DNA of 64,000 nucleotides, from positions 186,001 through 250,000 of the forward strand of contig NZ_CP032097.1 of the NCBI RefSeq assembly GCF_003544915.1. Direction: 5' to 3'. The DNA is from Arcobacter ellisii. Its GTDB lineage: Bacteria > Campylobacterota > Campylobacteria > Campylobacterales > Arcobacteraceae. The position numbers were made by a program, and so were the translations under genes. The notes beneath the pieces are model-generated. The model searched no databases. It worked only from the letters and a program-made list of their open reading frames with translations, and had not been told where the DNA came from. Shown here in pieces: positions 1 through 64,000 of this stretch (within the stretch, counting starts at the first letter, position 1; each line of letters opens with the position of its first letter).

Positions 1-225
1 AATTTCAACTGTTGGAGAGTTTAAATGATTTCTAATAAATCCAGCAAAAAGGTGCTCTAAAGTGTGGATACCTTTTTCACTCATCATTGATTGATTTGGT
101 ACACAAAATCTCAAATCAAAAACTGTGATATTGTCACCTTTTGGAGTTTGCATTGTTTTTGCAACTCTAACAGCAGGTGCTGGCATAATCGTATGGTCAA
201 CTCTAAAACTATCTAATAATGGCAT
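1..225 (-). CDS. luxS: S-ribosylhomocysteine lyase LuxS (5' part)
   Basis: The first 75 codons of LuxS, cut by the window edge. The protein begins [20 protein letters not shown] and contains the metal-binding HTLEH motif (His54 and His58 in family numbering). LuxS cleaves S-ribosylhomocysteine to homocysteine and DPD, the precursor of autoinducer-2, in the cytosolic activated-methyl cycle. The start is the ATG at 223-225, preceded by an AAAGGAAA ribosome binding site. Identity is clear from the N-terminal sequence; the rest of the gene lies outside the window. Confidence 0.95.
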
Positions 226-333
226 AATAATTTCCTTTTATATTGTATAAATCTAATAAATATTTTTTAAACAAGTTTGGATTGTAGCAAAAAATTTATG
301 AATAGGTGATAAGAAATAATTTAAGAAAATTGT

Positions 334-1011
334 CTATATAGATTTTAGTTCTAGTTTATATCCAATTCCTGAATAGTTTTTTATGATGTTTTTATTTGTC
401 TTTTTTCTTAAATCTCTTATCAAAGATTTCAGTGCAGCGTTTGTACATTCATTATTCCAAATGTGATATTCTAATTCTTCGTAAGTAATCACTCTTCCTT
501 GGTTTTGAATGAGTAGATTCATTAGTAAACTCTCTTTTTTATTTAAAACAAAAGATTCATTGTTTTTTATGATACTTTGAGTTTGAAAGTTAAAAAAGAT
601 ATTGTTAAGTAATTTGAAATTACTATAGATTCTTCTTTCTATGATTTCCATACATTTATTTAAAGCTTGAAGTAAAATTTCATTGTCAAATGGTTTTATG
701 ATATATTTTGTAATATAAAGTTCTAATAATTCAGTTAGAAACTGATTGTTTTTGTTATTTGATAAAACAACAAATGCAGTTTTTATATCATCTTTTCTAA
801 TTTCAATTAAAAAATCAATAATATCTCTATTTTCAAATTCACTTTCAATTATGATTAAACAAGGAGATTGTTTTAGATATTGTTGTTTTGCTTCACTTAT
901 TGTTGAACTAGAAGTGATTTTACTCACAGTTTTACAAAGAAGAGAATAAAGTTTCTCATCTTTGTCTTGATTATCCATGATATGAAGTACAGATAAATCG
1001 CTTAATTCCAT
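334..1011 (-). CDS. OmpR-type response regulator with degenerate receiver
   Basis: A 225-residue protein with an N-terminal CheY-like receiver fold (about residues 5-120) and a C-terminal winged-helix DNA-binding domain (about 130-222, ending in the RDLRKKTNK...GIGYKLE recognition-helix and wing pattern). The usual phospho-acceptor Asp is missing: the beta-3 strand reads LIIIESEF, with Glu56 or Ser57 in that place. The lysine of the KPF motif (TKYIIKPFDN) is kept. It is therefore probably an atypical regulator that works without ordinary Asp phosphorylation, or is held in an active-like state by the Glu. No histidine kinase is adjacent. The next gene upstream, an isochorismatase-type hydrolase, ends 8 nt before its start, so the two are probably cotranscribed. 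Confidence 0.8.
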   Translation of the reverse strand: MELSDLSVLHIMDNQDKDEKLYSLLCKTVSKITSSSTISEAKQQYLKQSPCLIIIESEFENRDIIDFLIEIRKDDIKTAFVVLSNNKNNQFLTELLELYITKYIIKPFDNEILLQALNKCMEIIERRIYSNFKLLNNIFFNFQTQSIIKNNESFVLNKKESLLMNLLIQNQGRVITYEELEYHIWNNECTNAALKSLIRDLRKKTNKNIIKNYSGIGYKLELKSI

Positions 1012-1019
1012 TTATTACC

Positions 1020-1580
1020 TTATAATAATTTTAAAATCTCATCGGCTGTTTCAACTTTTGCATAGGCAAATTGAAGCGCTGCCATAGATACAGCGTGAGA
1101 AATTGATGCATCAATTTTTATACCATTAAATTCAATATCACTTGTTGCACAAGCATCATGGGCAACAAAACAGTTATAACCAAAATCACTAGCTGCTCTT
1201 GTAACCGCAGTAACACACATATAAGACATCGCTCCAACTATAATAACATTTGTAATATTAGAATCATCCAATATCTCTTTTAGCTTAGTATCTTTAAATG
1301 AATTTACACTATGTTTTAAAACTTGTGATTCATTTTCTTTTGGAGTTAGTGAATCATGAATTTTTGCACCTTGTGAGTTTGGAGCAAAAAATGGAGGATT
1401 TTCTGTATTAAATTCATGTTTTACATGAATTATTTTCATATCTTTTTCTCTAAATTTGTTTAATAATTTTAAGGCATTAAAAGCAGCTTCTTCTGTATTT
1501 TTTAACTTCCACTTTGCATTTTCAAAGCTTCCAAAGTAATCATTTTGTAAATCAATTAATAGTAATGCTGTATTTTCCAT
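1020..1580 (-). CDS. Cysteine hydrolase, isochorismatase family
   Basis: A 186-residue cytosolic hydrolase of the isochorismatase/nicotinamidase superfamily. The catalytic triad is visible: Asp10 in LLIDLQNDY, Lys89 in LKHSVNSF, and Cys122 in SYMCVTAVTRAASDFGY. Length and motifs fit the single-domain members that hydrolyse small amides or carbamoyl compounds. The substrate cannot be read from the sequence; the nicotinamidase zinc-binding pattern is not obvious, so pncA is not assigned. It lies immediately upstream of the degenerate response regulator. Confidence 0.85.
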   Translation of the reverse strand: MENTALLLIDLQNDYFGSFENAKWKLKNTEEAAFNALKLLNKFREKDMKIIHVKHEFNTENPPFFAPNSQGAKIHDSLTPKENESQVLKHSVNSFKDTKLKEILDDSNITNVIIVGAMSYMCVTAVTRAASDFGYNCFVAHDACATSDIEFNGIKIDASISHAVSMAALQFAYAKVETADEILKLL

Positions 1581-1652
1581 AATATTTTCCTTCTTTTAAT
1601 TTATTGGAAAGTATATAAATTTATTGAAGGAAAAAAGAGGGATTAAAATAAA

Positions 1653-2048
1653 TTAGATGGTTGATTTATAATTTTCAAGTAGTTTTCTTAGGTGTTTTGT
1701 GGCTTGAATTTTTTGATAATATGTAAAAATCACTATAAAAATAATTCCAATTCCATAGGTAAAAGGAATAGCAAGTATTACTAAAATGGCTAAAATAAGT
1801 GTATCATGAAGTTCTGCATTTACTAAAATTTGAGAAGTTTTATCTTTTTTGTTTGTTGAAGTTGTGATATTTAGGTTGTATCTTAAATATGTATTTATAT
1901 TGCATTTTGGTATAGATAAACTCTCTTTTTCTATTTTTGTTTCATAATCTTTATCTTTTAAAAACTGCTTTTTTACAAACTCAAATAAAGATTTGTTTCC
2001 CTCTTTTAGATTTATCTCTTCTTGAAACTCTACATCAAACATACCCAT
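1653..2048 (-). CDS. Small membrane protein of unknown function
   Basis: A 131-residue protein that I do not recognise. Residues 1-80 are charged and soluble (MGMFDVEFQEEINLKEG...). Residues about 83-110 are strongly hydrophobic (TLILAILVILAIPF...IIFIVIFTYY), long enough for one or two membrane passes. The C-terminus is basic. The first ATG has an AAAAGG sequence 6 nt upstream and is preferred over the ATG two codons later. It stands alone between the hydrolase and the defence-like cassette. Confidence 0.6.
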   Translation of the reverse strand: MGMFDVEFQEEINLKEGNKSLFEFVKKQFLKDKDYETKIEKESLSIPKCNINTYLRYNLNITTSTNKKDKTSQILVNAELHDTLILAILVILAIPFTYGIGIIFIVIFTYYQKIQATKHLRKLLENYKSTI

Positions 2049-2212
2049 AAATAGCCTTTTTTATTTTGAGTATAACAAAAAAATGAAAATGAATAAAATG
2101 TTATTTGTATATAAAGTAATCTATTGTATAAAAAAGATGAGCATAAGAAAAAGAGAAAATAAATAATTTTTTAACTAAGATTAGTAATAAAATTATTTAT
2201 AAAGAGTTTTTT

Positions 2213-3784
2213 ATGGAATTGGTTTATTTGTGGGTTGAAGAGTATAAAAATATAAAGAAACAAGGGTTTAATTTTTCTCCTAGGTTTAGATGTGAATATG
2301 ATGAAGAGAAAAATGAATTAGAAATTATTGATAAAGATGAAACGGGTGAATTTTATCCTAAAAACTTTTTTGGTGATAATATAAATGTTACTGCTATTGT
2401 TGGAGAAAATGGGAGTGGAAAAAGTAGTTTAGTTTTTGATTTTATAATGAATAGAAAAGGTTTTTTTATAGTAAAGAAGGATAATGAGTTAATAGTTTAT
2501 TTAAGGAATATAAATATTAAAACTAAATTAAGAGTACATAAATATAAAATTAATTTTAATGATAATGTATTATTTTATACAATGGACAAATTAGAAGTTC
2601 CAAAATCAAGAAGTTATTTGAAAGCAATAGATTTACAAGAAACAAATAAGCTTATTACAGAAAATTATTTAAAATTAGAAGATTACTCTTTTGAACTTTT
2701 TGATTTTAAACCTTATTTTATAAAATATGATTTTTTAGATTTATGGATTGATTCAGATTATGAATTTAAAGAAAATGATATCAAAGATGTAAAATCAGCA
2801 TTAGGAATGAATATCAAAGATGATTCAACACAGATATATGATGTTTTAAGAGTTTTAAGAGATTTGACTGATGATTATTTAATTTATTTATTTAACAAAT
2901 TTGAAACTATTGCACAAATTTTTGAACATATTAATTTAATTGAAAGATTACATCCTAAAGATTTGTATTTAATGGTTGAATACAAAGAAATACAAAAGAT
3001 ATTAAAATCTTTTAATGTTCCTTTTGAGGAAAAAGAAACATTCGATTTATTAAAAGATAATAAAGGAATTTTTTTAAAAATAGAAGACTTGGTCAAGTTA
3101 TTCGGAAATGAATATTTAGAATTATTCTTCAATAAGATGGTTGATGAATTAAGATTTGATTTTATGGCTAAAAATGGTTCTACTTATGGTTCATTAAGTC
3201 ATGGAGAAAAAACAATGTATAGTTTTTATGTTAATTTGATTAATTATAAAAAAGAAGAATTTTTATTTGTATTAGATGAGCCAGACAATACACTACATCC
3301 AAATTGGCAAAAGAATTTTATAAATAAGATGATTGAAATTATTGAAAGATTAGAAAAAAAAGTTCATCTTATTATAACTTCTCATTCTCCATTTATTTTA
3401 TCGGACTTACCAAAAGAAAATGTAATATTTTTAGAGAAAGGAAAACAAGTTTATCCTTTTGAATATGGAAAACAAACATTTGGAGCAAATATTCATACCT
3501 TACTTTCTCATGGTTTTTTTATGAAAGATGGACTTATGGGGGAGTTTGCAAAAGATAAAATAAATGATGTAATAAATTTTTTGAATGGGAATAAATCTTT
3601 AATCACAACAAATGATGATGCACAAAATTTGATAAATATAATTGGAGAGCCAGTTATAAAAAAACAATTACAAAAGATGTTAGATTCTAAGAGGTTGAGT
3701 AAGATTGATGAAATTGATTTGATAAAAAATCAAATGAAAGAATTAAGTAAAAGATTAGAAGAAATAGAAAATGCAAAAGATTAA
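2213..3784 (+). CDS. AAA/ABC-type ATPase of a Septu-like (PtuA) defence cassette
   Basis: A 523-residue SMC/OLD-like ATPase. Visible motifs are Walker A GENGSGKS (residues 64-71), an ABC-type signature LSHGEK (328-333), Walker B FVLDEPDNTLHP with catalytic Asp355/Glu356, and a switch-His motif IITSHSPFIL. The 250-residue insert between Walker A and the signature is lysine-rich and AT-rich. The C-terminal tail (about 480-520) is probably a coiled coil. The stop codon overlaps the start of an HNH nuclease gene by 14 nt, so the pair is translationally coupled. AAA ATPase plus HNH pairs of this kind define the Septu anti-phage system (PtuA/PtuB), where ATPase state gates the nuclease. Assignment to Septu rather than another ATPase/HNH system is inference. 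Confidence 0.75.
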   Translation: MELVYLWVEEYKNIKKQGFNFSPRFRCEYDEEKNELEIIDKDETGEFYPKNFFGDNINVTAIVGENGSGKSSLVFDFIMNRKGFFIVKKDNELIVYLRNINIKTKLRVHKYKINFNDNVLFYTMDKLEVPKSRSYLKAIDLQETNKLITENYLKLEDYSFELFDFKPYFIKYDFLDLWIDSDYEFKENDIKDVKSALGMNIKDDSTQIYDVLRVLRDLTDDYLIYLFNKFETIAQIFEHINLIERLHPKDLYLMVEYKEIQKILKSFNVPFEEKETFDLLKDNKGIFLKIEDLVKLFGNEYLELFFNKMVDELRFDFMAKNGSTYGSLSHGEKTMYSFYVNLINYKKEEFLFVLDEPDNTLHPNWQKNFINKMIEIIERLEKKVHLIITSHSPFILSDLPKENVIFLEKGKQVYPFEYGKQTFGANIHTLLSHGFFMKDGLMGEFAKDKINDVINFLNGNKSLITTNDDAQNLINIIGEPVIKKQLQKMLDSKRLSKIDEIDLIKNQMKELSKRLEEIENAKD

Positions 3785-4715
3785 TATTTCACAAAATACC
3801 ATAGATAATTTTTATAAACAAATAAGTGAAAAATTTAATAATAAAGATTTATCTAAAATAGAAAAGAAAAAAGTTAAATGGTCAATTTCATTAGCTGAAT
3901 TAAATAGTTTGATTTCAAAAAAATTAAAAGGATTTCGTGAAAATTTAGACTTAGAAAAATTGATTAAAATGGAATATTCTGATTTATGTAAATTAGTTGA
4001 GTACATTAAATCAAATCAGTTAAAAACGAAATTAACAATTAGAGAAAAAGATATATTTCTTACTTTGTATTCAAGACTAAATAATGCTTTATTTGTTAAA
4101 GATTTAGATGTAAAAGTATGTCCTTATTGTAATAGAAACTATATTTTAAATTTTCAGAAAAAGGGAAAAGAAAATGCTACCGCACAACTTGACCACTTTT
4201 TTGATAAAAAGAAATATCCATATTTAGCAATAAGTATTTATAACTTAGTTCCTAGCTGTGGAACTTGTAATCAAAGAAAATCAACAATTGAAGAAACGAT
4301 TTTTTATCCATATAATGAGAGTTTTAATAATAGTGTAAAATTTTCATTGAAAGGCATAAAAAGTAGAGATGAATTAATAAAAGAGAATTTAGACTTTTTT
4401 GATGAAAAAAGAATTGAATTAAATTATAAAATTTTAAATAATAAAGATAAAGTTGAAAGACATATTGAAGTTTTTAATATTAAAAATTTATATAATGAAC
4501 ATAAAGATATTGTTTCAGAACTTTTACAAAAAAGAGTGATTTATTCTGATGATTATTTAGAAAGTTTATTGGATGAATATGAAGGGAAATTGTTTAACAA
4601 TAAAGAACATTTATTAAGACTTGTAACAAATGGTTTTGTAGAAGATAAAGATATGAATAAACGCCCACTTTCAAAACTAATTAAAGATATAAGCGAAGAG
4701 TTAGATTTGATATAA
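3771..4715 (+). CDS. HNH endonuclease of a Septu-like (PtuB) cassette
   Basis: A 314-residue protein with a central HNH nuclease of the zinc-bound type: CPYC at 117-120 and CGTC at 163-166 (structural zinc), the catalytic DH pair at 141-142 (QLDHFFDKKKYP), and Asn158 (IYNLVPSC). The spacing and the LDHFFDKKKYP...NLVPSCGTCNQRK wording are typical of PtuB-like effectors. It is longer than many PtuB proteins, with about 110 extra residues before the first CxxC and about 140 after the nuclease core, so specificity or binding regions flank the catalytic core. It starts inside the end of the ATPase gene. The likely role is DNA (or RNA) cleavage upon phage infection; the target is unknown. Confidence 0.75.
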   Translation: MQKINISQNTIDNFYKQISEKFNNKDLSKIEKKKVKWSISLAELNSLISKKLKGFRENLDLEKLIKMEYSDLCKLVEYIKSNQLKTKLTIREKDIFLTLYSRLNNALFVKDLDVKVCPYCNRNYILNFQKKGKENATAQLDHFFDKKKYPYLAISIYNLVPSCGTCNQRKSTIEETIFYPYNESFNNSVKFSLKGIKSRDELIKENLDFFDEKRIELNYKILNNKDKVERHIEVFNIKNLYNEHKDIVSELLQKRVIYSDDYLESLLDEYEGKLFNNKEHLLRLVTNGFVEDKDMNKRPLSKLIKDISEELDLI

Positions 4716-4727
4716 AATCAAATCTAA
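4701..4727. terminator. Hairpin at convergent gene ends
   Basis: A perfect 11-bp inverted repeat (TTAGATTTGAT / ATCAAATCTAA) with a 5-nt loop straddles the stop codon of the HNH gene and faces the end of the DUF1439 gene. There is no clear T-run, so termination strength is uncertain. It may protect both transcripts from 3' decay. Confidence 0.45.
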
Positions 4728-4739
4728 GCTATCCAATTT

Positions 4740-5282
4740 CTAAAGTCCAAAAGTCACCAAAAGTTCTGAATCTTCTATTTTTACATCTTTTACAAAAGAG
4801 CCTTTAAAAGATGATTTATCGATTTTATAAACTGGAATTGTGTTGAAAATATTATCAACGATAGGTTTTGTATTTGCTACAACATTATCTAAAATAGTTT
4901 TATCAATATTTAGATTTGTCATTTTTAATTCATCTAGTTCTATATCTTTTAGGTAAATTGCTGATTTTTCTTTATCAAAATAAGGTATTCCACTAAAAGT
5001 TAGTGTTCCATTTGAATTTGGTATAAAAATAGCAGAGATATTTAGATTTATATTTGCACTTAGTCTATTTGTACCATCTTTTATAAATAGATGAGGTTTT
5101 TGAAGTTCCATATTTGCAACTACAAAATTTTGTCTTATTGGAAATTCTTGTGAAAAGTTGTTTAGTTCACTCTCTTGAACTTTTAAAGTTAATCCATCAC
5201 CGTCAAATTTTTTTATACAACCTACAAAAAATAGAAGTGAAAATAAAACCAATAATATTTGAAGCTTTTTTTGAAGATACAT
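4740..5282 (-). CDS. DUF1439 lipoprotein
   Basis: A 180-residue predicted lipoprotein. The N-terminus has a basic start, a hydrophobic stretch and a lipobox ending at Cys22 (LFFVGC). The mature part alternates beta-type segments, as in the DUF1439/YceB family of outer-membrane-anchored lipoproteins of unknown function (KLTLKV..., LSANINLNIS, GTLTFSGIPYF, LLVTFGL). It is transcribed alone, convergent with the HNH gene. Confidence 0.7.
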   Translation of the reverse strand: MYLQKKLQILLVLFSLLFFVGCIKKFDGDGLTLKVQESELNNFSQEFPIRQNFVVANMELQKPHLFIKDGTNRLSANINLNISAIFIPNSNGTLTFSGIPYFDKEKSAIYLKDIELDELKMTNLNIDKTILDNVVANTKPIVDNIFNTIPVYKIDKSSFKGSFVKDVKIEDSELLVTFGL

Positions 5283-5348
5283 TTTTTACCTTTTATTAAA
5301 ATTGTAGAATTTTACAAAGATAAATAAAAAGTTAGCTTTGATATGAAC

Positions 5349-5705
5349 TTAGTTCATGCCAAGATTTTTTCTAACCATTGCTTTATATGCTTTCATATCA
5401 TCTCTAATCATTGTTGGAATAATCTCTTCTTTACACGCATGAACGATATTTGCAAATTCTGGTTTTGAATAGATTGTATTTCTATCTCTTGCTAAGATAA
5501 TCAGTCTATTTACATCATCTTCTAAAGATATATCACTTCTATCACAAATAGCATCATAAACATTGAAAAAAACTTCTCTATCATGTGAACTCATTTGACA
5601 ACTATCATCTAACATTTTAAGAGCAAGTTTTGAAGCGTATTCTATTTGTATTGGTTCAAAATCAAAAGTTGTTGCCCAATCATAAGCCTTTTTAAAATAA
5701 TCCAT
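5349..5705 (-). CDS. Conserved protein of unknown function
   Basis: A 118-residue, mostly helical soluble protein (MDYFKKAYDWATTFDFEPIQ...) without a motif I recognise. It follows the next upstream gene by 10 nt on the same strand and has a GGAG-type ribosome binding site in that gap, so the two form a small operon. Three cysteines are scattered rather than paired as a metal site. Confidence 0.6.
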   Translation of the reverse strand: MDYFKKAYDWATTFDFEPIQIEYASKLALKMLDDSCQMSSHDREVFFNVYDAICDRSDISLEDDVNRLIILARDRNTIYSKPEFANIVHACKEEIIPTMIRDDMKAYKAMVRKNLGMN

Positions 5706-5715
5706 TTTTTCTCCT

Positions 5716-6279
5716 TTAGTCCATATATGGTATATCTAAATTTGCATCTCTATCACTTGCACTAAAATCAAAGTCATTATTTATAGGAAGTTTTTGAAGA
5801 TTTTTTTCCAAAACTTTGATTTGTAGTTTGTGATAGTTATTTGTGTTTATATTTCTTTCTATTTCATTTTTATAAAAACTAAGAATTATCGAGTGAATTT
5901 GTTCTTGTTTTTCTAGTAATTCAGCTAAAAATGAGTTTAATTTTGTGATATCAAAATCAGAAATTTTTGGTAATTTTCTTATTAGATTTCTAACAAACTG
6001 TTTTTGATGGTAACCTTCACTCATAGTCAAAAGTTTTGAAGCAGCATAAATATCAGCTTCATTTCCTCCATAGTTATATGAATATCTAAAGTGGTCACAA
6101 ACAATCTCAATATATTTTGGATAGTGTTTTAAAACAAAAACTAACTCTTTCAAATCTCCATCAATTAGGACTTGAAACAAAGTTGCTGTTCGTTTTTCTA
6201 TTTTATCCCAGTGATTGCCTTGTTCTTTAAATTCACCAAGAAAGCGTTCGTAGTTTTCTAATTTTTCTTTTTCATTCAT
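5716..6279 (-). CDS. Conserved helical protein of unknown function
   Basis: A 187-residue acidic/basic-mixed, helical cytosolic protein (MNEKEKLENYERFLGEFKEQ...). No catalytic motif is visible. It is the first gene of a two-gene operon with the 118-residue protein and diverges from the Mla operon across about 105 nt that should contain both promoters. Confidence 0.6.
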   Translation of the reverse strand: MNEKEKLENYERFLGEFKEQGNHWDKIEKRTATLFQVLIDGDLKELVFVLKHYPKYIEIVCDHFRYSYNYGGNEADIYAASKLLTMSEGYHQKQFVRNLIRKLPKISDFDITKLNSFLAELLEKQEQIHSIILSFYKNEIERNINTNNYHKLQIKVLEKNLQKLPINNDFDFSASDRDANLDIPYMD

Positions 6280-6385
6280 AAAGTTTTGATATGCAATATT
6301 TATACCTTTGTAAACTATTTGACATAGGGCAAACTTTGGGATAAAATCTAAACTTAAATAATTTTTGAAAGGATAAATTGTTGTT

Positions 6386-7498
6386 ATGTTAGATGATTAT
6401 TTTAAGATAGAAGATTTAGACAACAACACTTTAGAACTTTTTTTATTGAATTTTTGGAATAAAACAAATTTAACACAAATAATCCAAAAACTAGAAAAAA
6501 TAACTATAAATAAAAATGCAAAACTCTGTGTAAATTTCCAAGATTTAAAAGAGTGTGATAGTTCAGCCATAATCTATCTAATCTCATTTCTAAAAAACTT
6601 CCAAAAAGAGAATATAACTTTTAAAAATTTTGATAAATATGAAAAGATTTATAATTTTTATGAAAAACATTATCAAGATGAAGCTTTTGAAGAAAAAAGA
6701 GAGAATAAGTTTTTTGAAAATGTAGGAAAAAAAACTTATGAATTATATCTTTTTACAATTCATTTTTTAAACTTTGTTGGAAAAGTTTTTTATTTTTTAT
6801 TATATTCACTTTTAAATCCAAAAAAAATCAGATTTAAAGCGACGTTAAAATATATTGATACATCAGCAATAAATGCACTTTTAATAGTTGCAGTTACATC
6901 ATTTTTAGTAGGTGTTGTAATCGCTTATCAAGGCAGTGTTCAACTTGAAAAATTTGGTGCAAACATATTTATCGTTGAGATGATTAGTATAACTATGTTT
7001 AGAGAAATTGCTCCTCTTGTAACTGCTATTGTAATAGCTGGACGAAGTGCTAGTGCATATACAGCAGAAATTGGAGCTATGAAAATAACAGAAGAGATAG
7101 ATGCTATGAGAACTATGAACTTTGAACCGACACTTTTTTTAACACTTCCACGAATTTTAGCTTTATCTATTTCTTTACCTTTATTGGTTTTTTTTGCTGA
7201 TGTAATTGGTATTCTAGGAGGAATGGTTATAGCTTACACTAGTTTAGATGTTTCATTTGTAGAGTTTATAACTAGACTTGGAAATGAAGTTCCCGTAAAA
7301 CATTTTATTATGGGAGTTTTTAAAGCTATATTCTTTGGGTTTGCAATTGCTATTATTGGATGTTATCGAGGATTTCAAGTGCAAAACAATACAACAAGTA
7401 TAGGAAAATATACAACAATAAGTGTTGTAAACTCTATTTTTGTTGTGATTTTAATAGATGCAGTTTTCTCTGTAATTTTTACAGAAATGGGAATATAA
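6386..7498 (+). CDS. mlaE: MlaE-type lipid ABC transporter permease with N-terminal STAS domain
   Basis: A 370-residue inner-membrane permease. Residues 1-95 look like a STAS domain (KECDSSAIIYLISFLKN resembles the DSSG turn). Residues about 120-370 are the MlaE core, with several membrane segments and the conserved stretch FREIAPLVTAIVIAGRSASA followed by IGAMKITEEIDAM. The family moves phospholipids between the inner membrane and the periplasm. Fusing STAS to the permease replaces the separate MlaB of enterobacteria. It is the first gene of a four-gene operon and abuts the ATPase gene exactly. Confidence 0.9.
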   Translation: MLDDYFKIEDLDNNTLELFLLNFWNKTNLTQIIQKLEKITINKNAKLCVNFQDLKECDSSAIIYLISFLKNFQKENITFKNFDKYEKIYNFYEKHYQDEAFEEKRENKFFENVGKKTYELYLFTIHFLNFVGKVFYFLLYSLLNPKKIRFKATLKYIDTSAINALLIVAVTSFLVGVVIAYQGSVQLEKFGANIFIVEMISITMFREIAPLVTAIVIAGRSASAYTAEIGAMKITEEIDAMRTMNFEPTLFLTLPRILALSISLPLLVFFADVIGILGGMVIAYTSLDVSFVEFITRLGNEVPVKHFIMGVFKAIFFGFAIAIIGCYRGFQVQNNTTSIGKYTTISVVNSIFVVILIDAVFSVIFTEMGI

Positions 7499-8236
7499 AT
7501 GAAAATCATAAAAGTAGAAAATTTAACTACCGCTTTTGGAGATAATTTAGTACATAATAATATTTCATTTGACGTTAATGAAGGTGAAATATTTGGTGTA
7601 TTAGGTGGAAGTGGTTCTGGAAAAAGTGTATTGGTAAAACAAATTGTAATGTTAAATCAAATCCAAAAAGGAACGATAAAAATATTTGATAGGGATATTT
7701 CAAAACTATCCTTACAAGAGATACAAGAATTAAAACTTCAATACTCATATCTTTTTCAATTTGGGGCTTTATACTCTTTTTTAAATGTGATTGAAAATAT
7801 CTCTGTAATGTTAAAAGAGTACACAAATTTACCAAGGGAATTGATAGAAAAAATTGCCTATACAAACTTAGATATAGTAGGACTTCCAAAAAGTACAGCA
7901 AAACTCTATCCAAGTGAGCTTAGTGGTGGAATGAAAAAAAGAGTAGCACTAGCAAGAAGTTTAGCAATGCAACCAAAAATCTTATTTTTAGATGAACCCA
8001 CAAGTGGATTAGACCCAGCAAGTACACAAAAAATAAATGAACTTTTGCTTTATTTAAAAAATAGTTTAAATATCACTATAGTAATAATAACCCATGATTT
8101 AGAGACTATTAAAACTGTACTTGATAGATTTATTATTATCAAAAAAGATATAATCTTTGATGGAAATATAGATGAAGCACTAAAATCTGAAAATGAATTT
8201 ATCAAAGATTTTCTATCAAATAAAAAGGCTACATAA
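7499..8236 (+). CDS. mlaF: MlaF-type ABC transporter ATPase
   Basis: A 245-residue ABC ATPase with Walker A GGSGSGKS, Q-loop (YLFQFGALYSFL), signature LSGGMKKR and Walker B ILFLDEPTSGLD. The FGALYSFLNV stretch and LSGGM (instead of LSGGQ) are typical of MlaF. It powers lipid transfer by the MlaE permease. It starts directly after the mlaE stop codon and its own stop overlaps the mlaD start by one base. Confidence 0.93.
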   Translation: MKIIKVENLTTAFGDNLVHNNISFDVNEGEIFGVLGGSGSGKSVLVKQIVMLNQIQKGTIKIFDRDISKLSLQEIQELKLQYSYLFQFGALYSFLNVIENISVMLKEYTNLPRELIEKIAYTNLDIVGLPKSTAKLYPSELSGGMKKRVALARSLAMQPKILFLDEPTSGLDPASTQKINELLLYLKNSLNITIVIITHDLETIKTVLDRFIIIKKDIIFDGNIDEALKSENEFIKDFLSNKKAT

Positions 8237-9156
8237 TGGATACAAAAATTAATTTTTTAAAAATAGGAGTATTTGTAAGTGCTCTATTTATTTTACTTGT
8301 GATGGCTATTTTTTGGTTAGGAAAATATGGTTTAGAAGATAAAAAGTATGATGAATATTCAATCTTTTTTATGGAATCAGTTTCAGGACTTAATGTTGGT
8401 TCAGCTATTAAATATATGGGATTTCAAGTTGGAAATGTAAGTGAGATAAAAATAAATCCTAAAAATTCAGAAGAGATACAAATAGATATTCAAATCCAAA
8501 AAGGAACTCCAATCAAAGAGGATAACTACGCAATTTTAGGAAATGTTGGAATTACTGGACTTAAATATATTGAGTTAAAAGGTGGAAGTAATGATTCTAA
8601 ACTTTTAAGTGAAAATGAAAATGGAGTAAAAGTAATAAAATCAAAAACTTCAGCTCTTACAACTTTTGTTGATTCAACTGAAGATATTACAAAAGAGGTA
8701 ATGATACTTTTAAGTCAAATGAAAAAAGTTTTAAATGATGAAAATATTTCGACTTTTTCGTCACTTTTAGATAAAAGTGAAAAGAGCATGGTAAATATTG
8801 AAGAGTTTAGTTCATATTTAGTTAAAAATGAAAAAAGCTTAGATGAACTAATCAAAGGTATTAATGAACTTACAAAAAAAGGTGGAAATTCTTTTGATAC
8901 GATGAAAAATACAGCAAATGATTTTAGTAAATTATCAAAAGAGTTACAAACTCAAATAAACAAAGGAAACTACAATTTAAAAGAGATAACTCAAGAGAGT
9001 TTTGATAACTTAAATAGTGTTTTAAAAAGTTTGGAAAATAGTTTACTTCAAATGCAAGATTTAATAAATAATATCAATGAAAGTCCAAGTGATTTAATAC
9101 TAAAACAAAAAAATATAAAATATGGACCAGGAGAAAAAGATGATAAAACAAACTAA
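8236..9156 (+). CDS. mlaD: MCE-domain lipid-transfer protein MlaD
   Basis: A 306-residue protein anchored by one N-terminal membrane helix (about residues 7-28). An MCE domain follows (about 40-120: SVSGLNVGSAIKYMGFQVGNVSEIKI, GNVGITGLKYIELKGG). The remaining 180 residues are helical and probably coiled-coil, longer than in enterobacterial MlaD and nearer to the length of helical-barrel MCE proteins. It binds lipids in the periplasm as part of the MlaFED complex. Confidence 0.92.
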   Translation: MDTKINFLKIGVFVSALFILLVMAIFWLGKYGLEDKKYDEYSIFFMESVSGLNVGSAIKYMGFQVGNVSEIKINPKNSEEIQIDIQIQKGTPIKEDNYAILGNVGITGLKYIELKGGSNDSKLLSENENGVKVIKSKTSALTTFVDSTEDITKEVMILLSQMKKVLNDENISTFSSLLDKSEKSMVNIEEFSSYLVKNEKSLDELIKGINELTKKGGNSFDTMKNTANDFSKLSKELQTQINKGNYNLKEITQESFDNLNSVLKSLENSLLQMQDLINNINESPSDLILKQKNIKYGPGEKDDKTN

Positions 9157-9727
9157 CAAAATTTTACTTTTTATATTTTTGATTATATTTACTGGATGTG
9201 ATTTAAAACAAAATAGTATAGAGATAAATCACTATTCAATAGATTTTAAATCAAAAGAGATAATTAAAAAAACAAAATTGGAGTCAATTTTTATTGAAGA
9301 ACCTAACGTAAATAAAAGTTTTAATCTCACATCTATTTTCTATAATACAAAACCATATTTATTTGAAGAATACGCAAAAAATAGATGGATAAATGTTCCT
9401 AGTAATATGATTTATAATCAGTTATTAGACTCTTTTAGTTCAAGTAAACTTTTTACAAATGTAATCTCAAAAGATTCTAAACTAGAACATAAATACAATT
9501 TAAAAACAGATATTATAAAACTTTATCACGCTTTTGAAAATGATAAATCTTATGCAATTTTAAAAATCAAATTTGATTTAATTGAAGATAAAAAAGTTAT
9601 AAAATCATATAGTTATGACAAAAAAGTTTTATGTAAAACAAATGATGCTTATGGATTTGTAGAGGCTTTAAATAAAAGTTTTGAAGAAGTTGTAAATGAT
9701 TTATTGTACAACTTCTCTCTTATCTAA
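9140..9727 (+). CDS. ABC-type transport auxiliary lipoprotein (PqiC-like)
   Basis: A 195-residue lipoprotein from the ATG at 9140. That start has AGGAG at 9129-9133 with 6-nt spacing and is preferred over the in-frame ATG at 9122. The signal peptide ends in the lipobox IIFTGC (Cys20). The remainder fits the ABC_trans_aux family: MNYxS-like (INHYSID), YAKNRWINVPSNMIYNQLLDSF. Such lipoproteins act as outer-membrane partners of MCE transporters. It overlaps the mlaD end by 17 nt, and its 3' end overlaps the convergent AbrB gene by 27 nt. Confidence 0.8.
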   Translation: MIKQTNKILLFIFLIIFTGCDLKQNSIEINHYSIDFKSKEIIKKTKLESIFIEEPNVNKSFNLTSIFYNTKPYLFEEYAKNRWINVPSNMIYNQLLDSFSSSKLFTNVISKDSKLEHKYNLKTDIIKLYHAFENDKSYAILKIKFDLIEDKKVIKSYSYDKKVLCKTNDAYGFVEALNKSFEEVVNDLLYNFSLI

Positions 9728-10759
9728 TCTTTTGGCAATCATTGGAGCAATATTCATAACTATTAAAAGTCTTACAATATGATGTAAGGTGATAAAAGGA
9801 AGATTTGCTCCTACTAATATAGCAATTAAGTTTATCTCAGATTGACCACCTGGACCATATGCTAATAAAATAGAAAGAATAGGGAAGTCAAAAAGATTAT
9901 AGGTTATAGATATAAATACTGCACATAAAATTACAAGTATTATAAAATGACCTAAAGTTGAAAATAGGGTTTTTGCAATAGTTTGAAGACTCACCCCTTT
10001 AAAAGTAAATCCAATAATTGTTCCAAATACAACTTGAATAAATTTTAAAAATTCATCAGGAATGGGTGTATGAATAAGTCCTGTTGAATGAACTGCAATA
10101 CTAATTAACATCGGTCCCATTAAATATGCAGCAGTAAGTTTTACTTTTTTAGCAACAATTGCTCCAATATAACCTAAAAGAATTAAAATTGATAATTCAT
10201 ATAAATCAATATTTTTAAGAGGAATAGTTATTAGTTTATTTCCACTTATATCAATTTGAAAAATATATTGAATAACAAAAGGTAAAGTAACAACTACAAA
10301 AAATAGTCTTGAGCTTTGCATCAAAGTTATCTTTGAAATGTTGGCTTTTATCTCTTCACCAATAATTACCATCTCTATAACACCACCTGGCATAGAACCC
10401 AAATAAGATGTTTTGATATCATAATTTAGAAACTTGTGATAATAATATGTTCCACAAATTATTGTTAAAATAGTAAAAGGAATTACAAGTAATAAAGAAA
10501 AGAAATAAACATCAATATAATCTAAAATTTCTGGTGTAAAAGCACTTCCTATTGTAAGACCTATAAATATCCTAGCAGGTGGAGAAAAGGTTTTTGGACT
10601 TTGAATAGGTAGTTTTTCAAACCTCATGGCAATTGAACTAGCAAAAATAGCTCCTAAAAGCCAAGGAAGTGGTAAATGCAAATATATAAATAAAATTGAA
10701 CCACAAACACCTATAAAAAGTGCAAGTAACATTTTCAAGATGATTTGCATATTTATCAT
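9701..10759 (-). CDS. AbrB-family membrane protein
   Basis: A 352-residue polytopic inner-membrane protein made of two similar halves of about five helices each. Each half carries the family's typical wording (HLPLPWLLGAIFAS... and KLTAAYLMGPMLIS..., GSMPGGVIEMV and YGPGGQSEINLIA). This is the AbrB/ammonia monooxygenase-like permease family (PF05145); despite the name it is not a monooxygenase. The substrate is unknown. The gene follows porB on the same strand after about 120 nt with a hairpin. Confidence 0.85.
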   Translation of the reverse strand: MINMQIILKMLLALFIGVCGSILFIYLHLPLPWLLGAIFASSIAMRFEKLPIQSPKTFSPPARIFIGLTIGSAFTPEILDYIDVYFFSLLLVIPFTILTIICGTYYYHKFLNYDIKTSYLGSMPGGVIEMVIIGEEIKANISKITLMQSSRLFFVVVTLPFVIQYIFQIDISGNKLITIPLKNIDLYELSILILLGYIGAIVAKKVKLTAAYLMGPMLISIAVHSTGLIHTPIPDEFLKFIQVVFGTIIGFTFKGVSLQTIAKTLFSTLGHFIILVILCAVFISITYNLFDFPILSILLAYGPGGQSEINLIAILVGANLPFITLHHIVRLLIVMNIAPMIAKRLDKREVVQ

Positions 10760-10849
10760 TAAAAGCCTAAGATTTTTTTGTTTGTAGTATATTATGATTG
10801 GTTTAAAGTTTCAACTTTTATGAGGAAAATTGAAATTTTTAGGAGGTAA

Positions 10850-10874
10850 TTGTCCTAGAAAGTATCTAGGACAA
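10850..10874 (-). terminator. Hairpin downstream of porB
   Basis: A perfect 10-bp inverted repeat (TTGTCCTAGA / TCTAGGACAA) with a 5-nt loop lies just past the porB stop codon. A strong T-run is absent, so it may be a partial terminator or an mRNA-stabilising hairpin between the por operon and the AbrB gene. Confidence 0.5.
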
Positions 10875-10880
10875 CTATTT

Positions 10881-11849
10881 TTACATTCTGATTTCTTCTC
10901 TTTTTTGTAAGAAAGTCCATCTTTCATCAATTCTTTTTTGCCACTCATCAATTAAATATTCATATTCAGGTTTGAATAAGTGTTTAAATCTTGGTTGTGC
11001 ACCTAAATAATCTCTTACTGGAACAATATTTTTTGGTCTGTAAGTAATATTTAATTCTCTTCCATCAATGATTTCATATAATGGGAATACAAGTGAATCA
11101 ACTGCTAAATCAGAAACTTCAATAGTTTGATTTGGAGCAAATTTCCACTCAGTTGTACAAGCTGACATTGCATTAATAAATACTGGACCATGAGTATCAA
11201 ATCCTCTTTGGATTTTTTTAACCATGTCTTTCCATTTATTTGGAGCAACTTGAGCAACATAAGGTGCACCATGAGCTGCCATAATAGAAACGATATCTTT
11301 TTTCTGTCTTTTTTCACCATATGAGTGAGAACCAGCTGGTGCAGTTGTTGTACTTGAACCAATTGGAGTTGAAGATGATCTTTGACCTCCAGTATTTGCA
11401 TAAACTTCATTGTCTAAACAAACATACATAAAGTCATGTCCTCTTTCAAAACATCCAGAAATCCATTGGAATCCAATATCATAAGTAGAACCATCTCCAC
11501 CAAATGTTACGAATTTTGGTTGAGGAGTATCTGCACTGATTCTTCCTTTATTTCTTAAAGCTTTGTTCATAGTTTCAACTCCAGCCATTGCTGTTGACGA
11601 GTTTTCAAATCCAATATGAATCCATGAGCAATCCCAAGAAGTATGAGGATAAATAGCTGTACAAACTTCTAAACATCCTGTTGAAGCTGATACTACTAAG
11701 TTATCATTTGTTGCATTTAAAACTTCTCTTACGATAATTGAGTGTGCACAACCTGGACATAAAAGGTGTGAACCCTCAAATCTTTCAGCTGCTGTTGAGA
11801 AAGCTTTTAAGTTTTTAATCTCTTTTTGAGTATTTACTAATGTACTCAT
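10881..11849 (-). CDS. porB: Pyruvate:ferredoxin oxidoreductase beta subunit
   Basis: A 322-residue thiamine-diphosphate-binding subunit. The N-terminal CPGCAH motif holds cluster-ligand cysteines, and the TPP/Mg motif is visible as GGDGSTYDIGFQ...YVCLDNEVYANTGGQRS. With the alpha, gamma and delta subunits it converts pyruvate and CoA to acetyl-CoA, CO2 and reduced ferredoxin/flavodoxin. It is the last gene of porCDAB and overlaps porA by 4 nt (ATGA). Confidence 0.95.
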   Translation of the reverse strand: MSTLVNTQKEIKNLKAFSTAAERFEGSHLLCPGCAHSIIVREVLNATNDNLVVSASTGCLEVCTAIYPHTSWDCSWIHIGFENSSTAMAGVETMNKALRNKGRISADTPQPKFVTFGGDGSTYDIGFQWISGCFERGHDFMYVCLDNEVYANTGGQRSSSTPIGSSTTTAPAGSHSYGEKRQKKDIVSIMAAHGAPYVAQVAPNKWKDMVKKIQRGFDTHGPVFINAMSACTTEWKFAPNQTIEVSDLAVDSLVFPLYEIIDGRELNITYRPKNIVPVRDYLGAQPRFKHLFKPEYEYLIDEWQKRIDERWTFLQKREEIRM

Positions 11850-13087
11850 TTTTCTACTCCTTGCGCATTATAAAAGGCTAATTCTGGTCCTCTTACTCCA
11901 ACAAATCTTTGGATTTTTCCAGATAATTTACCTTCTTTTGCTTCTTTATCTAAAGTTCTATAAATATCTTTTAATAAAGCAACAGTCATATCTCTTCCAC
12001 CTAATCCATAGATTAAATTAGATACTAAAGGTCTATTTGGTGTATTGATTAATGCTCCAGAGATTTCATTAAATAATGTTCCAACTGTTCCACCTGGTGC
12101 ACTTCTATCCATACAAGCGATAGCTTTTACACCTTGTAATGCTTCAGCCATTTCTTCAAGAGGGAATGGTCTAAATACTCTTGGTGCAACAACACCAGCA
12201 TTTATACCTTCTGCTTTTAATTGCTCAATTGCAAGCATTGCAGTTTCATAAGTTGTACCTAAACAAACGATAGCAATATCTGCATTTTCCATATTATAAG
12301 TTTCAACAAGTTTATATTCTCTACCTGTTAATTCTTTAAACTCTTTAAATACATCAAGAATAACTTTTTTAGAACCCATTAATGCAGCATGTTGTTTTGC
12401 TTTGTGTTCAAAATGCCAATCTTGTTCTGTTTGAACACCGTGAGTAACAGGTTTGTCAAAGTTTAATAATGCATTTACTTGTAAATAATCACCTACAAAT
12501 TTAGAAGCAACTTCATCTGGAAGTGGCGTAACATTTTGTGCAGTGTGAGATGTCATAAATCCATCTTGATTTGAAATAACTGGTAATCTAACATCTGGAT
12601 GTTCTGATATTTTAAATGACATTAAAGTCATATCATAAGCTTGTTGAGGGTTAAATGCATCAAGTGATATCCAACCAGAATCTCTAGTTAAATATAAATC
12701 AGAGTGGTCACCATTTACATTTAAAGGTGCTGCTAATGCTCTATTTACTAAACATAAAACAACAGGGATTCTCATTCCAGATGCTTGGTATAAAACCTCA
12801 ATCATAAGTGCTAGACCTTGAGATGAAGTTGCAGTTGCAACTCTTCCACCAGCAGCTCCAGCTCCAACACATGCAGACATAGCAGCGTGTTCAGATTCAG
12901 TCATCATAACTTCACCATCAATATATCCATTTGCATGGAACATTGCATAATTTTCAACTGTAGCAGTTGAAGGAGTAATAGGATAAGCAGCAACTACATC
13001 TACATCAGCTTGTCTTAAAGCCTGAGAATTTGCCATATTCCCATCCCAAACTTCAACAGTTTTTAATTCCATTACTTTTTTATTCAT
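11846..13087 (-). CDS. porA: Pyruvate:ferredoxin oxidoreductase alpha subunit
   Basis: A 413-residue alpha subunit with the pyrimidine-binding domain (ADVVAAYPITPSTATVE), the substrate/CoA-contacting segment (MMTESEHAAMSACVGAGAAGGR) and a C-terminal transketolase-like domain (CMDRSAPGGTVGTLFNEIS). It is full length for the four-subunit type. It sits third in the por operon, sharing one base with porD upstream and four with porB downstream. Confidence 0.95.
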   Translation of the reverse strand: MNKKVMELKTVEVWDGNMANSQALRQADVDVVAAYPITPSTATVENYAMFHANGYIDGEVMMTESEHAAMSACVGAGAAGGRVATATSSQGLALMIEVLYQASGMRIPVVLCLVNRALAAPLNVNGDHSDLYLTRDSGWISLDAFNPQQAYDMTLMSFKISEHPDVRLPVISNQDGFMTSHTAQNVTPLPDEVASKFVGDYLQVNALLNFDKPVTHGVQTEQDWHFEHKAKQHAALMGSKKVILDVFKEFKELTGREYKLVETYNMENADIAIVCLGTTYETAMLAIEQLKAEGINAGVVAPRVFRPFPLEEMAEALQGVKAIACMDRSAPGGTVGTLFNEISGALINTPNRPLVSNLIYGLGGRDMTVALLKDIYRTLDKEAKEGKLSGKIQRFVGVRGPELAFYNAQGVEK

Positions 13088-13497
13088 TATTCACCCTTTT
13101 TTTGTTTTACAGGCCATTGAGACAATGCTTCTTCTGTAGTAACATACTCATTAAACATTAATAGTGATTTAGGATTTGTAGGACAAACACTTACACATAA
13201 TCCGCAACCTTTACAGTGTTCATAATCAACACCTTTCATCTCTTTATTTCTTGCAATAATTGATGAATCTGGACAGAAAATCCAACAGTTTTGACAGTCA
13301 ATACAAGTTTCAGAATTCCAAACTGGTTTAATAACTCTCCAGTCTCCAACACTCATACTTTTTGAACTTGTTTCAGAATAAAGTCTATCTTCAGGTTGAA
13401 TTTCAGCTATATTATAATCTATATTTCCATCGAATGTATAAAGAGCAGCACCAGGTACTAACTCATCCCATCCCATTTCTTTAATTGGTTTACTCAT
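13087..13497 (-). CDS. porD: Pyruvate:ferredoxin oxidoreductase delta subunit (ferredoxin-like)
   Basis: A 136-residue iron-sulfur subunit with two complete [4Fe-4S] motifs, CIDCQNCWIFCP and CKGCGLCVSVCP, in the C-terminal half. It carries electrons from the TPP site to the external ferredoxin or flavodoxin. The N-terminal 60 residues lack a metal motif and probably contact the other subunits. Confidence 0.95.
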   Translation of the reverse strand: MSKPIKEMGWDELVPGAALYTFDGNIDYNIAEIQPEDRLYSETSSKSMSVGDWRVIKPVWNSETCIDCQNCWIFCPDSSIIARNKEMKGVDYEHCKGCGLCVSVCPTNPKSLLMFNEYVTTEEALSQWPVKQKKGE

Positions 13498-13508
13498 TTT
13501 TTATCCTT

Positions 13509-14072
13509 CTAATGAACTTCGTCATAAGCTCTTTGGATTGCTACCATATTAGCTTCAATAATATTTGGTGGTAACTTTTTAAGAACGTGTTTCATTTTAT
13601 TTTTAAAATCTTCAATTTCAAACATTCCACTAACTTTCATAAATGCACCAAGCATTGGAGTATTAGGAATAGCTTTTCCAATAGTCTCTCTTGCAATTTG
13701 AAAACAGTCAAGAATAAATACTCTATCTTTGATTTCCTCTAGTTCTGGAACTAATGAAATTAGTTCATCTTTGCTAAGGTGTGTTGTAATAATATATTTA
13801 GTTGTATCTTTACCATTAGCAGTGATATTATCTGTTATAGCAAGACCTGGATCTAATATAAATACAAAATCAGGACTCATATATTTTTCGTGGTTTAAAA
13901 TTACATTATCGTCAATTCTATTGTAGGCAGTCATTGACGCACCTCTTTTAGCTGAACCATAAAATGCAAAGGCTTGAACTTGTTTACCTGATTCTGCTAC
14001 AATTGAACCAAGACCTTTTGCACCTGTTACAGCACCTTGACCTGCACGGCTATGCCATCTAATTTCTAACAT
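13509..14072 (-). CDS. porC: Pyruvate:ferredoxin oxidoreductase gamma subunit
   Basis: A 187-residue gamma subunit beginning MLEIRWHSRAGQGAVTGAKG, the family's CoA-binding glycine loop. It is the first gene of the operon and has a good Shine-Dalgarno (AAGGAG at 14080-14085, minus strand) ahead of its ATG. It is followed by porD after 11 nt. Confidence 0.94.
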   Translation of the reverse strand: MLEIRWHSRAGQGAVTGAKGLGSIVAESGKQVQAFAFYGSAKRGASMTAYNRIDDNVILNHEKYMSPDFVFILDPGLAITDNITANGKDTTKYIITTHLSKDELISLVPELEEIKDRVFILDCFQIARETIGKAIPNTPMLGAFMKVSGMFEIEDFKNKMKHVLKKLPPNIIEANMVAIQRAYDEVH

Positions 14073-14131
14073 AGAGGCTCTCCTTATTTAAAATATTAAA
14101 TTTGACTTAAAAAATTTAATTAGTCTTCTGT

Positions 14132-14137
14132 ATTATA
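14132..14137 (-). promoter_or_regulatory. Probable -10 element of the por operon
   Basis: TATAAT on the minus strand about 60 nt upstream of the porC start, inside a small inverted repeat (TCTTCT / AGAAGA at 14124-14142). The overlap suggests that an operator could cover the -10. No -35 box stands out, which is usual for sigma-70 promoters of Campylobacterota. Confidence 0.5.
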
Positions 14138-14384
14138 GAAGATTTTAACTTAAATCAACTTTTATTTCTGAAATTTAGAAAAAAAGTGACACAAAAATTC
14201 ACACATTTGAGTAGAAAAAATAAAAAAAACAGTAAAAATGAAAAACATTATAAATTATCAAAGGCTCAAGTAAGCCCAAAATATAGTAAATAGAGGCGAT
14301 TATTAACAATAGGGAATGATTATCCTATATTATAGAAATAAAAACTTGTTATTTTATATCTTTTTAAAAGTAGTTAAATAAATT
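14138..14384. other. Intergenic stretch without a gene
   Basis: About 300 nt between porC and the HAD gene without a plausible ORF. It is very AT-rich and contains two small hairpins: GGCT/AGCC around 14264-14275, and ATAGG/CCTAT around 14309-14328 (beside GAATGATTATCC, which faintly resembles a Fur half-site). I see no conserved RNA motif. Confidence 0.5.
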
Positions 14385-14414
14385 AAGCAATATTTAATAT
14401 ATTAAATATTGCTT
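14385..14414 (-). terminator. Palindromic terminator of the HAD gene
   Basis: A perfect 30-nt palindrome (AAGCAATATTTAATA and its complement) overlapping the stop codon of the HAD phosphatase gene, followed on the minus strand by an AT-rich tail. It probably ends the peptide-binding protein/HAD transcript. Confidence 0.55.
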
Positions 14415-15058
14415 GAAAGGAATTTGATAGCATTAAGAGAATCTTTTTCAATATAATTTGTATATTTTAAAAGTTCTTCTTTTTCACCATAACCACATAA
14501 AACACCAATTGAATTGATATTTGCTTCGCGTGCGGCAATTAAATCAAGTTTTGTATCTCCAATCATCCACACATCATCTCTATTTTTATTATAATTCATT
14601 TGTTCAAGGGTAACTAAAATTGGTTCAGGATGTGGTTTTGGATTTTGAACATTTTCTCTACCTGTTATGATTTCAAAAAATTGAGTTATATTAAAATGGT
14701 CAAGTAAAGGAATAGTGTACATTCTAGTTTTTGTTGTAACAACACTAACCCTTGCAATTTTAGATGCAAGTTCCACAGCTTCATAAGCATTTTCTAAAAG
14801 ACTAGTTTGTTCTTTAGAAATAATTCTATATCTATTTTTATATGAATCAACGAAATCCCAAACTTTAGATTCATCAACTCCTAAATTTTTATACATAATA
14901 TCAAGGGGATAACCAATCAAATTTTTTATATCTTGTTCAGTTCCTTCAAAATTAAAATCCATTTCATCAAAAGAGTGTTTAAAAGTTGAAACTATTGCAT
15001 CTGTCGAATCAATCAATGTTCCATCTAAATCAAAAAGTATAATTTTATTTTTATTCAT
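14402..15058 (-). CDS. HAD-superfamily phosphatase (phosphoglycolate phosphatase-like)
   Basis: A 218-residue HAD hydrolase. Motif I is FDLDGTLIDS, motif II is VSVVTTK, the motif III lysine lies in NPKPHPEP, and motif IV is IGDTKLDLIAA. The cap is of the Gph/PGMB type. The start chosen is the ATG at 15056-15058, which has AAGGAA 5 nt upstream. An in-frame ATG 14 codons earlier would overlap the upstream gene and lacks a binding site. The substrate is not determined; 2-phosphoglycolate or another sugar phosphate is typical. Confidence 0.85.
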   Translation of the reverse strand: MNKNKIILFDLDGTLIDSTDAIVSTFKHSFDEMDFNFEGTEQDIKNLIGYPLDIMYKNLGVDESKVWDFVDSYKNRYRIISKEQTSLLENAYEAVELASKIARVSVVTTKTRMYTIPLLDHFNITQFFEIITGRENVQNPKPHPEPILVTLEQMNYNKNRDDVWMIGDTKLDLIAAREANINSIGVLCGYGEKEELLKYTNYIEKDSLNAIKFLSSNI

Positions 15059-15081
15059 TTTATTCCTTATATTATTGTTTT

Positions 15082-16584
15082 TTATTCTTCTATTTGCCAA
15101 TCTTTTTGATTATGCATTATTCCTACAAATGCAGGTTCTACCTTTTTTATTCTTTTATTAATAGCAGTTATTCCATCAGGAATATATAAAAATAAGTAAG
15201 GCAAATCATCACTTATAATCTGAAATATCTCTTTATAAATAGTTCCTAATTCATCTCTATTAATTGTACTCATTCCTTTTTCTATTAGTTTATCTACAGT
15301 TTCATTTTTATATGAAACTAAATTAAATCCACCAAGTTTTGCACTTGAACTGTGCCAAAGAGGATAAGCATCAGGCATTAGAGCAAGTGACCAACCAAGA
15401 AGTACTGCTTGAAAATTTCTTGGATGAACAACTGTATTTAAAAATGCTTGCCACTCCATAACACGAATTTTCATTATCACACCAGCTTTTTGCAATTGGT
15501 ATTGTAAAATTTGTGCAGCATTTATTCTTATATCATTCCCTGTATTTGTTATAACTTCAAAAGTAAAAGGATTGTTTTCATCATAACCAAGTTCTTTTAA
15601 TAAAGCTTTTGCTTTTTCTATATCTTGAGTTATAGGTTTTACATCTTCATTATATGCAAATGAACCAGGTAAAAATGGTCCATTACAAACTTTACCATAA
15701 CCAAAAAATAAAATATCAACTAACTCTTGTCTATTTATAGCTAAAGATAAAGCTTCTCTTATTTTTTTATTTTGAAACTTTTCATTTTTTAAATTAAATC
15801 CTAAATAACTAAATGAAAAACTAGGTTTTTGTAAAATAGTGTAATCTTTTTTAAAGTTATCATCTATTTGTCTATCAACTTGAATTGGGTCAAGACCACC
15901 AATATCAAGTTTTTTTTGTTTTAAATACAAAAAAGAGGTATTTGGGTCTGGCAAAAATTGGTATTTTATTTTTTCAATTTTTGGTTTCCCTTCAAAATAG
16001 TTTTCATTTGCTATAAGTTCAATATCTTGCCCTGTTTTAAACTCTTTTAGTTTATAAGAACCAGTTCCTATTGGATTTTTGTTAAAAGAGCTTGTCATTA
16101 AATCTTTTTCATCTTTTAAAATATGATAAGGTAAAAGTCCAACCATCCAAGTCTCTATCGCTTTAAAATAAGGTTTCTTGTAGATAACTTCAATTGTAAA
16201 ATTATCAACTGCTGTTACACTTTGAACTTCTGTAAAATTTGATTTAATAGAGTTAAAAACTTTTGGATTGATGATTTGTTCATATGTAAACAATACATCT
16301 TTTGAAGTAACTTTAATATTATCATGCCAAAAAATGTCATCTCTTAATTTTATAATTAATTTTGTTGGAGTTTCAAAAAAGTAAGATTTTGCTAAATCAA
16401 CAGTTGGTTTTCCATCTTTATCATATTTAAAAAGTCCATTAAATAACCAATCAGAAATTTCAGAACTAGCTGAATCATTGGCTAAGATAGGATTTAATCT
16501 ACTTGGACTTGATGTCATAGATAAGTTTAAAGTACTTGCTGTTAGATATGATAAAAATAATAGATTATAGATTAAAAATTTCAT
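15082..16584 (-). CDS. Peptide/nickel-type ABC transporter substrate-binding protein
   Basis: A 500-residue periplasmic binding protein of the SBP_bac_5 (DppA/OppA/NikA) family. It has a short signal peptide (about 16 residues) and the usual opening NLSMTSSPSRLNPILANDSASS. Internal landmarks are DIFWHDNIKVTSKDVLFTYE and IREALSLAINRQELVD. The family captures oligopeptides or metal chelates for an ABC importer, but no permease or ATPase genes are next to it, so this is an orphan binding protein. A HAD phosphatase gene follows after 23 nt. Confidence 0.88.
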   Translation of the reverse strand: MKFLIYNLLFLSYLTASTLNLSMTSSPSRLNPILANDSASSEISDWLFNGLFKYDKDGKPTVDLAKSYFFETPTKLIIKLRDDIFWHDNIKVTSKDVLFTYEQIINPKVFNSIKSNFTEVQSVTAVDNFTIEVIYKKPYFKAIETWMVGLLPYHILKDEKDLMTSSFNKNPIGTGSYKLKEFKTGQDIELIANENYFEGKPKIEKIKYQFLPDPNTSFLYLKQKKLDIGGLDPIQVDRQIDDNFKKDYTILQKPSFSFSYLGFNLKNEKFQNKKIREALSLAINRQELVDILFFGYGKVCNGPFLPGSFAYNEDVKPITQDIEKAKALLKELGYDENNPFTFEVITNTGNDIRINAAQILQYQLQKAGVIMKIRVMEWQAFLNTVVHPRNFQAVLLGWSLALMPDAYPLWHSSSAKLGGFNLVSYKNETVDKLIEKGMSTINRDELGTIYKEIFQIISDDLPYLFLYIPDGITAINKRIKKVEPAFVGIMHNQKDWQIEE

Positions 16585-16611
16585 AGGGTATTGTATTGTT
16601 TTTTTATAAAA

Positions 16612-16648
16612 AAAGGCATAAAAAAAGGAGCAACTTTTGTCGCTCCTT
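16612..16648 (-). terminator. Rho-independent terminator of rplM-rpsI
   Basis: On the minus strand a GC-containing stem (AAGGAGCGAC / GTTGCTCCTT with one mismatch) and a 4-nt loop are followed by a run of at least seven T residues. It lies about 120 nt beyond the rpsI stop. Confidence 0.8.
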
Positions 16649-16767
16649 CTTGAAAATAGTAAAGAAATATACTCCTATTGACAACGGTCTTTTTATATGC
16701 CTTTGGCAAAAATAAAAAGCCATAATTTTTGACAAAAGAGAAGCAGTTCTCTTTTGTATTCCAAAAA

Positions 16768-17157
16768 TTATCTTTTTGAGAATTGAGAAGATTTTCTTGC
16801 TTTTTTCTTTCCGTATTTTTTTCTTTCAACAGATCTAGCATCTCTTGTTAATAAACCGTAAGGTTTTAAGATTGATCTAAATTGCTCATCAAAAGCAACT
16901 AATGCTCTTGAAATTCCGTGTCTTGCAGCATCAGCTTGAGCAGAATATCCACCACCAAGAGTTTTAACTACGATGTTTACAGAAGTTTCTTGTTTAGCAA
17001 CATTTAATGGTTGCATAACTCTTTTTTTAATTGATTCATGTCCACCTAACCAAGCGTCAAGAGTTTGACCATTGATTGTTAATTGACCGTTACCATTTTC
17101 TAGCCATACTTTAGCTACAGCTGTTTTTCTTCTTCCAGTTGCATATACTTTTGCCAT
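16768..17157 (-). CDS. rpsI: 30S ribosomal protein S9
   Basis: A 129-residue S9 with the conserved start [18 protein letters not shown] and the basic C-terminal tail ([30 protein letters not shown] region, residues 100-129), whose final KR reaches the P-site tRNA. It follows rplM by 5 nt, the universal L13-S9 pair. Confidence 0.98.
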
Positions 17158-17162
17158 TACTC

Positions 17163-17582
17163 TTATCCTTTGATTTGCGCAGTATGAGGGTGTTCACTTC
17201 CTGCATATACTTTTAATTTTTTTAACATAGCTTTTCCAAGAGTAGTTTTTGGAAGCATACCTCTAGTAGCTAGTTTGTATAATTTTTCTGGATTTTTTTC
17301 AAACATTTCAGACATTTTGTGAGTTTTTGTACTACCAAAATAACCTGAGTGTGTAAAGTAATTTTTACTTTCTAATTTTTTACCAGAAAATTTTGCTTTT
17401 GATGCATTTATAATTACAACAAAATCTCCGCAGTCTACATTTGGTGTAAAACAAGGTTTGTTTTTCCCTCTTAAGATAGTAGCAACTTCTGTAATAATTC
17501 TTCCGAATACTTTATCAGTTGCATCAACTACTATCCAATCTCTTTCGATTTCGTTAGCATGTGCCATTTGAGTAAATTTCAT
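17163..17582 (-). CDS. rplM: 50S ribosomal protein L13
   Basis: A 139-residue L13. Landmarks are [30 protein letters not shown] and [21 protein letters not shown]. It is the first gene of the rplM-rpsI operon. Confidence 0.98.
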
Positions 17583-17657
17583 TTATTTTCTCCGCTTTTT
17601 TAATGAGGTGCAATAATAGTGTAGTAATGCTTAAAAAATACTTAAATTAAGTAGTTT

Positions 17658-19043
17658 TTAATATTTTATGCAAAATTGAGAGCCTTTTTTTATTTCAGAA
17701 GTGATTTCTAGGGAAAAATGGTGTAAATTAAGTATAGATTGAACAATAAAAAGCCCCAGACCTAAAGAGTTATTCCACCCATTATTTGAAATACGATAAA
17801 ATTTTTGATTGATATTCTCAAGTTCTTTTTGTTCTATACCAATTCCTTTATCAATAACACAAATTGAATTTTCACCAATATTTACAATCACTTCATGTTC
17901 TGAATATTTTAAAGCATTTTCAATTAAATTTGAAATGGCCATAGAAATAAGTGTTTCATCAACTTTTAAATTTATATCTTCACCTTGAAGTATAATTTCT
18001 CTATTTTTATATTTATCTTTTAAATCACTAATACAATTTTCAATCAATTTTTTCATAGAACAAGGTATTAAAAGTAATTCTTGTTTTCCCTCTTCAAGTC
18101 TTAATGTAAGTCTTAATTTATCAATAATATGTGACATTTTATTTGCATTATTATAAATTTTATTTAAAAATTTGTTTTTCATAATAAGTGGCATTTTTTC
18201 ATCATTTAAAATACTTTCACTATATCCTGAAATTATTGCTATTGGATTTTTAAACTCATGGGAAATAGCAGAAATTATCTCATCTTTTTGTCTATTTGCA
18301 AGTTTAAGTTTTGCTGTTTGTTTTGCTTTTTGTTTCTCTTTTTTTGATAGTTTTACAGCAACTTTATTTAAAAGTTTTGTGATTTTATAAAATTCATAAG
18401 TATAGGTAGATTTTAAAGGAAAAGAAGTTTTTTTATTTGTTAATTGTGTTAAAAAATATAAAACATTATCTGTCTCTTTTTTTATTCGTAAACTAATAAA
18501 ATATGTAGCTAAAAATGCAATAATCAAAAAGAAAGTAATATACATAAAAATTTCAAGAGTCAATTTAGCAAAATTATCCGTGATTTTATTTGTGTAATCT
18601 GCCATTCTAACAAAATAAATAGAATCATTTAGTGTGATTTTTTTTGCAATATATAATAAATCTTTTTTTATTGTTTCAGATTTTCTAGTATCTTTTCCTA
18701 AACCTACATTTCTTGCTTGAATAATTTCAACTCTATTTGAATGATTTTTTATTTCAGATAAATCTTTATCACTTTCAGCAATAACATTACCTTTTTCATC
18801 GATTATTGTAATTCGTAAATTTAATTCTGAATGTAAATCTTTTACAATACTTTTTATATTTTCGATATTGTTAAAATTTTTTAGAAGAATTGATAAGGTA
18901 TCAATATTTTGGATTAGGTTTTTTTCAATTTGATTTATATAAAGATTTTTAGCCCAAAAATATGTAACCAAAGTAAGAGTTATTAAAATAGCTGCAAATA
19001 TTGTGATATATGTTCTTAGAAAAAGTTGATGAATTTTTAACAA
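17658..19043 (-). CDS. Sensor histidine kinase of the phosphate locus
   Basis: A 461-residue membrane kinase. Membrane helices lie at about 9-30 and 163-185, enclosing a periplasmic sensor of about 130 residues. A HisKA domain follows with phospho-acceptor His262 (ISHEFKNPIAIISGY), then a HATPase domain with an N-box (ISNLIENALKYSE) and G-boxes (VIDKGIGIE and GLGLFIVQ). Its gene overlaps the response regulator by 7 nt, and it is the last gene of the pst operon. A role like PhoR/PhosS in phosphate-starvation signalling is inferred from position; the sensor region itself gives no ligand. Confidence 0.85.
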   Translation of the reverse strand: MLKIHQLFLRTYITIFAAILITLTLVTYFWAKNLYINQIEKNLIQNIDTLSILLKNFNNIENIKSIVKDLHSELNLRITIIDEKGNVIAESDKDLSEIKNHSNRVEIIQARNVGLGKDTRKSETIKKDLLYIAKKITLNDSIYFVRMADYTNKITDNFAKLTLEIFMYITFFLIIAFLATYFISLRIKKETDNVLYFLTQLTNKKTSFPLKSTYTYEFYKITKLLNKVAVKLSKKEKQKAKQTAKLKLANRQKDEIISAISHEFKNPIAIISGYSESILNDEKMPLIMKNKFLNKIYNNANKMSHIIDKLRLTLRLEEGKQELLLIPCSMKKLIENCISDLKDKYKNREIILQGEDINLKVDETLISMAISNLIENALKYSEHEVIVNIGENSICVIDKGIGIEQKELENINQKFYRISNNGWNNSLGLGLFIVQSILNLHHFSLEITSEIKKGSQFCIKY

Positions 19044-19711
19044 AAAATATAACCTTCCCCTCTAATTGAACGAATATAATCTTTTGTGCCATCAGGGTCA
19101 ATTTTGGCTTTTAATCTTTTTATTGCAACATTTACTGTTTTCTCTTTTTTATCAAAAGAGTCTTCCCAAACTTTATTTAATAAATGTTCTCTAGTCATCA
19201 AAATATCTTTATTTTTTATAAATTCTAAAAGTAAATCATGCTCAAGATGAGTTAACTCAATCTCTTTTTCATCTATAAAAAACTTTTTGTTAGAAGATTT
19301 ATAAACAATATCTTTAACTTTTAGTACATCAACTTCTTTTGAACTTCTTTTTATAACAGCTTTTATTCTTGCACATAACTCTTTTAAGTTAAAGGGTTTT
19401 GTTATGTAATCATCAGCATGAGAGTCAAAACCTTCGATTATATCTTCATCATTATCTTTTGCTGTTACATAAATAACAGGATTTGAATAACCTTGTTTTT
19501 TGATTTCGTTTATAAAAGTTGTTCCTTCAATTCCAGGAAGATTTCTATCCATTAAGATTAAATCGATTTGTTCTTCATCTAAAACTTTTCTTACATTTTT
19601 ATCAATGCTTAAAAATCCAATAGTTTCATATCCCTCTTTTTGAAGAGTATATTCAAGTAACTCTAAAATATCTTCTTCATCTTCAACAATTAAAATAAGT
19701 TTGTTATTCAT
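19037..19711 (-). CDS. PhoB/OmpR-type response regulator of the phosphate locus
   Basis: A 224-residue regulator with an intact receiver (acidic pocket Glu10/Asp11, phospho-acceptor Asp55 in LILMDRNLPG, Thr of YVTAKD, Lys105 of TKPF). It has a C-terminal winged helix (EKTVNVAIKRLKAKIDPDG...IRSIRGEGY). Cotranscribed with the kinase, PsiE-like gene, phoU and pstCAB, it is the best candidate to bind the tandem GTAACC boxes in front of pstS and pstC. It is functionally analogous to PhoB of enterobacteria and PhosR of Campylobacter. Confidence 0.87.
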   Translation of the reverse strand: MNNKLILIVEDEEDILELLEYTLQKEGYETIGFLSIDKNVRKVLDEEQIDLILMDRNLPGIEGTTFINEIKKQGYSNPVIYVTAKDNDEDIIEGFDSHADDYITKPFNLKELCARIKAVIKRSSKEVDVLKVKDIVYKSSNKKFFIDEKEIELTHLEHDLLLEFIKNKDILMTREHLLNKVWEDSFDKKEKTVNVAIKRLKAKIDPDGTKDYIRSIRGEGYIFC

Positions 19712-20153
19712 CTGGTGTTGACTCTCTTGTAGTTACAATTTTTTTGTTTGGTCTGTCATCTTCATATTCAATAACAGTATCTTTTGAGATTTTTATAATT
19801 CCTGGAGAAAATTTAATAGCAAGAATTCTAAACATAAAAAATACAAAAATTACAAATAATAAAAAAGTAATATCAAAGTAATCTCTATTTTTGTTTGTCG
19901 ATAAGATAATCACATCTCGTATTAGAAAAATGATAAAAATATCTATGATATATCTAAGTCGTAAAGTCTCTTTTTTGATAAAATCAGAAACCATTTTTAC
20001 AACTTCCATAATCACGATAAACTCTAACATAAGAATAATTGCTTTGTAAAATTCTTTACCAGAAGCTACTATTCCTATGAAAATTATTGTTGCAGCAAGA
20101 ACTTCAAAGTTCGTGCTAAAATACTCTTTTATCTTATTGATTGCTTTTTTCAT
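19704..20153 (-). CDS. PsiE-family membrane protein
   Basis: A 149-residue inner-membrane protein with about four hydrophobic helices, of the phosphate-starvation-inducible PsiE family (FEVLAATIIFIGIVASGKEFYKA, RLRYIIDIFIIFLIRDVIIL). The function is unknown even in E. coli. Its place between phoU and the two-component genes supports phosphate control. It overlaps the regulator gene by 8 nt. Confidence 0.78.
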   Translation of the reverse strand: MKKAINKIKEYFSTNFEVLAATIIFIGIVASGKEFYKAIILMLEFIVIMEVVKMVSDFIKKETLRLRYIIDIFIIFLIRDVIILSTNKNRDYFDITFLLFVIFVFFMFRILAIKFSPGIIKISKDTVIEYEDDRPNKKIVTTRESTPDE

Positions 20154-20174
20154 TTAAAAAGTATATCATAAAAA

Positions 20175-20843
20175 TTATGATTGTACTATATCTCCTCCAA
20201 CCTGAGCAAATTGAAGTAAATTAGCAATAGATACAGCTCTATCAGCGATTTTTTCTAATCTTCTTAATGCACTTAATGTATCAAAATACTCTTTTGATAA
20301 ATCAAGATTTTTAGAGATTAGTTTTAAAATGTTTTTTTCAATCATTAAATATAAATCATCAGTTTTACTCTCTTCAACAATAACTCTATGATATTTTTCT
20401 TCAATATGAGCAGTATTTGTTTCATCAATTATTGAAATTGAAGTTCTTAAAGATAATAGTGCTGATTTTAATAAAGGAACAGCATACTCTAAAATCATAG
20501 GAGTGTTTAAATCCTCAGAATATGATTTTTTGAACATTTTTGCAAAATCTTTTGCATTTGCTCCTGTTCTTACAAGTTCATTTGTAATTTTTAAAAATGA
20601 AACAAGTTGTCTTAAATCTTTTGCTTCTGGTGAATATAAAGCCAAAGTTGTAACTATAATGTTGTCAATCTCATTTGATTTAATTAGAAGTTTTTTTTCT
20701 GTAATTTCTACATTTTTTAAATCTTCAATTTTTTTCTCTTCTAAAGCTTTTAAACATATTTCTAAAGCTTCAACAACATCAACACCAATTTTTAAAATCT
20801 CTTCTTTTATATTTTTTAATTTTGTTTCATAAGGCTTTAACAT
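20175..20843 (-). CDS. phoU: Phosphate transport regulator PhoU
   Basis: A 222-residue, all-helical PhoU with the two repeated three-helix bundles of the family. The E/DxxxD-type metal motifs are only loosely recognisable (RLEKIADRAVSIANL in the second repeat; ELVRTGANAKDFAKMF in the first). PhoU links PstSCAB transport state to the sensor kinase. It starts one base inside the end of pstB. Confidence 0.88.
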   Translation of the reverse strand: MLKPYETKLKNIKEEILKIGVDVVEALEICLKALEEKKIEDLKNVEITEKKLLIKSNEIDNIIVTTLALYSPEAKDLRQLVSFLKITNELVRTGANAKDFAKMFKKSYSEDLNTPMILEYAVPLLKSALLSLRTSISIIDETNTAHIEEKYHRVIVEESKTDDLYLMIEKNILKLISKNLDLSKEYFDTLSALRRLEKIADRAVSIANLLQFAQVGGDIVQS

Positions 20844-21616
20844 TATCCAAATCTCCCTGTAATATAATCTTCTGTTTTTTTATTGTGTGGATTTACAAAA
20901 ATAGTTTCTGTTTCATCATATTCTATTAGTTTTCCTAAGTGGAAAAAGGCTGTATAGTCAGCTACCCTTGCTGCTTGTTGCATATTATGAGTTACAGTTA
21001 TGATTGTATAATCTTGTTTTAATTCAAGCATTAAAGCTTCAATTTTTTCTGTACTAATAGGGTCAAGTGCAGATGTCGGTTCATCCATTAATATAACTTC
21101 AGGTCTAACTGCAATTGTTCTAGCGATACAAAGTCTTTGTTGTTGACCTCCACTAAGTGAAGTTCCTGGTTGAGTTAATTTATCTTTTACTTCATTCCAA
21201 AGTCCAGATTTTATTAAAGAAGTTTCAACTAACTCATCACACTCTTTACCTTTTTTTACAATCCCATGTTTTAATGGAGCGTAAGCTACATTGTCATAAA
21301 TTGATTTTGGAAAAGGATTTGGTTGTTGGAAAACCATTCCAATTTTTTTTCTAACGCTTACTTCATCAACATCTTTATCATAGATGTTTTTATTATCAAT
21401 AATTATTGAACCATCTATTTTAACAACAGGAATTAAGTCATTCATTCTATTTATACATCTTAGAAATGTAGATTTTCCACAACCTGATGGTCCAATTAAA
21501 GCTGTAATTTTATTTTCATATAAATTTGCAGTAATATCATATAAAGCTTGATTTGAACCATAAAAAAGGTTTAGGTTTCTTACATCAATTTTGCTTTTGT
21601 TTTCGTTTGTTATCAT
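20843..21616 (-). CDS. pstB: Phosphate ABC transporter ATPase PstB
   Basis: A 257-residue ABC ATPase with Walker [10 protein letters not shown], signature [13 protein letters not shown] and Walker [13 protein letters not shown]. The start is set at the ATG at 21614-21616, which has AAAGGAAA 5-6 nt upstream and gives the standard PstB length. An ATG six codons earlier overlaps the pstA stop but lacks a good binding site. Confidence 0.95.
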
Positions 21617-21627
21617 AAATTTTCCTT

Positions 21628-22815
21628 TTACCATTTCACTTCTAATTTTTTTCTAAGATAAATTGCTATTGCATTTAATGAAATTAAGATAGTTAATAAA
21701 ACCATAATTCCAGCTGCTGTTTTTTCTATATACATACCTTCTGGCATTCCAGCCCAAGTAAATAATTGTGCTGGCATTACTGTTGCTGCTTGAGTTACCA
21801 TACTTGGAGCATCAGGAATAAATGCAATCATTCCAATAATAATTAACGGAGCAGTCTCTCCCATAGCTTGTGCTAAACCAATAATAGAACCAGTTAAAAC
21901 TCCTGGAAATGCTAAAGGTAAAACATGGTCACGTGTAACTTGAATTTTATTTAATCCTAATCCATAACCAGCTTGTCTTATACTATCTGGAACTGCTCTT
22001 AGAGCTGCACGTGAGCTTACAATAATAATTGGTAAAGTCATAAGTGCAAGAGTTAAACCTCCAACAAGTGGTGAACTTCTTGGTAATCCAAAAAGATTAA
22101 TAAAAATTGCAAGACCTAAAAGACCAAATAATATTGAAGGAATAGCTGCAAGATTATTGATATTTATTTCAATAAATCTTGTAAATTTATTATCACCTGC
22201 AAACTCTTCAAGATAAATTGCTGTCATAACTCCAATAGGGAATGCAACAAGCATAGTAATAATCAAAGTTAAAACTGAACCAATTACAGCTGAATAAAGT
22301 CCTGCGTATTCAGGAATTTTTGAATCTCCATTTGTAAAGAAAATTGCATTAAATTTTTTCTCAATTAAACCTTGTGCATATAATTCATCAACAAGCATAA
22401 TCTCTTTATCTTTTAATTTATGATTATGACCTTTTAAATATTGGTCAACTTGGTCATCCGCTAAAACCCATAGGTTTTGAGTTGTATTTTCATATTGAGG
22501 ATTGTTTTTTAATAATAGTGGTAAATCTCTTAACCAAGCTCTTGAAACAATATCTCTATACTCTTTTTTTACAGCAAATCTTGAGTCATTTATTGATTTT
22601 TCATTAAAAATCACATCAGTTTTTATATAAGCAACTTTAAATGCAGGCACACCTTTTCCTACAATATCAAAAAGGAAAAAAGCTAAAAATGCAATTGAAA
22701 AGATTAATGAAGTTAAAGTAAACTTTTTAAATCTAGCTGCACTTGTATGTCTTTTTTTTAGTGTTGGGTCATAAAATGGATTGTGTTGTTTGTTTTTATT
22801 TTTTCGTTTTATCAT
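21628..22815 (-). CDS. pstA: Phosphate ABC transporter permease PstA
   Basis: A 395-residue permease with an enlarged N-terminal region. After the first membrane helix (about 33-52) there is a periplasmic-type segment of about 110 residues before the core helices. The permease core carries the EAA-like loop ([26 protein letters not shown]). It overlaps pstC by 4 nt. Confidence 0.93.
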
Positions 22816-23741
22816 AATGTATTCACTTTATATTTTTCTTTAAATTTTCTTATTAGTGATAATGAAATCATATTTAAAATTAGAGTTACTACAAATAGCA
22901 CTAAACCTAAAGCAAAAGCTGATAGTGTTTCAGGAGAGTTAAATTCAAAATCTCCAACTAAAGCATTTACGATTGTTACTGTTACTGTTGTCATATCTTC
23001 AAGTGGATTCCAAGAAAGATTTGGTCTTAAACCTGCTGCCATAACAACAATCATTGTTTCACCTAATGCTTTTGATAAAGCAAGAAGTGATGCAGAGATA
23101 ATTCCTGGCATTGCAGATGGTAAAACAATATTTTTGATTGTTTCTCCATGAGTCATTCCAAGACCAAAAGCAGCTTTTCTCTGACTATCTGGAACAGCTC
23201 TTATAACGTCATCAGAAAGTGAAGAGATAACAGGAATAATCATAATTCCCATTACAATACCAGAAGCTAATGCACTATTAAATGTAGCTTCTAAACCAAC
23301 AAATTCAGCAATTTTTACAACTAAAGGTGCAACTGTAATTGCAGCAAAGAAGCCGTAAACAACTGTTGGAATACCTGCTAAAACTTCAAGCATTGGTTTT
23401 AAATAATCTCTTAATTTAGGACTTGCATATTCACTCATATAAATTGCGCTTCCAAGACCAATTGGTATTGCAACACCAAGTGCAATAATTGTTATTACAA
23501 ATGTTCCTGTAAATATTGGAAGAGCTCCAAATTGGCTTCCTACAACACCTGGACTCCAAACTGTTCCTGTTATAAAATACCAAAAGCTTCGAAGTTTAAA
23601 GAATTCAATTGCTTCGAAAAGAATTGAAAATAAAATACCAAAAGTAGTTAAAATTGATATTGCAGCAGCGCAAATAAGTGCAATTTTAATTAGTTTTTCA
23701 TTTAATTCTCTTTGTTTTTTTCTTGATTCAAAAGTGCTCAA
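22812..23741 (-). CDS. pstC: Phosphate ABC transporter permease PstC
   Basis: A 309-residue permease with six membrane helices and the coupling loop RKAAFGLGMTHGETIKNIVLP. It is the first gene of the pstCAB-phoU-psiE-regulator-kinase operon and has its own promoter with tandem GTAACC boxes about 30-60 nt upstream, separate from pstS. Confidence 0.93.
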   Translation of the reverse strand: MSTFESRKKQRELNEKLIKIALICAAAISILTTFGILFSILFEAIEFFKLRSFWYFITGTVWSPGVVGSQFGALPIFTGTFVITIIALGVAIPIGLGSAIYMSEYASPKLRDYLKPMLEVLAGIPTVVYGFFAAITVAPLVVKIAEFVGLEATFNSALASGIVMGIMIIPVISSLSDDVIRAVPDSQRKAAFGLGMTHGETIKNIVLPSAMPGIISASLLALSKALGETMIVVMAAGLRPNLSWNPLEDMTTVTVTIVNALVGDFEFNSPETLSAFALGLVLFVVTLILNMISLSLIRKFKEKYKVNTL

Positions 23742-23772
23742 TACTTTTGCCTTTATATTAAATTTAGGTGAA

Positions 23773-23804
23773 ATTCTAAGTAAAATCGGTTACAGTATGG
23801 TTAC
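23773..23804 (-). promoter_or_regulatory. Pho-box-like operator and -10 of pstC
   Basis: On the minus strand, GTAACC-N5-GTAACC (sites 23799-23804 and 23788-23793, 11-nt period) is followed after exactly 9 nt by TAGAAT (23773-23778), a good -10. This is the geometry of Pho boxes, which replace the -35. The distal box overlaps the last codons of the preceding EAL-GGDEF gene. The same arrangement precedes pstS. Confidence 0.75.
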
Positions 23805-25528
23805 AATACGCTAGAAATAGGCTCTTTAGAACCTTTAGATGCTTTTTTTAGAATATTTAAAGTGTTATCAAAATTAGAGATATTTGACTTAGAATTTATT
23901 TCTATAATTGCAGATGATACAGATAATAAATCAAATCTTCTTTCCATATTAAATCTATCTTTAGCAACAATAAAACCATTTTCTTTATCTTTTTTTGTGT
24001 AGATGTTTTTTGCACTATTACTAAACTCTTCTTGGACAGTTGCAGTTAGATGATAAACTTCTTTATAATCATAATTTTTAAGTCCAACAAAAAAATCATC
24101 TCCCCCAATATGGGCAATAAAGGCATCTTTAGGATAACGTTTTTGTAACAGTTCTGAAAAAATCAAAATTGCTCTATCCCCTTGTCTAAAACCATAAATA
24201 TCATTAAATGGTTTAAAATCATTAAAATCAAAATATATTATGTGCGTAATTGTTTTTTGATTTTTTCTTAATGTTTTATCAATAAATTTCTCTATTTGAT
24301 TATTTCCAGGAAGTTTAGTTAATGGATTTTGGTTTGTTGCAATTTCAATATTTCTTTTATATGACAAAGTTAATAAAGAGTTTAAGTTAATAAAACCTTT
24401 GTATTTTCCTGATTGTGTAATAAATATACCTAAAGAATTTTTTGAATTTAGATTATAGGTTTCTAATATTTTATCAATTCCCCAAGATATCTCTACATTT
24501 AAAGCAGGTTTGATATATTTAACTAAAGTTGATGAAAAAGTTTTATTTTGAGCTAAAGACAATCCATATTGAGAATAAGATATTTTTTTAATATCTGTTT
24601 CATAAATTATTCCTAAAAAATTCTCAAATTCATCAATTATTGGAACAAAATTGTTTTTTGTATCCTCTTTAAAATGAACAAATAAATCATATAAAGATGT
24701 ATTAATATGTAAAGGAGAAATCTCTTCTATAAACTCTTCATCTATAAAAGAGTTACTTACTCTTTTATCTTCATTTATAAGAGTAATTATGTTTAAGTAG
24801 TTGCTTGTAATATCTTTATGATTTGTAGTTGGTTTTTGAACTAAATATCCTTGTATAAAATCTGCACCAATATCTTTACAAGTGTAAAACTCTTTTTCTG
24901 TTTCAATACCTTCAGCAACAACTAACATTCCCATAATATGAGCCATTTCAATAATTGATGAACAAAATAGTTTCTTTTTTGAGTCTTGGTCTATATTTGT
25001 TAGAAAGAATCTATCAAGTTTTATGATTTTTGCTTCACTAAAATATAAAAGTTTAAGTCCAGATACACCAATTCCAAAATCATCAATTGCAATAGAATAA
25101 CCGCTATCTCTATATTTTTGAATCATTGTTGATAAAGCATTTTGTTCAATAGCTGTACCTTTTTCACTAAGTTCAAAACAGACTCTATCTTTTGTTAGAT
25201 TATATTTTTTTAAGATTTTTGCAGTATTACCTTGTGAATATTTTTTATTGTAAATTATTCTATTGTCAAGATTGTAAAAAAGTTTCAAATTATCAATATT
25301 AATTTGTGAAAATTTACTAATTGCTTTTTCTCTTAATTGTAAATCCAATTCATATAAATAATCATCATTAAATGCTAAATTAAATAAATCATCAATTGAA
25401 TTAAGTCCAGGAACTTGTTGTACATTTCTTAAAAGAGCCTCTACGGCATAAATTTTACCACTATGAGAATAAATGATAGGCTGAAAAGCATAATCAAGTT
25501 TATTTATAATTTCAGTCCAATTTGGCAT
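23801..25528 (-). CDS. EAL-CBS-GGDEF c-di-GMP enzyme in the pst locus
   Basis: A 575-residue cytosolic protein with an N-terminal EAL phosphodiesterase domain (about 8-235), a CBS pair (about 275-390) and a C-terminal GGDEF domain (about 400-560). The EAL catalytic set looks complete: EALLR at 30-34, Asn87, Glu119, the DD of IDDFG at 149-150, Lys170, Glu206 and Gln226. The GGDEF motif is GGDDF at 475-479, without an obvious RxxD inhibitory site. It may be a phosphodiesterase with a regulatory GGDEF, or bifunctional. It lies between pstS and pstC on the same strand, which suggests that phosphate state influences c-di-GMP. Confidence 0.88.
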   Translation of the reverse strand: MPNWTEIINKLDYAFQPIIYSHSGKIYAVEALLRNVQQVPGLNSIDDLFNLAFNDDYLYELDLQLREKAISKFSQINIDNLKLFYNLDNRIIYNKKYSQGNTAKILKKYNLTKDRVCFELSEKGTAIEQNALSTMIQKYRDSGYSIAIDDFGIGVSGLKLLYFSEAKIIKLDRFFLTNIDQDSKKKLFCSSIIEMAHIMGMLVVAEGIETEKEFYTCKDIGADFIQGYLVQKPTTNHKDITSNYLNIITLINEDKRVSNSFIDEEFIEEISPLHINTSLYDLFVHFKEDTKNNFVPIIDEFENFLGIIYETDIKKISYSQYGLSLAQNKTFSSTLVKYIKPALNVEISWGIDKILETYNLNSKNSLGIFITQSGKYKGFINLNSLLTLSYKRNIEIATNQNPLTKLPGNNQIEKFIDKTLRKNQKTITHIIYFDFNDFKPFNDIYGFRQGDRAILIFSELLQKRYPKDAFIAHIGGDDFFVGLKNYDYKEVYHLTATVQEEFSNSAKNIYTKKDKENGFIVAKDRFNMERRFDLLSVSSAIIEINSKSNISNFDNTLNILKKASKGSKEPISSVL

Positions 25529-25544
25529 AGGTATCCTAAGTAAA

Positions 25545-25606
25545 ATTTCATTACAAAGTTTTTACCTCTTTGTTCGCGTTAACAGGTAAAAACTTTATAA
25601 TGAAAT
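25545..25606 (-). repeat. 22-bp inverted repeat in the leader of the EAL-CBS-GGDEF gene
   Basis: Arms at 25545-25566 and 25585-25606 pair over 22 nt with one mismatch and enclose an 18-nt loop (TCTTTGTTCGCGTTAACA). The structure ends 16 nt upstream of the start codon and lies after the pstS terminator. It would be part of any read-through or leader transcript and could control translation. It does not match a c-di-GMP riboswitch that I recognise. Confidence 0.6.
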
Positions 25607-25615
25607 CTAAGTATT

Positions 25616-25641
25616 AAAAAGGAAGAAAACTCTTCCCTTTT
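25616..25641 (-). terminator. Terminator of pstS
   Basis: On the minus strand GGAAGA/TCTTCC with a 4-nt loop, flanked by pairing A/T tracts and followed by TTTTT, starts 3 nt after the pstS stop codon. It should end most pstS transcripts and separate pstS from pstCAB, which has its own promoter. Confidence 0.7.
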
Positions 25642-25643
25642 AT

Positions 25644-26699
25644 TTAGTGTTTTAATTGCTCAGCAGTTAATTTTTCACTATTCATAACTTTTGTTCTAGC
25701 AGCTGCTCTTACATCATCAGTTAATGTTACAAGACCAAGTTCAGTTAAGATACCATCAGTCCCAATCATTTTTTCAGACATAAATAAGTTTGTATACTCT
25801 TTTAAAGCAGGAACTTCAGATGCGTGTTGATTTTTGATATAAAAATACATTGATCTAGCAACTGGATATTTTCCAGATGAAATAGTTTCAGCAGTTGGAG
25901 CAATATTATCAACAGTAATTCCAACAACTTTATCTTTATTTTCTTCTAAGAATGAGTAACCAAAGATTCCTAAAGCTGCATCATTTTTAGTTAATTTTTG
26001 AACGATTAAGTTGTCATTTTCACCAGATTCTACATAAGCACCATCAGTTCTGATAACTGAATAAGCTTTATATTTTTTGTTTGCTTTTTCATCAGCTTTA
26101 AATAAATCTGTATAAACAGGCATTTTTTCGAATACATGTTGCATTACTAATTCTTCAAAAGAATCTCTTGTTCCTGAAGATTTTGGTGGTCCATAAACAA
26201 CAATTTCTCTATCTGGTAAAGTTGCATCAATATCAGACCATTTTTTATATGGATTTTTAACTAATGATTTTCCATCTTTTGAAGGTACTTCTTCAGCAAC
26301 TGCTAAAGCTAATTGTTCTTTTGTTACATTGAATGATTTAACACTTGCAGATTGAGCAATAGCGATACCATCAAATCCAATTAATGCTTCAGTAATATCT
26401 GTTACACCATTTTCTTCACACATTTTGAATTCTTTATCTTTCATTCTTCTTGATGCGTTTGTAATATCTGGAGTATTTAAGTCAACACCAGCACAAAATA
26501 ATTTCATACCTCCACCAGTACCAGTTGATTCAACAACAGGAGTAGGGAATTTTGTAGTTGCTCCAAACTCTTCAGCTACAGATGATGAAAAAGGATATAC
26601 AGTAGAAGAACCAACAATTTTAATTTGGTCTCTTGCACTTAAAGTAGTTGCTAATAAAGCACTTGCAATTAAAGCCATAGATGTTTTTTTGAAAGTCAT
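25644..26699 (-). CDS. pstS: Phosphate-binding periplasmic protein PstS
   Basis: A 351-residue periplasmic phosphate-binding protein. It has a signal peptide of about 22 residues ending near LSARDQ, the phosphate-binding opening IVGSSTVYPFSSS, STGTGGGMKLFC, and PPKSSGTRDSFEELV. It is monocistronic by its terminator and has its own Pho-box-like promoter. Confidence 0.94.
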   Translation of the reverse strand: MTFKKTSMALIASALLATTLSARDQIKIVGSSTVYPFSSSVAEEFGATTKFPTPVVESTGTGGGMKLFCAGVDLNTPDITNASRRMKDKEFKMCEENGVTDITEALIGFDGIAIAQSASVKSFNVTKEQLALAVAEEVPSKDGKSLVKNPYKKWSDIDATLPDREIVVYGPPKSSGTRDSFEELVMQHVFEKMPVYTDLFKADEKANKKYKAYSVIRTDGAYVESGENDNLIVQKLTKNDAALGIFGYSFLEENKDKVVGITVDNIAPTAETISSGKYPVARSMYFYIKNQHASEVPALKEYTNLFMSEKMIGTDGILTELGLVTLTDDVRAAARTKVMNSEKLTAEQLKH

Positions 26700-26730
26700 T
26701 TTTATCTCCGATAATTTTTTTTACCGTGAA

Positions 26731-26762
26731 AGTTTAATGATAGTTGGTTACATTTTGGTTAC
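26731..26762 (-). promoter_or_regulatory. Pho-box-like operator and -10 of pstS
   Basis: On the minus strand GTAACC-N5-GTAACC (26757-26762 and 26746-26751) is followed after 9 nt by TAAACT (26731-26736) as -10, 32 nt ahead of the pstS start. Repeat unit, period and spacing to the -10 are identical to those at pstC, which argues for a shared activator. Confidence 0.75.
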
Positions 26763-26774
26763 TATAAACAATAG

Positions 26775-26963
26775 TTAGTTTTGTTGTTTGATAAATTTTT
26801 CTTCAAATTCTTGGTAAGTTCTTACGAAAAGTTCTTCGTTATCTTCGGGTTTATAAATCACTGCTTTTACCCAAATTTCATTTTCTTGTATTTTGCAAAA
26901 ATCTAAAGGAATATAAGATTTTTTATTTTTGTAGTGGATATAAGTTTTGTTTAGTTCAATCAT
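26775..26963 (-). CDS. DUF1653 protein
   Basis: A 62-residue protein with the DUF1653 pattern (HYKNKKSYIPL..., WVKAVIYKPEDNEELFVRTYQEFEEKF). The family is small, single-domain and of unknown function; it is often encoded near housekeeping genes. It lies between prfA and pstS; its stop codon is 12 nt from the pstS operator. Confidence 0.8.
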   Translation of the reverse strand: MIELNKTYIHYKNKKSYIPLDFCKIQENEIWVKAVIYKPEDNEELFVRTYQEFEEKFIKQQN

Positions 26964-26967
26964 AGAT

Positions 26968-27000
26968 AAAAAAAGCTAATGGATTATAATCCATTAGCTT
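26968..27000 (-). terminator. Terminator overlapping the prfA stop codon
   Basis: A perfect 28-nt palindrome (AAGCTAATGGATTA and its complement, 26973-27000) followed on the minus strand by seven T residues. The 5' arm is part of the last prfA codons. Confidence 0.8.
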
Positions 27001-28051
27001 CGATGAGTTTAGATTGATGATCAGCAATAAGAGGATCAATTACTTCATCAAATAAACCATCATTCATGATGTAATCAAGTCTATAAAGAGTCAAGTTAAT
27101 TCTATGATCACTGATTCTGTTTTGTGGATAATTATAAGTTCTGATTCTTCCACTTCTATCACCAGTTCCTACTTGCTCTTTTCTTGTAGCACCTTCTGCT
27201 TCCATTTTCTTTTGCATCTCAATTTCATAAAGTTTAGCTTTTAAAACTTTCATAGCTCTATCTTTATTTTTATGTTGAGATTTTTGGTCTTGATTAGTTA
27301 CTACAATTCCAGATGGAATATGAGTGATTCTAACAGCCGAGTCTGTAGTATTTACAGATTGACCACCATTTCCACTGGCTCTCATAACATCAATTTTTAA
27401 ATCATTAGGATCAATTTCAACTTCAACATCATCAACTTCAGGCATAACTGCAACTGTAATTGCCGATGTATGAACTCTTCCTTGTGATTCAGTTGCAGGA
27501 ACTCTTTGAACTCTATGTGTACCACCTTCAAATTTTAATTTTGAATAAACATGGTCACCTTTTACTAGAATTACAATTTCCTTGTATCCACCTGATTCAC
27601 TCTCGCTTGAGCTCATTATTTCAACTTTCCAACCATTGTTTTCTGCATATCTTAAATAACCTCTAAATAGGTCACCTACAAATATCGCAGCTTCATCCCC
27701 ACCTGTACCAGCTCTTAATTCCAAATAGATGTTTTTATCATCATTTGGATCTTTTGGAATCATTAAAAACTTAATCTCATCTTCAAGTATAGGTTTTCTT
27801 TGTTCCAATTCTTTAAGTTCTTCTTTTGCTAAATCTCCAAGTTCTGGATCATCTAACATAAGTTTATTTTCGTCAATATCGTCAAGAACTTTTATATACT
27901 CTTTTGCTTTATTAACTATAGGTTGGATGCTTGACTGTTCTTTTGAAAGTTCAGTCATTCTTTTTATATCATTTGTAATATCAGGAGCCATCAATAAATT
28001 ATTGATTTCTTCATGCCTATTAATAAATGGTTGTAGTCTGTTTTTTAACAT
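26984..28051 (-). CDS. prfA: Peptide chain release factor 1
   Basis: A 355-residue release factor with the GGQ loop ([21 protein letters not shown]) that triggers peptidyl-tRNA hydrolysis. The codon-recognition region has the PAT-type tripeptide of RF1 ([10 protein letters not shown]). It follows rpsT by 24 nt. Confidence 0.97.
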
Positions 28052-28075
28052 ATATATTTTTTAAATTATTTCAAA

Positions 28076-28336
28076 TTATATAGCGTTAACTTTTACTTGT
28101 AATCTACCAACTCTTCTTGCAGCTGTACCTTTTTTTAGAATACCTTTAGAAACGCAGTGGTGTAAGTATTTGTTTGCTGCTTTCATAGCTTCAACGGCTT
28201 TTTCTTTATCAGCACCTTCAATTGCTGCTAATACATTTTTTGTTACATTTTTAATTCTAGTTTTGTAGAATCTATTTCTTTCAGTTTTGATTTTCGTTTG
28301 TCTAGCTCTTTTTTCGCAAGATTTGTGATTTGCCAT
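28076..28336 (-). CDS. rpsT: 30S ribosomal protein S20
   Basis: An 86-residue, lysine/arginine-rich helical protein starting [21 protein letters not shown] and ending with [15 protein letters not shown], typical of S20. It is cotranscribed with prfA and divergent from glmM across 83 nt. Confidence 0.97.
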
Positions 28337-28419
28337 TTTTTTTAACCTCTTTGTAAAAATTTTAAGGGTAGAATATTACCTAAAGTAACTTAAAAAAAGT
28401 TTAATTTTAGGAAGGTTTA

Positions 28420-29754
28420 ATGAAACTATTCGGAACTGACGGTGTTAGAGGGAAAGCTGGCGATTTTCTAGATGCAATTACAGTATTAAAATTGGCAAAG
28501 GCTGCAGGTATCTATTTTAGAAAACATTCTACAACAAAAAAAATACTTGTAGGAAAAGATACAAGAAGAAGTGGTTATATGATTGAAAATGCACTTGTAA
28601 GTGGATTAACTGCTGTTGGTTATGATGTAATTCAAATTGGACCAATGCCAACACCTGCAATTGCATATTTAACTGAAAGTATGAGATGTGATGCTGGAAT
28701 TATGATAAGTGCATCTCACAATCCTTTTGAAGATAATGGTATTAAATTTTTTGATAATCATGGTGATAAATTAAGTGTTGCAGCTGAAGAAGAGATAGAA
28801 AAAATATTTAGCGATGTTGAGTTAATGACAAATGAACAAGTAACAGGTAAAGAAATTGGTTCATCAAAAAGAATTGATGATGTTATTGGAAGATATATTG
28901 TTTCAATTAAAAGTTCTTTTCCTAAAGATTTAACTCTAAAAGGTCTTAGAATTGTTCTTGATTGTGCAAATGGAGCAGCTTATAAAGTTGGACCTACGAT
29001 TTTAGAAGAGTTAGGTGCTGATGTAATAACAATTAATAATAAACCAAATGGATTTAATATAAATGATAATTGTGGTGCAATGCATCCTGAAACAGTTGCA
29101 AAATTAGTAAAAGAGTATAGAGCTGACATTGGACTTGCACTTGATGGAGATGCTGATAGATTAGTAGTTGTTGATGAAAATGGTGAAATAGTTGATGGTG
29201 ATAAATTAATAGGTGCACTTTGTGTTTATCTAAAAAATGAAGATTTATTAGAAGGTAATGGTTGTGTTGCAACTGTTATGTCAAATAAAGCTTTAGAAGA
29301 TTATTTAAGTAATCACAAAATAAAACTATTTAGATCTAATGTTGGAGATAAATATGTTTTAGAAGTAATGAAAGAAAAAAATATAAACTTTGGTGGTGAA
29401 CAAAGTGGACATATTATTTTTTCTGATGTTGCAAAAACAGGAGATGGACTAGCATCAGCTTTACAAGTTTTAGCCTTGATTATTAAATCAGGAAAAAAAG
29501 CAAGTGAAGTTTTAAATCCTTTTGAATTATATCCTCAAATTTTACACAATATGAAAGTTAGTGAAAAAATACCATTAAATGAAATTAAAGGTTTAGATGA
29601 ACTTTTAAAACCTTTAAGAGATAAAGGTTTAAGAGATTTGATTAGATACTCTGGAACTGAAAATAAAATTAGACTTCTTTTAGAAGGTAAAAATAAAAAA
29701 GATGTTGAAGATGGAATACAAACTTTAATATCATTTTTTAAAAAAGCATTATGA
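28420..29754 (+). CDS. glmM: Phosphoglucosamine mutase
   Basis: A 444-residue alpha-D-phosphohexomutase. The active-site serine lies in [12 protein letters not shown], the metal loop is DGDADR, the sugar-binding loop is GGEQSGH, and the phosphate-binding loop is [10 protein letters not shown]. It makes glucosamine-1-phosphate for peptidoglycan and LPS precursors. It overlaps lspA by 4 nt. Confidence 0.96.
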
Positions 29755-30218
29755 AAAAAGAGTTAAAAATTGCAGCAACTATATTTGTAGTTGTATTTAT
29801 AATAGACCAAGTTGTTAAATATGGTTTTGCAAATTTAGGTTGGGATGTTGATGGTCCATATATGTCTTTAAAATTGGCATATAATTATGGAGTGGCATTT
29901 TCTATGTTCTCTTTTTTAGAACATTATTTAAAATATATTCAATTGGTAATAGTTTTAATTGCAACTATTTATTTATTTATGAACAAAACGGTTTTTAAAG
30001 AGTATTATTTACCAATAGCACTACTTTTTGCAGGTGGATTATCAAATATACTTGATAGGTTTACCTATGGTGGAGTAGTTGATTATTTTTATTGGCATTA
30101 TGGATTTGAATTTGCAATTTTTAATTTTGCAGATGTAATGATTGATTTAGGTGTAGTGATAATAATTTATAAACAAATTAAACAATCAAGAGAAGAAAAG
30201 AAGAAAAATGGGATTTAA
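29751..30218 (+). CDS. lspA: Lipoprotein signal peptidase
   Basis: A 155-residue membrane aspartyl protease with four helices. The catalytic region is visible as [22 protein letters not shown] and [15 protein letters not shown], each giving one catalytic Asp. It cleaves prolipoproteins such as the lipobox proteins encoded elsewhere in this window. It is cotranscribed with glmM. Confidence 0.96.
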
Positions 30219-30288
30219 TACTAGATTTGTAGCTTAAAATAAATTTAGATATAATCCAACAAATTTTAGAAAATAGCAGGAATATTTT

Positions 30289-31569
30289 ATGGGTCAAACG
30301 ATAACAGAAAAAATTTTTAGTGAACACGTAGGTAAAAAAGTTTATGCAGGAGAAATCGTAAGAAGTCCAATTGATATGGTAATTGGAAATGATATTACAA
30401 CTCCTATTTCAATTAGAGCTTTTGAAGATGGTGGTTTTGAAAAACTTGCTAATCCAGATGGTTTTGCAATTGTTTTAGACCACTTTATCCCAGCAAAAGA
30501 TATAGCAAGTGCAAATCAAGCAAAAATCTCAAGAGATTTTGCAATGAAACACAACTTAAAGAATTTCTTTGATGAAAAAGATATGGGAATTGAACATGCA
30601 CTTTTACCTGAAAAAGGTTTAGTAATTCCAGGTGATGTAATTATTGGTGCAGATTCACATACATGTACTCATGGTGCTTTAGGAGCATTTTCAACAGGTA
30701 TGGGAAGTACTGATATTTCTTTTGGAATGATTACAGGTGGTAACTGGTTTAAAGTTCCTGAATCAATCAAAGTAGTGTTCAAAGGAAAACCAGCACCATT
30801 TGTAACTGGTAAAGATTTAATTTTAGAAATTATTAGAATTTTAGGTGTTGATGGAGCTTTATACAAAGCTTTAGAATTCACTGGTGATACAATTCAATAT
30901 TTATCAATGGATGATAGATTCTCTTTATGTAACATGGCTATTGAAGCAGGTGCTAAAAATGGTATTGTTGCTTATGATGAAATAACAAAAGAGTTTTTAG
31001 ATAAAGTAAGTGCTGCTAATGGTGGATTAAGAGCTGAGCCAAAAATTCATTATAGTGATGAAGATGCAAACTATTGTCAAGTAATTGAAATAGATGTTGC
31101 TAAATTAGAACCAGTAATTGCATATCCATTTTTACCATCAAATGGTCACTCAGTTTCTCAAGCTGTAAGTGATAATATAAGAGTTGACCAAGTATTTATA
31201 GGTTCATGTACAAATGGAAGATTAAGTGACTTTAAAATGGCTGCTGAAATTTTAGCAGGTAAAAAAGTTGCACGTCACGTAAGACTTATCTTAACTCCTG
31301 GAACTCAAAAAATTCTTAGAGAAGCAACAAAATTAGGTTACATTGATACTTTAGTTGATGCTGGTGCAGTTGTATCAAATCCTACATGTGGAGCATGTTT
31401 AGGTGGTTATATGGGAATTTTAGGGGATGGAGAAGTTTGTATTTCTACAACTAATAGAAACTTTGTTGGAAGAATGGGAAGTAGAAGTTCAAAAATCTAT
31501 TTAGCAAATAGTGCTGTTGCAGCAGCATCTGCAATTTCTGGATATATTACAGACCCAAGAAGTTTATAA
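30289..31569 (+). CDS. leuC: 3-isopropylmalate dehydratase large subunit
   Basis: A 426-residue aconitase-family protein of the shorter (archaeal/LeuC2-like) type. The [4Fe-4S] ligands are in SHTCTHG, FIGSCTNG and NPTCGACLGG. It isomerises isopropylmalate in leucine synthesis. No small subunit (leuD) gene is next to it, so the partner must be encoded elsewhere. It shares one base with mobA. Confidence 0.92.
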   Translation: MGQTITEKIFSEHVGKKVYAGEIVRSPIDMVIGNDITTPISIRAFEDGGFEKLANPDGFAIVLDHFIPAKDIASANQAKISRDFAMKHNLKNFFDEKDMGIEHALLPEKGLVIPGDVIIGADSHTCTHGALGAFSTGMGSTDISFGMITGGNWFKVPESIKVVFKGKPAPFVTGKDLILEIIRILGVDGALYKALEFTGDTIQYLSMDDRFSLCNMAIEAGAKNGIVAYDEITKEFLDKVSAANGGLRAEPKIHYSDEDANYCQVIEIDVAKLEPVIAYPFLPSNGHSVSQAVSDNIRVDQVFIGSCTNGRLSDFKMAAEILAGKKVARHVRLILTPGTQKILREATKLGYIDTLVDAGAVVSNPTCGACLGGYMGILGDGEVCISTTNRNFVGRMGSRSSKIYLANSAVAAASAISGYITDPRSL

Positions 31570-32171
31570 TGAATATATTTCCATTTGAAATACCTTGTGT
31601 AATTTTAAGTGGAGGTAAAAGCTCACGAATGGGAGAAGATAAATCTCTTCTTCCATTTCTTAATAATGATTCAATAATAAAATATCAATACCAAAGATTA
31701 AAACCTTATTTTAAAGATATTTATATCTCTTCTAAAACTAATAAATTTGATTTTATTGATGAAAAAAGTCTTATTTTAGATGAAAATAAAGATATTTATT
31801 CTCCTATCCTTGCATTAAATACAATTTTTAAAAAATTAAATAATCAAAAAGTTTTTATAATAACAGTTGATACTCCTTTTGTAACAACAGAATCAATAAA
31901 AAAAATTATTGATGAATCAGCTGATGTTGATATTTGTATTGCGCAAACTGAAAAAACTCATAATTTATGTGGAGTTTTTTCTTCAAATATAAATTCAACA
32001 ATTAAAACAATGATTGAAACAGATATTCACAAAATATTCTATCTAATTAAAAATAATAAGCATAAAATTATAACTTTTACTAATAATAATGAGTTTATGA
32101 ATATAAATAATAAAAATGAATATAACGATGCATTGGTGTATATAAGTAATATTTATAATACTTATAAATAA
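31569..32171 (+). CDS. mobA: Molybdenum cofactor guanylyltransferase
   Basis: A 200-residue nucleotidyltransferase with the LSGGKSSRMGEDKSLLPF signature that binds GTP, and TVDTPFV as the metal-binding region. It attaches GMP to molybdopterin for enzymes of the DMSO-reductase family. It starts on the last base of leuC, so the two are coupled although unrelated in pathway. Confidence 0.92.
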   Translation: MNIFPFEIPCVILSGGKSSRMGEDKSLLPFLNNDSIIKYQYQRLKPYFKDIYISSKTNKFDFIDEKSLILDENKDIYSPILALNTIFKKLNNQKVFIITVDTPFVTTESIKKIIDESADVDICIAQTEKTHNLCGVFSSNINSTIKTMIETDIHKIFYLIKNNKHKIITFTNNNEFMNINNKNEYNDALVYISNIYNTYK

Positions 32172-32205
32172 GAATCTGCAATTTATAAGTATCTTATTAT
32201 TTCTT
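32158..32205 (+). terminator. Terminator of leuC-mobA
   Basis: A perfect 12-bp inverted repeat (ATACTTATAAAT / ATTTATAAGTAT) with an 11-nt loop overlaps the mobA stop and is followed by a T-rich tail. Confidence 0.65.
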
Positions 32206-32251
32206 TTTTGTTATCCTAGTAATATATTTTTTTATAAAAAAAGGAAACAAA

Positions 32252-33718
32252 ATGGCTAAAAATGAACTTGAAGAAGCATTAGAGCTAGTCGATTCAGAAA
32301 TTAAAAAAGCAGGAATTTCAAGAAGGGATGCTTTTAAATTAGCAGGACTTGGAAGTGCTGCTTTTTTAATGGGTGGAAGTGAAGCAGAAGCTAATACAGA
32401 AGCAAAAGCTAGTGAAGCAACTGGGAAAATTGTTATTGTTGGTGGAGGATTAGCAGGTATTTCAACTGCAGCAAGATTAGTAAATACTTTATCAAATCCT
32501 GATATCACAATTATTGAACCAAACCCAAAATCAGTTGCTTATCAACCAGGAACTACTTTAATCGCTTCTGGTGTTTATAAAAGAGAAGATGTTGATTACG
32601 ATACAAAAGATTTCTTACCAAAAGGTGTAACTTTATTAAAAGATAGAGCTGTAGATTTTAATCCTGAAGCAAATAAAATTGAATTAGAATCAGGTGAAAC
32701 ATTGACATATGACTTTTTAATTGTTGCAGCTGGATTAGCATTAGATTATGGTGCTATTAAAGGATTTGAAGAAATAGGTGATGCATATAGTGCAGGTGAT
32801 GCTTCAAAAATTTTAAAAGTATTTGGAGATACAGGAATTACATCTGTTTATAATATAGATTCTGCTGTTGCTATGTGGGAACAAATGCAAAAATTTATAC
32901 AAAAAGCTAAAGATGGACAAAAAGTAAAAGGTGTATTTACAGACCCAAATACTGCAATAAAATGTGGTGGAGCACCTAAAAAAGTTATGTATTTAACAAA
33001 TGCTAGATTAAATGAAGCAAAAGCTAGAGCAAATGCTGAATTAACTTTTTATGCAGATAGTGGAAAATTATTTGGTGTAAAAGAGTATGCTGATGCAATT
33101 GAAAAACAATTTATTGCAAGAGATATGAAATGGAATTTTAACCACAATTTAGTTGGTGTAGATATTTCTAAAAAAATTGCTATATTTGACAAACATTGGC
33201 AAGAAAAAGGTGCATATGATAAAGATTTAGAAGAGTATGAAATGGTAACTAAACACCAAAATGTAGAAGTACCATTTGATTTCTTACATGTAACTCCTCC
33301 ACAAAAAGCTCCTGATGAAATTGGAAAATCTGCAATTGGTTCAGCAAAAGGTTGGGTACCAGTTGATAAAGAAACATTACAACACGTAAAATATAAAAAT
33401 ATCTTCTCATTAGGTGATATTGCAGCTGTTCCTATGGGAAAAACAGGTGGAACAGTTAGAAAACAATATAAAGTTTTAGTTGACAATTTAGTTTCTGTTA
33501 TGGAAGGTAAAGAACCAACAGCAAAATTTGCTGGATATACAGTTTGTCCATTAATTACTGATATTGGAAAAGTTATGCTTGCAGAATTTGATTGGACAGC
33601 AAAACCAACTCCATCATTCCCTCTTGACCCAACTCAAGAAAGATATATTTGGTGGTTATTAAAAGTTTATTTATTAAAACCAATGACTCAATATGGTATG
33701 TTAAGCGGAAAAGCGTAA
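32252..33718 (+). CDS. sqr: Sulfide:quinone oxidoreductase-like flavoprotein
   Basis: A 488-residue FAD protein with a twin-arginine-type leader (SRRDAFKLAG, Arg24-Arg25), so it is probably exported folded to the periplasmic side. The dinucleotide fold is IVIVGGGLAGISTAARL. Two conserved cysteines typical of SQR are present: Cys238 (IKCGGAPKK) and Cys432 (GYTVCPLIT). The C-terminus is amphipathic (about 460-488), as in SQRs that dock on the membrane. It oxidises sulfide and passes electrons to quinone. A related flavocytochrome c function cannot be excluded. A small membrane protein and a triple-rhodanese protein follow in the same operon. Confidence 0.85.
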   Translation: MAKNELEEALELVDSEIKKAGISRRDAFKLAGLGSAAFLMGGSEAEANTEAKASEATGKIVIVGGGLAGISTAARLVNTLSNPDITIIEPNPKSVAYQPGTTLIASGVYKREDVDYDTKDFLPKGVTLLKDRAVDFNPEANKIELESGETLTYDFLIVAAGLALDYGAIKGFEEIGDAYSAGDASKILKVFGDTGITSVYNIDSAVAMWEQMQKFIQKAKDGQKVKGVFTDPNTAIKCGGAPKKVMYLTNARLNEAKARANAELTFYADSGKLFGVKEYADAIEKQFIARDMKWNFNHNLVGVDISKKIAIFDKHWQEKGAYDKDLEEYEMVTKHQNVEVPFDFLHVTPPQKAPDEIGKSAIGSAKGWVPVDKETLQHVKYKNIFSLGDIAAVPMGKTGGTVRKQYKVLVDNLVSVMEGKEPTAKFAGYTVCPLITDIGKVMLAEFDWTAKPTPSFPLDPTQERYIWWLLKVYLLKPMTQYGMLSGKA

Positions 33719-33727
33719 GGTTAATTT

Positions 33728-33970
33728 TTGAAAAAAGAGTTAACAATTTTTTTAATCATTCTTATAGTTTTAACTATAGGAATGCATTATAAAGAGTTTC
33801 TAAATCATCCATTGGAACAGATAACTAATTTACCAAATTCAGGAGCTTATGGTTTAGGAGTTTTTCATCCTTTAATATTCTCATTTGTTATTTATATTAT
33901 AATTTTATTGCCTAGGTTAGTTTTCAAATTATTTAAAAGGAAGTCTAATGAAAAGAGTTTTAAAAAATAG
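33728..33970 (+). CDS. Small two-helix membrane protein in the sqr operon
   Basis: An 80-residue protein starting at TTG (33728), with AAGG 7 nt upstream. It has two hydrophobic helices (about 4-22 and 48-70), the ends facing the cytoplasm. It lies between sqr and the rhodanese gene, overlapping the latter by 23 nt. I do not recognise the family; a role in sulfur oxidation is inferred only from position. Confidence 0.6.
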   Translation: MKKELTIFLIILIVLTIGMHYKEFLNHPLEQITNLPNSGAYGLGVFHPLIFSFVIYIIILLPRLVFKLFKRKSNEKSFKK

Positions 33971-35138
33971 TGTTTTGATTTCATTTCTGTTATTTAACGG
34001 ATTTGTTTATTCACAAGAAGTAGAGAGTTTAAATAAACCAACAGAAGCTGTTTATGAATTAATTAAAAAATATAATCTTGAAGAGGTTGATTTTAATTAT
34101 GTTAAAAGTGCAATTGGTAATGGAAATAGAAATTCTGTAAGTTCTATTTTGATTGATGCAAGACCTGAAATAAAATATCAAAGAGGAACAATTCCTTCAA
34201 GTTTAAATATTCCTGATACTAATTTTGATGAGTATTATAATATTTTAAAAGATATTCCAAAGGATAAAGAGCTTATTGTTTATTGTGGTGGATATAACTG
34301 CACAAAAAGTCCAACTGTTGCTAAACTTTTAAGAGATAAAGGGCATAAAAATGTAAAAGTTTATTCTGCTGGTGAACCTGAATGGGCTAAAAAAAGTTAT
34401 TTAGAAATTGATACTTCAGTTGTGAAAGTTTATCAAGAAAATAATTCAGCTTTTATTGTAGATGCAAGACCTTATGTAAAATTTTTACAAGAGACAATTC
34501 CTGGAGCAATTTCAATTCCTGATACAGAATTAGATAAATTAATTGGAAGATTTCCTATTAATAAAAATGAAAAGATTGTAATTTTTTGTGGTGGATTTAG
34601 TTGTGAAAAATCTCATATTATTGCAAATAAACTAATCTCTTTAGATTATAAAGATGTTACTGTTTATGCAGGTGGACTTCCTGCTTGGAAAGAGAGTGGA
34701 CTTGGAACAACTGCAAATGCTAAAGTAAAAAAAGAAGAAAAAACTGAGAAAAAAGAGCAATTTAGCAAAAACGGAATGAAGCTTGGAGTTGATGAAGGAA
34801 GTGTTGATGGGGAATGGCTTAAAAAGTTGATTCTTGAGGACAAAGTACCTGAATTTATACAAATTGTTGATGTAACTGCACCAAATGAGTTTAAAAATGG
34901 TCATATAAAAGGTGCAATAAATATCGAAGCAGCAAAATTAACAGCTGAAGAGTTAATTAGTAAGTTACCAAAAGGAAAAACAATTATTTTTAATTGTACA
35001 GCAGGCGGTAGATCTATAGAAGCTTGGGCTAAATTAAAAGCTAAGAAATTTGATATTTCAGAGATTTATTATTTAGATGCAAATATTTCTTGCAAAGGTA
35101 ATGATTGTAAAATTGATGTAAATGAACCATTAGAATAA
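33948..35138 (+). CDS. Periplasmic triple-rhodanese sulfurtransferase
   Basis: A 396-residue secreted protein with a signal peptide of about 22 residues and three rhodanese domains (about 45-145, 150-250, 275-390). Active loops are YCGGYNCTKS, FCGGFSCEKS and FNCTAGGRS; each keeps the catalytic cysteine. A lysine/glutamate-rich linker (KVKKEEKTEKKEQ) separates domains 2 and 3. Located behind sqr, it probably accepts sulfane sulfur from sulfide oxidation. Confidence 0.85.
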   Translation: MKRVLKNSVLISFLLFNGFVYSQEVESLNKPTEAVYELIKKYNLEEVDFNYVKSAIGNGNRNSVSSILIDARPEIKYQRGTIPSSLNIPDTNFDEYYNILKDIPKDKELIVYCGGYNCTKSPTVAKLLRDKGHKNVKVYSAGEPEWAKKSYLEIDTSVVKVYQENNSAFIVDARPYVKFLQETIPGAISIPDTELDKLIGRFPINKNEKIVIFCGGFSCEKSHIIANKLISLDYKDVTVYAGGLPAWKESGLGTTANAKVKKEEKTEKKEQFSKNGMKLGVDEGSVDGEWLKKLILEDKVPEFIQIVDVTAPNEFKNGHIKGAINIEAAKLTAEELISKLPKGKTIIFNCTAGGRSIEAWAKLKAKKFDISEIYYLDANISCKGNDCKIDVNEPLE

Positions 35139-35160
35139 TTAGATTTATTTAGAGACATAA

Positions 35161-35198
35161 AAAAAGGGATAGAAGATTTCTTCTATCCCTTTTTATTT
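35161..35198. terminator. Bidirectional terminator between the rhodanese gene and rplT
   Basis: A perfect 16-bp inverted repeat (35161-35176 with 35179-35194, core AAAGGGATAGAAGA) with A and T tracts on both sides serves both convergent transcripts. Confidence 0.88.
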
Positions 35199-35212
35199 GT
35201 TTTGTTGCAAAT

Positions 35213-35569
35213 TTATTTTAGTGCAGCTTTAGCAGTAACTACTAATGATGCAAATGCAGCAGAATCATTCATAGCCATATCAGCTAAGATTTTTCTATCT
35301 AATTCTAAACCAGATAATTTTAATCCGTTCATGAATCTTGAGTAGTTAATATCATTTAATCTACAAGCTGCATTGATTCTTATAATCCATAATTTTCTAA
35401 TGTCTCTTTTTTTCTGTCTTCTATCTCTAAAAGCATAAACTAAAGATCTTTCTAATTGTTCTTTAGCTTTTCTAAAGTGTTTTCTTCTTCCACTGAAGAA
35501 ACCTCTAGCAGCTTTTAATACTTTTTTATGTCTTCTTCTTCTTACAACACCAGTTTTAACTCTAGGCAT
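35213..35569 (-). CDS. rplT: 50S ribosomal protein L20
   Basis: A 118-residue L20 with the conserved [19 protein letters not shown] start and [23 protein letters not shown]. It is the last gene of the thrS-infC-rpmI-rplT cluster. Confidence 0.98.
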
Positions 35570-35672
35570 ATATATTTCCTTTCTTTACCATTATTTTTAA
35601 TAAGGTGTCAGCATATGCTGAACTTATCCATCATTGATGGAGGGACAAAAAATTACTTAATATTTTAAGTAA

Positions 35673-35870
35673 TTACGCTTTACATAATGCTACAAGTATT
35701 CTTCCAGCATCTGTACTATGTACAGTTTTTGGTCCTCGTAGATTTCTTTTTCTTTTTTGAGTCATTTTAGTTAAGATATGGCTTCTGAAAGCAGAACCTC
35801 TTTTGATTGACCCGTTTTTCTTCACTTTAAATCTTTTTAAAGCGCCACTAACACTTTTCATTTTTGGCAT
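35673..35870 (-). CDS. rpmI: 50S ribosomal protein L35
   Basis: A 65-residue L35 ([20 protein letters not shown]...), the standard length. It precedes rplT by about 100 nt, which is an unusually long gap for this pair; the gap has a small TCAGCATATGCTGA palindrome (35607-35620). Confidence 0.97.
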
Positions 35871-35980
35871 TTGAAGAATCCTCCTTATAAATTTGCATTT
35901 TCATTAAATTATGAAAAAGTTTTGGATTATACTTAAAAGTTGTTTAGTTTAAGTTTAAATAAATAAAAGTTTTTGGGAGA

Positions 35981-36001
35981 AGAAGAGAAAAAATCTCTTC
36001 T
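35981..36001 (-). terminator. Hairpin after infC (terminator or attenuator)
   Basis: An 8-bp stem AGAAGAGA / TCTCTTCT with a 5-nt A/T loop lies 14 nt after the infC stop. T-richness downstream is modest, so it may reduce rather than block transcription into rpmI-rplT. Confidence 0.4.
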
Positions 36002-36014
36002 TTATATTTGAGTT

Positions 36015-36542
36015 TTAGTCTTTTTTAGGAAGAACTAATAAGTTAACGTATCTTCCTTCAAGTTTTGGTTCTTTTTCCATAATTGCAATATCTTCAAGCA
36101 TTGGCCAGATTTTATTTAAAACTTCAATTCCTGATTGAGGATTAGCCATTTCTCTACCTTTTAGAAAAACTCTAAATTTTACATGGTTTCCTTCTTCTAA
36201 GAATTCTCTTGCATGTTTTACTTTATAATTAATGTCATTTTCTGCAATTTTAACTGAAAGTTTAATCTCTTTGATAACAATAACTTTTTGATTTTTTTTA
36301 GCTTCTTTTTTCTTTTTTTCTTGTTGGTATCTAAATTTACCATAATCCATAATTTTTGCAACTGGTGGTTTACCATCTGGAGCAACTAATACTAAATCTA
36401 AGCCCATTTCATCTGCAAGGTTTAATGCATCTTGTGTGCTTATAATTCCGTAGTTTGTTCCTTCATCACTTGTACATCTAACTTCTTTAGCTGTAATCAT
36501 TTCATTCATGATTACATCATCTTTTCTTTTGTCTTTACTCAA
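36015..36542 (-). CDS. infC: Translation initiation factor IF-3
   Basis: A 175-residue IF-3. The N-domain ends with the [20 protein letters not shown] linker and the C-domain carries KEIKLSVKI and [10 protein letters not shown]. The start is TTG at 36540-36542, overlapping the thrS stop (TTGA); this rare-type start is in keeping with infC autoregulation through non-ATG initiation. A later in-frame ATG (codon 12) would remove part of the conserved N-terminus. Confidence 0.95.
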
Positions 36543-38347
36543 ATTTTGCTCCCGTTTTTGATTTCATTTAGCATTGATATAAACTCATCTTTGCTCATAT
36601 TTGATTGTTCTCTAGTTCTTCTATTTCTTAATGCAACAGATTTATTAGCAACCTCTTCATCTCCAATAACAACTATCATTGGAACTCTTTGTTTTTCTGC
36701 CATTCTGATTCTTTTATTTAAACTTTCATTCATGTTGTAAATTTCAGAATCCATATCATTTTCTAATAAGCATTTTTGTAACTCTTTTGCATATTCAACA
36801 TGAGAATCAGCAATTGGTACAAAAATTACTTGAGTTGGAGCAATGATAAATGGGAATTCTCCAGCGCAGTGTTCAGTTAAAATTCCAATAAATCTTTCAA
36901 AAGAACCTAAGATTGCTCTATGAATCATAACAGGTTGTTCTTTTTCACCTTTTTCATTTATATATTCAACTTCAAATCTTGAAGGTAAGTTCATATCAAC
37001 TTGAACTGTACCACATTGCCATTTTCTACCAATAGCATCAAGAATTTTAATATCAATTTTTGGACCATAGAAAGCTCCACCACCTTCATCAATTCCATAA
37101 GAAATATTATTTTCATCTAAGGCATCCATAATACCTTTTGTTGTTTTTTCCCAGAAAATATCATCACCAATTGCTTTTTCTGGTTTTGTAGAAACTTCAA
37201 TTTCATATTTAAAATCAAAAGCTTTTAATAAAGTATCAACAAACTCTAATACTTCAAAAATAACTTGTTTTATTTGGTCTTGTGTACAAAAAATATGTGA
37301 ATCATCTTGAGTGAATTCTCTAACTCTAAATAATCCATGCATTGCACCACTCATTTCATGTCTATGAACAACTCCATATTCAAAAAGTTTTTTTGGTAGT
37401 TCTTTATATGAAACAAGATTATTTTTAAATATTTGAATGTGTCCAACACAGTTCATTGGTTTAATACCATACTCTTGGTCATCAATAGTTGTAAAATACA
37501 TATTTTCTTTATAGTTTGCATAGTGACCAGAGATTTTCCACATTTCAGCTTTTAAAATTTCTGGACCTCTAACAGGTTCATAACCTCTAATTCTGTGCGC
37601 TTTATAAAGTAGGTGTTCTAATTTACTTCTTAATCTTGCACCTTTTGGTAACCACATAGGCAGACCAGCACCTACATCATCATTGAATGTAAATAGTTCT
37701 AATTCTGTTCCTAATTTTCTATGGTCTCTTTTTTTAGCTTCTTCAAGCATTCTTGTATAATCAAATAAAGCTTGTTTATCAAAGAATGCAATCCCATAGA
37801 TTCTTGTAATCATTTCATTTTTTTCATCACCACCAAGATAAGCACCAGCTACTCTTGTTAGTTTGAAACTTCTTATCATTCTTGTATTTGGTAAGTGAGG
37901 ACCTCTACATAAATCTTCAAAATCACCTTGCTTATAGATTGTTAAAGTTTCATCTTTGATATTTTTAAGAACAGCTTGTTTTAATTCATCATTTTTGAAC
38001 TTTTCATAGAATTCTTCTTTTGAGGTTTCATGTCTTGTGATAGGAAGTTTTCTATCAGCAATTTCTTTCATTTTCTTTTCAATAGTAGATAAATCGTCAT
38101 CTGAAATTTTACTCTCTACTTTGAAATCATAGTAAAAGCCTTCTTTTACAACAGGTCCAACGAAGAATTTTGCTTCAGGATAAAGTTCTTTGATAGCTTG
38201 AGCCATTAAGTGAGCACATGAGTGTCTTAAAATATCTAAAGATTCTTTTGAATCATCAGCTTTAATCTCTTCTCCTTGGATATTTAACGCTTCTGCAGTT
38301 TGAAGGTCATAAATTTGACCATCTTTTAATATACCAATAGGTTCCAA
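36539..38347 (-). CDS. thrS: Threonyl-tRNA synthetase
   Basis: A 602-residue class II synthetase. The editing-domain HxxxH is [11 protein letters not shown], and the catalytic zinc ligands are in the CVGH segment ([11 protein letters not shown]) and further His residues. Motif 2 is [17 protein letters not shown], motif 3 ends [13 protein letters not shown], and the anticodon domain is at the C-terminus. The N-terminus is shorter than in E. coli (642 residues), so the TGS domain is reduced or absent. Confidence 0.96.
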
Positions 38348-38457
38348 TAATTTCCTTTTTTTCTTAATTATTTATTAAATTATGCCTATTTTACCTCAAA
38401 GTGACTTAAAGTTATTAAGATATGACTTAATTTAGTGAAATTTCGTTACAATTAGAC

Positions 38458-38976
38458 ATGATTTTAAACGTATCTAAAATAAAAACAGAAAGCTTATTGT
38501 TATTTTGCAAAGATTTGATTTTATCATATAAGGATAGAGTTGATGTAAATGATTATGGTATGGATAAAGAGGTAATTGAAAAATTTAATAACATTGGAAA
38601 TGATATGTTAAAACAAATTTTAAATGTTACTTTTCCTCAAAATTATTATTTACAAAATAGAAAACATTATAGAATTAAGGCTGTCTTAGATGGATACAAT
38701 TTTATAAATGACGAAATATCTAAAAATTTAAAAGAGAATGAGGCTTTTAATCCTTCTATGTTATATTTTTCATTACTTGCTGTATGGTTTAAAGAATTGA
38801 ATAAAGAATCACGTTCAAAAGAATATATATATTTTCTTTTGTATCCTTATTCTCAAGTTTATGATAAATTATTAATTGAAATAAAAAATAAAGAGTTTAG
38901 AGCTTTAAATATAAAAATGATTGAGCTTGCAGAAAATGTAATCTATAAGTTTGATAAATATAATTTTGTAAAATAA
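38458..38976 (+). CDS. Unknown protein, possible paralogue of the gene next to the CheA-like gene
   Basis: A 172-residue helical cytosolic protein. The N-terminal KIKTESLLLFCKDLIL resembles DIKTEALLVFIRTTLE of the gene at 62106-62720. The middle (PSMLYFSLLAVWFKELNKESRSKEYIYFLLYPY) resembles PELVVICLLSEWIIEEEKTAYFYPY there. No known motif. It is transcribed alone, between thrS and the porin gene. Confidence 0.65.
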   Translation: MILNVSKIKTESLLLFCKDLILSYKDRVDVNDYGMDKEVIEKFNNIGNDMLKQILNVTFPQNYYLQNRKHYRIKAVLDGYNFINDEISKNLKENEAFNPSMLYFSLLAVWFKELNKESRSKEYIYFLLYPYSQVYDKLLIEIKNKEFRALNIKMIELAENVIYKFDKYNFVK

Positions 38977-38997
38977 AAGAGACTAAGCTCTTTTATT
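38972..38997. terminator. Bidirectional terminator between the unknown gene and the porin
   Basis: A perfect 10-bp stem AATAAAAGAG / CTCTTTTATT with a 6-nt loop, overlapping the stop codon of the upstream gene and ending 1-2 nt before the porin stop codon. T-runs occur on both strands. Confidence 0.75.
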
Positions 38998-38998
38998 T

Positions 38999-40585
38999 TT
39001 AGAATTTATATCTTATATAAGTTCTAACGTCTTGTGCTTCTGCTACAGGATTTTGACCAGCAGCTTGTGCTTGTGACATTGTCATTGGTGTTCCATCAGC
39101 TCCAAAGAAAGAGTTTGAACCTGTATAATCATAATCCATAAATACATAACTTACTCCCCAAGTTAGAGATTTTGTAAGTTGTTGATTTCTATATACTTCC
39201 CAAGCTTGACCACGAGTTGCAATTTTACTTCCTGCATACGTATCTTCACCATAAGTCATAGATCTCCAGTATTTACTTCCTTTATTCCATTCAAAGCCAA
39301 TTTTTGCAACATCAGGAGTTATAGGACATGGTGCATTGATTCCTAACCAAACAGAAGTTCCAGTTTCAGAATCAGTTGAACCTAACATTCCTAATGAATT
39401 TGGGTTAGTTTTACTTGCTGCAAAAGATGCAAAAGCAATTGTATTGTCTAAATAATCAGAAATACCATCACCAATTCCTTCTGTTTTGAATAAAATTGTT
39501 GCGAAATCTATATCTCCAACATCTTTAAATGATGGTGTTGCCATTTGTAAGTTATAGGCTGTTGTTGAAGAAGGAGACGATTGATATGCCCCATATGCAG
39601 TGTTAAAGCTTTGTAAAGATTGTCCATCAAATCCAATCAAATTCCAAGCTTTTGCATAATTCATGTGAACAGAATATTGACCATCATCGTAAGGAACAGC
39701 AATAAATCCTAACATATCTACATCAACATTTTTATCGTCATCTTGTGAATAAGCTGGACTAAACATATCAAATCTAGGAACAGCGTTTGTTAACCCTCTT
39801 CCTCCACAAATTTTTAACCAAGAACCAGTTAGACCTGTTAATGTATCTGTATCAAATTTGATAGAGAAACCATCAAATTCTACATCAACTACATGAGATA
39901 ATGGAGAGTTTGCTTGTTGGTCATTTCTAATATTAATTGGTAATCCATCAGTTGAAGGACGTCTACCAACTGAAGCAGCCCATGGAATATCAGAACCAAA
40001 AAGTTTTTCTTGAGTATATAACCAATAAGCCTCTTTTAGTTTTATTGTATTATCTGTTGCATTTTCATTTGTAACCCAATCAAAATTTGCATACCCTGGA
40101 TTTGTATTTGATTGAGAATGATTTGCTGTATCTCCAAATGCTTTATTGTAAGATAATTTTCCATGGAAAGATGAATTATCATCAGCTTTATAAGCCATTC
40201 CTAACCATAATCTATTTGTTAAAAGTGCATTGTTTTCTGATTTTGAACCATCTGCGTGTTTGTATTGAATATTATCAACTTGAGTTCTAAAATCAACATC
40301 CCATTTTAAATTATCATTTCCACTTTGGATTTTTGCAGCAGTTGCAGTGTTTGAAACTGTATCAAGTTTTTTTTCAATTTTTTCAATTCTTTTTTCATCA
40401 ACTGTTGTAACAGCAGATGTTTGTGCTTGTTGTTTTACATCTTGTTCTGCAACTTTTTTTTCTAAAGCTTCAATTTGTGCTTTTAAAGCTTGAATTTGGT
40501 TAAGCATTTCTTTGTTTATATCACTTGCAAAAGAAGAAGTAGTTAGCGCAGCGACTACTGATAATCTAATCAAATTTTTTTTCAT
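38999..40585 (-). CDS. DUF3373-type outer-membrane porin
   Basis: A 528-residue outer-membrane beta-barrel candidate. It has a 20-residue signal peptide (ending SSFASD), a coiled-coil segment (about 24-90: MLNQIQALKAQIEALEKKVAEQ), then aromatic-rich beta strands, and ends in YIRYKF with a terminal Phe as expected for BAM substrates. The barrel resembles the DUF3373 family common in Campylobacterota. Substrate unknown. Confidence 0.8.
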   Translation of the reverse strand: MKKNLIRLSVVAALTTSSFASDINKEMLNQIQALKAQIEALEKKVAEQDVKQQAQTSAVTTVDEKRIEKIEKKLDTVSNTATAAKIQSGNDNLKWDVDFRTQVDNIQYKHADGSKSENNALLTNRLWLGMAYKADDNSSFHGKLSYNKAFGDTANHSQSNTNPGYANFDWVTNENATDNTIKLKEAYWLYTQEKLFGSDIPWAASVGRRPSTDGLPINIRNDQQANSPLSHVVDVEFDGFSIKFDTDTLTGLTGSWLKICGGRGLTNAVPRFDMFSPAYSQDDDKNVDVDMLGFIAVPYDDGQYSVHMNYAKAWNLIGFDGQSLQSFNTAYGAYQSSPSSTTAYNLQMATPSFKDVGDIDFATILFKTEGIGDGISDYLDNTIAFASFAASKTNPNSLGMLGSTDSETGTSVWLGINAPCPITPDVAKIGFEWNKGSKYWRSMTYGEDTYAGSKIATRGQAWEVYRNQQLTKSLTWGVSYVFMDYDYTGSNSFFGADGTPMTMSQAQAAGQNPVAEAQDVRTYIRYKF

Positions 40586-40628
40586 ATTAATCCTTTATTA
40601 TAGCTTTATAAAATCTTTATAAAGCATT

Positions 40629-40660
40629 AAAAAAGGGTGAATAAAATTCACCCTTTAAAA
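40629..40660 (-). terminator. Terminator of the small periplasmic protein gene
   Basis: An 11-bp stem AAAGGGTGAAT / ATTCACCCTTT with a 3-nt loop followed on the minus strand by TTTTT, located between the small secreted protein and the porin gene. Confidence 0.8.
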
Positions 40661-40684
40661 TAAGTATCTTTTAACTTATAACTT

Positions 40685-41005
40685 TTAGCAAGATGGAACG
40701 TTTCCAGAATCACTTGCAAATTCAACTGAAAAATCAAATATATGTTCAATTGCAGATTCTTTAACATCACCAGCTTTTACATTTGGACAAATTTTAATAA
40801 TTTCTTCTTCAAATTTTCCAGACTCTTTTATTTGTTTCCATTCTTCTTGAGTATGTTTTGCAGCAAATTTTGCTCCTGTCATACCACAAGGTTCTTTTAG
40901 TAATTTACTAAAAAATTTTTGACCTTTTACTGCATCAGCAGATAAAGACGTAGATGCCACACTTAGAGCTAATGTACTAGCAATAACTAATTTTAATAAT
41001 TTCAT
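40685..41005 (-). CDS. Small secreted protein resembling c-type cytochromes without haem motif
   Basis: A 106-residue protein with a signal peptide (about 22 residues, cleaved near LSADA). The mature part (KGQKFFSKLLKEPCGMTGAKFAAKHTQEEW) looks like small proteins annotated as cytochrome c in Campylobacterota. However, there is no CxxCH; the three cysteines (40, 73, 106) are isolated. A disulfide plus a free C-terminal Cys is possible. Function unknown. Confidence 0.65.
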   Translation of the reverse strand: MKLLKLVIASTLALSVASTSLSADAVKGQKFFSKLLKEPCGMTGAKFAAKHTQEEWKQIKESGKFEEEIIKICPNVKAGDVKESAIEHIFDFSVEFASDSGNVPSC

Positions 41006-41092
41006 ATTATACTCCCTAATGAAAAATTAGCTACAATTATACCTAATGTAGATAAAACAAATCTTATAAATTATAAAAAAAAGTGAATTAAA

Positions 41093-42421
41093 ATGAAATA
41101 TTTTTTACTGAAAGAAATAGTAAACTACTTAAAAGAAAATGCCCAAATAATCAAGTCTATTAGAAGAATAGACAACAATTTAATTATAACTGAATTTAAT
41201 AATAAGAATATTTTATATTTTGATATATCTAAAGGAAATGCAACAATTTTTAAACATAAAAAAATTTTATCTTCAAAAAAAGATTTTAATGCCCCTTTTG
41301 ATGTGAGTTTACAAAAGAGATTTAGTAATTCAAAAATTGAAAATATTGAACTATATAATGATGATAAAATTTTAAATATAAAAGTTAATTCTTCATCTTC
41401 TTATAAAAAATTAACAACAATTTTACAATTAGAGTTTACAGGTAAACATACAAATGTTATTATTTTAGATGAAAATAGAATAGTTATAGAAGCATTACGG
41501 CATGTTGATGAATTTTCATCAAGTAGAGTTGTAAAAGTAGGGCATAAATTAGATGAGATACCAAAACAAAGTTTTGTTCCAAAAATTGAGATTATTCCAA
41601 ACATTGAAGAGTATTTGTATGAAATTTATGAAAAAAGAGAACAAGAAAATCTTGAAAATTTAAAAAAACAAAAAATTTCTTTGATTGAAAAAAAAGCAAA
41701 AAAACTAAAAATGACAATTGATTCTTTGCCTAAAAAAGAGGAACTTGAACTTGAGTCAAATAGTTTATATGAAAAAGCAAACTTGATTTTATCAAATTTA
41801 CATAATTTGAAACCATATCAAAAAAGTTTTAAGGTTTACAATTATGAAGGCAATGAAATAGAAATTGATTTAGAAGGAAAAGCAAGTGCTTCAAAATATT
41901 CAAATGATTTGTTTAAAAAAGCAAAAAGAGCAAAACAAAAAGCTTCAAATATCTCTTTAGAAAAAGATAATTTAACTGAAAAACTAGAGTTTTTATTAAG
42001 ATTAATTCAAAATATAAAAAATGCTAATTCTTTAGAAGATTGTGAATTTTTATATCCAAAAAAAGAGAAAAATCAAACAAAAACAAAAAAATCTCAACAG
42101 TGTGAAAGTTTCTTTTTTGAAGGATTTAAGATAATGTTAGGAACAAGTGAAAGGGAAAATATATATCTTTTAGAAAACTCAAAAGCAAGTGATTTTTGGT
42201 TTCATTTAAAAGATAGACCTTCATGTCATGTAATTGTTCAAAATACAAAAAAAGAGTTACCTGATTCTGTTATAAATAAAGCAGCAACTTTATGCGCAAA
42301 ATTTTCTGTTGATTATTCAGGAGTTTATGAAGTTGATTTTACACAAAGAAGAAATGTAAAAATTCAATCGGGTGCAAATGTTTTATATAATCCATATACG
42401 ACAACGGTTGTTAAAATTTAA
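41093..42421 (+). CDS. NFACT-family protein (RqcH-like)
   Basis: A 442-residue NFACT (fibronectin-binding A/DUF814) protein: N-terminal NFACT-N domain (about 1-170), a long coiled coil (about 185-330) and the C-terminal NFACT-R domain (SDFWFHLKDRPSCHVIVQ). Members such as RqcH bind 50S-nascent chain complexes and direct alanine tailing. The protein is shorter than Bacillus RqcH (about 570), as is usual in Campylobacterota, so the detailed role is uncertain. Confidence 0.85.
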   Translation: MKYFLLKEIVNYLKENAQIIKSIRRIDNNLIITEFNNKNILYFDISKGNATIFKHKKILSSKKDFNAPFDVSLQKRFSNSKIENIELYNDDKILNIKVNSSSSYKKLTTILQLEFTGKHTNVIILDENRIVIEALRHVDEFSSSRVVKVGHKLDEIPKQSFVPKIEIIPNIEEYLYEIYEKREQENLENLKKQKISLIEKKAKKLKMTIDSLPKKEELELESNSLYEKANLILSNLHNLKPYQKSFKVYNYEGNEIEIDLEGKASASKYSNDLFKKAKRAKQKASNISLEKDNLTEKLEFLLRLIQNIKNANSLEDCEFLYPKKEKNQTKTKKSQQCESFFFEGFKIMLGTSERENIYLLENSKASDFWFHLKDRPSCHVIVQNTKKELPDSVINKAATLCAKFSVDYSGVYEVDFTQRRNVKIQSGANVLYNPYTTTVVKI

Positions 42422-42510
42422 TAATTTTTCTGATTTAATTAAAAAAAGAGTCAAATAAGAGTCTTTTTGATAATATAATTTACTTTATTAATTAATAAAA
42501 GGGAGAATAG

Positions 42511-43287
42511 ATGAATAAAATTAAAACATTTGGATTAAGTATAGCTGTGGCAACTCTGTTTTTTTCAGGTTGTGCAACAACTGAATTACAAACAAATGCG
42601 AAAATGACACAAAGTGTGTTTATTAATCCTGTAGCAAAAAGTAAAAGATTAATATTTGTATCAAGTAAAAATACAAGTGGACAAAAAATAAATCTTGAAA
42701 ATAGTATATTAAATGAATTACAAACAAAAGGTTATACAGTTGTTGATGACCCAGAACAAGCAACATACGTTTTGATGATGAATGTATTATATTGTGATAA
42801 AAAACAAGAAAATAATGCAGTTGGTGGAGCTTTAGGAGCTGGTGCTGCAGGTGCAGGAATTGCAGCTTATAATGGTGGAGGAGCTGGAAAAACAATTGGT
42901 GTTGGTTTAGGAGCTGCACTTGTTGGTGGATTAATAGCAAAAGCAACAGAAGACACTATTTATCAAATGCAAGTTGATATAATGATTAGAGAAAAAGCTT
43001 CAGGAAAAGTTTATACTTCAAGTGCGACAGCAAATGGACAATCAAGTGTAAGTGATTCGAGTAAAGCTGGATTTATGAATAGTTTTGGAGGAAATATCAA
43101 AAATACTGATGCCTCTGGAAAATTAAATTCAAATATGGCAAATGCAACTGCTCAACAATATGAAACAGATTATATAGAACATAAAACGATGTTATTTGCA
43201 GAAGCAACAAAAATGAATTTAACATTACAAGAAGCTACACCAATTTTAGAAAAACAAATTGCAAGTCAAATTGCAGGATTATTCTAA
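42511..43287 (+). CDS. TraT-family outer-membrane lipoprotein
   Basis: A 258-residue lipoprotein with lipobox LFFSGC (Cys21). The glycine/alanine-rich centre (GGALGAGAAGAGIAAYNGGG and GVGLGAALVGGLIAKATEDT) matches TraT complement-resistance/surface-exclusion proteins. Chromosomal copies are common in Arcobacter-like bacteria and are not evidence of a plasmid. AAAGGGAG precedes the ATG, and TATAAT lies about 40 nt upstream. Confidence 0.85.
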   Translation: MNKIKTFGLSIAVATLFFSGCATTELQTNAKMTQSVFINPVAKSKRLIFVSSKNTSGQKINLENSILNELQTKGYTVVDDPEQATYVLMMNVLYCDKKQENNAVGGALGAGAAGAGIAAYNGGGAGKTIGVGLGAALVGGLIAKATEDTIYQMQVDIMIREKASGKVYTSSATANGQSSVSDSSKAGFMNSFGGNIKNTDASGKLNSNMANATAQQYETDYIEHKTMLFAEATKMNLTLQEATPILEKQIASQIAGLF

Positions 43288-43303
43288 TATCTATATTACA
43301 TTA

Positions 43304-43340
43304 ACATCCTATCTAGTAAGATAGGGTGTTTCTTATTTAT
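43304..43340 (+). terminator. Terminator of the TraT-like gene
   Basis: An 11-bp stem (ACATCCTATCT / AGATAGGGTGT, one G-U) with loop AGTA, followed by TTCTTATTTAT. Confidence 0.7.
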
Positions 43341-43427
43341 ACTAACAACAATCAAAAATAATAAAAAAAACCAACCAAAAGCCAAAATTTTGTATAATAG
43401 AAAACTTTTAAATTTAAGGTTTGATAA

Positions 43428-44186
43428 ATGTCTGAGATAATAAACGAGAGTTCAACTCGTATAAAAACTGGTGTTGTTTTAATTTTAGCTATGTTGATAC
43501 TTGGCTATATTGATTCATATTTCTTATTTTGGCTTGTTTTTGGAATTATGTTAATGATTTCAATTTCTGAATCAAAAAGATTATATAGTTTAAAAAGTGA
43601 TAGTATTTATGTTTATACTGCACTATTATGGTTTGCAGCATTTTTTTACCCAATGCCAATTGATTTAATATTTGTTGTAGCTATTGGTTATGCATCTCAA
43701 TTAGCTTATAAAAGAACATTAAATCAAAAATTATTTTTACCTCTTTTATATCCAACAGCTTCGTTTTTATTCTTATTAACACTTTATAGTGAATATGGAG
43801 TAATGACTCTTTTATGGTTATTAGTAATTGTTGCAAGTACTGATATTGGGGCTTATTTTGTAGGTCGAACTTTTGGAAAAACAAAGTTTTGTGAAACAAG
43901 TCCAAATAAAACTATTGAAGGTGTAATTGGTGGAGTTGTTTTTGCTGTTGTTTTAGGAAGTTTATCTTCTATAAATGAGATTAATTTTATCGGGGCAGTT
44001 TTAGTTTCAATAATTGTATCTTTTGCCTCTGTATTTGGTGATTTATTTGAAAGCTATCTAAAAAGAGAAGCTGGAGTAAAAGATAGTGGTTCAATCTTAC
44101 CAGGACATGGTGGAATATTAGATAGAACAGATGGTTATTTATTTGGTTCAATTGCAATGCTTGTTGTTTTAAGGATTTTAATTTGA
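43428..44186 (+). CDS. cdsA: Phosphatidate cytidylyltransferase
   Basis: A 252-residue polytopic membrane enzyme with the CdsA signature near the C-terminus (SYLKREAGVKDSGSILPGHG then GILDRTDG). It makes CDP-diacylglycerol for phospholipid synthesis. Its TGA stop overlaps the TTG start of dxr. Confidence 0.94.
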   Translation: MSEIINESSTRIKTGVVLILAMLILGYIDSYFLFWLVFGIMLMISISESKRLYSLKSDSIYVYTALLWFAAFFYPMPIDLIFVVAIGYASQLAYKRTLNQKLFLPLLYPTASFLFLLTLYSEYGVMTLLWLLVIVASTDIGAYFVGRTFGKTKFCETSPNKTIEGVIGGVVFAVVLGSLSSINEINFIGAVLVSIIVSFASVFGDLFESYLKREAGVKDSGSILPGHGGILDRTDGYLFGSIAMLVVLRILI

Positions 44187-45250
44187 TACTTCTTGGAAGT
44201 ACAGGTTCTATTGGTGTAAATACTTTAAACATTGCACGAAAGTTTAACTTAAATGTTGAGGTTTTAGTTGCAGGAAGAAATATTGATTTATTAAATCAAC
44301 AAATACAAGAGTTTAAACCTAAAAAAGTTGTTATAGATAGAGCTGAAGATATAAAATTGGTTTTACATGATAATGTATCTTTTGGAGAAGCTGCAATTTT
44401 AGAAGCAATAGAAAATAGTACCTCTAAAACAGTAGTAAATGCTCTTGTAGGATTTTTGGGACTAAAACCAACATTAAAAGCAATAGAATGTGGCAAAAAG
44501 ATTGCATTAGCAAATAAAGAATCACTTGTTGTTGCAGGAAAGTTTATAGACCAAAAAAATTTACGTCCAATTGATAGTGAACATTTTGGACTTTGGTATT
44601 TACTTCAAGATAAAAAAATTGATTCTATGATGATAACTGCAAGTGGAGGTTCTTTTAGAGATTATCCTTTGGAAAAACTTTCAAATGTCTCTATAAAAGA
44701 GGCACTTGCTCATCCAAATTGGTCAATGGGAAATAAAATTACTATTGATAGTGCAACAATGACAAATAAACTTTTTGAATTAGTTGAAGCAGCATGGCTT
44801 TTTGATACAAAAAAATTAGATGCAATAATTGAAACAAAATCACTAATTCATGCTTTTATAAATTTTGTAGATGGAAGTACAACAGCACATATTGCAAATG
44901 CTTCAATGCAACTTCCAATTTCATATGCTATTTTGGAAAAAGTTGATGAAGAGATTTTAAAACCTGTTGATTTAGTTGAAGTAGCAAATCTAGAATTTAG
45001 AAAAATAGAAACTTCAAGATACCCAATTTGGGAAATCAAAGATGAAATTTTAAACAATCTTGATTTGGGAGTTGTTTTAAATGCTGCAAATGAAGTTGCA
45101 GTTTCAAAGTTTTTAAATAGTGAAATTGGCTTCTTAGATATTTCAAAAATCACAATGGATGCAATAAATAAATTTAATAATGTAAAAGCATCATCAATAG
45201 ATGAAATTTTTCAAATAGATAAAGAAGTGAGAAAATATTGTGAGTTATGA
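44183..45250 (+). CDS. dxr: 1-deoxy-D-xylulose 5-phosphate reductoisomerase
   Basis: A 355-residue NADPH-dependent enzyme of the MEP isoprenoid pathway. The N-terminal ILLGSTGSIGVNTL is the dinucleotide loop; NKESLVVAG and DSEHFGLWYLL carry substrate and metal residues; the flexible loop is ASGGSFRDYP. The start is TTG at 44183, overlapping cdsA (TTGA). Confidence 0.95.
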   Translation: MILLGSTGSIGVNTLNIARKFNLNVEVLVAGRNIDLLNQQIQEFKPKKVVIDRAEDIKLVLHDNVSFGEAAILEAIENSTSKTVVNALVGFLGLKPTLKAIECGKKIALANKESLVVAGKFIDQKNLRPIDSEHFGLWYLLQDKKIDSMMITASGGSFRDYPLEKLSNVSIKEALAHPNWSMGNKITIDSATMTNKLFELVEAAWLFDTKKLDAIIETKSLIHAFINFVDGSTTAHIANASMQLPISYAILEKVDEEILKPVDLVEVANLEFRKIETSRYPIWEIKDEILNNLDLGVVLNAANEVAVSKFLNSEIGFLDISKITMDAINKFNNVKASSIDEIFQIDKEVRKYCEL

Positions 45251-45521
45251 TTTACTAATACCTTTTGGAATTTTACTTATTTTAGTTATTTATTTAATTT
45301 ATTCAAGAAATAATTTTGAGAAAAATATTACAAATTTGTATGAGAAAAAATTTGAAGAGTGGAAAAAACATAGTACAATAGAAGAAAGTAAAACTTCACA
45401 TAAAAAATTAGTCGGTTTAGTTTTTAAAACGGATTATAAAATAACAATTGAATTTTTAGATGAAAATGTGGAGTCACAATTAAATAGAGGGAAATTTGAG
45501 ATAACTAAATATAAAGGATAG
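45240..45521 (+). CDS. Small single-pass membrane protein
   Basis: A 93-residue protein with a GTG start that overlaps the dxr stop by 11 nt. One N-terminal membrane helix (about 5-22) is followed by a charged cytoplasmic region. Family not recognised; it is probably cotranscribed with cdsA-dxr. Confidence 0.6.
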   Translation: MSYDLLIPFGILLILVIYLIYSRNNFEKNITNLYEKKFEEWKKHSTIEESKTSHKKLVGLVFKTDYKITIEFLDENVESQLNRGKFEITKYKG

Positions 45522-45524
45522 ATA

Positions 45525-45950
45525 ATGAAATATCTATTTATAATTTTGATGATTTTTTCATTTCTTGATGCAAAAATTTATCGAGATGGTCAAAAAGAAG
45601 TGGTTATTGATGATGTTGCAAAACTAATGTGGCTTGATAATATTTCAGTTATAAAAACTTCAAAAAATCATGAAAATGCTTCAACATATTGTAAAGAGAT
45701 AACTCATTTAGGATTTAATGATTGGCGTTTACCAAAAGTTGAAGAGTATGAGTTAATAGTTGATAAAAATAATAAAAAAACATATATAAATAAAGCATTT
45801 AAGTATAACGTTCCAGATGGTTATTGGGCCCAAAAAGCTCATTGGAGAACACTTTGGTATTATGCTGATTATATGCATTTTATAAGTGGCACACCATATT
45901 ATGACAATCGTATTAAAAAGAAATATGTTAGATGTGTAAGAGATTATTAA
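45525..45950 (+). CDS. Secreted DUF1566 (Lcl C-terminal-type) protein
   Basis: A 141-residue exported protein with a signal peptide of about 16 residues (FSFLDAK). It has the DUF1566 pattern DDVAKLMWLDN...YCKEITHLGFNDWRLPKVEEYELIVD...YVRCVRDY. The fold is related to C-type lectins. It probably acts at the cell surface or in the periplasm; the ligand is unknown. Confidence 0.8.
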   Translation: MKYLFIILMIFSFLDAKIYRDGQKEVVIDDVAKLMWLDNISVIKTSKNHENASTYCKEITHLGFNDWRLPKVEEYELIVDKNNKKTYINKAFKYNVPDGYWAQKAHWRTLWYYADYMHFISGTPYYDNRIKKKYVRCVRDY

Positions 45951-45960
45951 AGGATAGAAT

Positions 45961-46521
45961 TTGAGTAAAAGAGTATTAATACTTCATGGACTTGGAGGAA
46001 GTGATTTTCCACATTGGCAATCACAACTTGCAAGTGACTTAATAAAAGAGAATTATATAGTTTCATTTCCAGCCTTTCCAAGTCGAGATAATCCAAAATT
46101 GCAAGAGTGGAAAGAGTTTTTAAAAAAAGAGGTAGAACATTTCAGACCAAATATTGTAGTTTGTCACTCTTTAGCAAATATTTTATGGTTTCATACTTGT
46201 GATGAACTTGATATAAAACTTGATAAATTAATGCTTGTTGCACCTGTTAGAAATCAAGTTTTAGAAGAGGCAAAAACATTTTTTCCTTATCCAATAGCAA
46301 AAGATTTAAAAGCACGAGAAATTATAATGGCAGCTTCAACAAATGACCCGTATATGAGTTTAGAAGAAGCGATTGAACTTCAATCTAAACTAAATATTGG
46401 TATGAAAATCATGGAAAATGCTGGACATATAAATGCAGCTTCAGGATTTGGAAAACTTGATTGTGCCTTAGATTGGATAAAAAGAGTTGATGAATGTGAA
46501 ATTAATAAAGAGCAAGAATGA
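45961..46521 (+). CDS. RBBP9/YdeN-family serine hydrolase
   Basis: A 186-residue alpha/beta hydrolase starting at TTG (45961). It shows the family opening [14 protein letters not shown], a nucleophile Ser70 (VCHSLAN), Asp129 (ASTNDPY) and His156 ([12 protein letters not shown]). Substrate unknown. It overlaps tsaD by 4 nt. Confidence 0.88.
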
Positions 46522-47519
46522 TTTTAAGTATTGAAAGTTCTTGTGATGATAGCTCAATTGCTATCACAGAAATAAAAACAAATAAACTAATTTATCATAA
46601 AAAAATATCTCAGGAACTTCAACATAGTCTTTATGGTGGAGTTGTTCCAGAACTTGCTGCTAGGCTTCATGTTGAAGCTTTGCCTAAAATACTTGAAGAG
46701 TGCAAAGAGTATTTTCCATTTTTAAAAGCAATTGCAGTAACAAATGCACCAGGACTTAGTGTAACACTAATGGAAGGTGTAACTATGGCAAAAGCTTTAA
46801 GCATAAGTTTAAATCTTCCATTAATTGCAGTTAATCATCTAAAAGGTCATATCTATTCTCTTTTTATTGAAAAAGAGGAAGTTTTACCTATGACTATTTT
46901 ATTGGTTTCAGGTGGACATACACAAATTATTGAAGCAAATAGTTTAACTGATATGAAAGTAATAGCAACAACTATTGATGATAGTTTTGGTGAGAGTTTT
47001 GATAAAGTTTCAAAAATGTTGCACTTAGGTTATCCTGGTGGTCCAGTTGTTCAAGAGTACTCTTTAAAAGGTGATGTTAATAGATTTGAGTTACCAATTC
47101 CACTTAGTCAAAGTCCAAAAATCGAGTTTAGTTATAGTGGACTTAAAAATGCTGTTAGACTTCATATTGAAAAACTTGAAAATAGCCAAGAAGGAATTAC
47201 TGAACAAGATAAATATGATATTTGTGCAAGTTTTCAAAAAACAGCAGTTGACCATATTATACAAAAACTAAAAAAACAGTTTAAACAAAAAGTTCCAAAG
47301 AATTTTGCAATTGTTGGAGGGGCGAGTGCAAATATCTATTTAAGAGCCCAAATAGATGAACTTTGTAAAAAACACAATATGGGTTTATATCTTAGTGAAT
47401 TAAAATATTGTAGTGATAATGCGGCAATGATTGGACGAGTTGCAGTTGAACAATATAAATTAAAAGATTTTATAAGTATAGAAGAGATTGATATACAAAC
47501 AAGAATAAAGGAGTTTTGA
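46518..47519 (+). CDS. tsaD: tRNA N6-adenosine threonylcarbamoyltransferase
   Basis: A 333-residue ASKHA-fold protein with [15 protein letters not shown], the metal-binding HxxxH (NHLKGH) and the nucleotide loop VSGGHTQI. It makes t6A37 in ANN-decoding tRNAs together with TsaB/C/E. Its stop overlaps the next start. Confidence 0.96.
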
Positions 47520-47866
47520 TGAGTTTAGCAGATATGTTATCAAAAGGTTTAGGTTCAAAACTTGAAGGTGATAAATTTGAAACACAAAAAGAGGATAAAA
47601 AAAATCCAAAAAAATCTTCAAATGAAATTATTCCTAAAAATCAACATCAATTAGTTTTTACCTTTGAAAAAAGAAATGGAAAACCTGTAACTTTAGTTGG
47701 AAGATTTTATATTGAAGAGAGTGAAAAAAAAGAGGTTTTAAAACTTCTAAAGAAAAAACTAGCTTGTGGTGGAGCGATAAATAATGAATGGCTTGAAATT
47801 CAGGGTGATTTTAAAGATAAAATCAAAGAGATATTAACAAAAGAGAATTGGAAATTTAAAAACTAA
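47519..47866 (+). CDS. SUI1/eIF1-like translation factor (YciH family)
   Basis: A 115-residue protein. A charged, disordered N-terminus (1-45) precedes a SUI1 fold (LVFTFEKRNGKPVTLVGRF...KKKLACGGAINNEWLEIQGDFKDKIKEIL). Members influence start-codon selection. The ATG at 47519 with AAGGAG 5 nt upstream is preferred over the in-frame TTG three bases before. Confidence 0.82.
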   Translation: MSLADMLSKGLGSKLEGDKFETQKEDKKNPKKSSNEIIPKNQHQLVFTFEKRNGKPVTLVGRFYIEESEKKEVLKLLKKKLACGGAINNEWLEIQGDFKDKIKEILTKENWKFKN

Positions 47867-47884
47867 ATCATTAAAGGAGCTGTT

Positions 47885-49270
47885 ATGCAAAAAATATTTG
47901 ATGAAGTAAATTCTTTAGATAAAAGATGTTATGAAGAGTTTTTCTTAAATGAAGATATTTTGATGGAGCATGCAGCTTCTAGTATTTGTTCATATATCGA
48001 AGATATTTTTGAAGAAAATAAATCTGTACTTATTGTTTGTGGAAGTGGAAATAATGGCGCTGATGGTTTAGCACTTGCAAGACTTTTATATAAAAAATTT
48101 GATGTTAGTTTATATCTTGCAAGTGCACCAAAATCTCCTATGGCAAAACTTCAATACAAAAGAGTTAAAACTTTAAATATTAAAGAAGTAGATGAACCAT
48201 TTGAAGCAGATATTTTAGTAGATTGTTTGTTTGGAACAGGATTAAATAAACCTTTAGATGAAAAGTATTTAACTCTTATTGATACTTTAAACTCTTATAA
48301 CTCTTTTAACATAGCTTGCGATATTCCAAGTGGAATTAATCATTTTGGACAAATAAGTAGTTCTACTTTTGAAGCAGATGTTACTATTACTATGGGAGCT
48401 TTAAAAACTTCACTTTTTAGTGATTTTTCAAAAGATTATGTTGGTGAAATAATCGTATCAAATCTTGGTGTTCAAAGAGAGATTTATGAGACACAAACTA
48501 ATAAATTTTTATTAGATGAAAGTGACATGAAACTTCCTTTTAGAAACAAAAAAAATTCTCATAAAGGTTCATACGGGCACTTAAATGTAGTTGCAGGTTG
48601 TAAAAAAGGTGCGGGAATAATTGCAGCAAAAGCAGCTTTTGGATTTGGTGCCGGACTTGTTAGTGTTGTTTGTCATGAAAACCTTGATTTACCTTATCAT
48701 ATTATGCAAACTCATTTTATAAGTGAAAATTGTACAGCAATTGCTATTGGTATGGGTTTAGGAAAATATGAAACAGATGAAATAAGAAAAATTTTAAATA
48801 AAAAAGTAGCAAAAATAGTTGATGCTGATTTGTTTTATGATGATTTAATTTGTGAAGTTTTAGACCAAGAAATAGTTTTAACACCCCATCCAAAAGAGTT
48901 TGTTTCATTATTGAAACTTTGTGAAATAGCTGATATATCTGTACAAGAGTTACAAAATAATAGATTTTTATATGTTGAAAAGTTTTGTAAAAAATATCCA
49001 AATGTGGTTTTACTATTAAAAGGGGCAAATGTAATTATTGCTCAAAATGAAAAAATATATGTAAATAGTTTTGGAAGTGCAGTTTTGAGTAAAGGTGGAA
49101 GTGGAGACGTTTTAAGTGGTCTTATTGGTTCTCTTTTAGCTCAAGGGTATAAACCACTTGAAGCAGCAATAAGTGCAAGTTTAGCACATGCTATGGGTGC
49201 TAGAAATTACAAAAAAAATAATTACTCTTTAATACCTTCTGATTTAGTTGAAGAGATTAGAAAATTATGA
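47885..49270 (+). CDS. nnr: Bifunctional NAD(P)H-hydrate epimerase/dehydratase
   Basis: A 461-residue fusion. The N-terminal NnrE domain (about 1-205) has VCGSGNNGADGLALAR and CDIPSGIN. The C-terminal ADP-dependent NnrD domain (about 215-458) has SHKGSYGHLNVVAG, LTPHPKEF and the GGSGDVLSGLIG motif. It repairs damaged NAD(P)HX. It overlaps cutA by 4 nt. Confidence 0.94.
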   Translation: MQKIFDEVNSLDKRCYEEFFLNEDILMEHAASSICSYIEDIFEENKSVLIVCGSGNNGADGLALARLLYKKFDVSLYLASAPKSPMAKLQYKRVKTLNIKEVDEPFEADILVDCLFGTGLNKPLDEKYLTLIDTLNSYNSFNIACDIPSGINHFGQISSSTFEADVTITMGALKTSLFSDFSKDYVGEIIVSNLGVQREIYETQTNKFLLDESDMKLPFRNKKNSHKGSYGHLNVVAGCKKGAGIIAAKAAFGFGAGLVSVVCHENLDLPYHIMQTHFISENCTAIAIGMGLGKYETDEIRKILNKKVAKIVDADLFYDDLICEVLDQEIVLTPHPKEFVSLLKLCEIADISVQELQNNRFLYVEKFCKKYPNVVLLLKGANVIIAQNEKIYVNSFGSAVLSKGGSGDVLSGLIGSLLAQGYKPLEAAISASLAHAMGARNYKKNNYSLIPSDLVEEIRKL

Positions 49271-49578
49271 AAGCAATAATCGTTCAAACAACTTGTTCGT
49301 CTAAAGAAGAGGCTAAAAATATAGCAAAGGTTTTAATAGAAGAAAAACTTGCAGCTTGTGTGCAGTTGAGTGAAATAGAATCGTTTTATAATTGGAAAGA
49401 AGAATTCTGTTGTGATAATGAAACACTTTTAAATATAAAAACAAGAAAAGATAATTTTGAGAAAATTAAAAGCAAAATATTAGAATTACATAGTTATGAT
49501 TTGCCTGAAATTATTCAACTCGATATTGCAAATGCAAGTGAAGAATATTTAAAATTTATAGGAGATAATACAATATGA
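49267..49578 (+). CDS. cutA: CutA-family divalent-cation tolerance protein
   Basis: A 103-residue trimeric-type CutA1 ([40 protein letters not shown]). The physiological role is unclear despite the name. It overlaps nnr and thiG by 4 nt each. Confidence 0.9.
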
Positions 49579-50354
49579 GTGATATTTTAAAAATAGGTAA
49601 ATATGAATTTAATAGTAGATTAATCGTTGGAAGTGGTAAATATAAAGATTTTCAAACAACTAAAGATGCAACATTAGCTTCAGGTTCTGAGTTAATAACA
49701 GTTGCTATTAGAAGAGTAAATATAACTAATCCAAATGAAGAGAATTTACTAGATTATTTTAAAGATACAAATGTAAAATTATTACCAAATAGTGCGGGGT
49801 GTTTTACAGCTGAAGAAGCAATAACAACTTTTAGATTAATGAGAGAAGCAACAGGAATAGATATTATTAAACTTGAAGTTATTGGTGATGCACAAAAAAC
49901 TCTGTATCCAGATGTAATTGAAACAATCAAAGCTTGTGAAATTTTAAAAAAAGATGGTTTTACAATCATGGCTTATACAAGTGATGATCCGATTATTGCA
50001 AAAAGATTAGAAGATGCAGGAGCTGATGCTATTATGCCATTAGCTGCACCAATTGGTTCAGGACTTGGAATTCAAAATAAATATAATATTGCATTTATTA
50101 GAGAAGCTGTAAAAGTTCCAGTAATTGTAGATGCAGGTGTTGGATGTGCTAGTGATGCAACAATTGCTATGGAATTAGGTGCTGAAGCTGTTTTAACTAA
50201 CACTGCAATTGCATGTGCACAAAATCCAATTCAAATGGCAGAAGCAATGAAATATGCAGTTATTGCTGGAAGACTTGGGTATAAAGCGGGAAGAATCCCT
50301 AAAAAGCCTTATGCGACAGCAAGTTCACCGGTTGATGGATTGATTCAATTTTAA
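49575..50354 (+). CDS. thiG: Thiazole synthase
   Basis: A 259-residue TIM-barrel enzyme forming the thiazole of thiamine. The catalytic lysine lies in [11 protein letters not shown] (IKLEV), and the phosphate-binding loops are [26 protein letters not shown] and the C-terminal AGR. No other thi gene is beside it. Confidence 0.95.
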
Positions 50355-50364
50355 TGAATTTAGA

Positions 50365-50390
50365 GAAATTTTGAAATTTTTCAAAATTTC
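50365..50390 (+). terminator. Weak terminator after thiG
   Basis: An 11-bp AT-rich stem GAAATTTTGAA / TTCAAAATTTC with a 4-nt loop, 10 nt past the thiG stop. There is no T-run, so confidence is limited. Confidence 0.45.
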
Positions 50391-50402
50391 TTCTAAAAAC
50401 CC

Positions 50403-50431
50403 TTGACAAAGTTAAATATATTTAATATAAT
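50403..50431 (+). promoter_or_regulatory. Sigma-70 promoter of the tRNA cluster
   Basis: TTGACA (50403-50408), 17 nt, TATAAT (50426-50431). Both boxes match the consensus perfectly, 36 nt ahead of tRNA-Pro, with a GC-containing discriminator as expected for a stable-RNA promoter. Confidence 0.88.
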
Positions 50432-50467
50432 TCCGTCCACTTTTTGTGAAACTTCAAACTTTTTTGT

Positions 50468-50545
50468 CGGGGCGTAGCGCAGTCTGGTTAGCGCACCTGG
50501 TTTGGGACCAGGGGGCCGGAGGTTCGAATCCTCTCGCCCCGACCA
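50468..50545 (+). tRNA. tRNA-Pro (TGG)
   Basis: Acceptor CGGGGCG / CGCCCCG, anticodon loop with TGG flanked by CCTGG/CCAGG, T-loop GGTTCGAATCC; CCA is encoded. Confidence 0.95.
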
Positions 50546-50565
50546 TTTAATTATTTAAATCTTGT

Positions 50566-50643
50566 GGTAGGTATAGCTCAGTCGGTTAGAGCATCGGGTT
50601 GTGGTTCCGAGGGTCGTGGGTTCGAGCCCCATTACCTACCCCA
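50566..50643 (+). tRNA. tRNA-His (GTG)
   Basis: Anticodon GTG in the loop of TCGGG/CCGAG-like stem. Acceptor GTAGGTA / TACCTAC with encoded G-1 opposite C73, the tRNA-His identity pair; CCA is encoded. Confidence 0.95.
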
Positions 50644-50656
50644 TTTTATTTTTATT

Positions 50657-50733
<77 letters not shown>

Positions 50734-50780
50734 CTTTTTGGTTTAGAATTACTATCTAAATCTTTTTTTAGAAAAATTAT

Positions 50781-50865
50781 GCGGATGTGGTGAAATTGGT
50801 AGACACGCCAGACTTAGGATCTGGTGCCTCACGGTGTAAGAGTTCGAGTCTCTTCATCCGCACCA
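50781..50865 (+). tRNA. tRNA-Leu (TAG)
   Basis: An 85-nt class II tRNA: acceptor GCGGATG / CATCCGC, anticodon TAG within CCAGACTTAGGATCTGG, variable arm TGCCTCACGGTGT, CCA encoded. Confidence 0.95.
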
Positions 50866-51131
50866 CCTATAAAAAGGGTTTTTGAGCTACTTTTTATTTT
50901 TCTCAAAAAAATCAAAAAAACTTTTTTTACTACATTTTTACTACAGAATCAAAGCTTTAAAATCAAATGAATTTTTACTACTAATTAATTTTATTAAGCA
51001 TATTTATTAATTACTACAGAGTATATATTTCATATTGTTTCTTTCTTTTTCAAATTTATTCAAAATATATCTTTTTTCAATAAAAATTCTTTTATTTACA
51101 ATCTTATAAAAAACATATATACTAGCTTTAT

Positions 51132-51232
51132 AAATATTTAGAGCTTGGTAGGCGTACAATCTTGCTTGATGTTTATCCTCTCGATAAACTATCAAGCTCT
51201 AAGTATTTATTATTAGATTGTACACCTACCAA
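51132..51232. repeat. Nested, mutually exclusive inverted repeats
   Basis: Three overlapping inverted repeats occur in 100 nt. TTGGTAGGCGTACAATCT (51145-51162) pairs with 51215-51232 (one mismatch). The 16-nt arm at 51132-51147 pairs with 51193-51208 (one mismatch). GCTTGATGTTTATC (51164-51177) pairs with 51183-51197 (one bulge). Because the arms interleave, the outer two pairings exclude each other, as in a switch, or as in a recombination site with several inverted boxes. Confidence 0.6.
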
Positions 51233-51338
51233 ATCTACAATCTAATTTTTCTTACTAATCATATTATTTTAATTTTAAACGTAAAAAGCTACTTTATTGC
51301 ATGGAGAATATTTTTATGTTTGAAAAAAGGAGATAAAT

Positions 51339-51375
51339 AATAGCCCGAGTGAGTTTGGCGACCGACCGAGCTATT
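51339..51375. repeat. GC-rich hairpin island
   Basis: AATAGC (51339-51344) and GCTATT (51370-51375) enclose CCGAGTGAGTTTGGCGACCG and the following ACCGA, a segment far richer in G and C than anything around it. Its origin is unknown; it may be an imported repeat. Confidence 0.45.
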
Positions 51376-51479
51376 AAATAATAGACTGCAATTATAACAA
51401 AAAACTACCATAATATCAATATTTTTTTCAAATTATAAAGCAACTTAATTGTTGAGAATAAAATATTGTCCATATATTT

Positions 51480-51950
51480 TGATAGGCATAATCTCTTGTG
51501 TCTGGTGAAGTAGCCATCTTTGGGGCTTATTCTAGTTATATAGTATCCCAAAATAACGCCGTTTGGTGAACAAATAAAAAAGAGACACTACGGTGTGTGC
51601 AGGAATTTGGAAACAAATGACTAGGGACAGAACTCCCTTTAAAGCAAGAAGTGGACTACATGCAGGTATGGCGTAGTGATTGATACTAGATTCTCAAACA
51701 AGTTTGGGGCATTTTTGCTAAGTCTAACTATTAAACTTACTTTGATTTAATACTCATTGATATAACTTATAGTAATTGGATATGTAAAATATATGGTATC
51801 GCATTACCCACTATGAAACCTCGCTAGTATGAGCATGAAAAAATATTAGTTTAAATGACGACGGCTCATTCTAAGGGTTATTCTGTCAAAAAACTTGGTT
51901 TTAAAAAAGCCAAGTTTTCTCCCACTTCCTCGGGTCTAAATCCAGAGTTA
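51480..51950 (+). ncRNA. Possible structured non-coding RNA of unknown class
   Basis: No ORF is present, but many helices can be drawn on the plus strand. GTGTCT 51498-51503 pairs with AGACAC 51583-51588; TTTGGG 51519-51524 with CCCAAA 51547-51552. CACTACG 51586-51592 pairs with CGTAGTG 51672-51678 and encloses two hairpins: ATTTG-GAAA-CAAAT at 51605-51618 (GNRA tetraloop) and AGGGA-CAGAAC-TCCCT at 51623-51638. ATGAGC 51829-51834 pairs with GCTCAT 51864-51869, and a 13-bp stem lies at 51890-51902/51906-51918. Two of these helices share bases, so they would alternate. I could not match it to tmRNA, RNase P RNA, 6S, SRP RNA or a group I/II intron. Confidence 0.4.
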
Positions 51951-51996
51951 TTAAAATTTTTAAAATCAATTTAACTAATTTTAAGTTTTTTTTATA

Positions 51997-52002
51997 TATA
52001 AT
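51997..52002 (+). promoter_or_regulatory. -10 element of the second tRNA cluster
   Basis: TATAAT 14 nt upstream of tRNA-Gly copy 1, preceded by a T-rich region without a clear -35 box. Confidence 0.6.
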
Positions 52003-52016
52003 CACATTCCAATTAA

Positions 52017-52093
52017 GCGGGAGTAGCTCAGTTGGCTAGAGCTTCTGCCTTCCAAGCAGACTGTCGCGAGTTCGAGTCTCGTCTCCCGCTCCA
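52017..52093 (+). tRNA. tRNA-Gly (TCC), copy 1
   Basis: Acceptor GCGGGAG / CTCCCGC, anticodon TCC within TCTGCCTTCCAAGCAGA, T-loop GTTCGAGTC, CCA encoded. Identical to the copy at 52245-52321. Confidence 0.95.
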
Positions 52094-52161
52094 TTATAGA
52101 AGCCTTATATAAGAAGTAATTAACTTTTTGTGTAAGGTTTTTTTTAACCTTATTATTTATT

Positions 52162-52238
<77 letters not shown>

Positions 52239-52244
52239 CTTTGA

Positions 52245-52321
52245 GCGGGAGTAGCTCAGTTGGCTAGAGCTTCTGCCTTCCAAGCAGACTGTCGCGAGTT
52301 CGAGTCTCGTCTCCCGCTCCA
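52245..52321 (+). tRNA. tRNA-Gly (TCC), copy 2
   Basis: The same 77-nt sequence as the copy at 52017-52093. It ends the tRNA region. Confidence 0.95.
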
Positions 52322-52435
52322 ATATAAAATCAATTAATCACAATACTTTTTCTTAATATCTTTTTAATTTTCTTATATATATTTAGCTAAAATAAATAAT
52401 AATTTAATACATACAATTTTCAAGGCATATATTTA

Positions 52436-52613
52436 ATGACAATAATAGAAATAGAAAATAGTTTAAACACTCTAGTATCAAACTTCAACAAAGAAACTTT
52501 CATTTTTGATTTACTTTTAGCTTATGGAACACCAAAATCAACTATTAAAAGATTAATTGGAAGTGACCATGATAAACTAGCTTCAAATGGAGAATTGATT
52601 GTTAGAAAAAAGC
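52436..52613 (+). pseudogene. N-terminal remnant of a DNA methyltransferase/restriction gene
   Basis: About 59 codons (MTIIEIENSLNTLVSNFNKE then TFIFDLLLAYGTPKSTIKRL) resemble the start of large N6-adenine methyltransferase/type IIG restriction proteins, where FIYDLLLAYG-PK(A/S)xIxRL followed by a GEI-WKKK segment is common. Here the reading frame runs into the insertion sequence and stops (TAA at 52622-52624). No continuation is visible beyond the element, so the rest of the gene was deleted. The family call is from memory of the N-terminal pattern. Confidence 0.5.
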
Positions 52614-52641
52614 GGCTTAATTAAAAAAAATGGGGTCTGAA
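52614..52641 (+). repeat. Left terminal inverted repeat
   Basis: 28 nt, GGCTTAATT then eight A and a T, then GGGGTCTGAA. Confidence 0.85.
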
Positions 52642-52715
52642 AAGTTAAGTAAACTTCGGTACTATCGTTAGTTAAAAAGGATTATTTTGTCCTCGTACCT
52701 GCGGGATTACATCAG

Positions 52716-53673
52716 ATGTCTGTAAAAAAACACTAAAGTATGCCCAAAATGTTTATCTAAAAACACAAAAAAGATTGGTAAAAGAAATGAAATTCAACGT
52801 TATCAATGTAATAATTGTGGTAAAAAATTTCAATCTAAAAGAAGACCAGAAAGACTAGAAAATTCTCTTTTTAAAGAATATGTTTATCATAGACAAACTT
52901 TACAAAACTTAGCAGATAAATATAATAAATCTATCCAATGGGTTCACTATAAAATTAAAGAATTTGAACCACAAATAAAAATTCATAATCCAAGACCAGT
53001 AAACTTAATTTGTGATGCAACCTTCTATGGGAAGAGAAAAGATAAGTTAGGTACTTTAGTTTTTATGGATAGCCTTACACACGAAATCTTAATTTGGAAA
53101 CATATACAAACAGAAAGAGTAGATGATTATAAATATTTATTAACAGAATTACTTGAACTGGGATATATAATTCTATCTGTAACAATAGATGGTAAAAGAG
53201 GTGTATCTAACTTATTTAAAGATTATCCTATACAAATGTGCCACTTTCATCAAAAAAGAATTATACAAAGATATATAACATTACATCCAAAGTTAGAAGC
53301 ATCTCAAGATCTAAAGAAAATCATGACAAGATTAAAATATAGTGATGAAACAAGATTTACAAAAGCATTAGATATTTGGAATATCAAATATAAAGATTTC
53401 CTCAATGAGATTACACTTCATCCTGATAGTCAAAAAAGTTCATATACTCATAAAAAACTTGTAGCTGCTTATCGTAGTATTAGAAATAATTTACCATATC
53501 TTTTTACCTATAAAAATCATAAGAAATTAAATCTTACAAATACAACAAATTTAATTGAAGGAGGAGTATTTTCTCCATTGAAAATATTAATCAAAATACA
53601 TAGAGGTTTGAGTAAAAATTTGAAGTTAAAAATTGTTGATGATTACTTAGTTAGCTATAAGAAAAGAGAATAA
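52716..53673 (+). pseudogene. Frameshifted IS256-family transposase (variant Zn-binding type)
   Basis: The open frame from the ATG at 52716 (MSVKK) ends after six codons. The body of the protein is open in the next frame from about 52726. Removing one A from the A7 run at 52724-52730 restores MSVKNTKVCPKC and a protein of about 318 residues. Its parts are a zinc ribbon (CPKC...CNNC), a helix-turn-helix-like region, and DDE-type catalytic residues: Asp in LICDATFYG, Asp in VTIDGKRG and Glu in NLIEGG. The break is either an inactivating slip, a programmed frameshift, or a sequencing error in a homopolymer. Confidence 0.8.
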
Positions 53674-53701
53674 TTCAGACCCCTTTTTTTTTAATTAAGC
53701 C
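53674..53701 (-). repeat. Right terminal inverted repeat
   Basis: 28 nt; TTCAGACCCC, nine T, AATTAAGCC, the complement of the left end with one mismatch. Confidence 0.85.
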
Positions 53702-53805
53702 TTAAAAGATAATTAAAGTAGTAATTTAAGTTATTCTATTATTCCTTTTTTTCTCCTTTTGAAATTATTATTTGTATATTTTAAGATTTTTTATTAAAAA
53801 TATAT

Positions 53806-53828
53806 AAATGATACTACTTTTATACTTT
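53806..53828 (+). promoter_or_regulatory. Shared upstream motif of the chemosensory island, copy 1
   Basis: AAATGATACTA-C-TTTTA-TACTTT, matching 21 of 23 positions with the copy at 56937-56959. TATACTAG (53836-53843 region) follows as a possible -10. It lies about 70 nt ahead of the PAS gene. Confidence 0.5.
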
Positions 53829-53899
53829 GTTCTATTATACTAGCCACGTAAATAATAGTTTTTGATTTAAAATTATTAATTTTTTTTAAAGAGGCTAAC

Positions 53900-54283
53900 G
53901 TGAGTATTGAAATAAAAATACCAGAAAATACAATAATTGTAAGTGAAACAGATGCAAAAGGTAACATTATTTTTGCAAATAAAGATTTTTGCAAAATTGC
54001 TGGTTATAATTTAGAAGAATTAATTGGAAAACCGCATAATATAGTAAGAGATGCAGATATGCCAAAAATTGCTTTTGAAGATTTATGGAAAACTATACAA
54101 GCGGGAAAAATTTGGAAAGGTATAGTTAAAAATAGAACTAAATCTGGAGGATATTATTGGGTAAATGCAACTGCATATCCTTCTAAAAATCCAAAAGGTG
54201 AACTTAGATATATCTCAGTTAGAATTAAACCTACAGAACAAGAAGTTGCAGAAGCTACAAAACTTTATGCAACACTAAAGTAG
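53900..54283 (+). CDS. Single-domain PAS sensor protein (Aer-like)
   Basis: A 127-residue cytosolic PAS protein starting at GTG (53900) after AAAGAGG. It carries the Aer-type PAS signature: VSETDAKGNIIFANKDFCKIAGYNLEELIGKPHNIVRDADMPK region (15-57), then IWKGIVKNRTKSGGYYWVNA. Such PAS domains usually bind FAD. It is followed 6 nt later by a soluble methyl-accepting protein; the two together look like a split Aer receptor. Confidence 0.88.
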   Translation: MSIEIKIPENTIIVSETDAKGNIIFANKDFCKIAGYNLEELIGKPHNIVRDADMPKIAFEDLWKTIQAGKIWKGIVKNRTKSGGYYWVNATAYPSKNPKGELRYISVRIKPTEQEVAEATKLYATLK

Positions 54284-54289
54284 GTAAAA

Positions 54290-55552
54290 ATGTTTTTTAT
54301 TAAGAAAAACAATAATATTTTAGAAATTCTAAATATTTTAGAATCTTATTTTGAGAACAAAATAAATTACCTTCCAAAACTTGATTATTCAAAATATAAA
54401 ATGGATAAAAATATAAAAGAAAGATTTGAATCTATTTTTGAAAAAATAAATAAAAAACAAGATGAAGAACTTTTAATTTATGGAGAATTACTTTTAGTAG
54501 CTGAAAAAGTTGCAACAGGTGATTTAGGAGATAAAATATATCATCTTAATACTTCAAATCAACAATTAAATTATATTGCAAAATCTATTAATGAATTAAT
54601 AATAAATTTAGATAAAACTTTTAGTATGGTGTCTGGAATTTTAAATGAATATAAAAATGCAGATTATAGAAAAAAATTAGATGAAACGATAGTTGTAAAA
54701 GATTTTAAAACAATTTTTAGTGGTTTAAATTTACTTCAAGAAGCATTTACAGAAATATTAGTTGAAAATAAAGCAAATGGACTTGCATTAGATGAAAGTT
54801 CAAATATTTTATTAGAAAATGTAGATAAATTAAATATAAGTTCAAATGAGGCGGCTTCAAATTTAGAACATACTGTAGTAGCTTTAGAAGAGATGACTTC
54901 AAATATTAGGAACAACACTGAAAATGTGGCAAAAATGGCAATTTTATCTAGTGAAGTCACATCTGCTGCAACTTCTGGAGAAAAATTAGCAAATGAAACA
55001 ACTGTTGCTATGGATGAAATAAATAATCAAGTAGAACTTATAAATGAATCTATTTCAGTAATTGACCAAATTGCATTTCAAACAAATATTCTTTCTTTAA
55101 ATGCTGCAGTAGAAGCAGCAACAGCTGGTGAAGCAGGACGAGGATTTGCTGTTGTTGCTCAAGAAGTGAGAAATTTAGCTTCACGAAGTGCAGAAGCAGC
55201 TAAAGAGATAAAGAATATAGTTGAAAATGCAACAAAAAAAGCAAATTATGGTAAAGAAATAGCCAATAATATGATAAGTGGATATAGACAGTTAAATGAA
55301 AATATTCAACAAACTATAAATCTAATATCAGATATAGAAAAGTCAAGTAAAGAACAACTTTTTGGAATTGAACAAATAAATAATGCTGTAAATCAACTAG
55401 ATCAACAAACAAAAAATAATGCAGTTGTTTCTTCTGAAACACATAATGTTGCAATATTAACTGATGAAATAGCAAAACTTGTTGTAAGTAATGCAAATGC
55501 AAAAGAGTTTATTGGAAAAGAAGAAGTAAAATCAAAGAGTTTGAGAAGATAA
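54290..55552 (+). CDS. Soluble methyl-accepting chemotaxis protein (partner of the PAS protein)
   Basis: A 420-residue receptor without membrane helices. Residues 1-165 are helical and HAMP/HBM-like ([18 protein letters not shown]). The signalling domain covers about 180-405, with the hairpin tip [20 protein letters not shown] that binds CheA/CheW. No C-terminal pentapeptide. It probably relays the signal of the adjacent PAS protein. Confidence 0.9.
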
Positions 55553-55554
55553 AT

Positions 55555-56376
55555 ATGTTTGAAAATATACTAAAAAAAATTGAATCATTACCTCCATTAC
55601 CACAAACAATTATTGACATTGAAGAGTTTAGAAAAAGAGCAGATAAAGAGGTTGATGATTTAATAAAAATCATAGAAAAAGATGCTCTTTGTGTTACAAC
55701 GCTCCTTAAAGTAGCAAATTCTTCTTTATTTGGATTTAGGTCTAAGATAGAAACAGTTGGAAGAATAATCAATCTTTTAGGTATGAATTTTACTATTTAT
55801 GTTTCAATGCAAGAAACAATAAAAAGTATCTTGACATCAGATTTGTTACCTTATGGTGTGGGGTGTAAAGAATTTATGAAAGCTTCAAACTTATCTTTAA
55901 GTTTAGTAAATCTTTGGCTTCCAAATAGTGATAGAGTATTAAAAGATGAAATTCTATTAGGAGTTTTACTTCAAGAATCTGGGAAATTTATACTTGCAGA
56001 AATAATTGTAAATAGAGATTTAACTAAAGAATTTACAAAAAGATTACAAATAGGAACAAATGTTGTTAATGTTGAAAAAGAGCTGATCGGAATAACCACT
56101 TCAAGAATAACCGCACAAATTTTTAGATATTGGAAATTAAGTGAAAATTTGATTAAGATGATTGAGTTTGCAGATGATATAGATGAATGTGAAGAAGAAT
56201 ATAAGAAAAAAGCTCAAATCTTAGATGTTGTAAAAACTATCTGTAATATTTGTAGCACATTTAGTGAAGAAAGTATCAAAAAGGGTATAGAAAAAGCAGA
56301 AAAATATGGTTTAGATGTTCCATCTTTAATTCATTCTATCGATATATTAAAAGATAGATTATCTAAAAATAATTAA
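55555..56376 (+). CDS. HDOD-domain signalling protein
   Basis: A 273-residue protein with an HDOD domain at about 8-205 (IESLPPLPQTIIDIEEFRKR, DALCVTTLLKVANSSLFGF, TVGRIINLLGM). The HD-phosphohydrolase metal residues are absent, as in HDOD proteins, so it is a binding rather than an enzymatic module. It starts 2 nt after the receptor gene and belongs to the same operon. Confidence 0.88.
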   Translation: MFENILKKIESLPPLPQTIIDIEEFRKRADKEVDDLIKIIEKDALCVTTLLKVANSSLFGFRSKIETVGRIINLLGMNFTIYVSMQETIKSILTSDLLPYGVGCKEFMKASNLSLSLVNLWLPNSDRVLKDEILLGVLLQESGKFILAEIIVNRDLTKEFTKRLQIGTNVVNVEKELIGITTSRITAQIFRYWKLSENLIKMIEFADDIDECEEEYKKKAQILDVVKTICNICSTFSEESIKKGIEKAEKYGLDVPSLIHSIDILKDRLSKNN

Positions 56377-56384
56377 GATTTTTT

Positions 56385-56570
56385 ATGCTAAAACATTTTT
56401 GTTTAGAAAATAGTTGTTTTATCATAAAGAGTGAAGATGATTTAATTGATGTTTTTGATGCATTATTATCTCAAGGAGTAGAACCTTATGAAGCTTACAA
56501 TTTGATAGTTGAAAAATATGGAAAAGAAGTTATTTCTAAAGTTTTAGAAGATAAAAATTCAAAAGAATAG
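56385..56570 (+). CDS. Small protein of unknown function in the chemosensory operon
   Basis: A 61-residue acidic protein (MLKHFCLENSCFIIKSEDDL...). Eight nt separate it from the HDOD gene. No family recognised. Codon use is like its neighbours, and position supports that it is translated. Confidence 0.55.
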   Translation: MLKHFCLENSCFIIKSEDDLIDVFDALLSQGVEPYEAYNLIVEKYGKEVISKVLEDKNSKE

Positions 56571-56589
56571 ATAAAAAAAGAGTTTTGAA

Positions 56590-56898
56590 ATGAAGTATAT
56601 TAATATTTTAATAATAAATCCAGATAAATCATATATTAATAAAATAAAAAAGTTTTTAAATAATAAGAATATTAAAATATTTCAAGCTCAAAATATGAGA
56701 GAAGCTTTATTATTAGTTATAAAAAACAGTATAGAGATTATTATTTATGATTTTTACATGCCACATTTTAAAAATTGTGAAATTATTAAAATTTTACAAA
56801 AAAATAGTATGAATAAAAACATATCGTTTACCTTTATTTCAAATTCTTCTGAAATGATAGATTTACATACAAAAATATCTGAAAAAATTACTCTTTAA
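56590..56898 (+). CDS. Truncated, degenerate CheY-like receiver
   Basis: A 102-residue receiver. It has the beta-3 phospho-acceptor region IIIYDFYMP (Asp54) and a partial acidic pocket (NPDKS). It ends before the conserved lysine and last helix, so strand 5/helix 5 are missing. Possibly a non-phosphorylatable or dimer-dependent adaptor, or a decaying gene. Confidence 0.6.
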   Translation: MKYINILIINPDKSYINKIKKFLNNKNIKIFQAQNMREALLLVIKNSIEIIIYDFYMPHFKNCEIIKILQKNSMNKNISFTFISNSSEMIDLHTKISEKITL

Positions 56899-56936
56899 GT
56901 TAAATTATTAATTTTAAGAATTTAAAAATTTTATCA

Positions 56937-56959
56937 AAATGATACTATTTTAATACTTT
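56937..56959 (+). promoter_or_regulatory. Shared upstream motif of the chemosensory island, copy 2
   Basis: AAATGATACTA-T-TTTAA-TACTTT with TTTACTAGAATACC downstream. It lies 72 nt ahead of the receiver-PAS gene and matches the copy at 53806-53828 in 21 of 23 positions. Confidence 0.5.
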
Positions 56960-57030
56960 TTTTTACTAGAATACCTTCACACAAATAATTATTAATTAAT
57001 AATTTAAAAATCAGTAAAAAGGGATTTTTG

Positions 57031-58248
57031 ATGCTACTTGATGGAAATATTGTATCTACATTGTCAGTTCTGTATGTTGAAGATTCTAAAACAACTAGAG
57101 AAGCTATGTCTATTTTACTAAATAATAAATTTAAAAAAGTTTTTGTTGCAAAGGATGGTGAAGAAGGTTTATCTTTGTGCAAAAAAAATAAAAGTGAAAT
57201 TGATATTATTATAACAGATGTAAATATGCCAAAACTTTCTGGAATAGAAATGGTTAAGTATTTAAGAAATGATAATATAAATATTCCAGTTATTTTTACT
57301 AGTGCTTATACTGATTCAGATTTATTACTTGGTGCTATGGAATTAGGAATTAATGATTATTTAGTAAAACCTTTTAGTATTCCAAATTTATTCATAAGAA
57401 TTGAACACATCTTTGAAGAAATACATTATCAACATCTAGCATCAAGACAAGAAAAAGAGTTAAATCAATATTTAGAATTATTAAACAAAGTAGCTATTGT
57501 TTCAAAAACAGATCCTAAAGGAAAAATTTTATACATAAATGATATTTTCAGTGAAATTTCTGGTTACAGCAAAGGAGAATTAATTGGAAAATCTCATAAT
57601 ATAGTGAGACATCCTGATATGCCAAAAGAGATTTTTAAAGAACTATGGAACACAATAAGTCAAGGAAATATTTGGAAAGGGAAAGTAAAAAATAAAACTA
57701 AAGATGGCGAACCCTATTATGTAAATGCAACCATTCTTCCTATTTTTGATGAAAATGAGTCAATTATTGGTTTTATAGGTATAAGATTTTTAATTACTGA
57801 AGATGAAGACAACAAAAGAGAGTTTAGAAAAAAAGTTGTTGACCACATAAAATTATCAAAAGAGAATGAAATAAAGCTTTTAGGTGAAATAACAAAATTA
57901 AAAGAAGAAAATAAGAATTATTCTAATTTAATTTTAGATTTAGAAAATGAGAAAAAAAGAACTACAAAACAATATTCTCAAATAGTTCATTATGAAGAAG
58001 AGATTAAAACCTTAAAAGATAATTTAGAAAAAAATAGAAGTAAATTTACTAAACAATTAAGTGATTTTGCCATTGAAATTAGAAAACTTCAAACAAATAA
58101 TAAAGTTTTGGAAGAAAAAAATAAAGAAAATATAGATGATATTAGATCAAGGAATAGTGAAATAAAGAAATTACAAGTACATATTGAAGAACTAAATAAA
58201 ATAATTGTAAATTTAAGAGATGTTATAGAATTTGGGAGTAAAAAATAG
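57031..58248 (+). CDS. Receiver-PAS-coiled-coil protein
   Basis: A 405-residue cytosolic protein with an intact receiver (Glu17/Asp18, Asp63 in IIITDVNMP, Lys113 in LVKPF). An Aer-like PAS domain follows (about 150-250: KTDPKGKILYINDIFSEISG, SHNIVRHPDMPKE), then a long coiled coil (about 262-400). No output enzyme or DNA-binding domain, so it is likely an adaptor in the array. The ATG at 57031 is preferred over the TTG three bases earlier because of spacing from AAGGG. Confidence 0.87.
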   Translation: MLLDGNIVSTLSVLYVEDSKTTREAMSILLNNKFKKVFVAKDGEEGLSLCKKNKSEIDIIITDVNMPKLSGIEMVKYLRNDNINIPVIFTSAYTDSDLLLGAMELGINDYLVKPFSIPNLFIRIEHIFEEIHYQHLASRQEKELNQYLELLNKVAIVSKTDPKGKILYINDIFSEISGYSKGELIGKSHNIVRHPDMPKEIFKELWNTISQGNIWKGKVKNKTKDGEPYYVNATILPIFDENESIIGFIGIRFLITEDEDNKREFRKKVVDHIKLSKENEIKLLGEITKLKEENKNYSNLILDLENEKKRTTKQYSQIVHYEEEIKTLKDNLEKNRSKFTKQLSDFAIEIRKLQTNNKVLEEKNKENIDDIRSRNSEIKKLQVHIEELNKIIVNLRDVIEFGSKK

Positions 58249-58391
58249 GAAATGATTGAGTTAAGAAAAATTATTTATATGTTTATTAAACTTTTTTTTA
58301 AGAAAAAAATTAATAAACAAAACAAAATAGAGTTTTCAGATAAATTAAATAGAACCATAAAGTATAGATATTAGTAAAAAAGGGGAAAATA

Positions 58392-59906
58392 GTGTTTAAA
58401 AATAAATTAAAAGATAAAGAGATAGTAGAACTTAAAGAAAAAATAATTAGCTTAGAAAGTAAAAATTCTGAAAATAAAAATGTTTTATCTGAAATAGAGA
58501 AAATAATTGAGCATATTGAAAATGGATTTTTTATGTATGAAATTACAGCTAAATCTTCTGATCCACAAATTGAATCCATAAAAAATAAGATAAATTTACT
58601 TTCTAAAAATCTTCAGTTGAAAATTTCTTCAGTAAGTGATGTGTTATTGGATTTCGGTGTTTCTCATTTTGAAAGTAGAGTTGATGAAAAAATCAACATG
58701 ACAGGTACATATGGAAGTCTAAAATCAAGTGCAAGACTAATTGGAAATAATGTATCAGAATTACTAGCTATGATTATGAGTAGTGGAGAAAAATTAAATG
58801 AAGATACGAGCATATTATCAAAAGCTTCTTCTTCTTTATCTCAATCTGCAAATCAACAAGCTGTTTCTTTAGAAGAAACAGCAGCATCTATTGAAGAAAT
58901 ATCTTCAACTATTTCAAATAACACTCAAAGTATAGAAAATATGTATGTATTAGCAAATAATGTGTATAAATCAGCTTCAGATGGTGAAAAACTAGCAAAT
59001 CAAACAACTGTTGCAATGGAAGAGATAAATATTCAAGTTAATTCTATAAATGAAGCAATTACTGTAATTGACCAAATTGCATTTCAAACAAATATTCTAA
59101 GTCTAAATGCAGCCGTTGAAGCAGCAACTGCTGGAGAAGCTGGAAAAGGATTTGCCGTTGTTGCACAAGAAGTAAGAAATCTTGCTTCAAGGTCAGCAGA
59201 AGCGGCTAAAGAGATAAAAACTATAGTAGAAAATGCAACAAGAAAAGCAAATGATGGAAAAGAAATTGCAAATACTATGATAGATGGATATAAAGAGTTA
59301 ACTAAAAAAATCGATGATACTATATCTTTAATATCAAATATAAAAGATGCAAGTAAAGAACAGGAAGTAGGGATTCATCAAATAAATGATGCAGTAAATC
59401 AATTAGATAGAGTAACTCAAGAAAATGCAATGCAAGCAAATCAAATAAATAATTTATCCGAAGAAGTTTCTACATTGTCTACAAAATTAGTACAAGCAGC
59501 AAGTTTAGCTCAATATTCAAAACAAACAAAAGATTATATTTGTGATGTTGATTTAGTTTTTAAAACAGCAAAGTTAAAAAATGACCATATAAGATTTAAA
59601 GAAACAAATTTTGCTAAATTAGGTAAAAATCAAACTTGGAATGTAGTTTCACACCATGATTGTGCTTTAGGAAAATGGATAGATGAATCTGAAAAAAGTG
59701 GAGAAAAATATACAAAAACACAAAATTGGCAAAAATTAAAAGAATATCATTCTAATATTCATATCTCAGTACAAACATATATAAACGAAGATGTAAAAGA
59801 GAAACCTTCTATAAACTTAAATGAATTAGCGATAAATATTGAAAATACAACTCAGCATATTTTTGATTATTTGAATATTGTTAAAAAGAATGTGTGTGTA
59901 GGATAA
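58392..59906 (+). CDS. Soluble methyl-accepting protein with C-terminal zinc-binding CZB domain
   Basis: A 504-residue receptor with a GTG start and AGGGG 6 nt upstream. An N-terminal coiled coil, a signalling domain (about 130-390, tip [19 protein letters not shown]) and a C-terminal CZB domain (about 395-500) are visible. The CZB ligands are seen as [17 protein letters not shown] and YHSNIHISV (3-His/1-Cys type). CZB receptors sense zinc or hypochlorous acid via the Cys. No membrane helix. Confidence 0.9.
58980..59270 (+). repeat. Near-identical receptor signalling block, copy 1
   Basis: 97 codons that differ from 61364-61654 by a single amino acid (Arg/Lys in ENATRK versus ENATKK), while flanking parts of the two receptors differ strongly. 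This points to recent duplication or gene conversion. Confidence 0.85.
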
Positions 59907-60019
59907 AATGAAAAATAAGATAATTAAATAATTTGTATGATAGTAGATGAGATGTTATAGGTAGTTTCTTGTTTTAATTAGTAGAGCTAAAAGAACATAA
60001 ATTAAAAAAAAGGGAAAAA

Positions 60020-62083
60020 ATGTTAAATAAAATCGATTTTAATGTAAATTTTAGGAGGAAGTTTGTGAACAAATTAACAGTAAAACAGAAGATTTTGGTT
60101 TTATCAGGTGTGTTATTAGCATTATTTTTAATCTATGCAATAATATCTATTAGAGCATTTACAATAATAGTAGATGATTCAGAACATGTTGAAAAAAAGA
60201 GTGTACCTGAGATTATACATTTTGCTTCATTTGAAAAATATGTGCTAGATATGCAGATTGGAATATCAAATGCTATTATAGAGAATGAACCAAAAAAAAT
60301 TGAGAGTGCAAAAAAGTATTTAGATAAAGCATTAGGTGAAATAAAAACTTTAAAAAATCTTTTTAGTGATGCTAAAACATTGCAAACTTTAGATAAGTTT
60401 GAAAAAGAAGTAGAAAGCTTGTTTAAAGAGGGTGAAAGTTTAGCAAAAAAGTTAATTAATATTGAAAATAGAAATGAACAAACGATAGCTAGTATTGAAA
60501 AATATGAAGAACACCTATATAGTTTGGAAAAAGAGCTAGAAGAAGAAATAAATAAAGTAGAAGAAATTATAAAACAAAATATGGAAGATATTGTTAGTTT
60601 ATCACAAAACTCTTTGTATGAAGCAATAGTTATTTTACTTTTAGGTTTTGTAATAGGGATAGTATTGAGTTTTGTACTTATTAATTCAATAAATAAGTCT
60701 TTAAATAACTTCAAAGAAGGTTTATTATCATTTTTTTCATATTTGAATAGAGAATCATCAACTGTATCAATGTTAAATGATAGTTCAAATGATGAGTTTG
60801 GAGAGATGGCAAAAGTAGTAAATCAAAATATAGAAAAAACAAAAAAAGGTATAGAAGAAGATAGAAGATTAATTGATGAAACTATTACTGTTTTAGGAGA
60901 GTTTGAGCAAGGAGATTTGTGTCAAAGATTAAATATTACTGTATCTAATCCAGCATTGATGCAATTAAAAGATGTATTAAATAATATGGCAAACAATCTT
61001 GAAAATAATATTGATAATGTATTGAATATTTTAGAAGAGTATTCAAATTATCATTATCTTAAAAAAATACCAACAAAAGATATAAAAGAACATTTATTAA
61101 AACTAGCAAATGGTGTAAATACTTTAGGTGATTCAATAACACAAATGCTAATAGAAAATAAATCAAATGGATTAACATTAGATGAAAGTTCAAATATTTT
61201 ATTAGCAAATGTTGATAGATTAAATATTAGTTCAAATGAAGCAGCAGCAAGCCTTGAAGAAACCGCAGCAGCGCTTGAACAAATTACTTCAAATATTAGA
61301 AACAATACTGAAAATATTCAAAAAATGGCAAGTTATTCAAATAGTGTAACAAAATCAGCAAATGATGGTGAAAAATTAGCAAATCAAACAACTGTTGCAA
61401 TGGAAGAGATAAATATACAAGTTAATTCTATAAATGAAGCAATTACTGTAATTGACCAAATAGCATTCCAAACAAATATTCTTTCTTTAAATGCAGCAGT
61501 TGAAGCAGCAACTGCTGGAGAAGCTGGAAAAGGATTTGCTGTAGTTGCACAAGAGGTAAGAAATCTAGCTTCACGAAGTGCAGAAGCTGCTAAAGAGATA
61601 AAAACTATAGTAGAAAATGCAACTAAAAAAGCAAATGATGGAAAAGAGATAGCAAGTCATATGATAGAGGGTTATAAAGAGTTAAATCAAAATATCACAA
61701 ATACAATAAATTTAATTCAAGATATAGAAATGTCAAGTAAAGAGCAATTAAGTGGTATAGAACAAATCAATGATGCTGTAAATCAATTAGATCAACAAAC
61801 ACAACAAAATGCAGCTGTAGCATCACAAACACACGATGTAGCAGTATTAACAGATGAAATAGCAAAATTAGTTGTGAGCAATGCTGATGCTAAAGAGTTT
61901 AGTGGGAAAGATACTGTAAAAGCTAAAGCTATAAACGTAAAACATGACTCTTCTTATGATATTAAAACAAATCAAGTTATTCATAAAAAAATAAATTTTT
62001 CAAAACCTACAGTAGATACAAAAAAAGTTGTAACAGCTAAAAAAGAAGAATTACATACTGAGGATGAATGGGAAAGCTTTTAA
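60020..62083 (+). CDS. Membrane methyl-accepting chemotaxis protein
   Basis: A 687-residue transducer with membrane helices at about 25-46 and 199-222 that enclose a helical periplasmic sensor (about 47-198, four-helix-bundle type). HAMP-like segments follow, then the signalling domain (about 395-620). Two starts are possible: ATG 60020 (AAAGGG ahead) and an in-frame GTG at 60065 with a stronger AGGAGG at 6-nt spacing. No C-terminal pentapeptide. Confidence 0.9.
61364..61654 (+). repeat. Near-identical receptor signalling block, copy 2
   Basis: Counterpart of 58980-59270; 96 of 97 residues identical, with mostly synonymous DNA differences. Confidence 0.85.
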
Positions 62084-62105
62084 GCTTTTTCATTATTTTT
62101 AGAAA

Positions 62106-62720
62106 ATGACTTGTCCAAATAGAATAAAACCTAAATTATTAAGAGATATAAAAACTGAAGCTCTTTTAGTGTTCATAAGAACTACATTAGAACAGTATTT
62201 TCATCAAATAGATAATAATGGATACTATTTTAAGTTAGGTAATGAAGAAGATAATACCATTGTATACTCTGCATTAAAAGAGTTATTGGGAGAACTTCAA
62301 GATACAGTTATAAACTCAACGTATCTTAGGAGTTTGATAGAAAATGCTAATAAAAATGCTACTTTGAAAATATTGGCAAAAAAAGAAGAACCTCTTATGG
62401 TTTATTATGATACTTTGATAAAAACAATAGAAACTTTATTACCAAATGGAAGTTTTTGGATACCGGAATTAGTTGTAATTTGCCTTTTAAGTGAATGGAT
62501 AATAGAAGAAGAAAAAACTGCATATTTTTATCCATATTTGAAAAAAATAGATTATTTAAGTTTGATAAATAGATATGACAATACAAAAAAAGATTTAGAA
62601 AATGACAAAAAAGAGATAATTATGAATATGTATAAAATCTCTTCTAAATTAATAGAAAAATTAAAAAAAGCAGAATATAAAATTAATACAACTAGAAAAA
62701 AAAGTAAAAGAAGGAAATAG
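62106..62720 (+). CDS. Unknown helical protein coupled to the CheA-like gene
   Basis: A 204-residue cytosolic protein, rich in helices, with a very basic tail (NTTRKKSKRRK). Its stop codon abuts the ATG of the CheA-like gene (TAGATG), so the two are translationally coupled. It resembles the lone gene at 38458-38976 in two segments. No histidine motif suggestive of a phosphotransfer domain is evident. Confidence 0.65.
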   Translation: MTCPNRIKPKLLRDIKTEALLVFIRTTLEQYFHQIDNNGYYFKLGNEEDNTIVYSALKELLGELQDTVINSTYLRSLIENANKNATLKILAKKEEPLMVYYDTLIKTIETLLPNGSFWIPELVVICLLSEWIIEEEKTAYFYPYLKKIDYLSLINRYDNTKKDLENDKKEIIMNMYKISSKLIEKLKKAEYKINTTRKKSKRRK

Positions 62721-63797
62721 ATGATTAATTCTAATGTTACAGTTGAATTACAAAAATTAGAAAAACTTTTAAATAAAGTAGGTGATTTAGTAATAACAAA
62801 CTCTATGATGTCCCAAAGTATAGATAATTTGCCATATAGTGAAGAAAAAAAGAATCTTCTTGAAAAAATAAACATATTTCAAAGACATATTGTTGAACTA
62901 CAAGAGTATGCTACAGATATAAGAATGATTAAATTTGAAAGTATGTATGGAATATACAATGATATTATTTTAGAATTAATGCCTAAAAATAAATCTATAA
63001 AGTTAGAGATTTTAGGTGGAAATACAAAAGTTGATAAATCACTAATAGAACAATTGGATTCATCTATAAAAACCTTAATCACAAACTCAGTTTTATATGG
63101 AATTGAAGAAACTCAAGAAAGAATTAATAAAAATAAACCTATTGAATCAACAATAAAAATCATAGCTCAACAATTAAACGGTCAAATTTCTTTTAGTATA
63201 GAAAACGATGGAAAAGGTTTAAATAAAGAAGAAATAACTGAAGATTATATCTTAGAAAATCAAGAAGATAGTCAATTAAAAGGTATAGAAAAAATTAAAG
63301 AAATTATTGAAAGACTTAATGGAAATATAGAAATCCAAAGTGAATTAATAGATGGTTTTTCTTTTACTATGACTCTTCCTTTAACTCACTCTATTTTAGA
63401 AGGTTTAAATATAAAAATAGGAAATAATATCTTTATTTTGCCAACATCTTCTATTGTTGAATCAATACAACCAACAAATGAAATGATTAAGTTAGTTGGA
63501 GATGGAAGTACTCCTTTATTAATGTTAAGAGATGAGTTTATTCCCATTATAAAATTGCATGAACATTTTCATATAGAATCGAAAAATCAAATATTAGAAG
63601 ATGGCATATTGATAATTGTTAAATCAGGAATTCAAAAAGCAGCTTTATTTATTGATGAATTTTTGCAACAACAGCAAATTGTAGTAAAAGCGATTGAAAC
63701 AAATTTTAGAAAAGTGGATAGTGTAGCAGGTGCAACTGTTAGGGGAGATGGTAGTATTGGCATCATAATTGATGTTAAAAGTATTTTAGAAAAATAG
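62721..63797 (+). CDS. CheA-like protein lacking the Hpt (P1) and P2 domains
   Basis: A 358-residue protein that starts directly with the CheA P3 dimerisation domain (VELQKLEKLLNKVGDLVITN, about 5-65). A P4 HATPase follows (about 66-225) with Asn122 of the N-box (LITNSVLYGIE; canonical LxRNxxDHGIE) and a G1 box ENDGKGL. A P5/CheW-like domain (about 228-356) ends with AGATVRGDGSIGIIIDVKSIL. The N-box has lost the usual Arg, Asp and His, and the second glycine box is poor, so ATP use is doubtful. The P1 phosphotransfer domain is absent. It may be a structural array component or work with a P1 supplied in trans. Confidence 0.85.
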   Translation: MINSNVTVELQKLEKLLNKVGDLVITNSMMSQSIDNLPYSEEKKNLLEKINIFQRHIVELQEYATDIRMIKFESMYGIYNDIILELMPKNKSIKLEILGGNTKVDKSLIEQLDSSIKTLITNSVLYGIEETQERINKNKPIESTIKIIAQQLNGQISFSIENDGKGLNKEEITEDYILENQEDSQLKGIEKIKEIIERLNGNIEIQSELIDGFSFTMTLPLTHSILEGLNIKIGNNIFILPTSSIVESIQPTNEMIKLVGDGSTPLLMLRDEFIPIIKLHEHFHIESKNQILEDGILIIVKSGIQKAALFIDEFLQQQQIVVKAIETNFRKVDSVAGATVRGDGSIGIIIDVKSILEK

Positions 63798-63812
63798 TAA
63801 AAGGCTAGTATT

Positions 63813-64000
63813 ATGTTTGAAATAATAACAAAAAAGATAAGCAATAAAATTATAGTGGCGTTATTTCTACTTATGTCACTAAGTAGCTTAACAGTTATAT
63901 TTGTAACAACTTCCAAAGTAACTGAAGATTTAATTGTAAAAACAAAAGAAAACTTAGAGATGTTAAATGCGGCAATGTTTCAAAGTCTTAGAAATGCAAT
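63813..64000 (+). CDS. N-terminus of a membrane sensor protein (cut by window end)
   Basis: 62 codons are visible (MFEIITKKISNKIIVALFLL then MSLSSLTVIFVTTSKVTEDL...). A membrane helix at about 13-31 is followed by the start of a periplasmic helical sensor, as in chemoreceptors and sensor kinases. It lies 15 nt after the CheA-like gene in the same direction. The output domain is outside the window. Confidence 0.7.
   Translation, partial: MFEIITKKISNKIIVALFLLMSLSSLTVIFVTTSKVTEDLIVKTKENLEMLNAAMFQSLRNA

Follow-up and report, generated by a model that had tools for sequence, protein, structure and literature searches.

Two direct repeats of GTAACC upstream of pstS and pstC in the phosphate-uptake gene cluster of Arcobacter ellisii are very probably PhoB-type boxes, through which the two-component pair PhosS–PhosR would activate pstS and, separately, pstC. 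The assignment is built on sequence, geometry, conservation, regulon content and conserved contact residues, from which we infer binding, phosphorylation, the direction of control and the transcription starts. Both repeats are almost certainly phosphate-starvation switches for phosphate-uptake genes, and their predicted binding regulator is almost certainly PhosR, whose gene lies in this cluster. As far as the literature was searched, the phosphate-starvation regulon has been studied within the order in Campylobacter jejuni only; the box provides a sequence signature of this regulon for the order, readable in Arcobacteraceae, Sulfurospirillum and others.

The pst cluster and its two repeats

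The window, that is, the whole analysed stretch of 64,000 nucleotides (contig NZ_CP032097.1, positions 186,001 to 250,000), carries the following features, with coordinates counted from its first letter:

26746..26762, minus strand: putative PhosR (PhoB-type) box of pstS, GTAACC-AAAAT-GTAACC, GTAACCAAAATGTAACC; from a pattern search; kept at 60 of 61 pstS loci of Arcobacteraceae
26731..26736, minus strand: predicted -10 hexamer of pstS, TAAACT, 9 nt past the box; TANAMT at exactly +9 in 60 of 60 pstS boxes
25644..26699, minus strand: pstS (PBP_like_2; TIGR02136 type)
25544..25642, minus strand: two hairpins between pstS and the EAL-GGDEF gene; folding -43.8 kcal/mol, z -8.9
23801..25528, minus strand: gene for an EAL-GGDEF protein inside the pst cluster
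23788..23804, minus strand: putative PhosR box of pstC, GTAACC-ATACT-GTAACC, GTAACCATACTGTAACC; conserved before pstC in 49 loci
23773..23778, minus strand: predicted -10 hexamer of pstC, TAGAAT, 9 nt past the box; TANNNT at +9 in 49 of 49
22812..23741, minus strand: pstC (TIGR02138, above cut-off)
21628..22815, minus strand: pstA (TIGR00974, above cut-off)
20843..21634, minus strand: pstB (TIGR00972, above cut-off)
20175..20843, minus strand: phoU (PF01895)
19704..20153, minus strand: psiE-like gene (phosphate-starvation-inducible E family; PF06146)
19037..19711, minus strand: phosR, phoB-like OmpR-family response regulator and proposed box binder (best model PhoB, below cut-off)
19109..19141, minus strand: core of the PhosR recognition helix, K191-T-V-N-V-A-I-K-R-L-K201 (= PhoB R193–R203)
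17658..19043, minus strand: phosS, phoR-like sensor histidine kinase

The preliminary description placed two "identical" copies of GTAACC-N5-GTAACC at 26746-26762 and 23788-23804, each exactly 9 nt from its -10 hexamer (TAAACT and TAGAAT). Both copies lie exactly there on the minus strand, and the spacing is exact in both; the identity holds for the hexamers and not for the 5-nt spacers, which read AAAAT and ATACT. The pstC box is preceded by T, giving TGTAACC-ATAC-TGTAACC. In 100 dinucleotide shuffles of the window, the 17-bp pattern was never produced, so that 0 copies are expected by chance.

Under phosphate limitation, PhosS would phosphorylate PhosR, both being encoded at the end of the cluster, and PhosR would bind as a head-to-tail dimer, filling both half-sites on one helix face, at about -39 to -22. 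The 11-nt TGTAAC(C) repeats would thereby stand in for a -35 element, with 9 nt between them and a sigma-70 -10, and PhosR would recruit RNA polymerase to pstS and, independently, to pstC. It should be noted that C. jejuni sigma-70 promoters are usually devoid of a clear -35 box (PMC3656092), which makes activator binding at the -35 region plausible, and which also means that an absent -35 alone is not diagnostic.

Of the two hairpins, the first (about 25615-25642) is terminator-like, with a U-run after its 12-bp stem, and the second (about 25544-25608) has a 25-bp stem. Together they are likely to form a terminator or attenuator that sets pstS apart from the remaining cluster. Lying between pstS and the EAL-GGDEF gene, they offer a rationale for a second PhosR promoter ahead of pstC: pstS could be made in excess, while pstCAB-phoU-psiE-phosRS would be served by a PhosR promoter of its own. 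As this unit contains phosRS, a positive feedback loop would be closed.

Conservation in the order and copies elsewhere in the genome

As is characteristic of PhoB-type boxes, the repeats lie upstream of phosphate-acquisition genes and are conserved in relatives. Among Arcobacteraceae, boxes resembling GTAAYC-N5-GTAAYY were found in 60 of 61 pstS upstream regions, the window included, and in 49 pstC regions, and in all 109 (60/60 for pstS and 49/49 for pstC) a TANNNT follows the box with its start at exactly +9. These sites were picked solely by likeness to GTAACC-N5-GTAACC, with the -10 playing no part in the selection; because the weight-matrix sites were selected for this likeness, conservation within the hexamers is partly by construction. 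The bare 17-bp pattern occurs in 50 of the 104 family genomes. When C/T is allowed and the -10 is included, 89 of the 104 carry it, with about 207 hits (table sum), and the reversed control of this pattern gives 0 hits in the 104 genomes.

A weight matrix trained on Arcobacteraceae also places boxes upstream of pst genes in most of the order's other families, for example, at 8 of 9 loci in family f16, 9 of 11 in f6 and 7 of 8 in f20; at the same threshold, no box was found in the loci of f13 (three), f14 (four), f10 (five), f23 (two) and f2 (one). Enrichment of the motif before phosphate genes in relatives, which had been set as a test of the proposed operator, is thus found in both the family and the order scans, and the TGTAAC spelling can be read as a mark of phosphate genes across most of the order.

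The whole genome (2.80 Mb, one contig) contains five exact copies of GTAACC-N5-GTAACC, two of which are the pst sites. The copies at C1:2030616 and C1:2067864 are inside a 21-bp direct repeat, GGTTACTAATAGGTTACTAAA, whose copies are 37 kb apart, one of them between the tmRNA and a tyrosine-integrase-like gene; on these grounds, they were rejected as operators and are probably attachment or arm sites at the ends of a genomic island; the inner part of the repeat mimics the operator pattern. A further exact copy, GTAACCAATTTGTAACC at C1:440998 (L003, L265), lies 105 nt before an frdC-like (fumarate-reductase cytochrome b-like) gene, with no -10 at +9. A scan of the same genome with the refined pattern gave 13 hits versus 1 in the reversed control; a loose scan allowing three mismatches gave 44 versus 71 and is powerless at that stringency.

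With two of the five exact copies belonging to island repeats, the pst repeats might likewise be taken for arm or attachment sequences of a mobile element, or even for a coincidence of coding sequence, as the pstC box overlaps a stop codon. This box is situated at the 3' end of the EAL-GGDEF gene that stands between pstS and pstC, the stop codon of which (23801-23803) falls within the first half-site, an overlap common to 16 of the 43 loci having both features. However, the pst copies are kept across genera at a fixed -10 spacing and persist without the EAL-GGDEF gene (pstC boxes are retained in six relatives that lack it at that place), whereas a full TANNNT at +9 is lacking in both island repeats. 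For the pst sites, such an origin is largely refuted, and its probability is negligible.

Register against known Pho boxes and the regulator

A PhoB-type Pho box is defined by direct repeats with an 11-nt period and a 7-bp conserved unit (PMC4415409). The box has T at position 11 in 103 of the 109 sites, so the repeat unit is TGTAAC(C), and both the period and the 7-bp unit are those of the definition. The box stands in for the -35 and keeps a constant spacing to the -10, as in E. coli phoA, where TGTCATA AAGT TGTCACG GCCGAGACT TATAGT shows the same geometry and 9 nt separate the end of the last TGTNNYN 7-mer from the -10. The E. coli Pho box (phoA, pstS; PDB 1GXP complex) consists likewise of two direct repeats with an 11-nt period, and shares with TGTAAC(C) the initial TGT, the A at position 5 and the pyrimidine end, but reads TGTCAT/C where the Arcobacteraceae box has TGTAAC(C). 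TGTAAC thus departs from TGTCAT at two of six positions and from TGTCAC at one of six. The E. coli PhoB sites mapped by ChIP-seq include mglB TGTAACCCGTATGTAACA, an instance of TGTAAC among them, and yibT TGTAATAGTTCTGTAACG (PMC10294691). Unlike in E. coli, the regulator genes here sit inside the pst cluster.

Gammaproteobacteria share the TGTCAT/C unit of E. coli, and the orthologous pstS promoter in Methyloprofundus has TGTCACA repeats, also 9 nt from the -10. In C. jejuni and C. coli, the pstS promoters (for example, TGTTTCC-AAAA-TGTTTCC-N9-TAAACT) share the geometry and differ in hexamer bases 3-4, which are TT or AT there and AA here. The C. jejuni PhosR box consensus reportedly reads GTTTCNAAAANGTTTC (in the 2006 work of Wosten et al.). 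The C. jejuni sequence GTTTC-N6-GTTTC itself is not what the window has: its unit is GTAACC, equal in spacing and different in two bases.

The earlier view that an 11-nt repeat replacing the -35 is the geometry of a PhoB box is borne out by the phoA, C. jejuni and gammaproteobacterial promoters. It was also right that GTAACC differs from the E. coli and Campylobacter units, although the distance was overstated, two bases separating it from each at identical geometry. Taken alone, GTAACC matches neither CTGTCAT nor GTTTC, which might suggest an operator class that is truly new and has no relation to PhoB and PhosR boxes. In the -10 register, however, TGTAAC(C) has four of the six bases of TGTCAT, with period and distance equal, and the mglB site points the same way. 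As stated, a new class is refuted by this comparison, and we regard it as very improbable. From register, spacing and the mglB comparison, the element is therefore best read as a PhoB-type box with a lineage spelling, a variant of a known element that is less distinct than the preliminary description held.

PhosR scores 177.3 bits against the NCBIfam PhoB equivalog TIGR02154, the best of 99 models and below its cut-off of 296.2, and PhosS is likewise under the NCBIfam PhoR cut-off; PhosR is PhoB-like and, by the curated cut-off, not a member of TIGR02154. In the PhoB–DNA complex, T194, V197, R201 and R219 contact bases and D196 contributes no such contact (PMC3264566). By alignment, the window PhosR has T192, V195, R199 and R217 at these four base-contact positions. 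Its substitutions are N194 for D196, A196 for H198 and K198 for R200. Compared with E. coli PhoB, the PhosR class has N for D196, A for H198, and K or N for R200; among 98 such regulators (PhoB numbering), N196 is present in 94, A198 in 93 and R201 in all. The C. jejuni regulator has the same N196/A198 helix class as the window PhosR. D196 was an early suspect as a specificity switch and was dropped.

In eight pst-linked regulators, belonging to f13, f14 and part of f10, positions 196 and 198 hold D and H, and position 201 holds T, F or S. Four of these loci (L185, L187, L188 and L189) show, as read by eye, TTTACA units without the G in 11-nt phase ahead of pst. This second pst class (f13 and part of f10) shares the 11-nt phased repeats, the 9 nt to the -10 and a linked OmpR-family regulator, but differs in that TTTACA units stand at phases 0, 11 and 33 and the regulator has T at 201 with D/H at 196/198. 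Regulator and box thus appear to covary, R201 and the G being present together or both lost, which is suggestive, the comparison being by eye between groups that differ elsewhere too. R201 is present with TGTAAC and TGTTTC and lost with TTTACA. Tentatively, and with some doubt prevailing, the order may hold a recognition-code series, in which the Pho-box spelling of each lineage follows from a small number of helix residues, making the operator predictable from the regulator. The paired regulator and operator variants would be usable for probing PhoB specificity.

Genes beyond pst

Twenty regions that carry the full motif and are non-pst or additional were inspected, and many of the non-pst hits stand ahead of phosphate genes. 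Phosphate-type genes 30-70 nt downstream of the motif include those for a TIGR00975-type (second) PstS, PhoX, phoU, PhnF-like regulators, a 2-aminoethylphosphonate-type binding protein, pstC and pstB with their own boxes, and a protein that, by its Acyltransf_2 and GNAT domain pair, resembles OlsF (an ornithine-lipid type acyltransferase); farther downstream are PhnN, at 136 nt, and an EAL-GGDEF gene, at 151 nt. The OlsF-like acyltransferase, PhoX and the phosphonate genes are thus predicted to be under phosphate control, and the EAL-GGDEF protein probably so. In the genome of the window, the same acyltransferase is preceded at C1:539129 by GTCACCTTTTTGTAATC, with one mismatch, and then TATAAT at +9. 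A box beating all shuffles was found at 29 of the 30 family loci of this gene, the window's genome included; because the gene played no part in defining the motif, this constitutes independent confirmation.

Not all hits mark a gene with an evident phosphate role: chemoreceptor genes and those for a GlpR-like regulator and a PotD-like protein are preceded by the motif as well. Such hits would suit a reading in which another OmpR-family regulator, or several, binds the repeats and the phosphate link is indirect: direct repeats are general in the OmpR family, and a first count of candidates points to numerous response regulators in each genome, so that one other than PhosR might recognize the repeat. 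Against this, the motif tracks phosphate genes, the box differs where the pst-linked regulator differs at R201, and a genome without a pstS match (G031) keeps hits before the phosRS-locus EAL-GGDEF gene and phoU. We consider control by another regulator very unlikely, if a little less so than a new operator class. Assignment to the same-locus pair, as originally proposed, came through every comparative test that was run, with binding by PhosR as its predicted basis.

The synteny pstS-[EAL/GGDEF]-pstCAB-phoU-psiE-phosRS is kept in most of 60 relatives, and the EAL-GGDEF gene, whose product is of the c-di-GMP type, is within the pst cluster of most Arcobacteraceae and sometimes absent. In two loci of genus g17 (L147 and L148), the EAL-GGDEF match is upstream of pstS rather than between pstS and pstC, and no box was found before pstC. 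In L143 (G079), there is no pstC, pstA or pstB match between the EAL-GGDEF gene and phoU, and a second pst cluster, of another type, is present elsewhere (L253), its first gene being preceded by a box. In G031 (L305), the EAL-GGDEF gene has its own Pho box 151 nt upstream, and c-di-GMP turnover may for this reason be part of the phosphate regulon.
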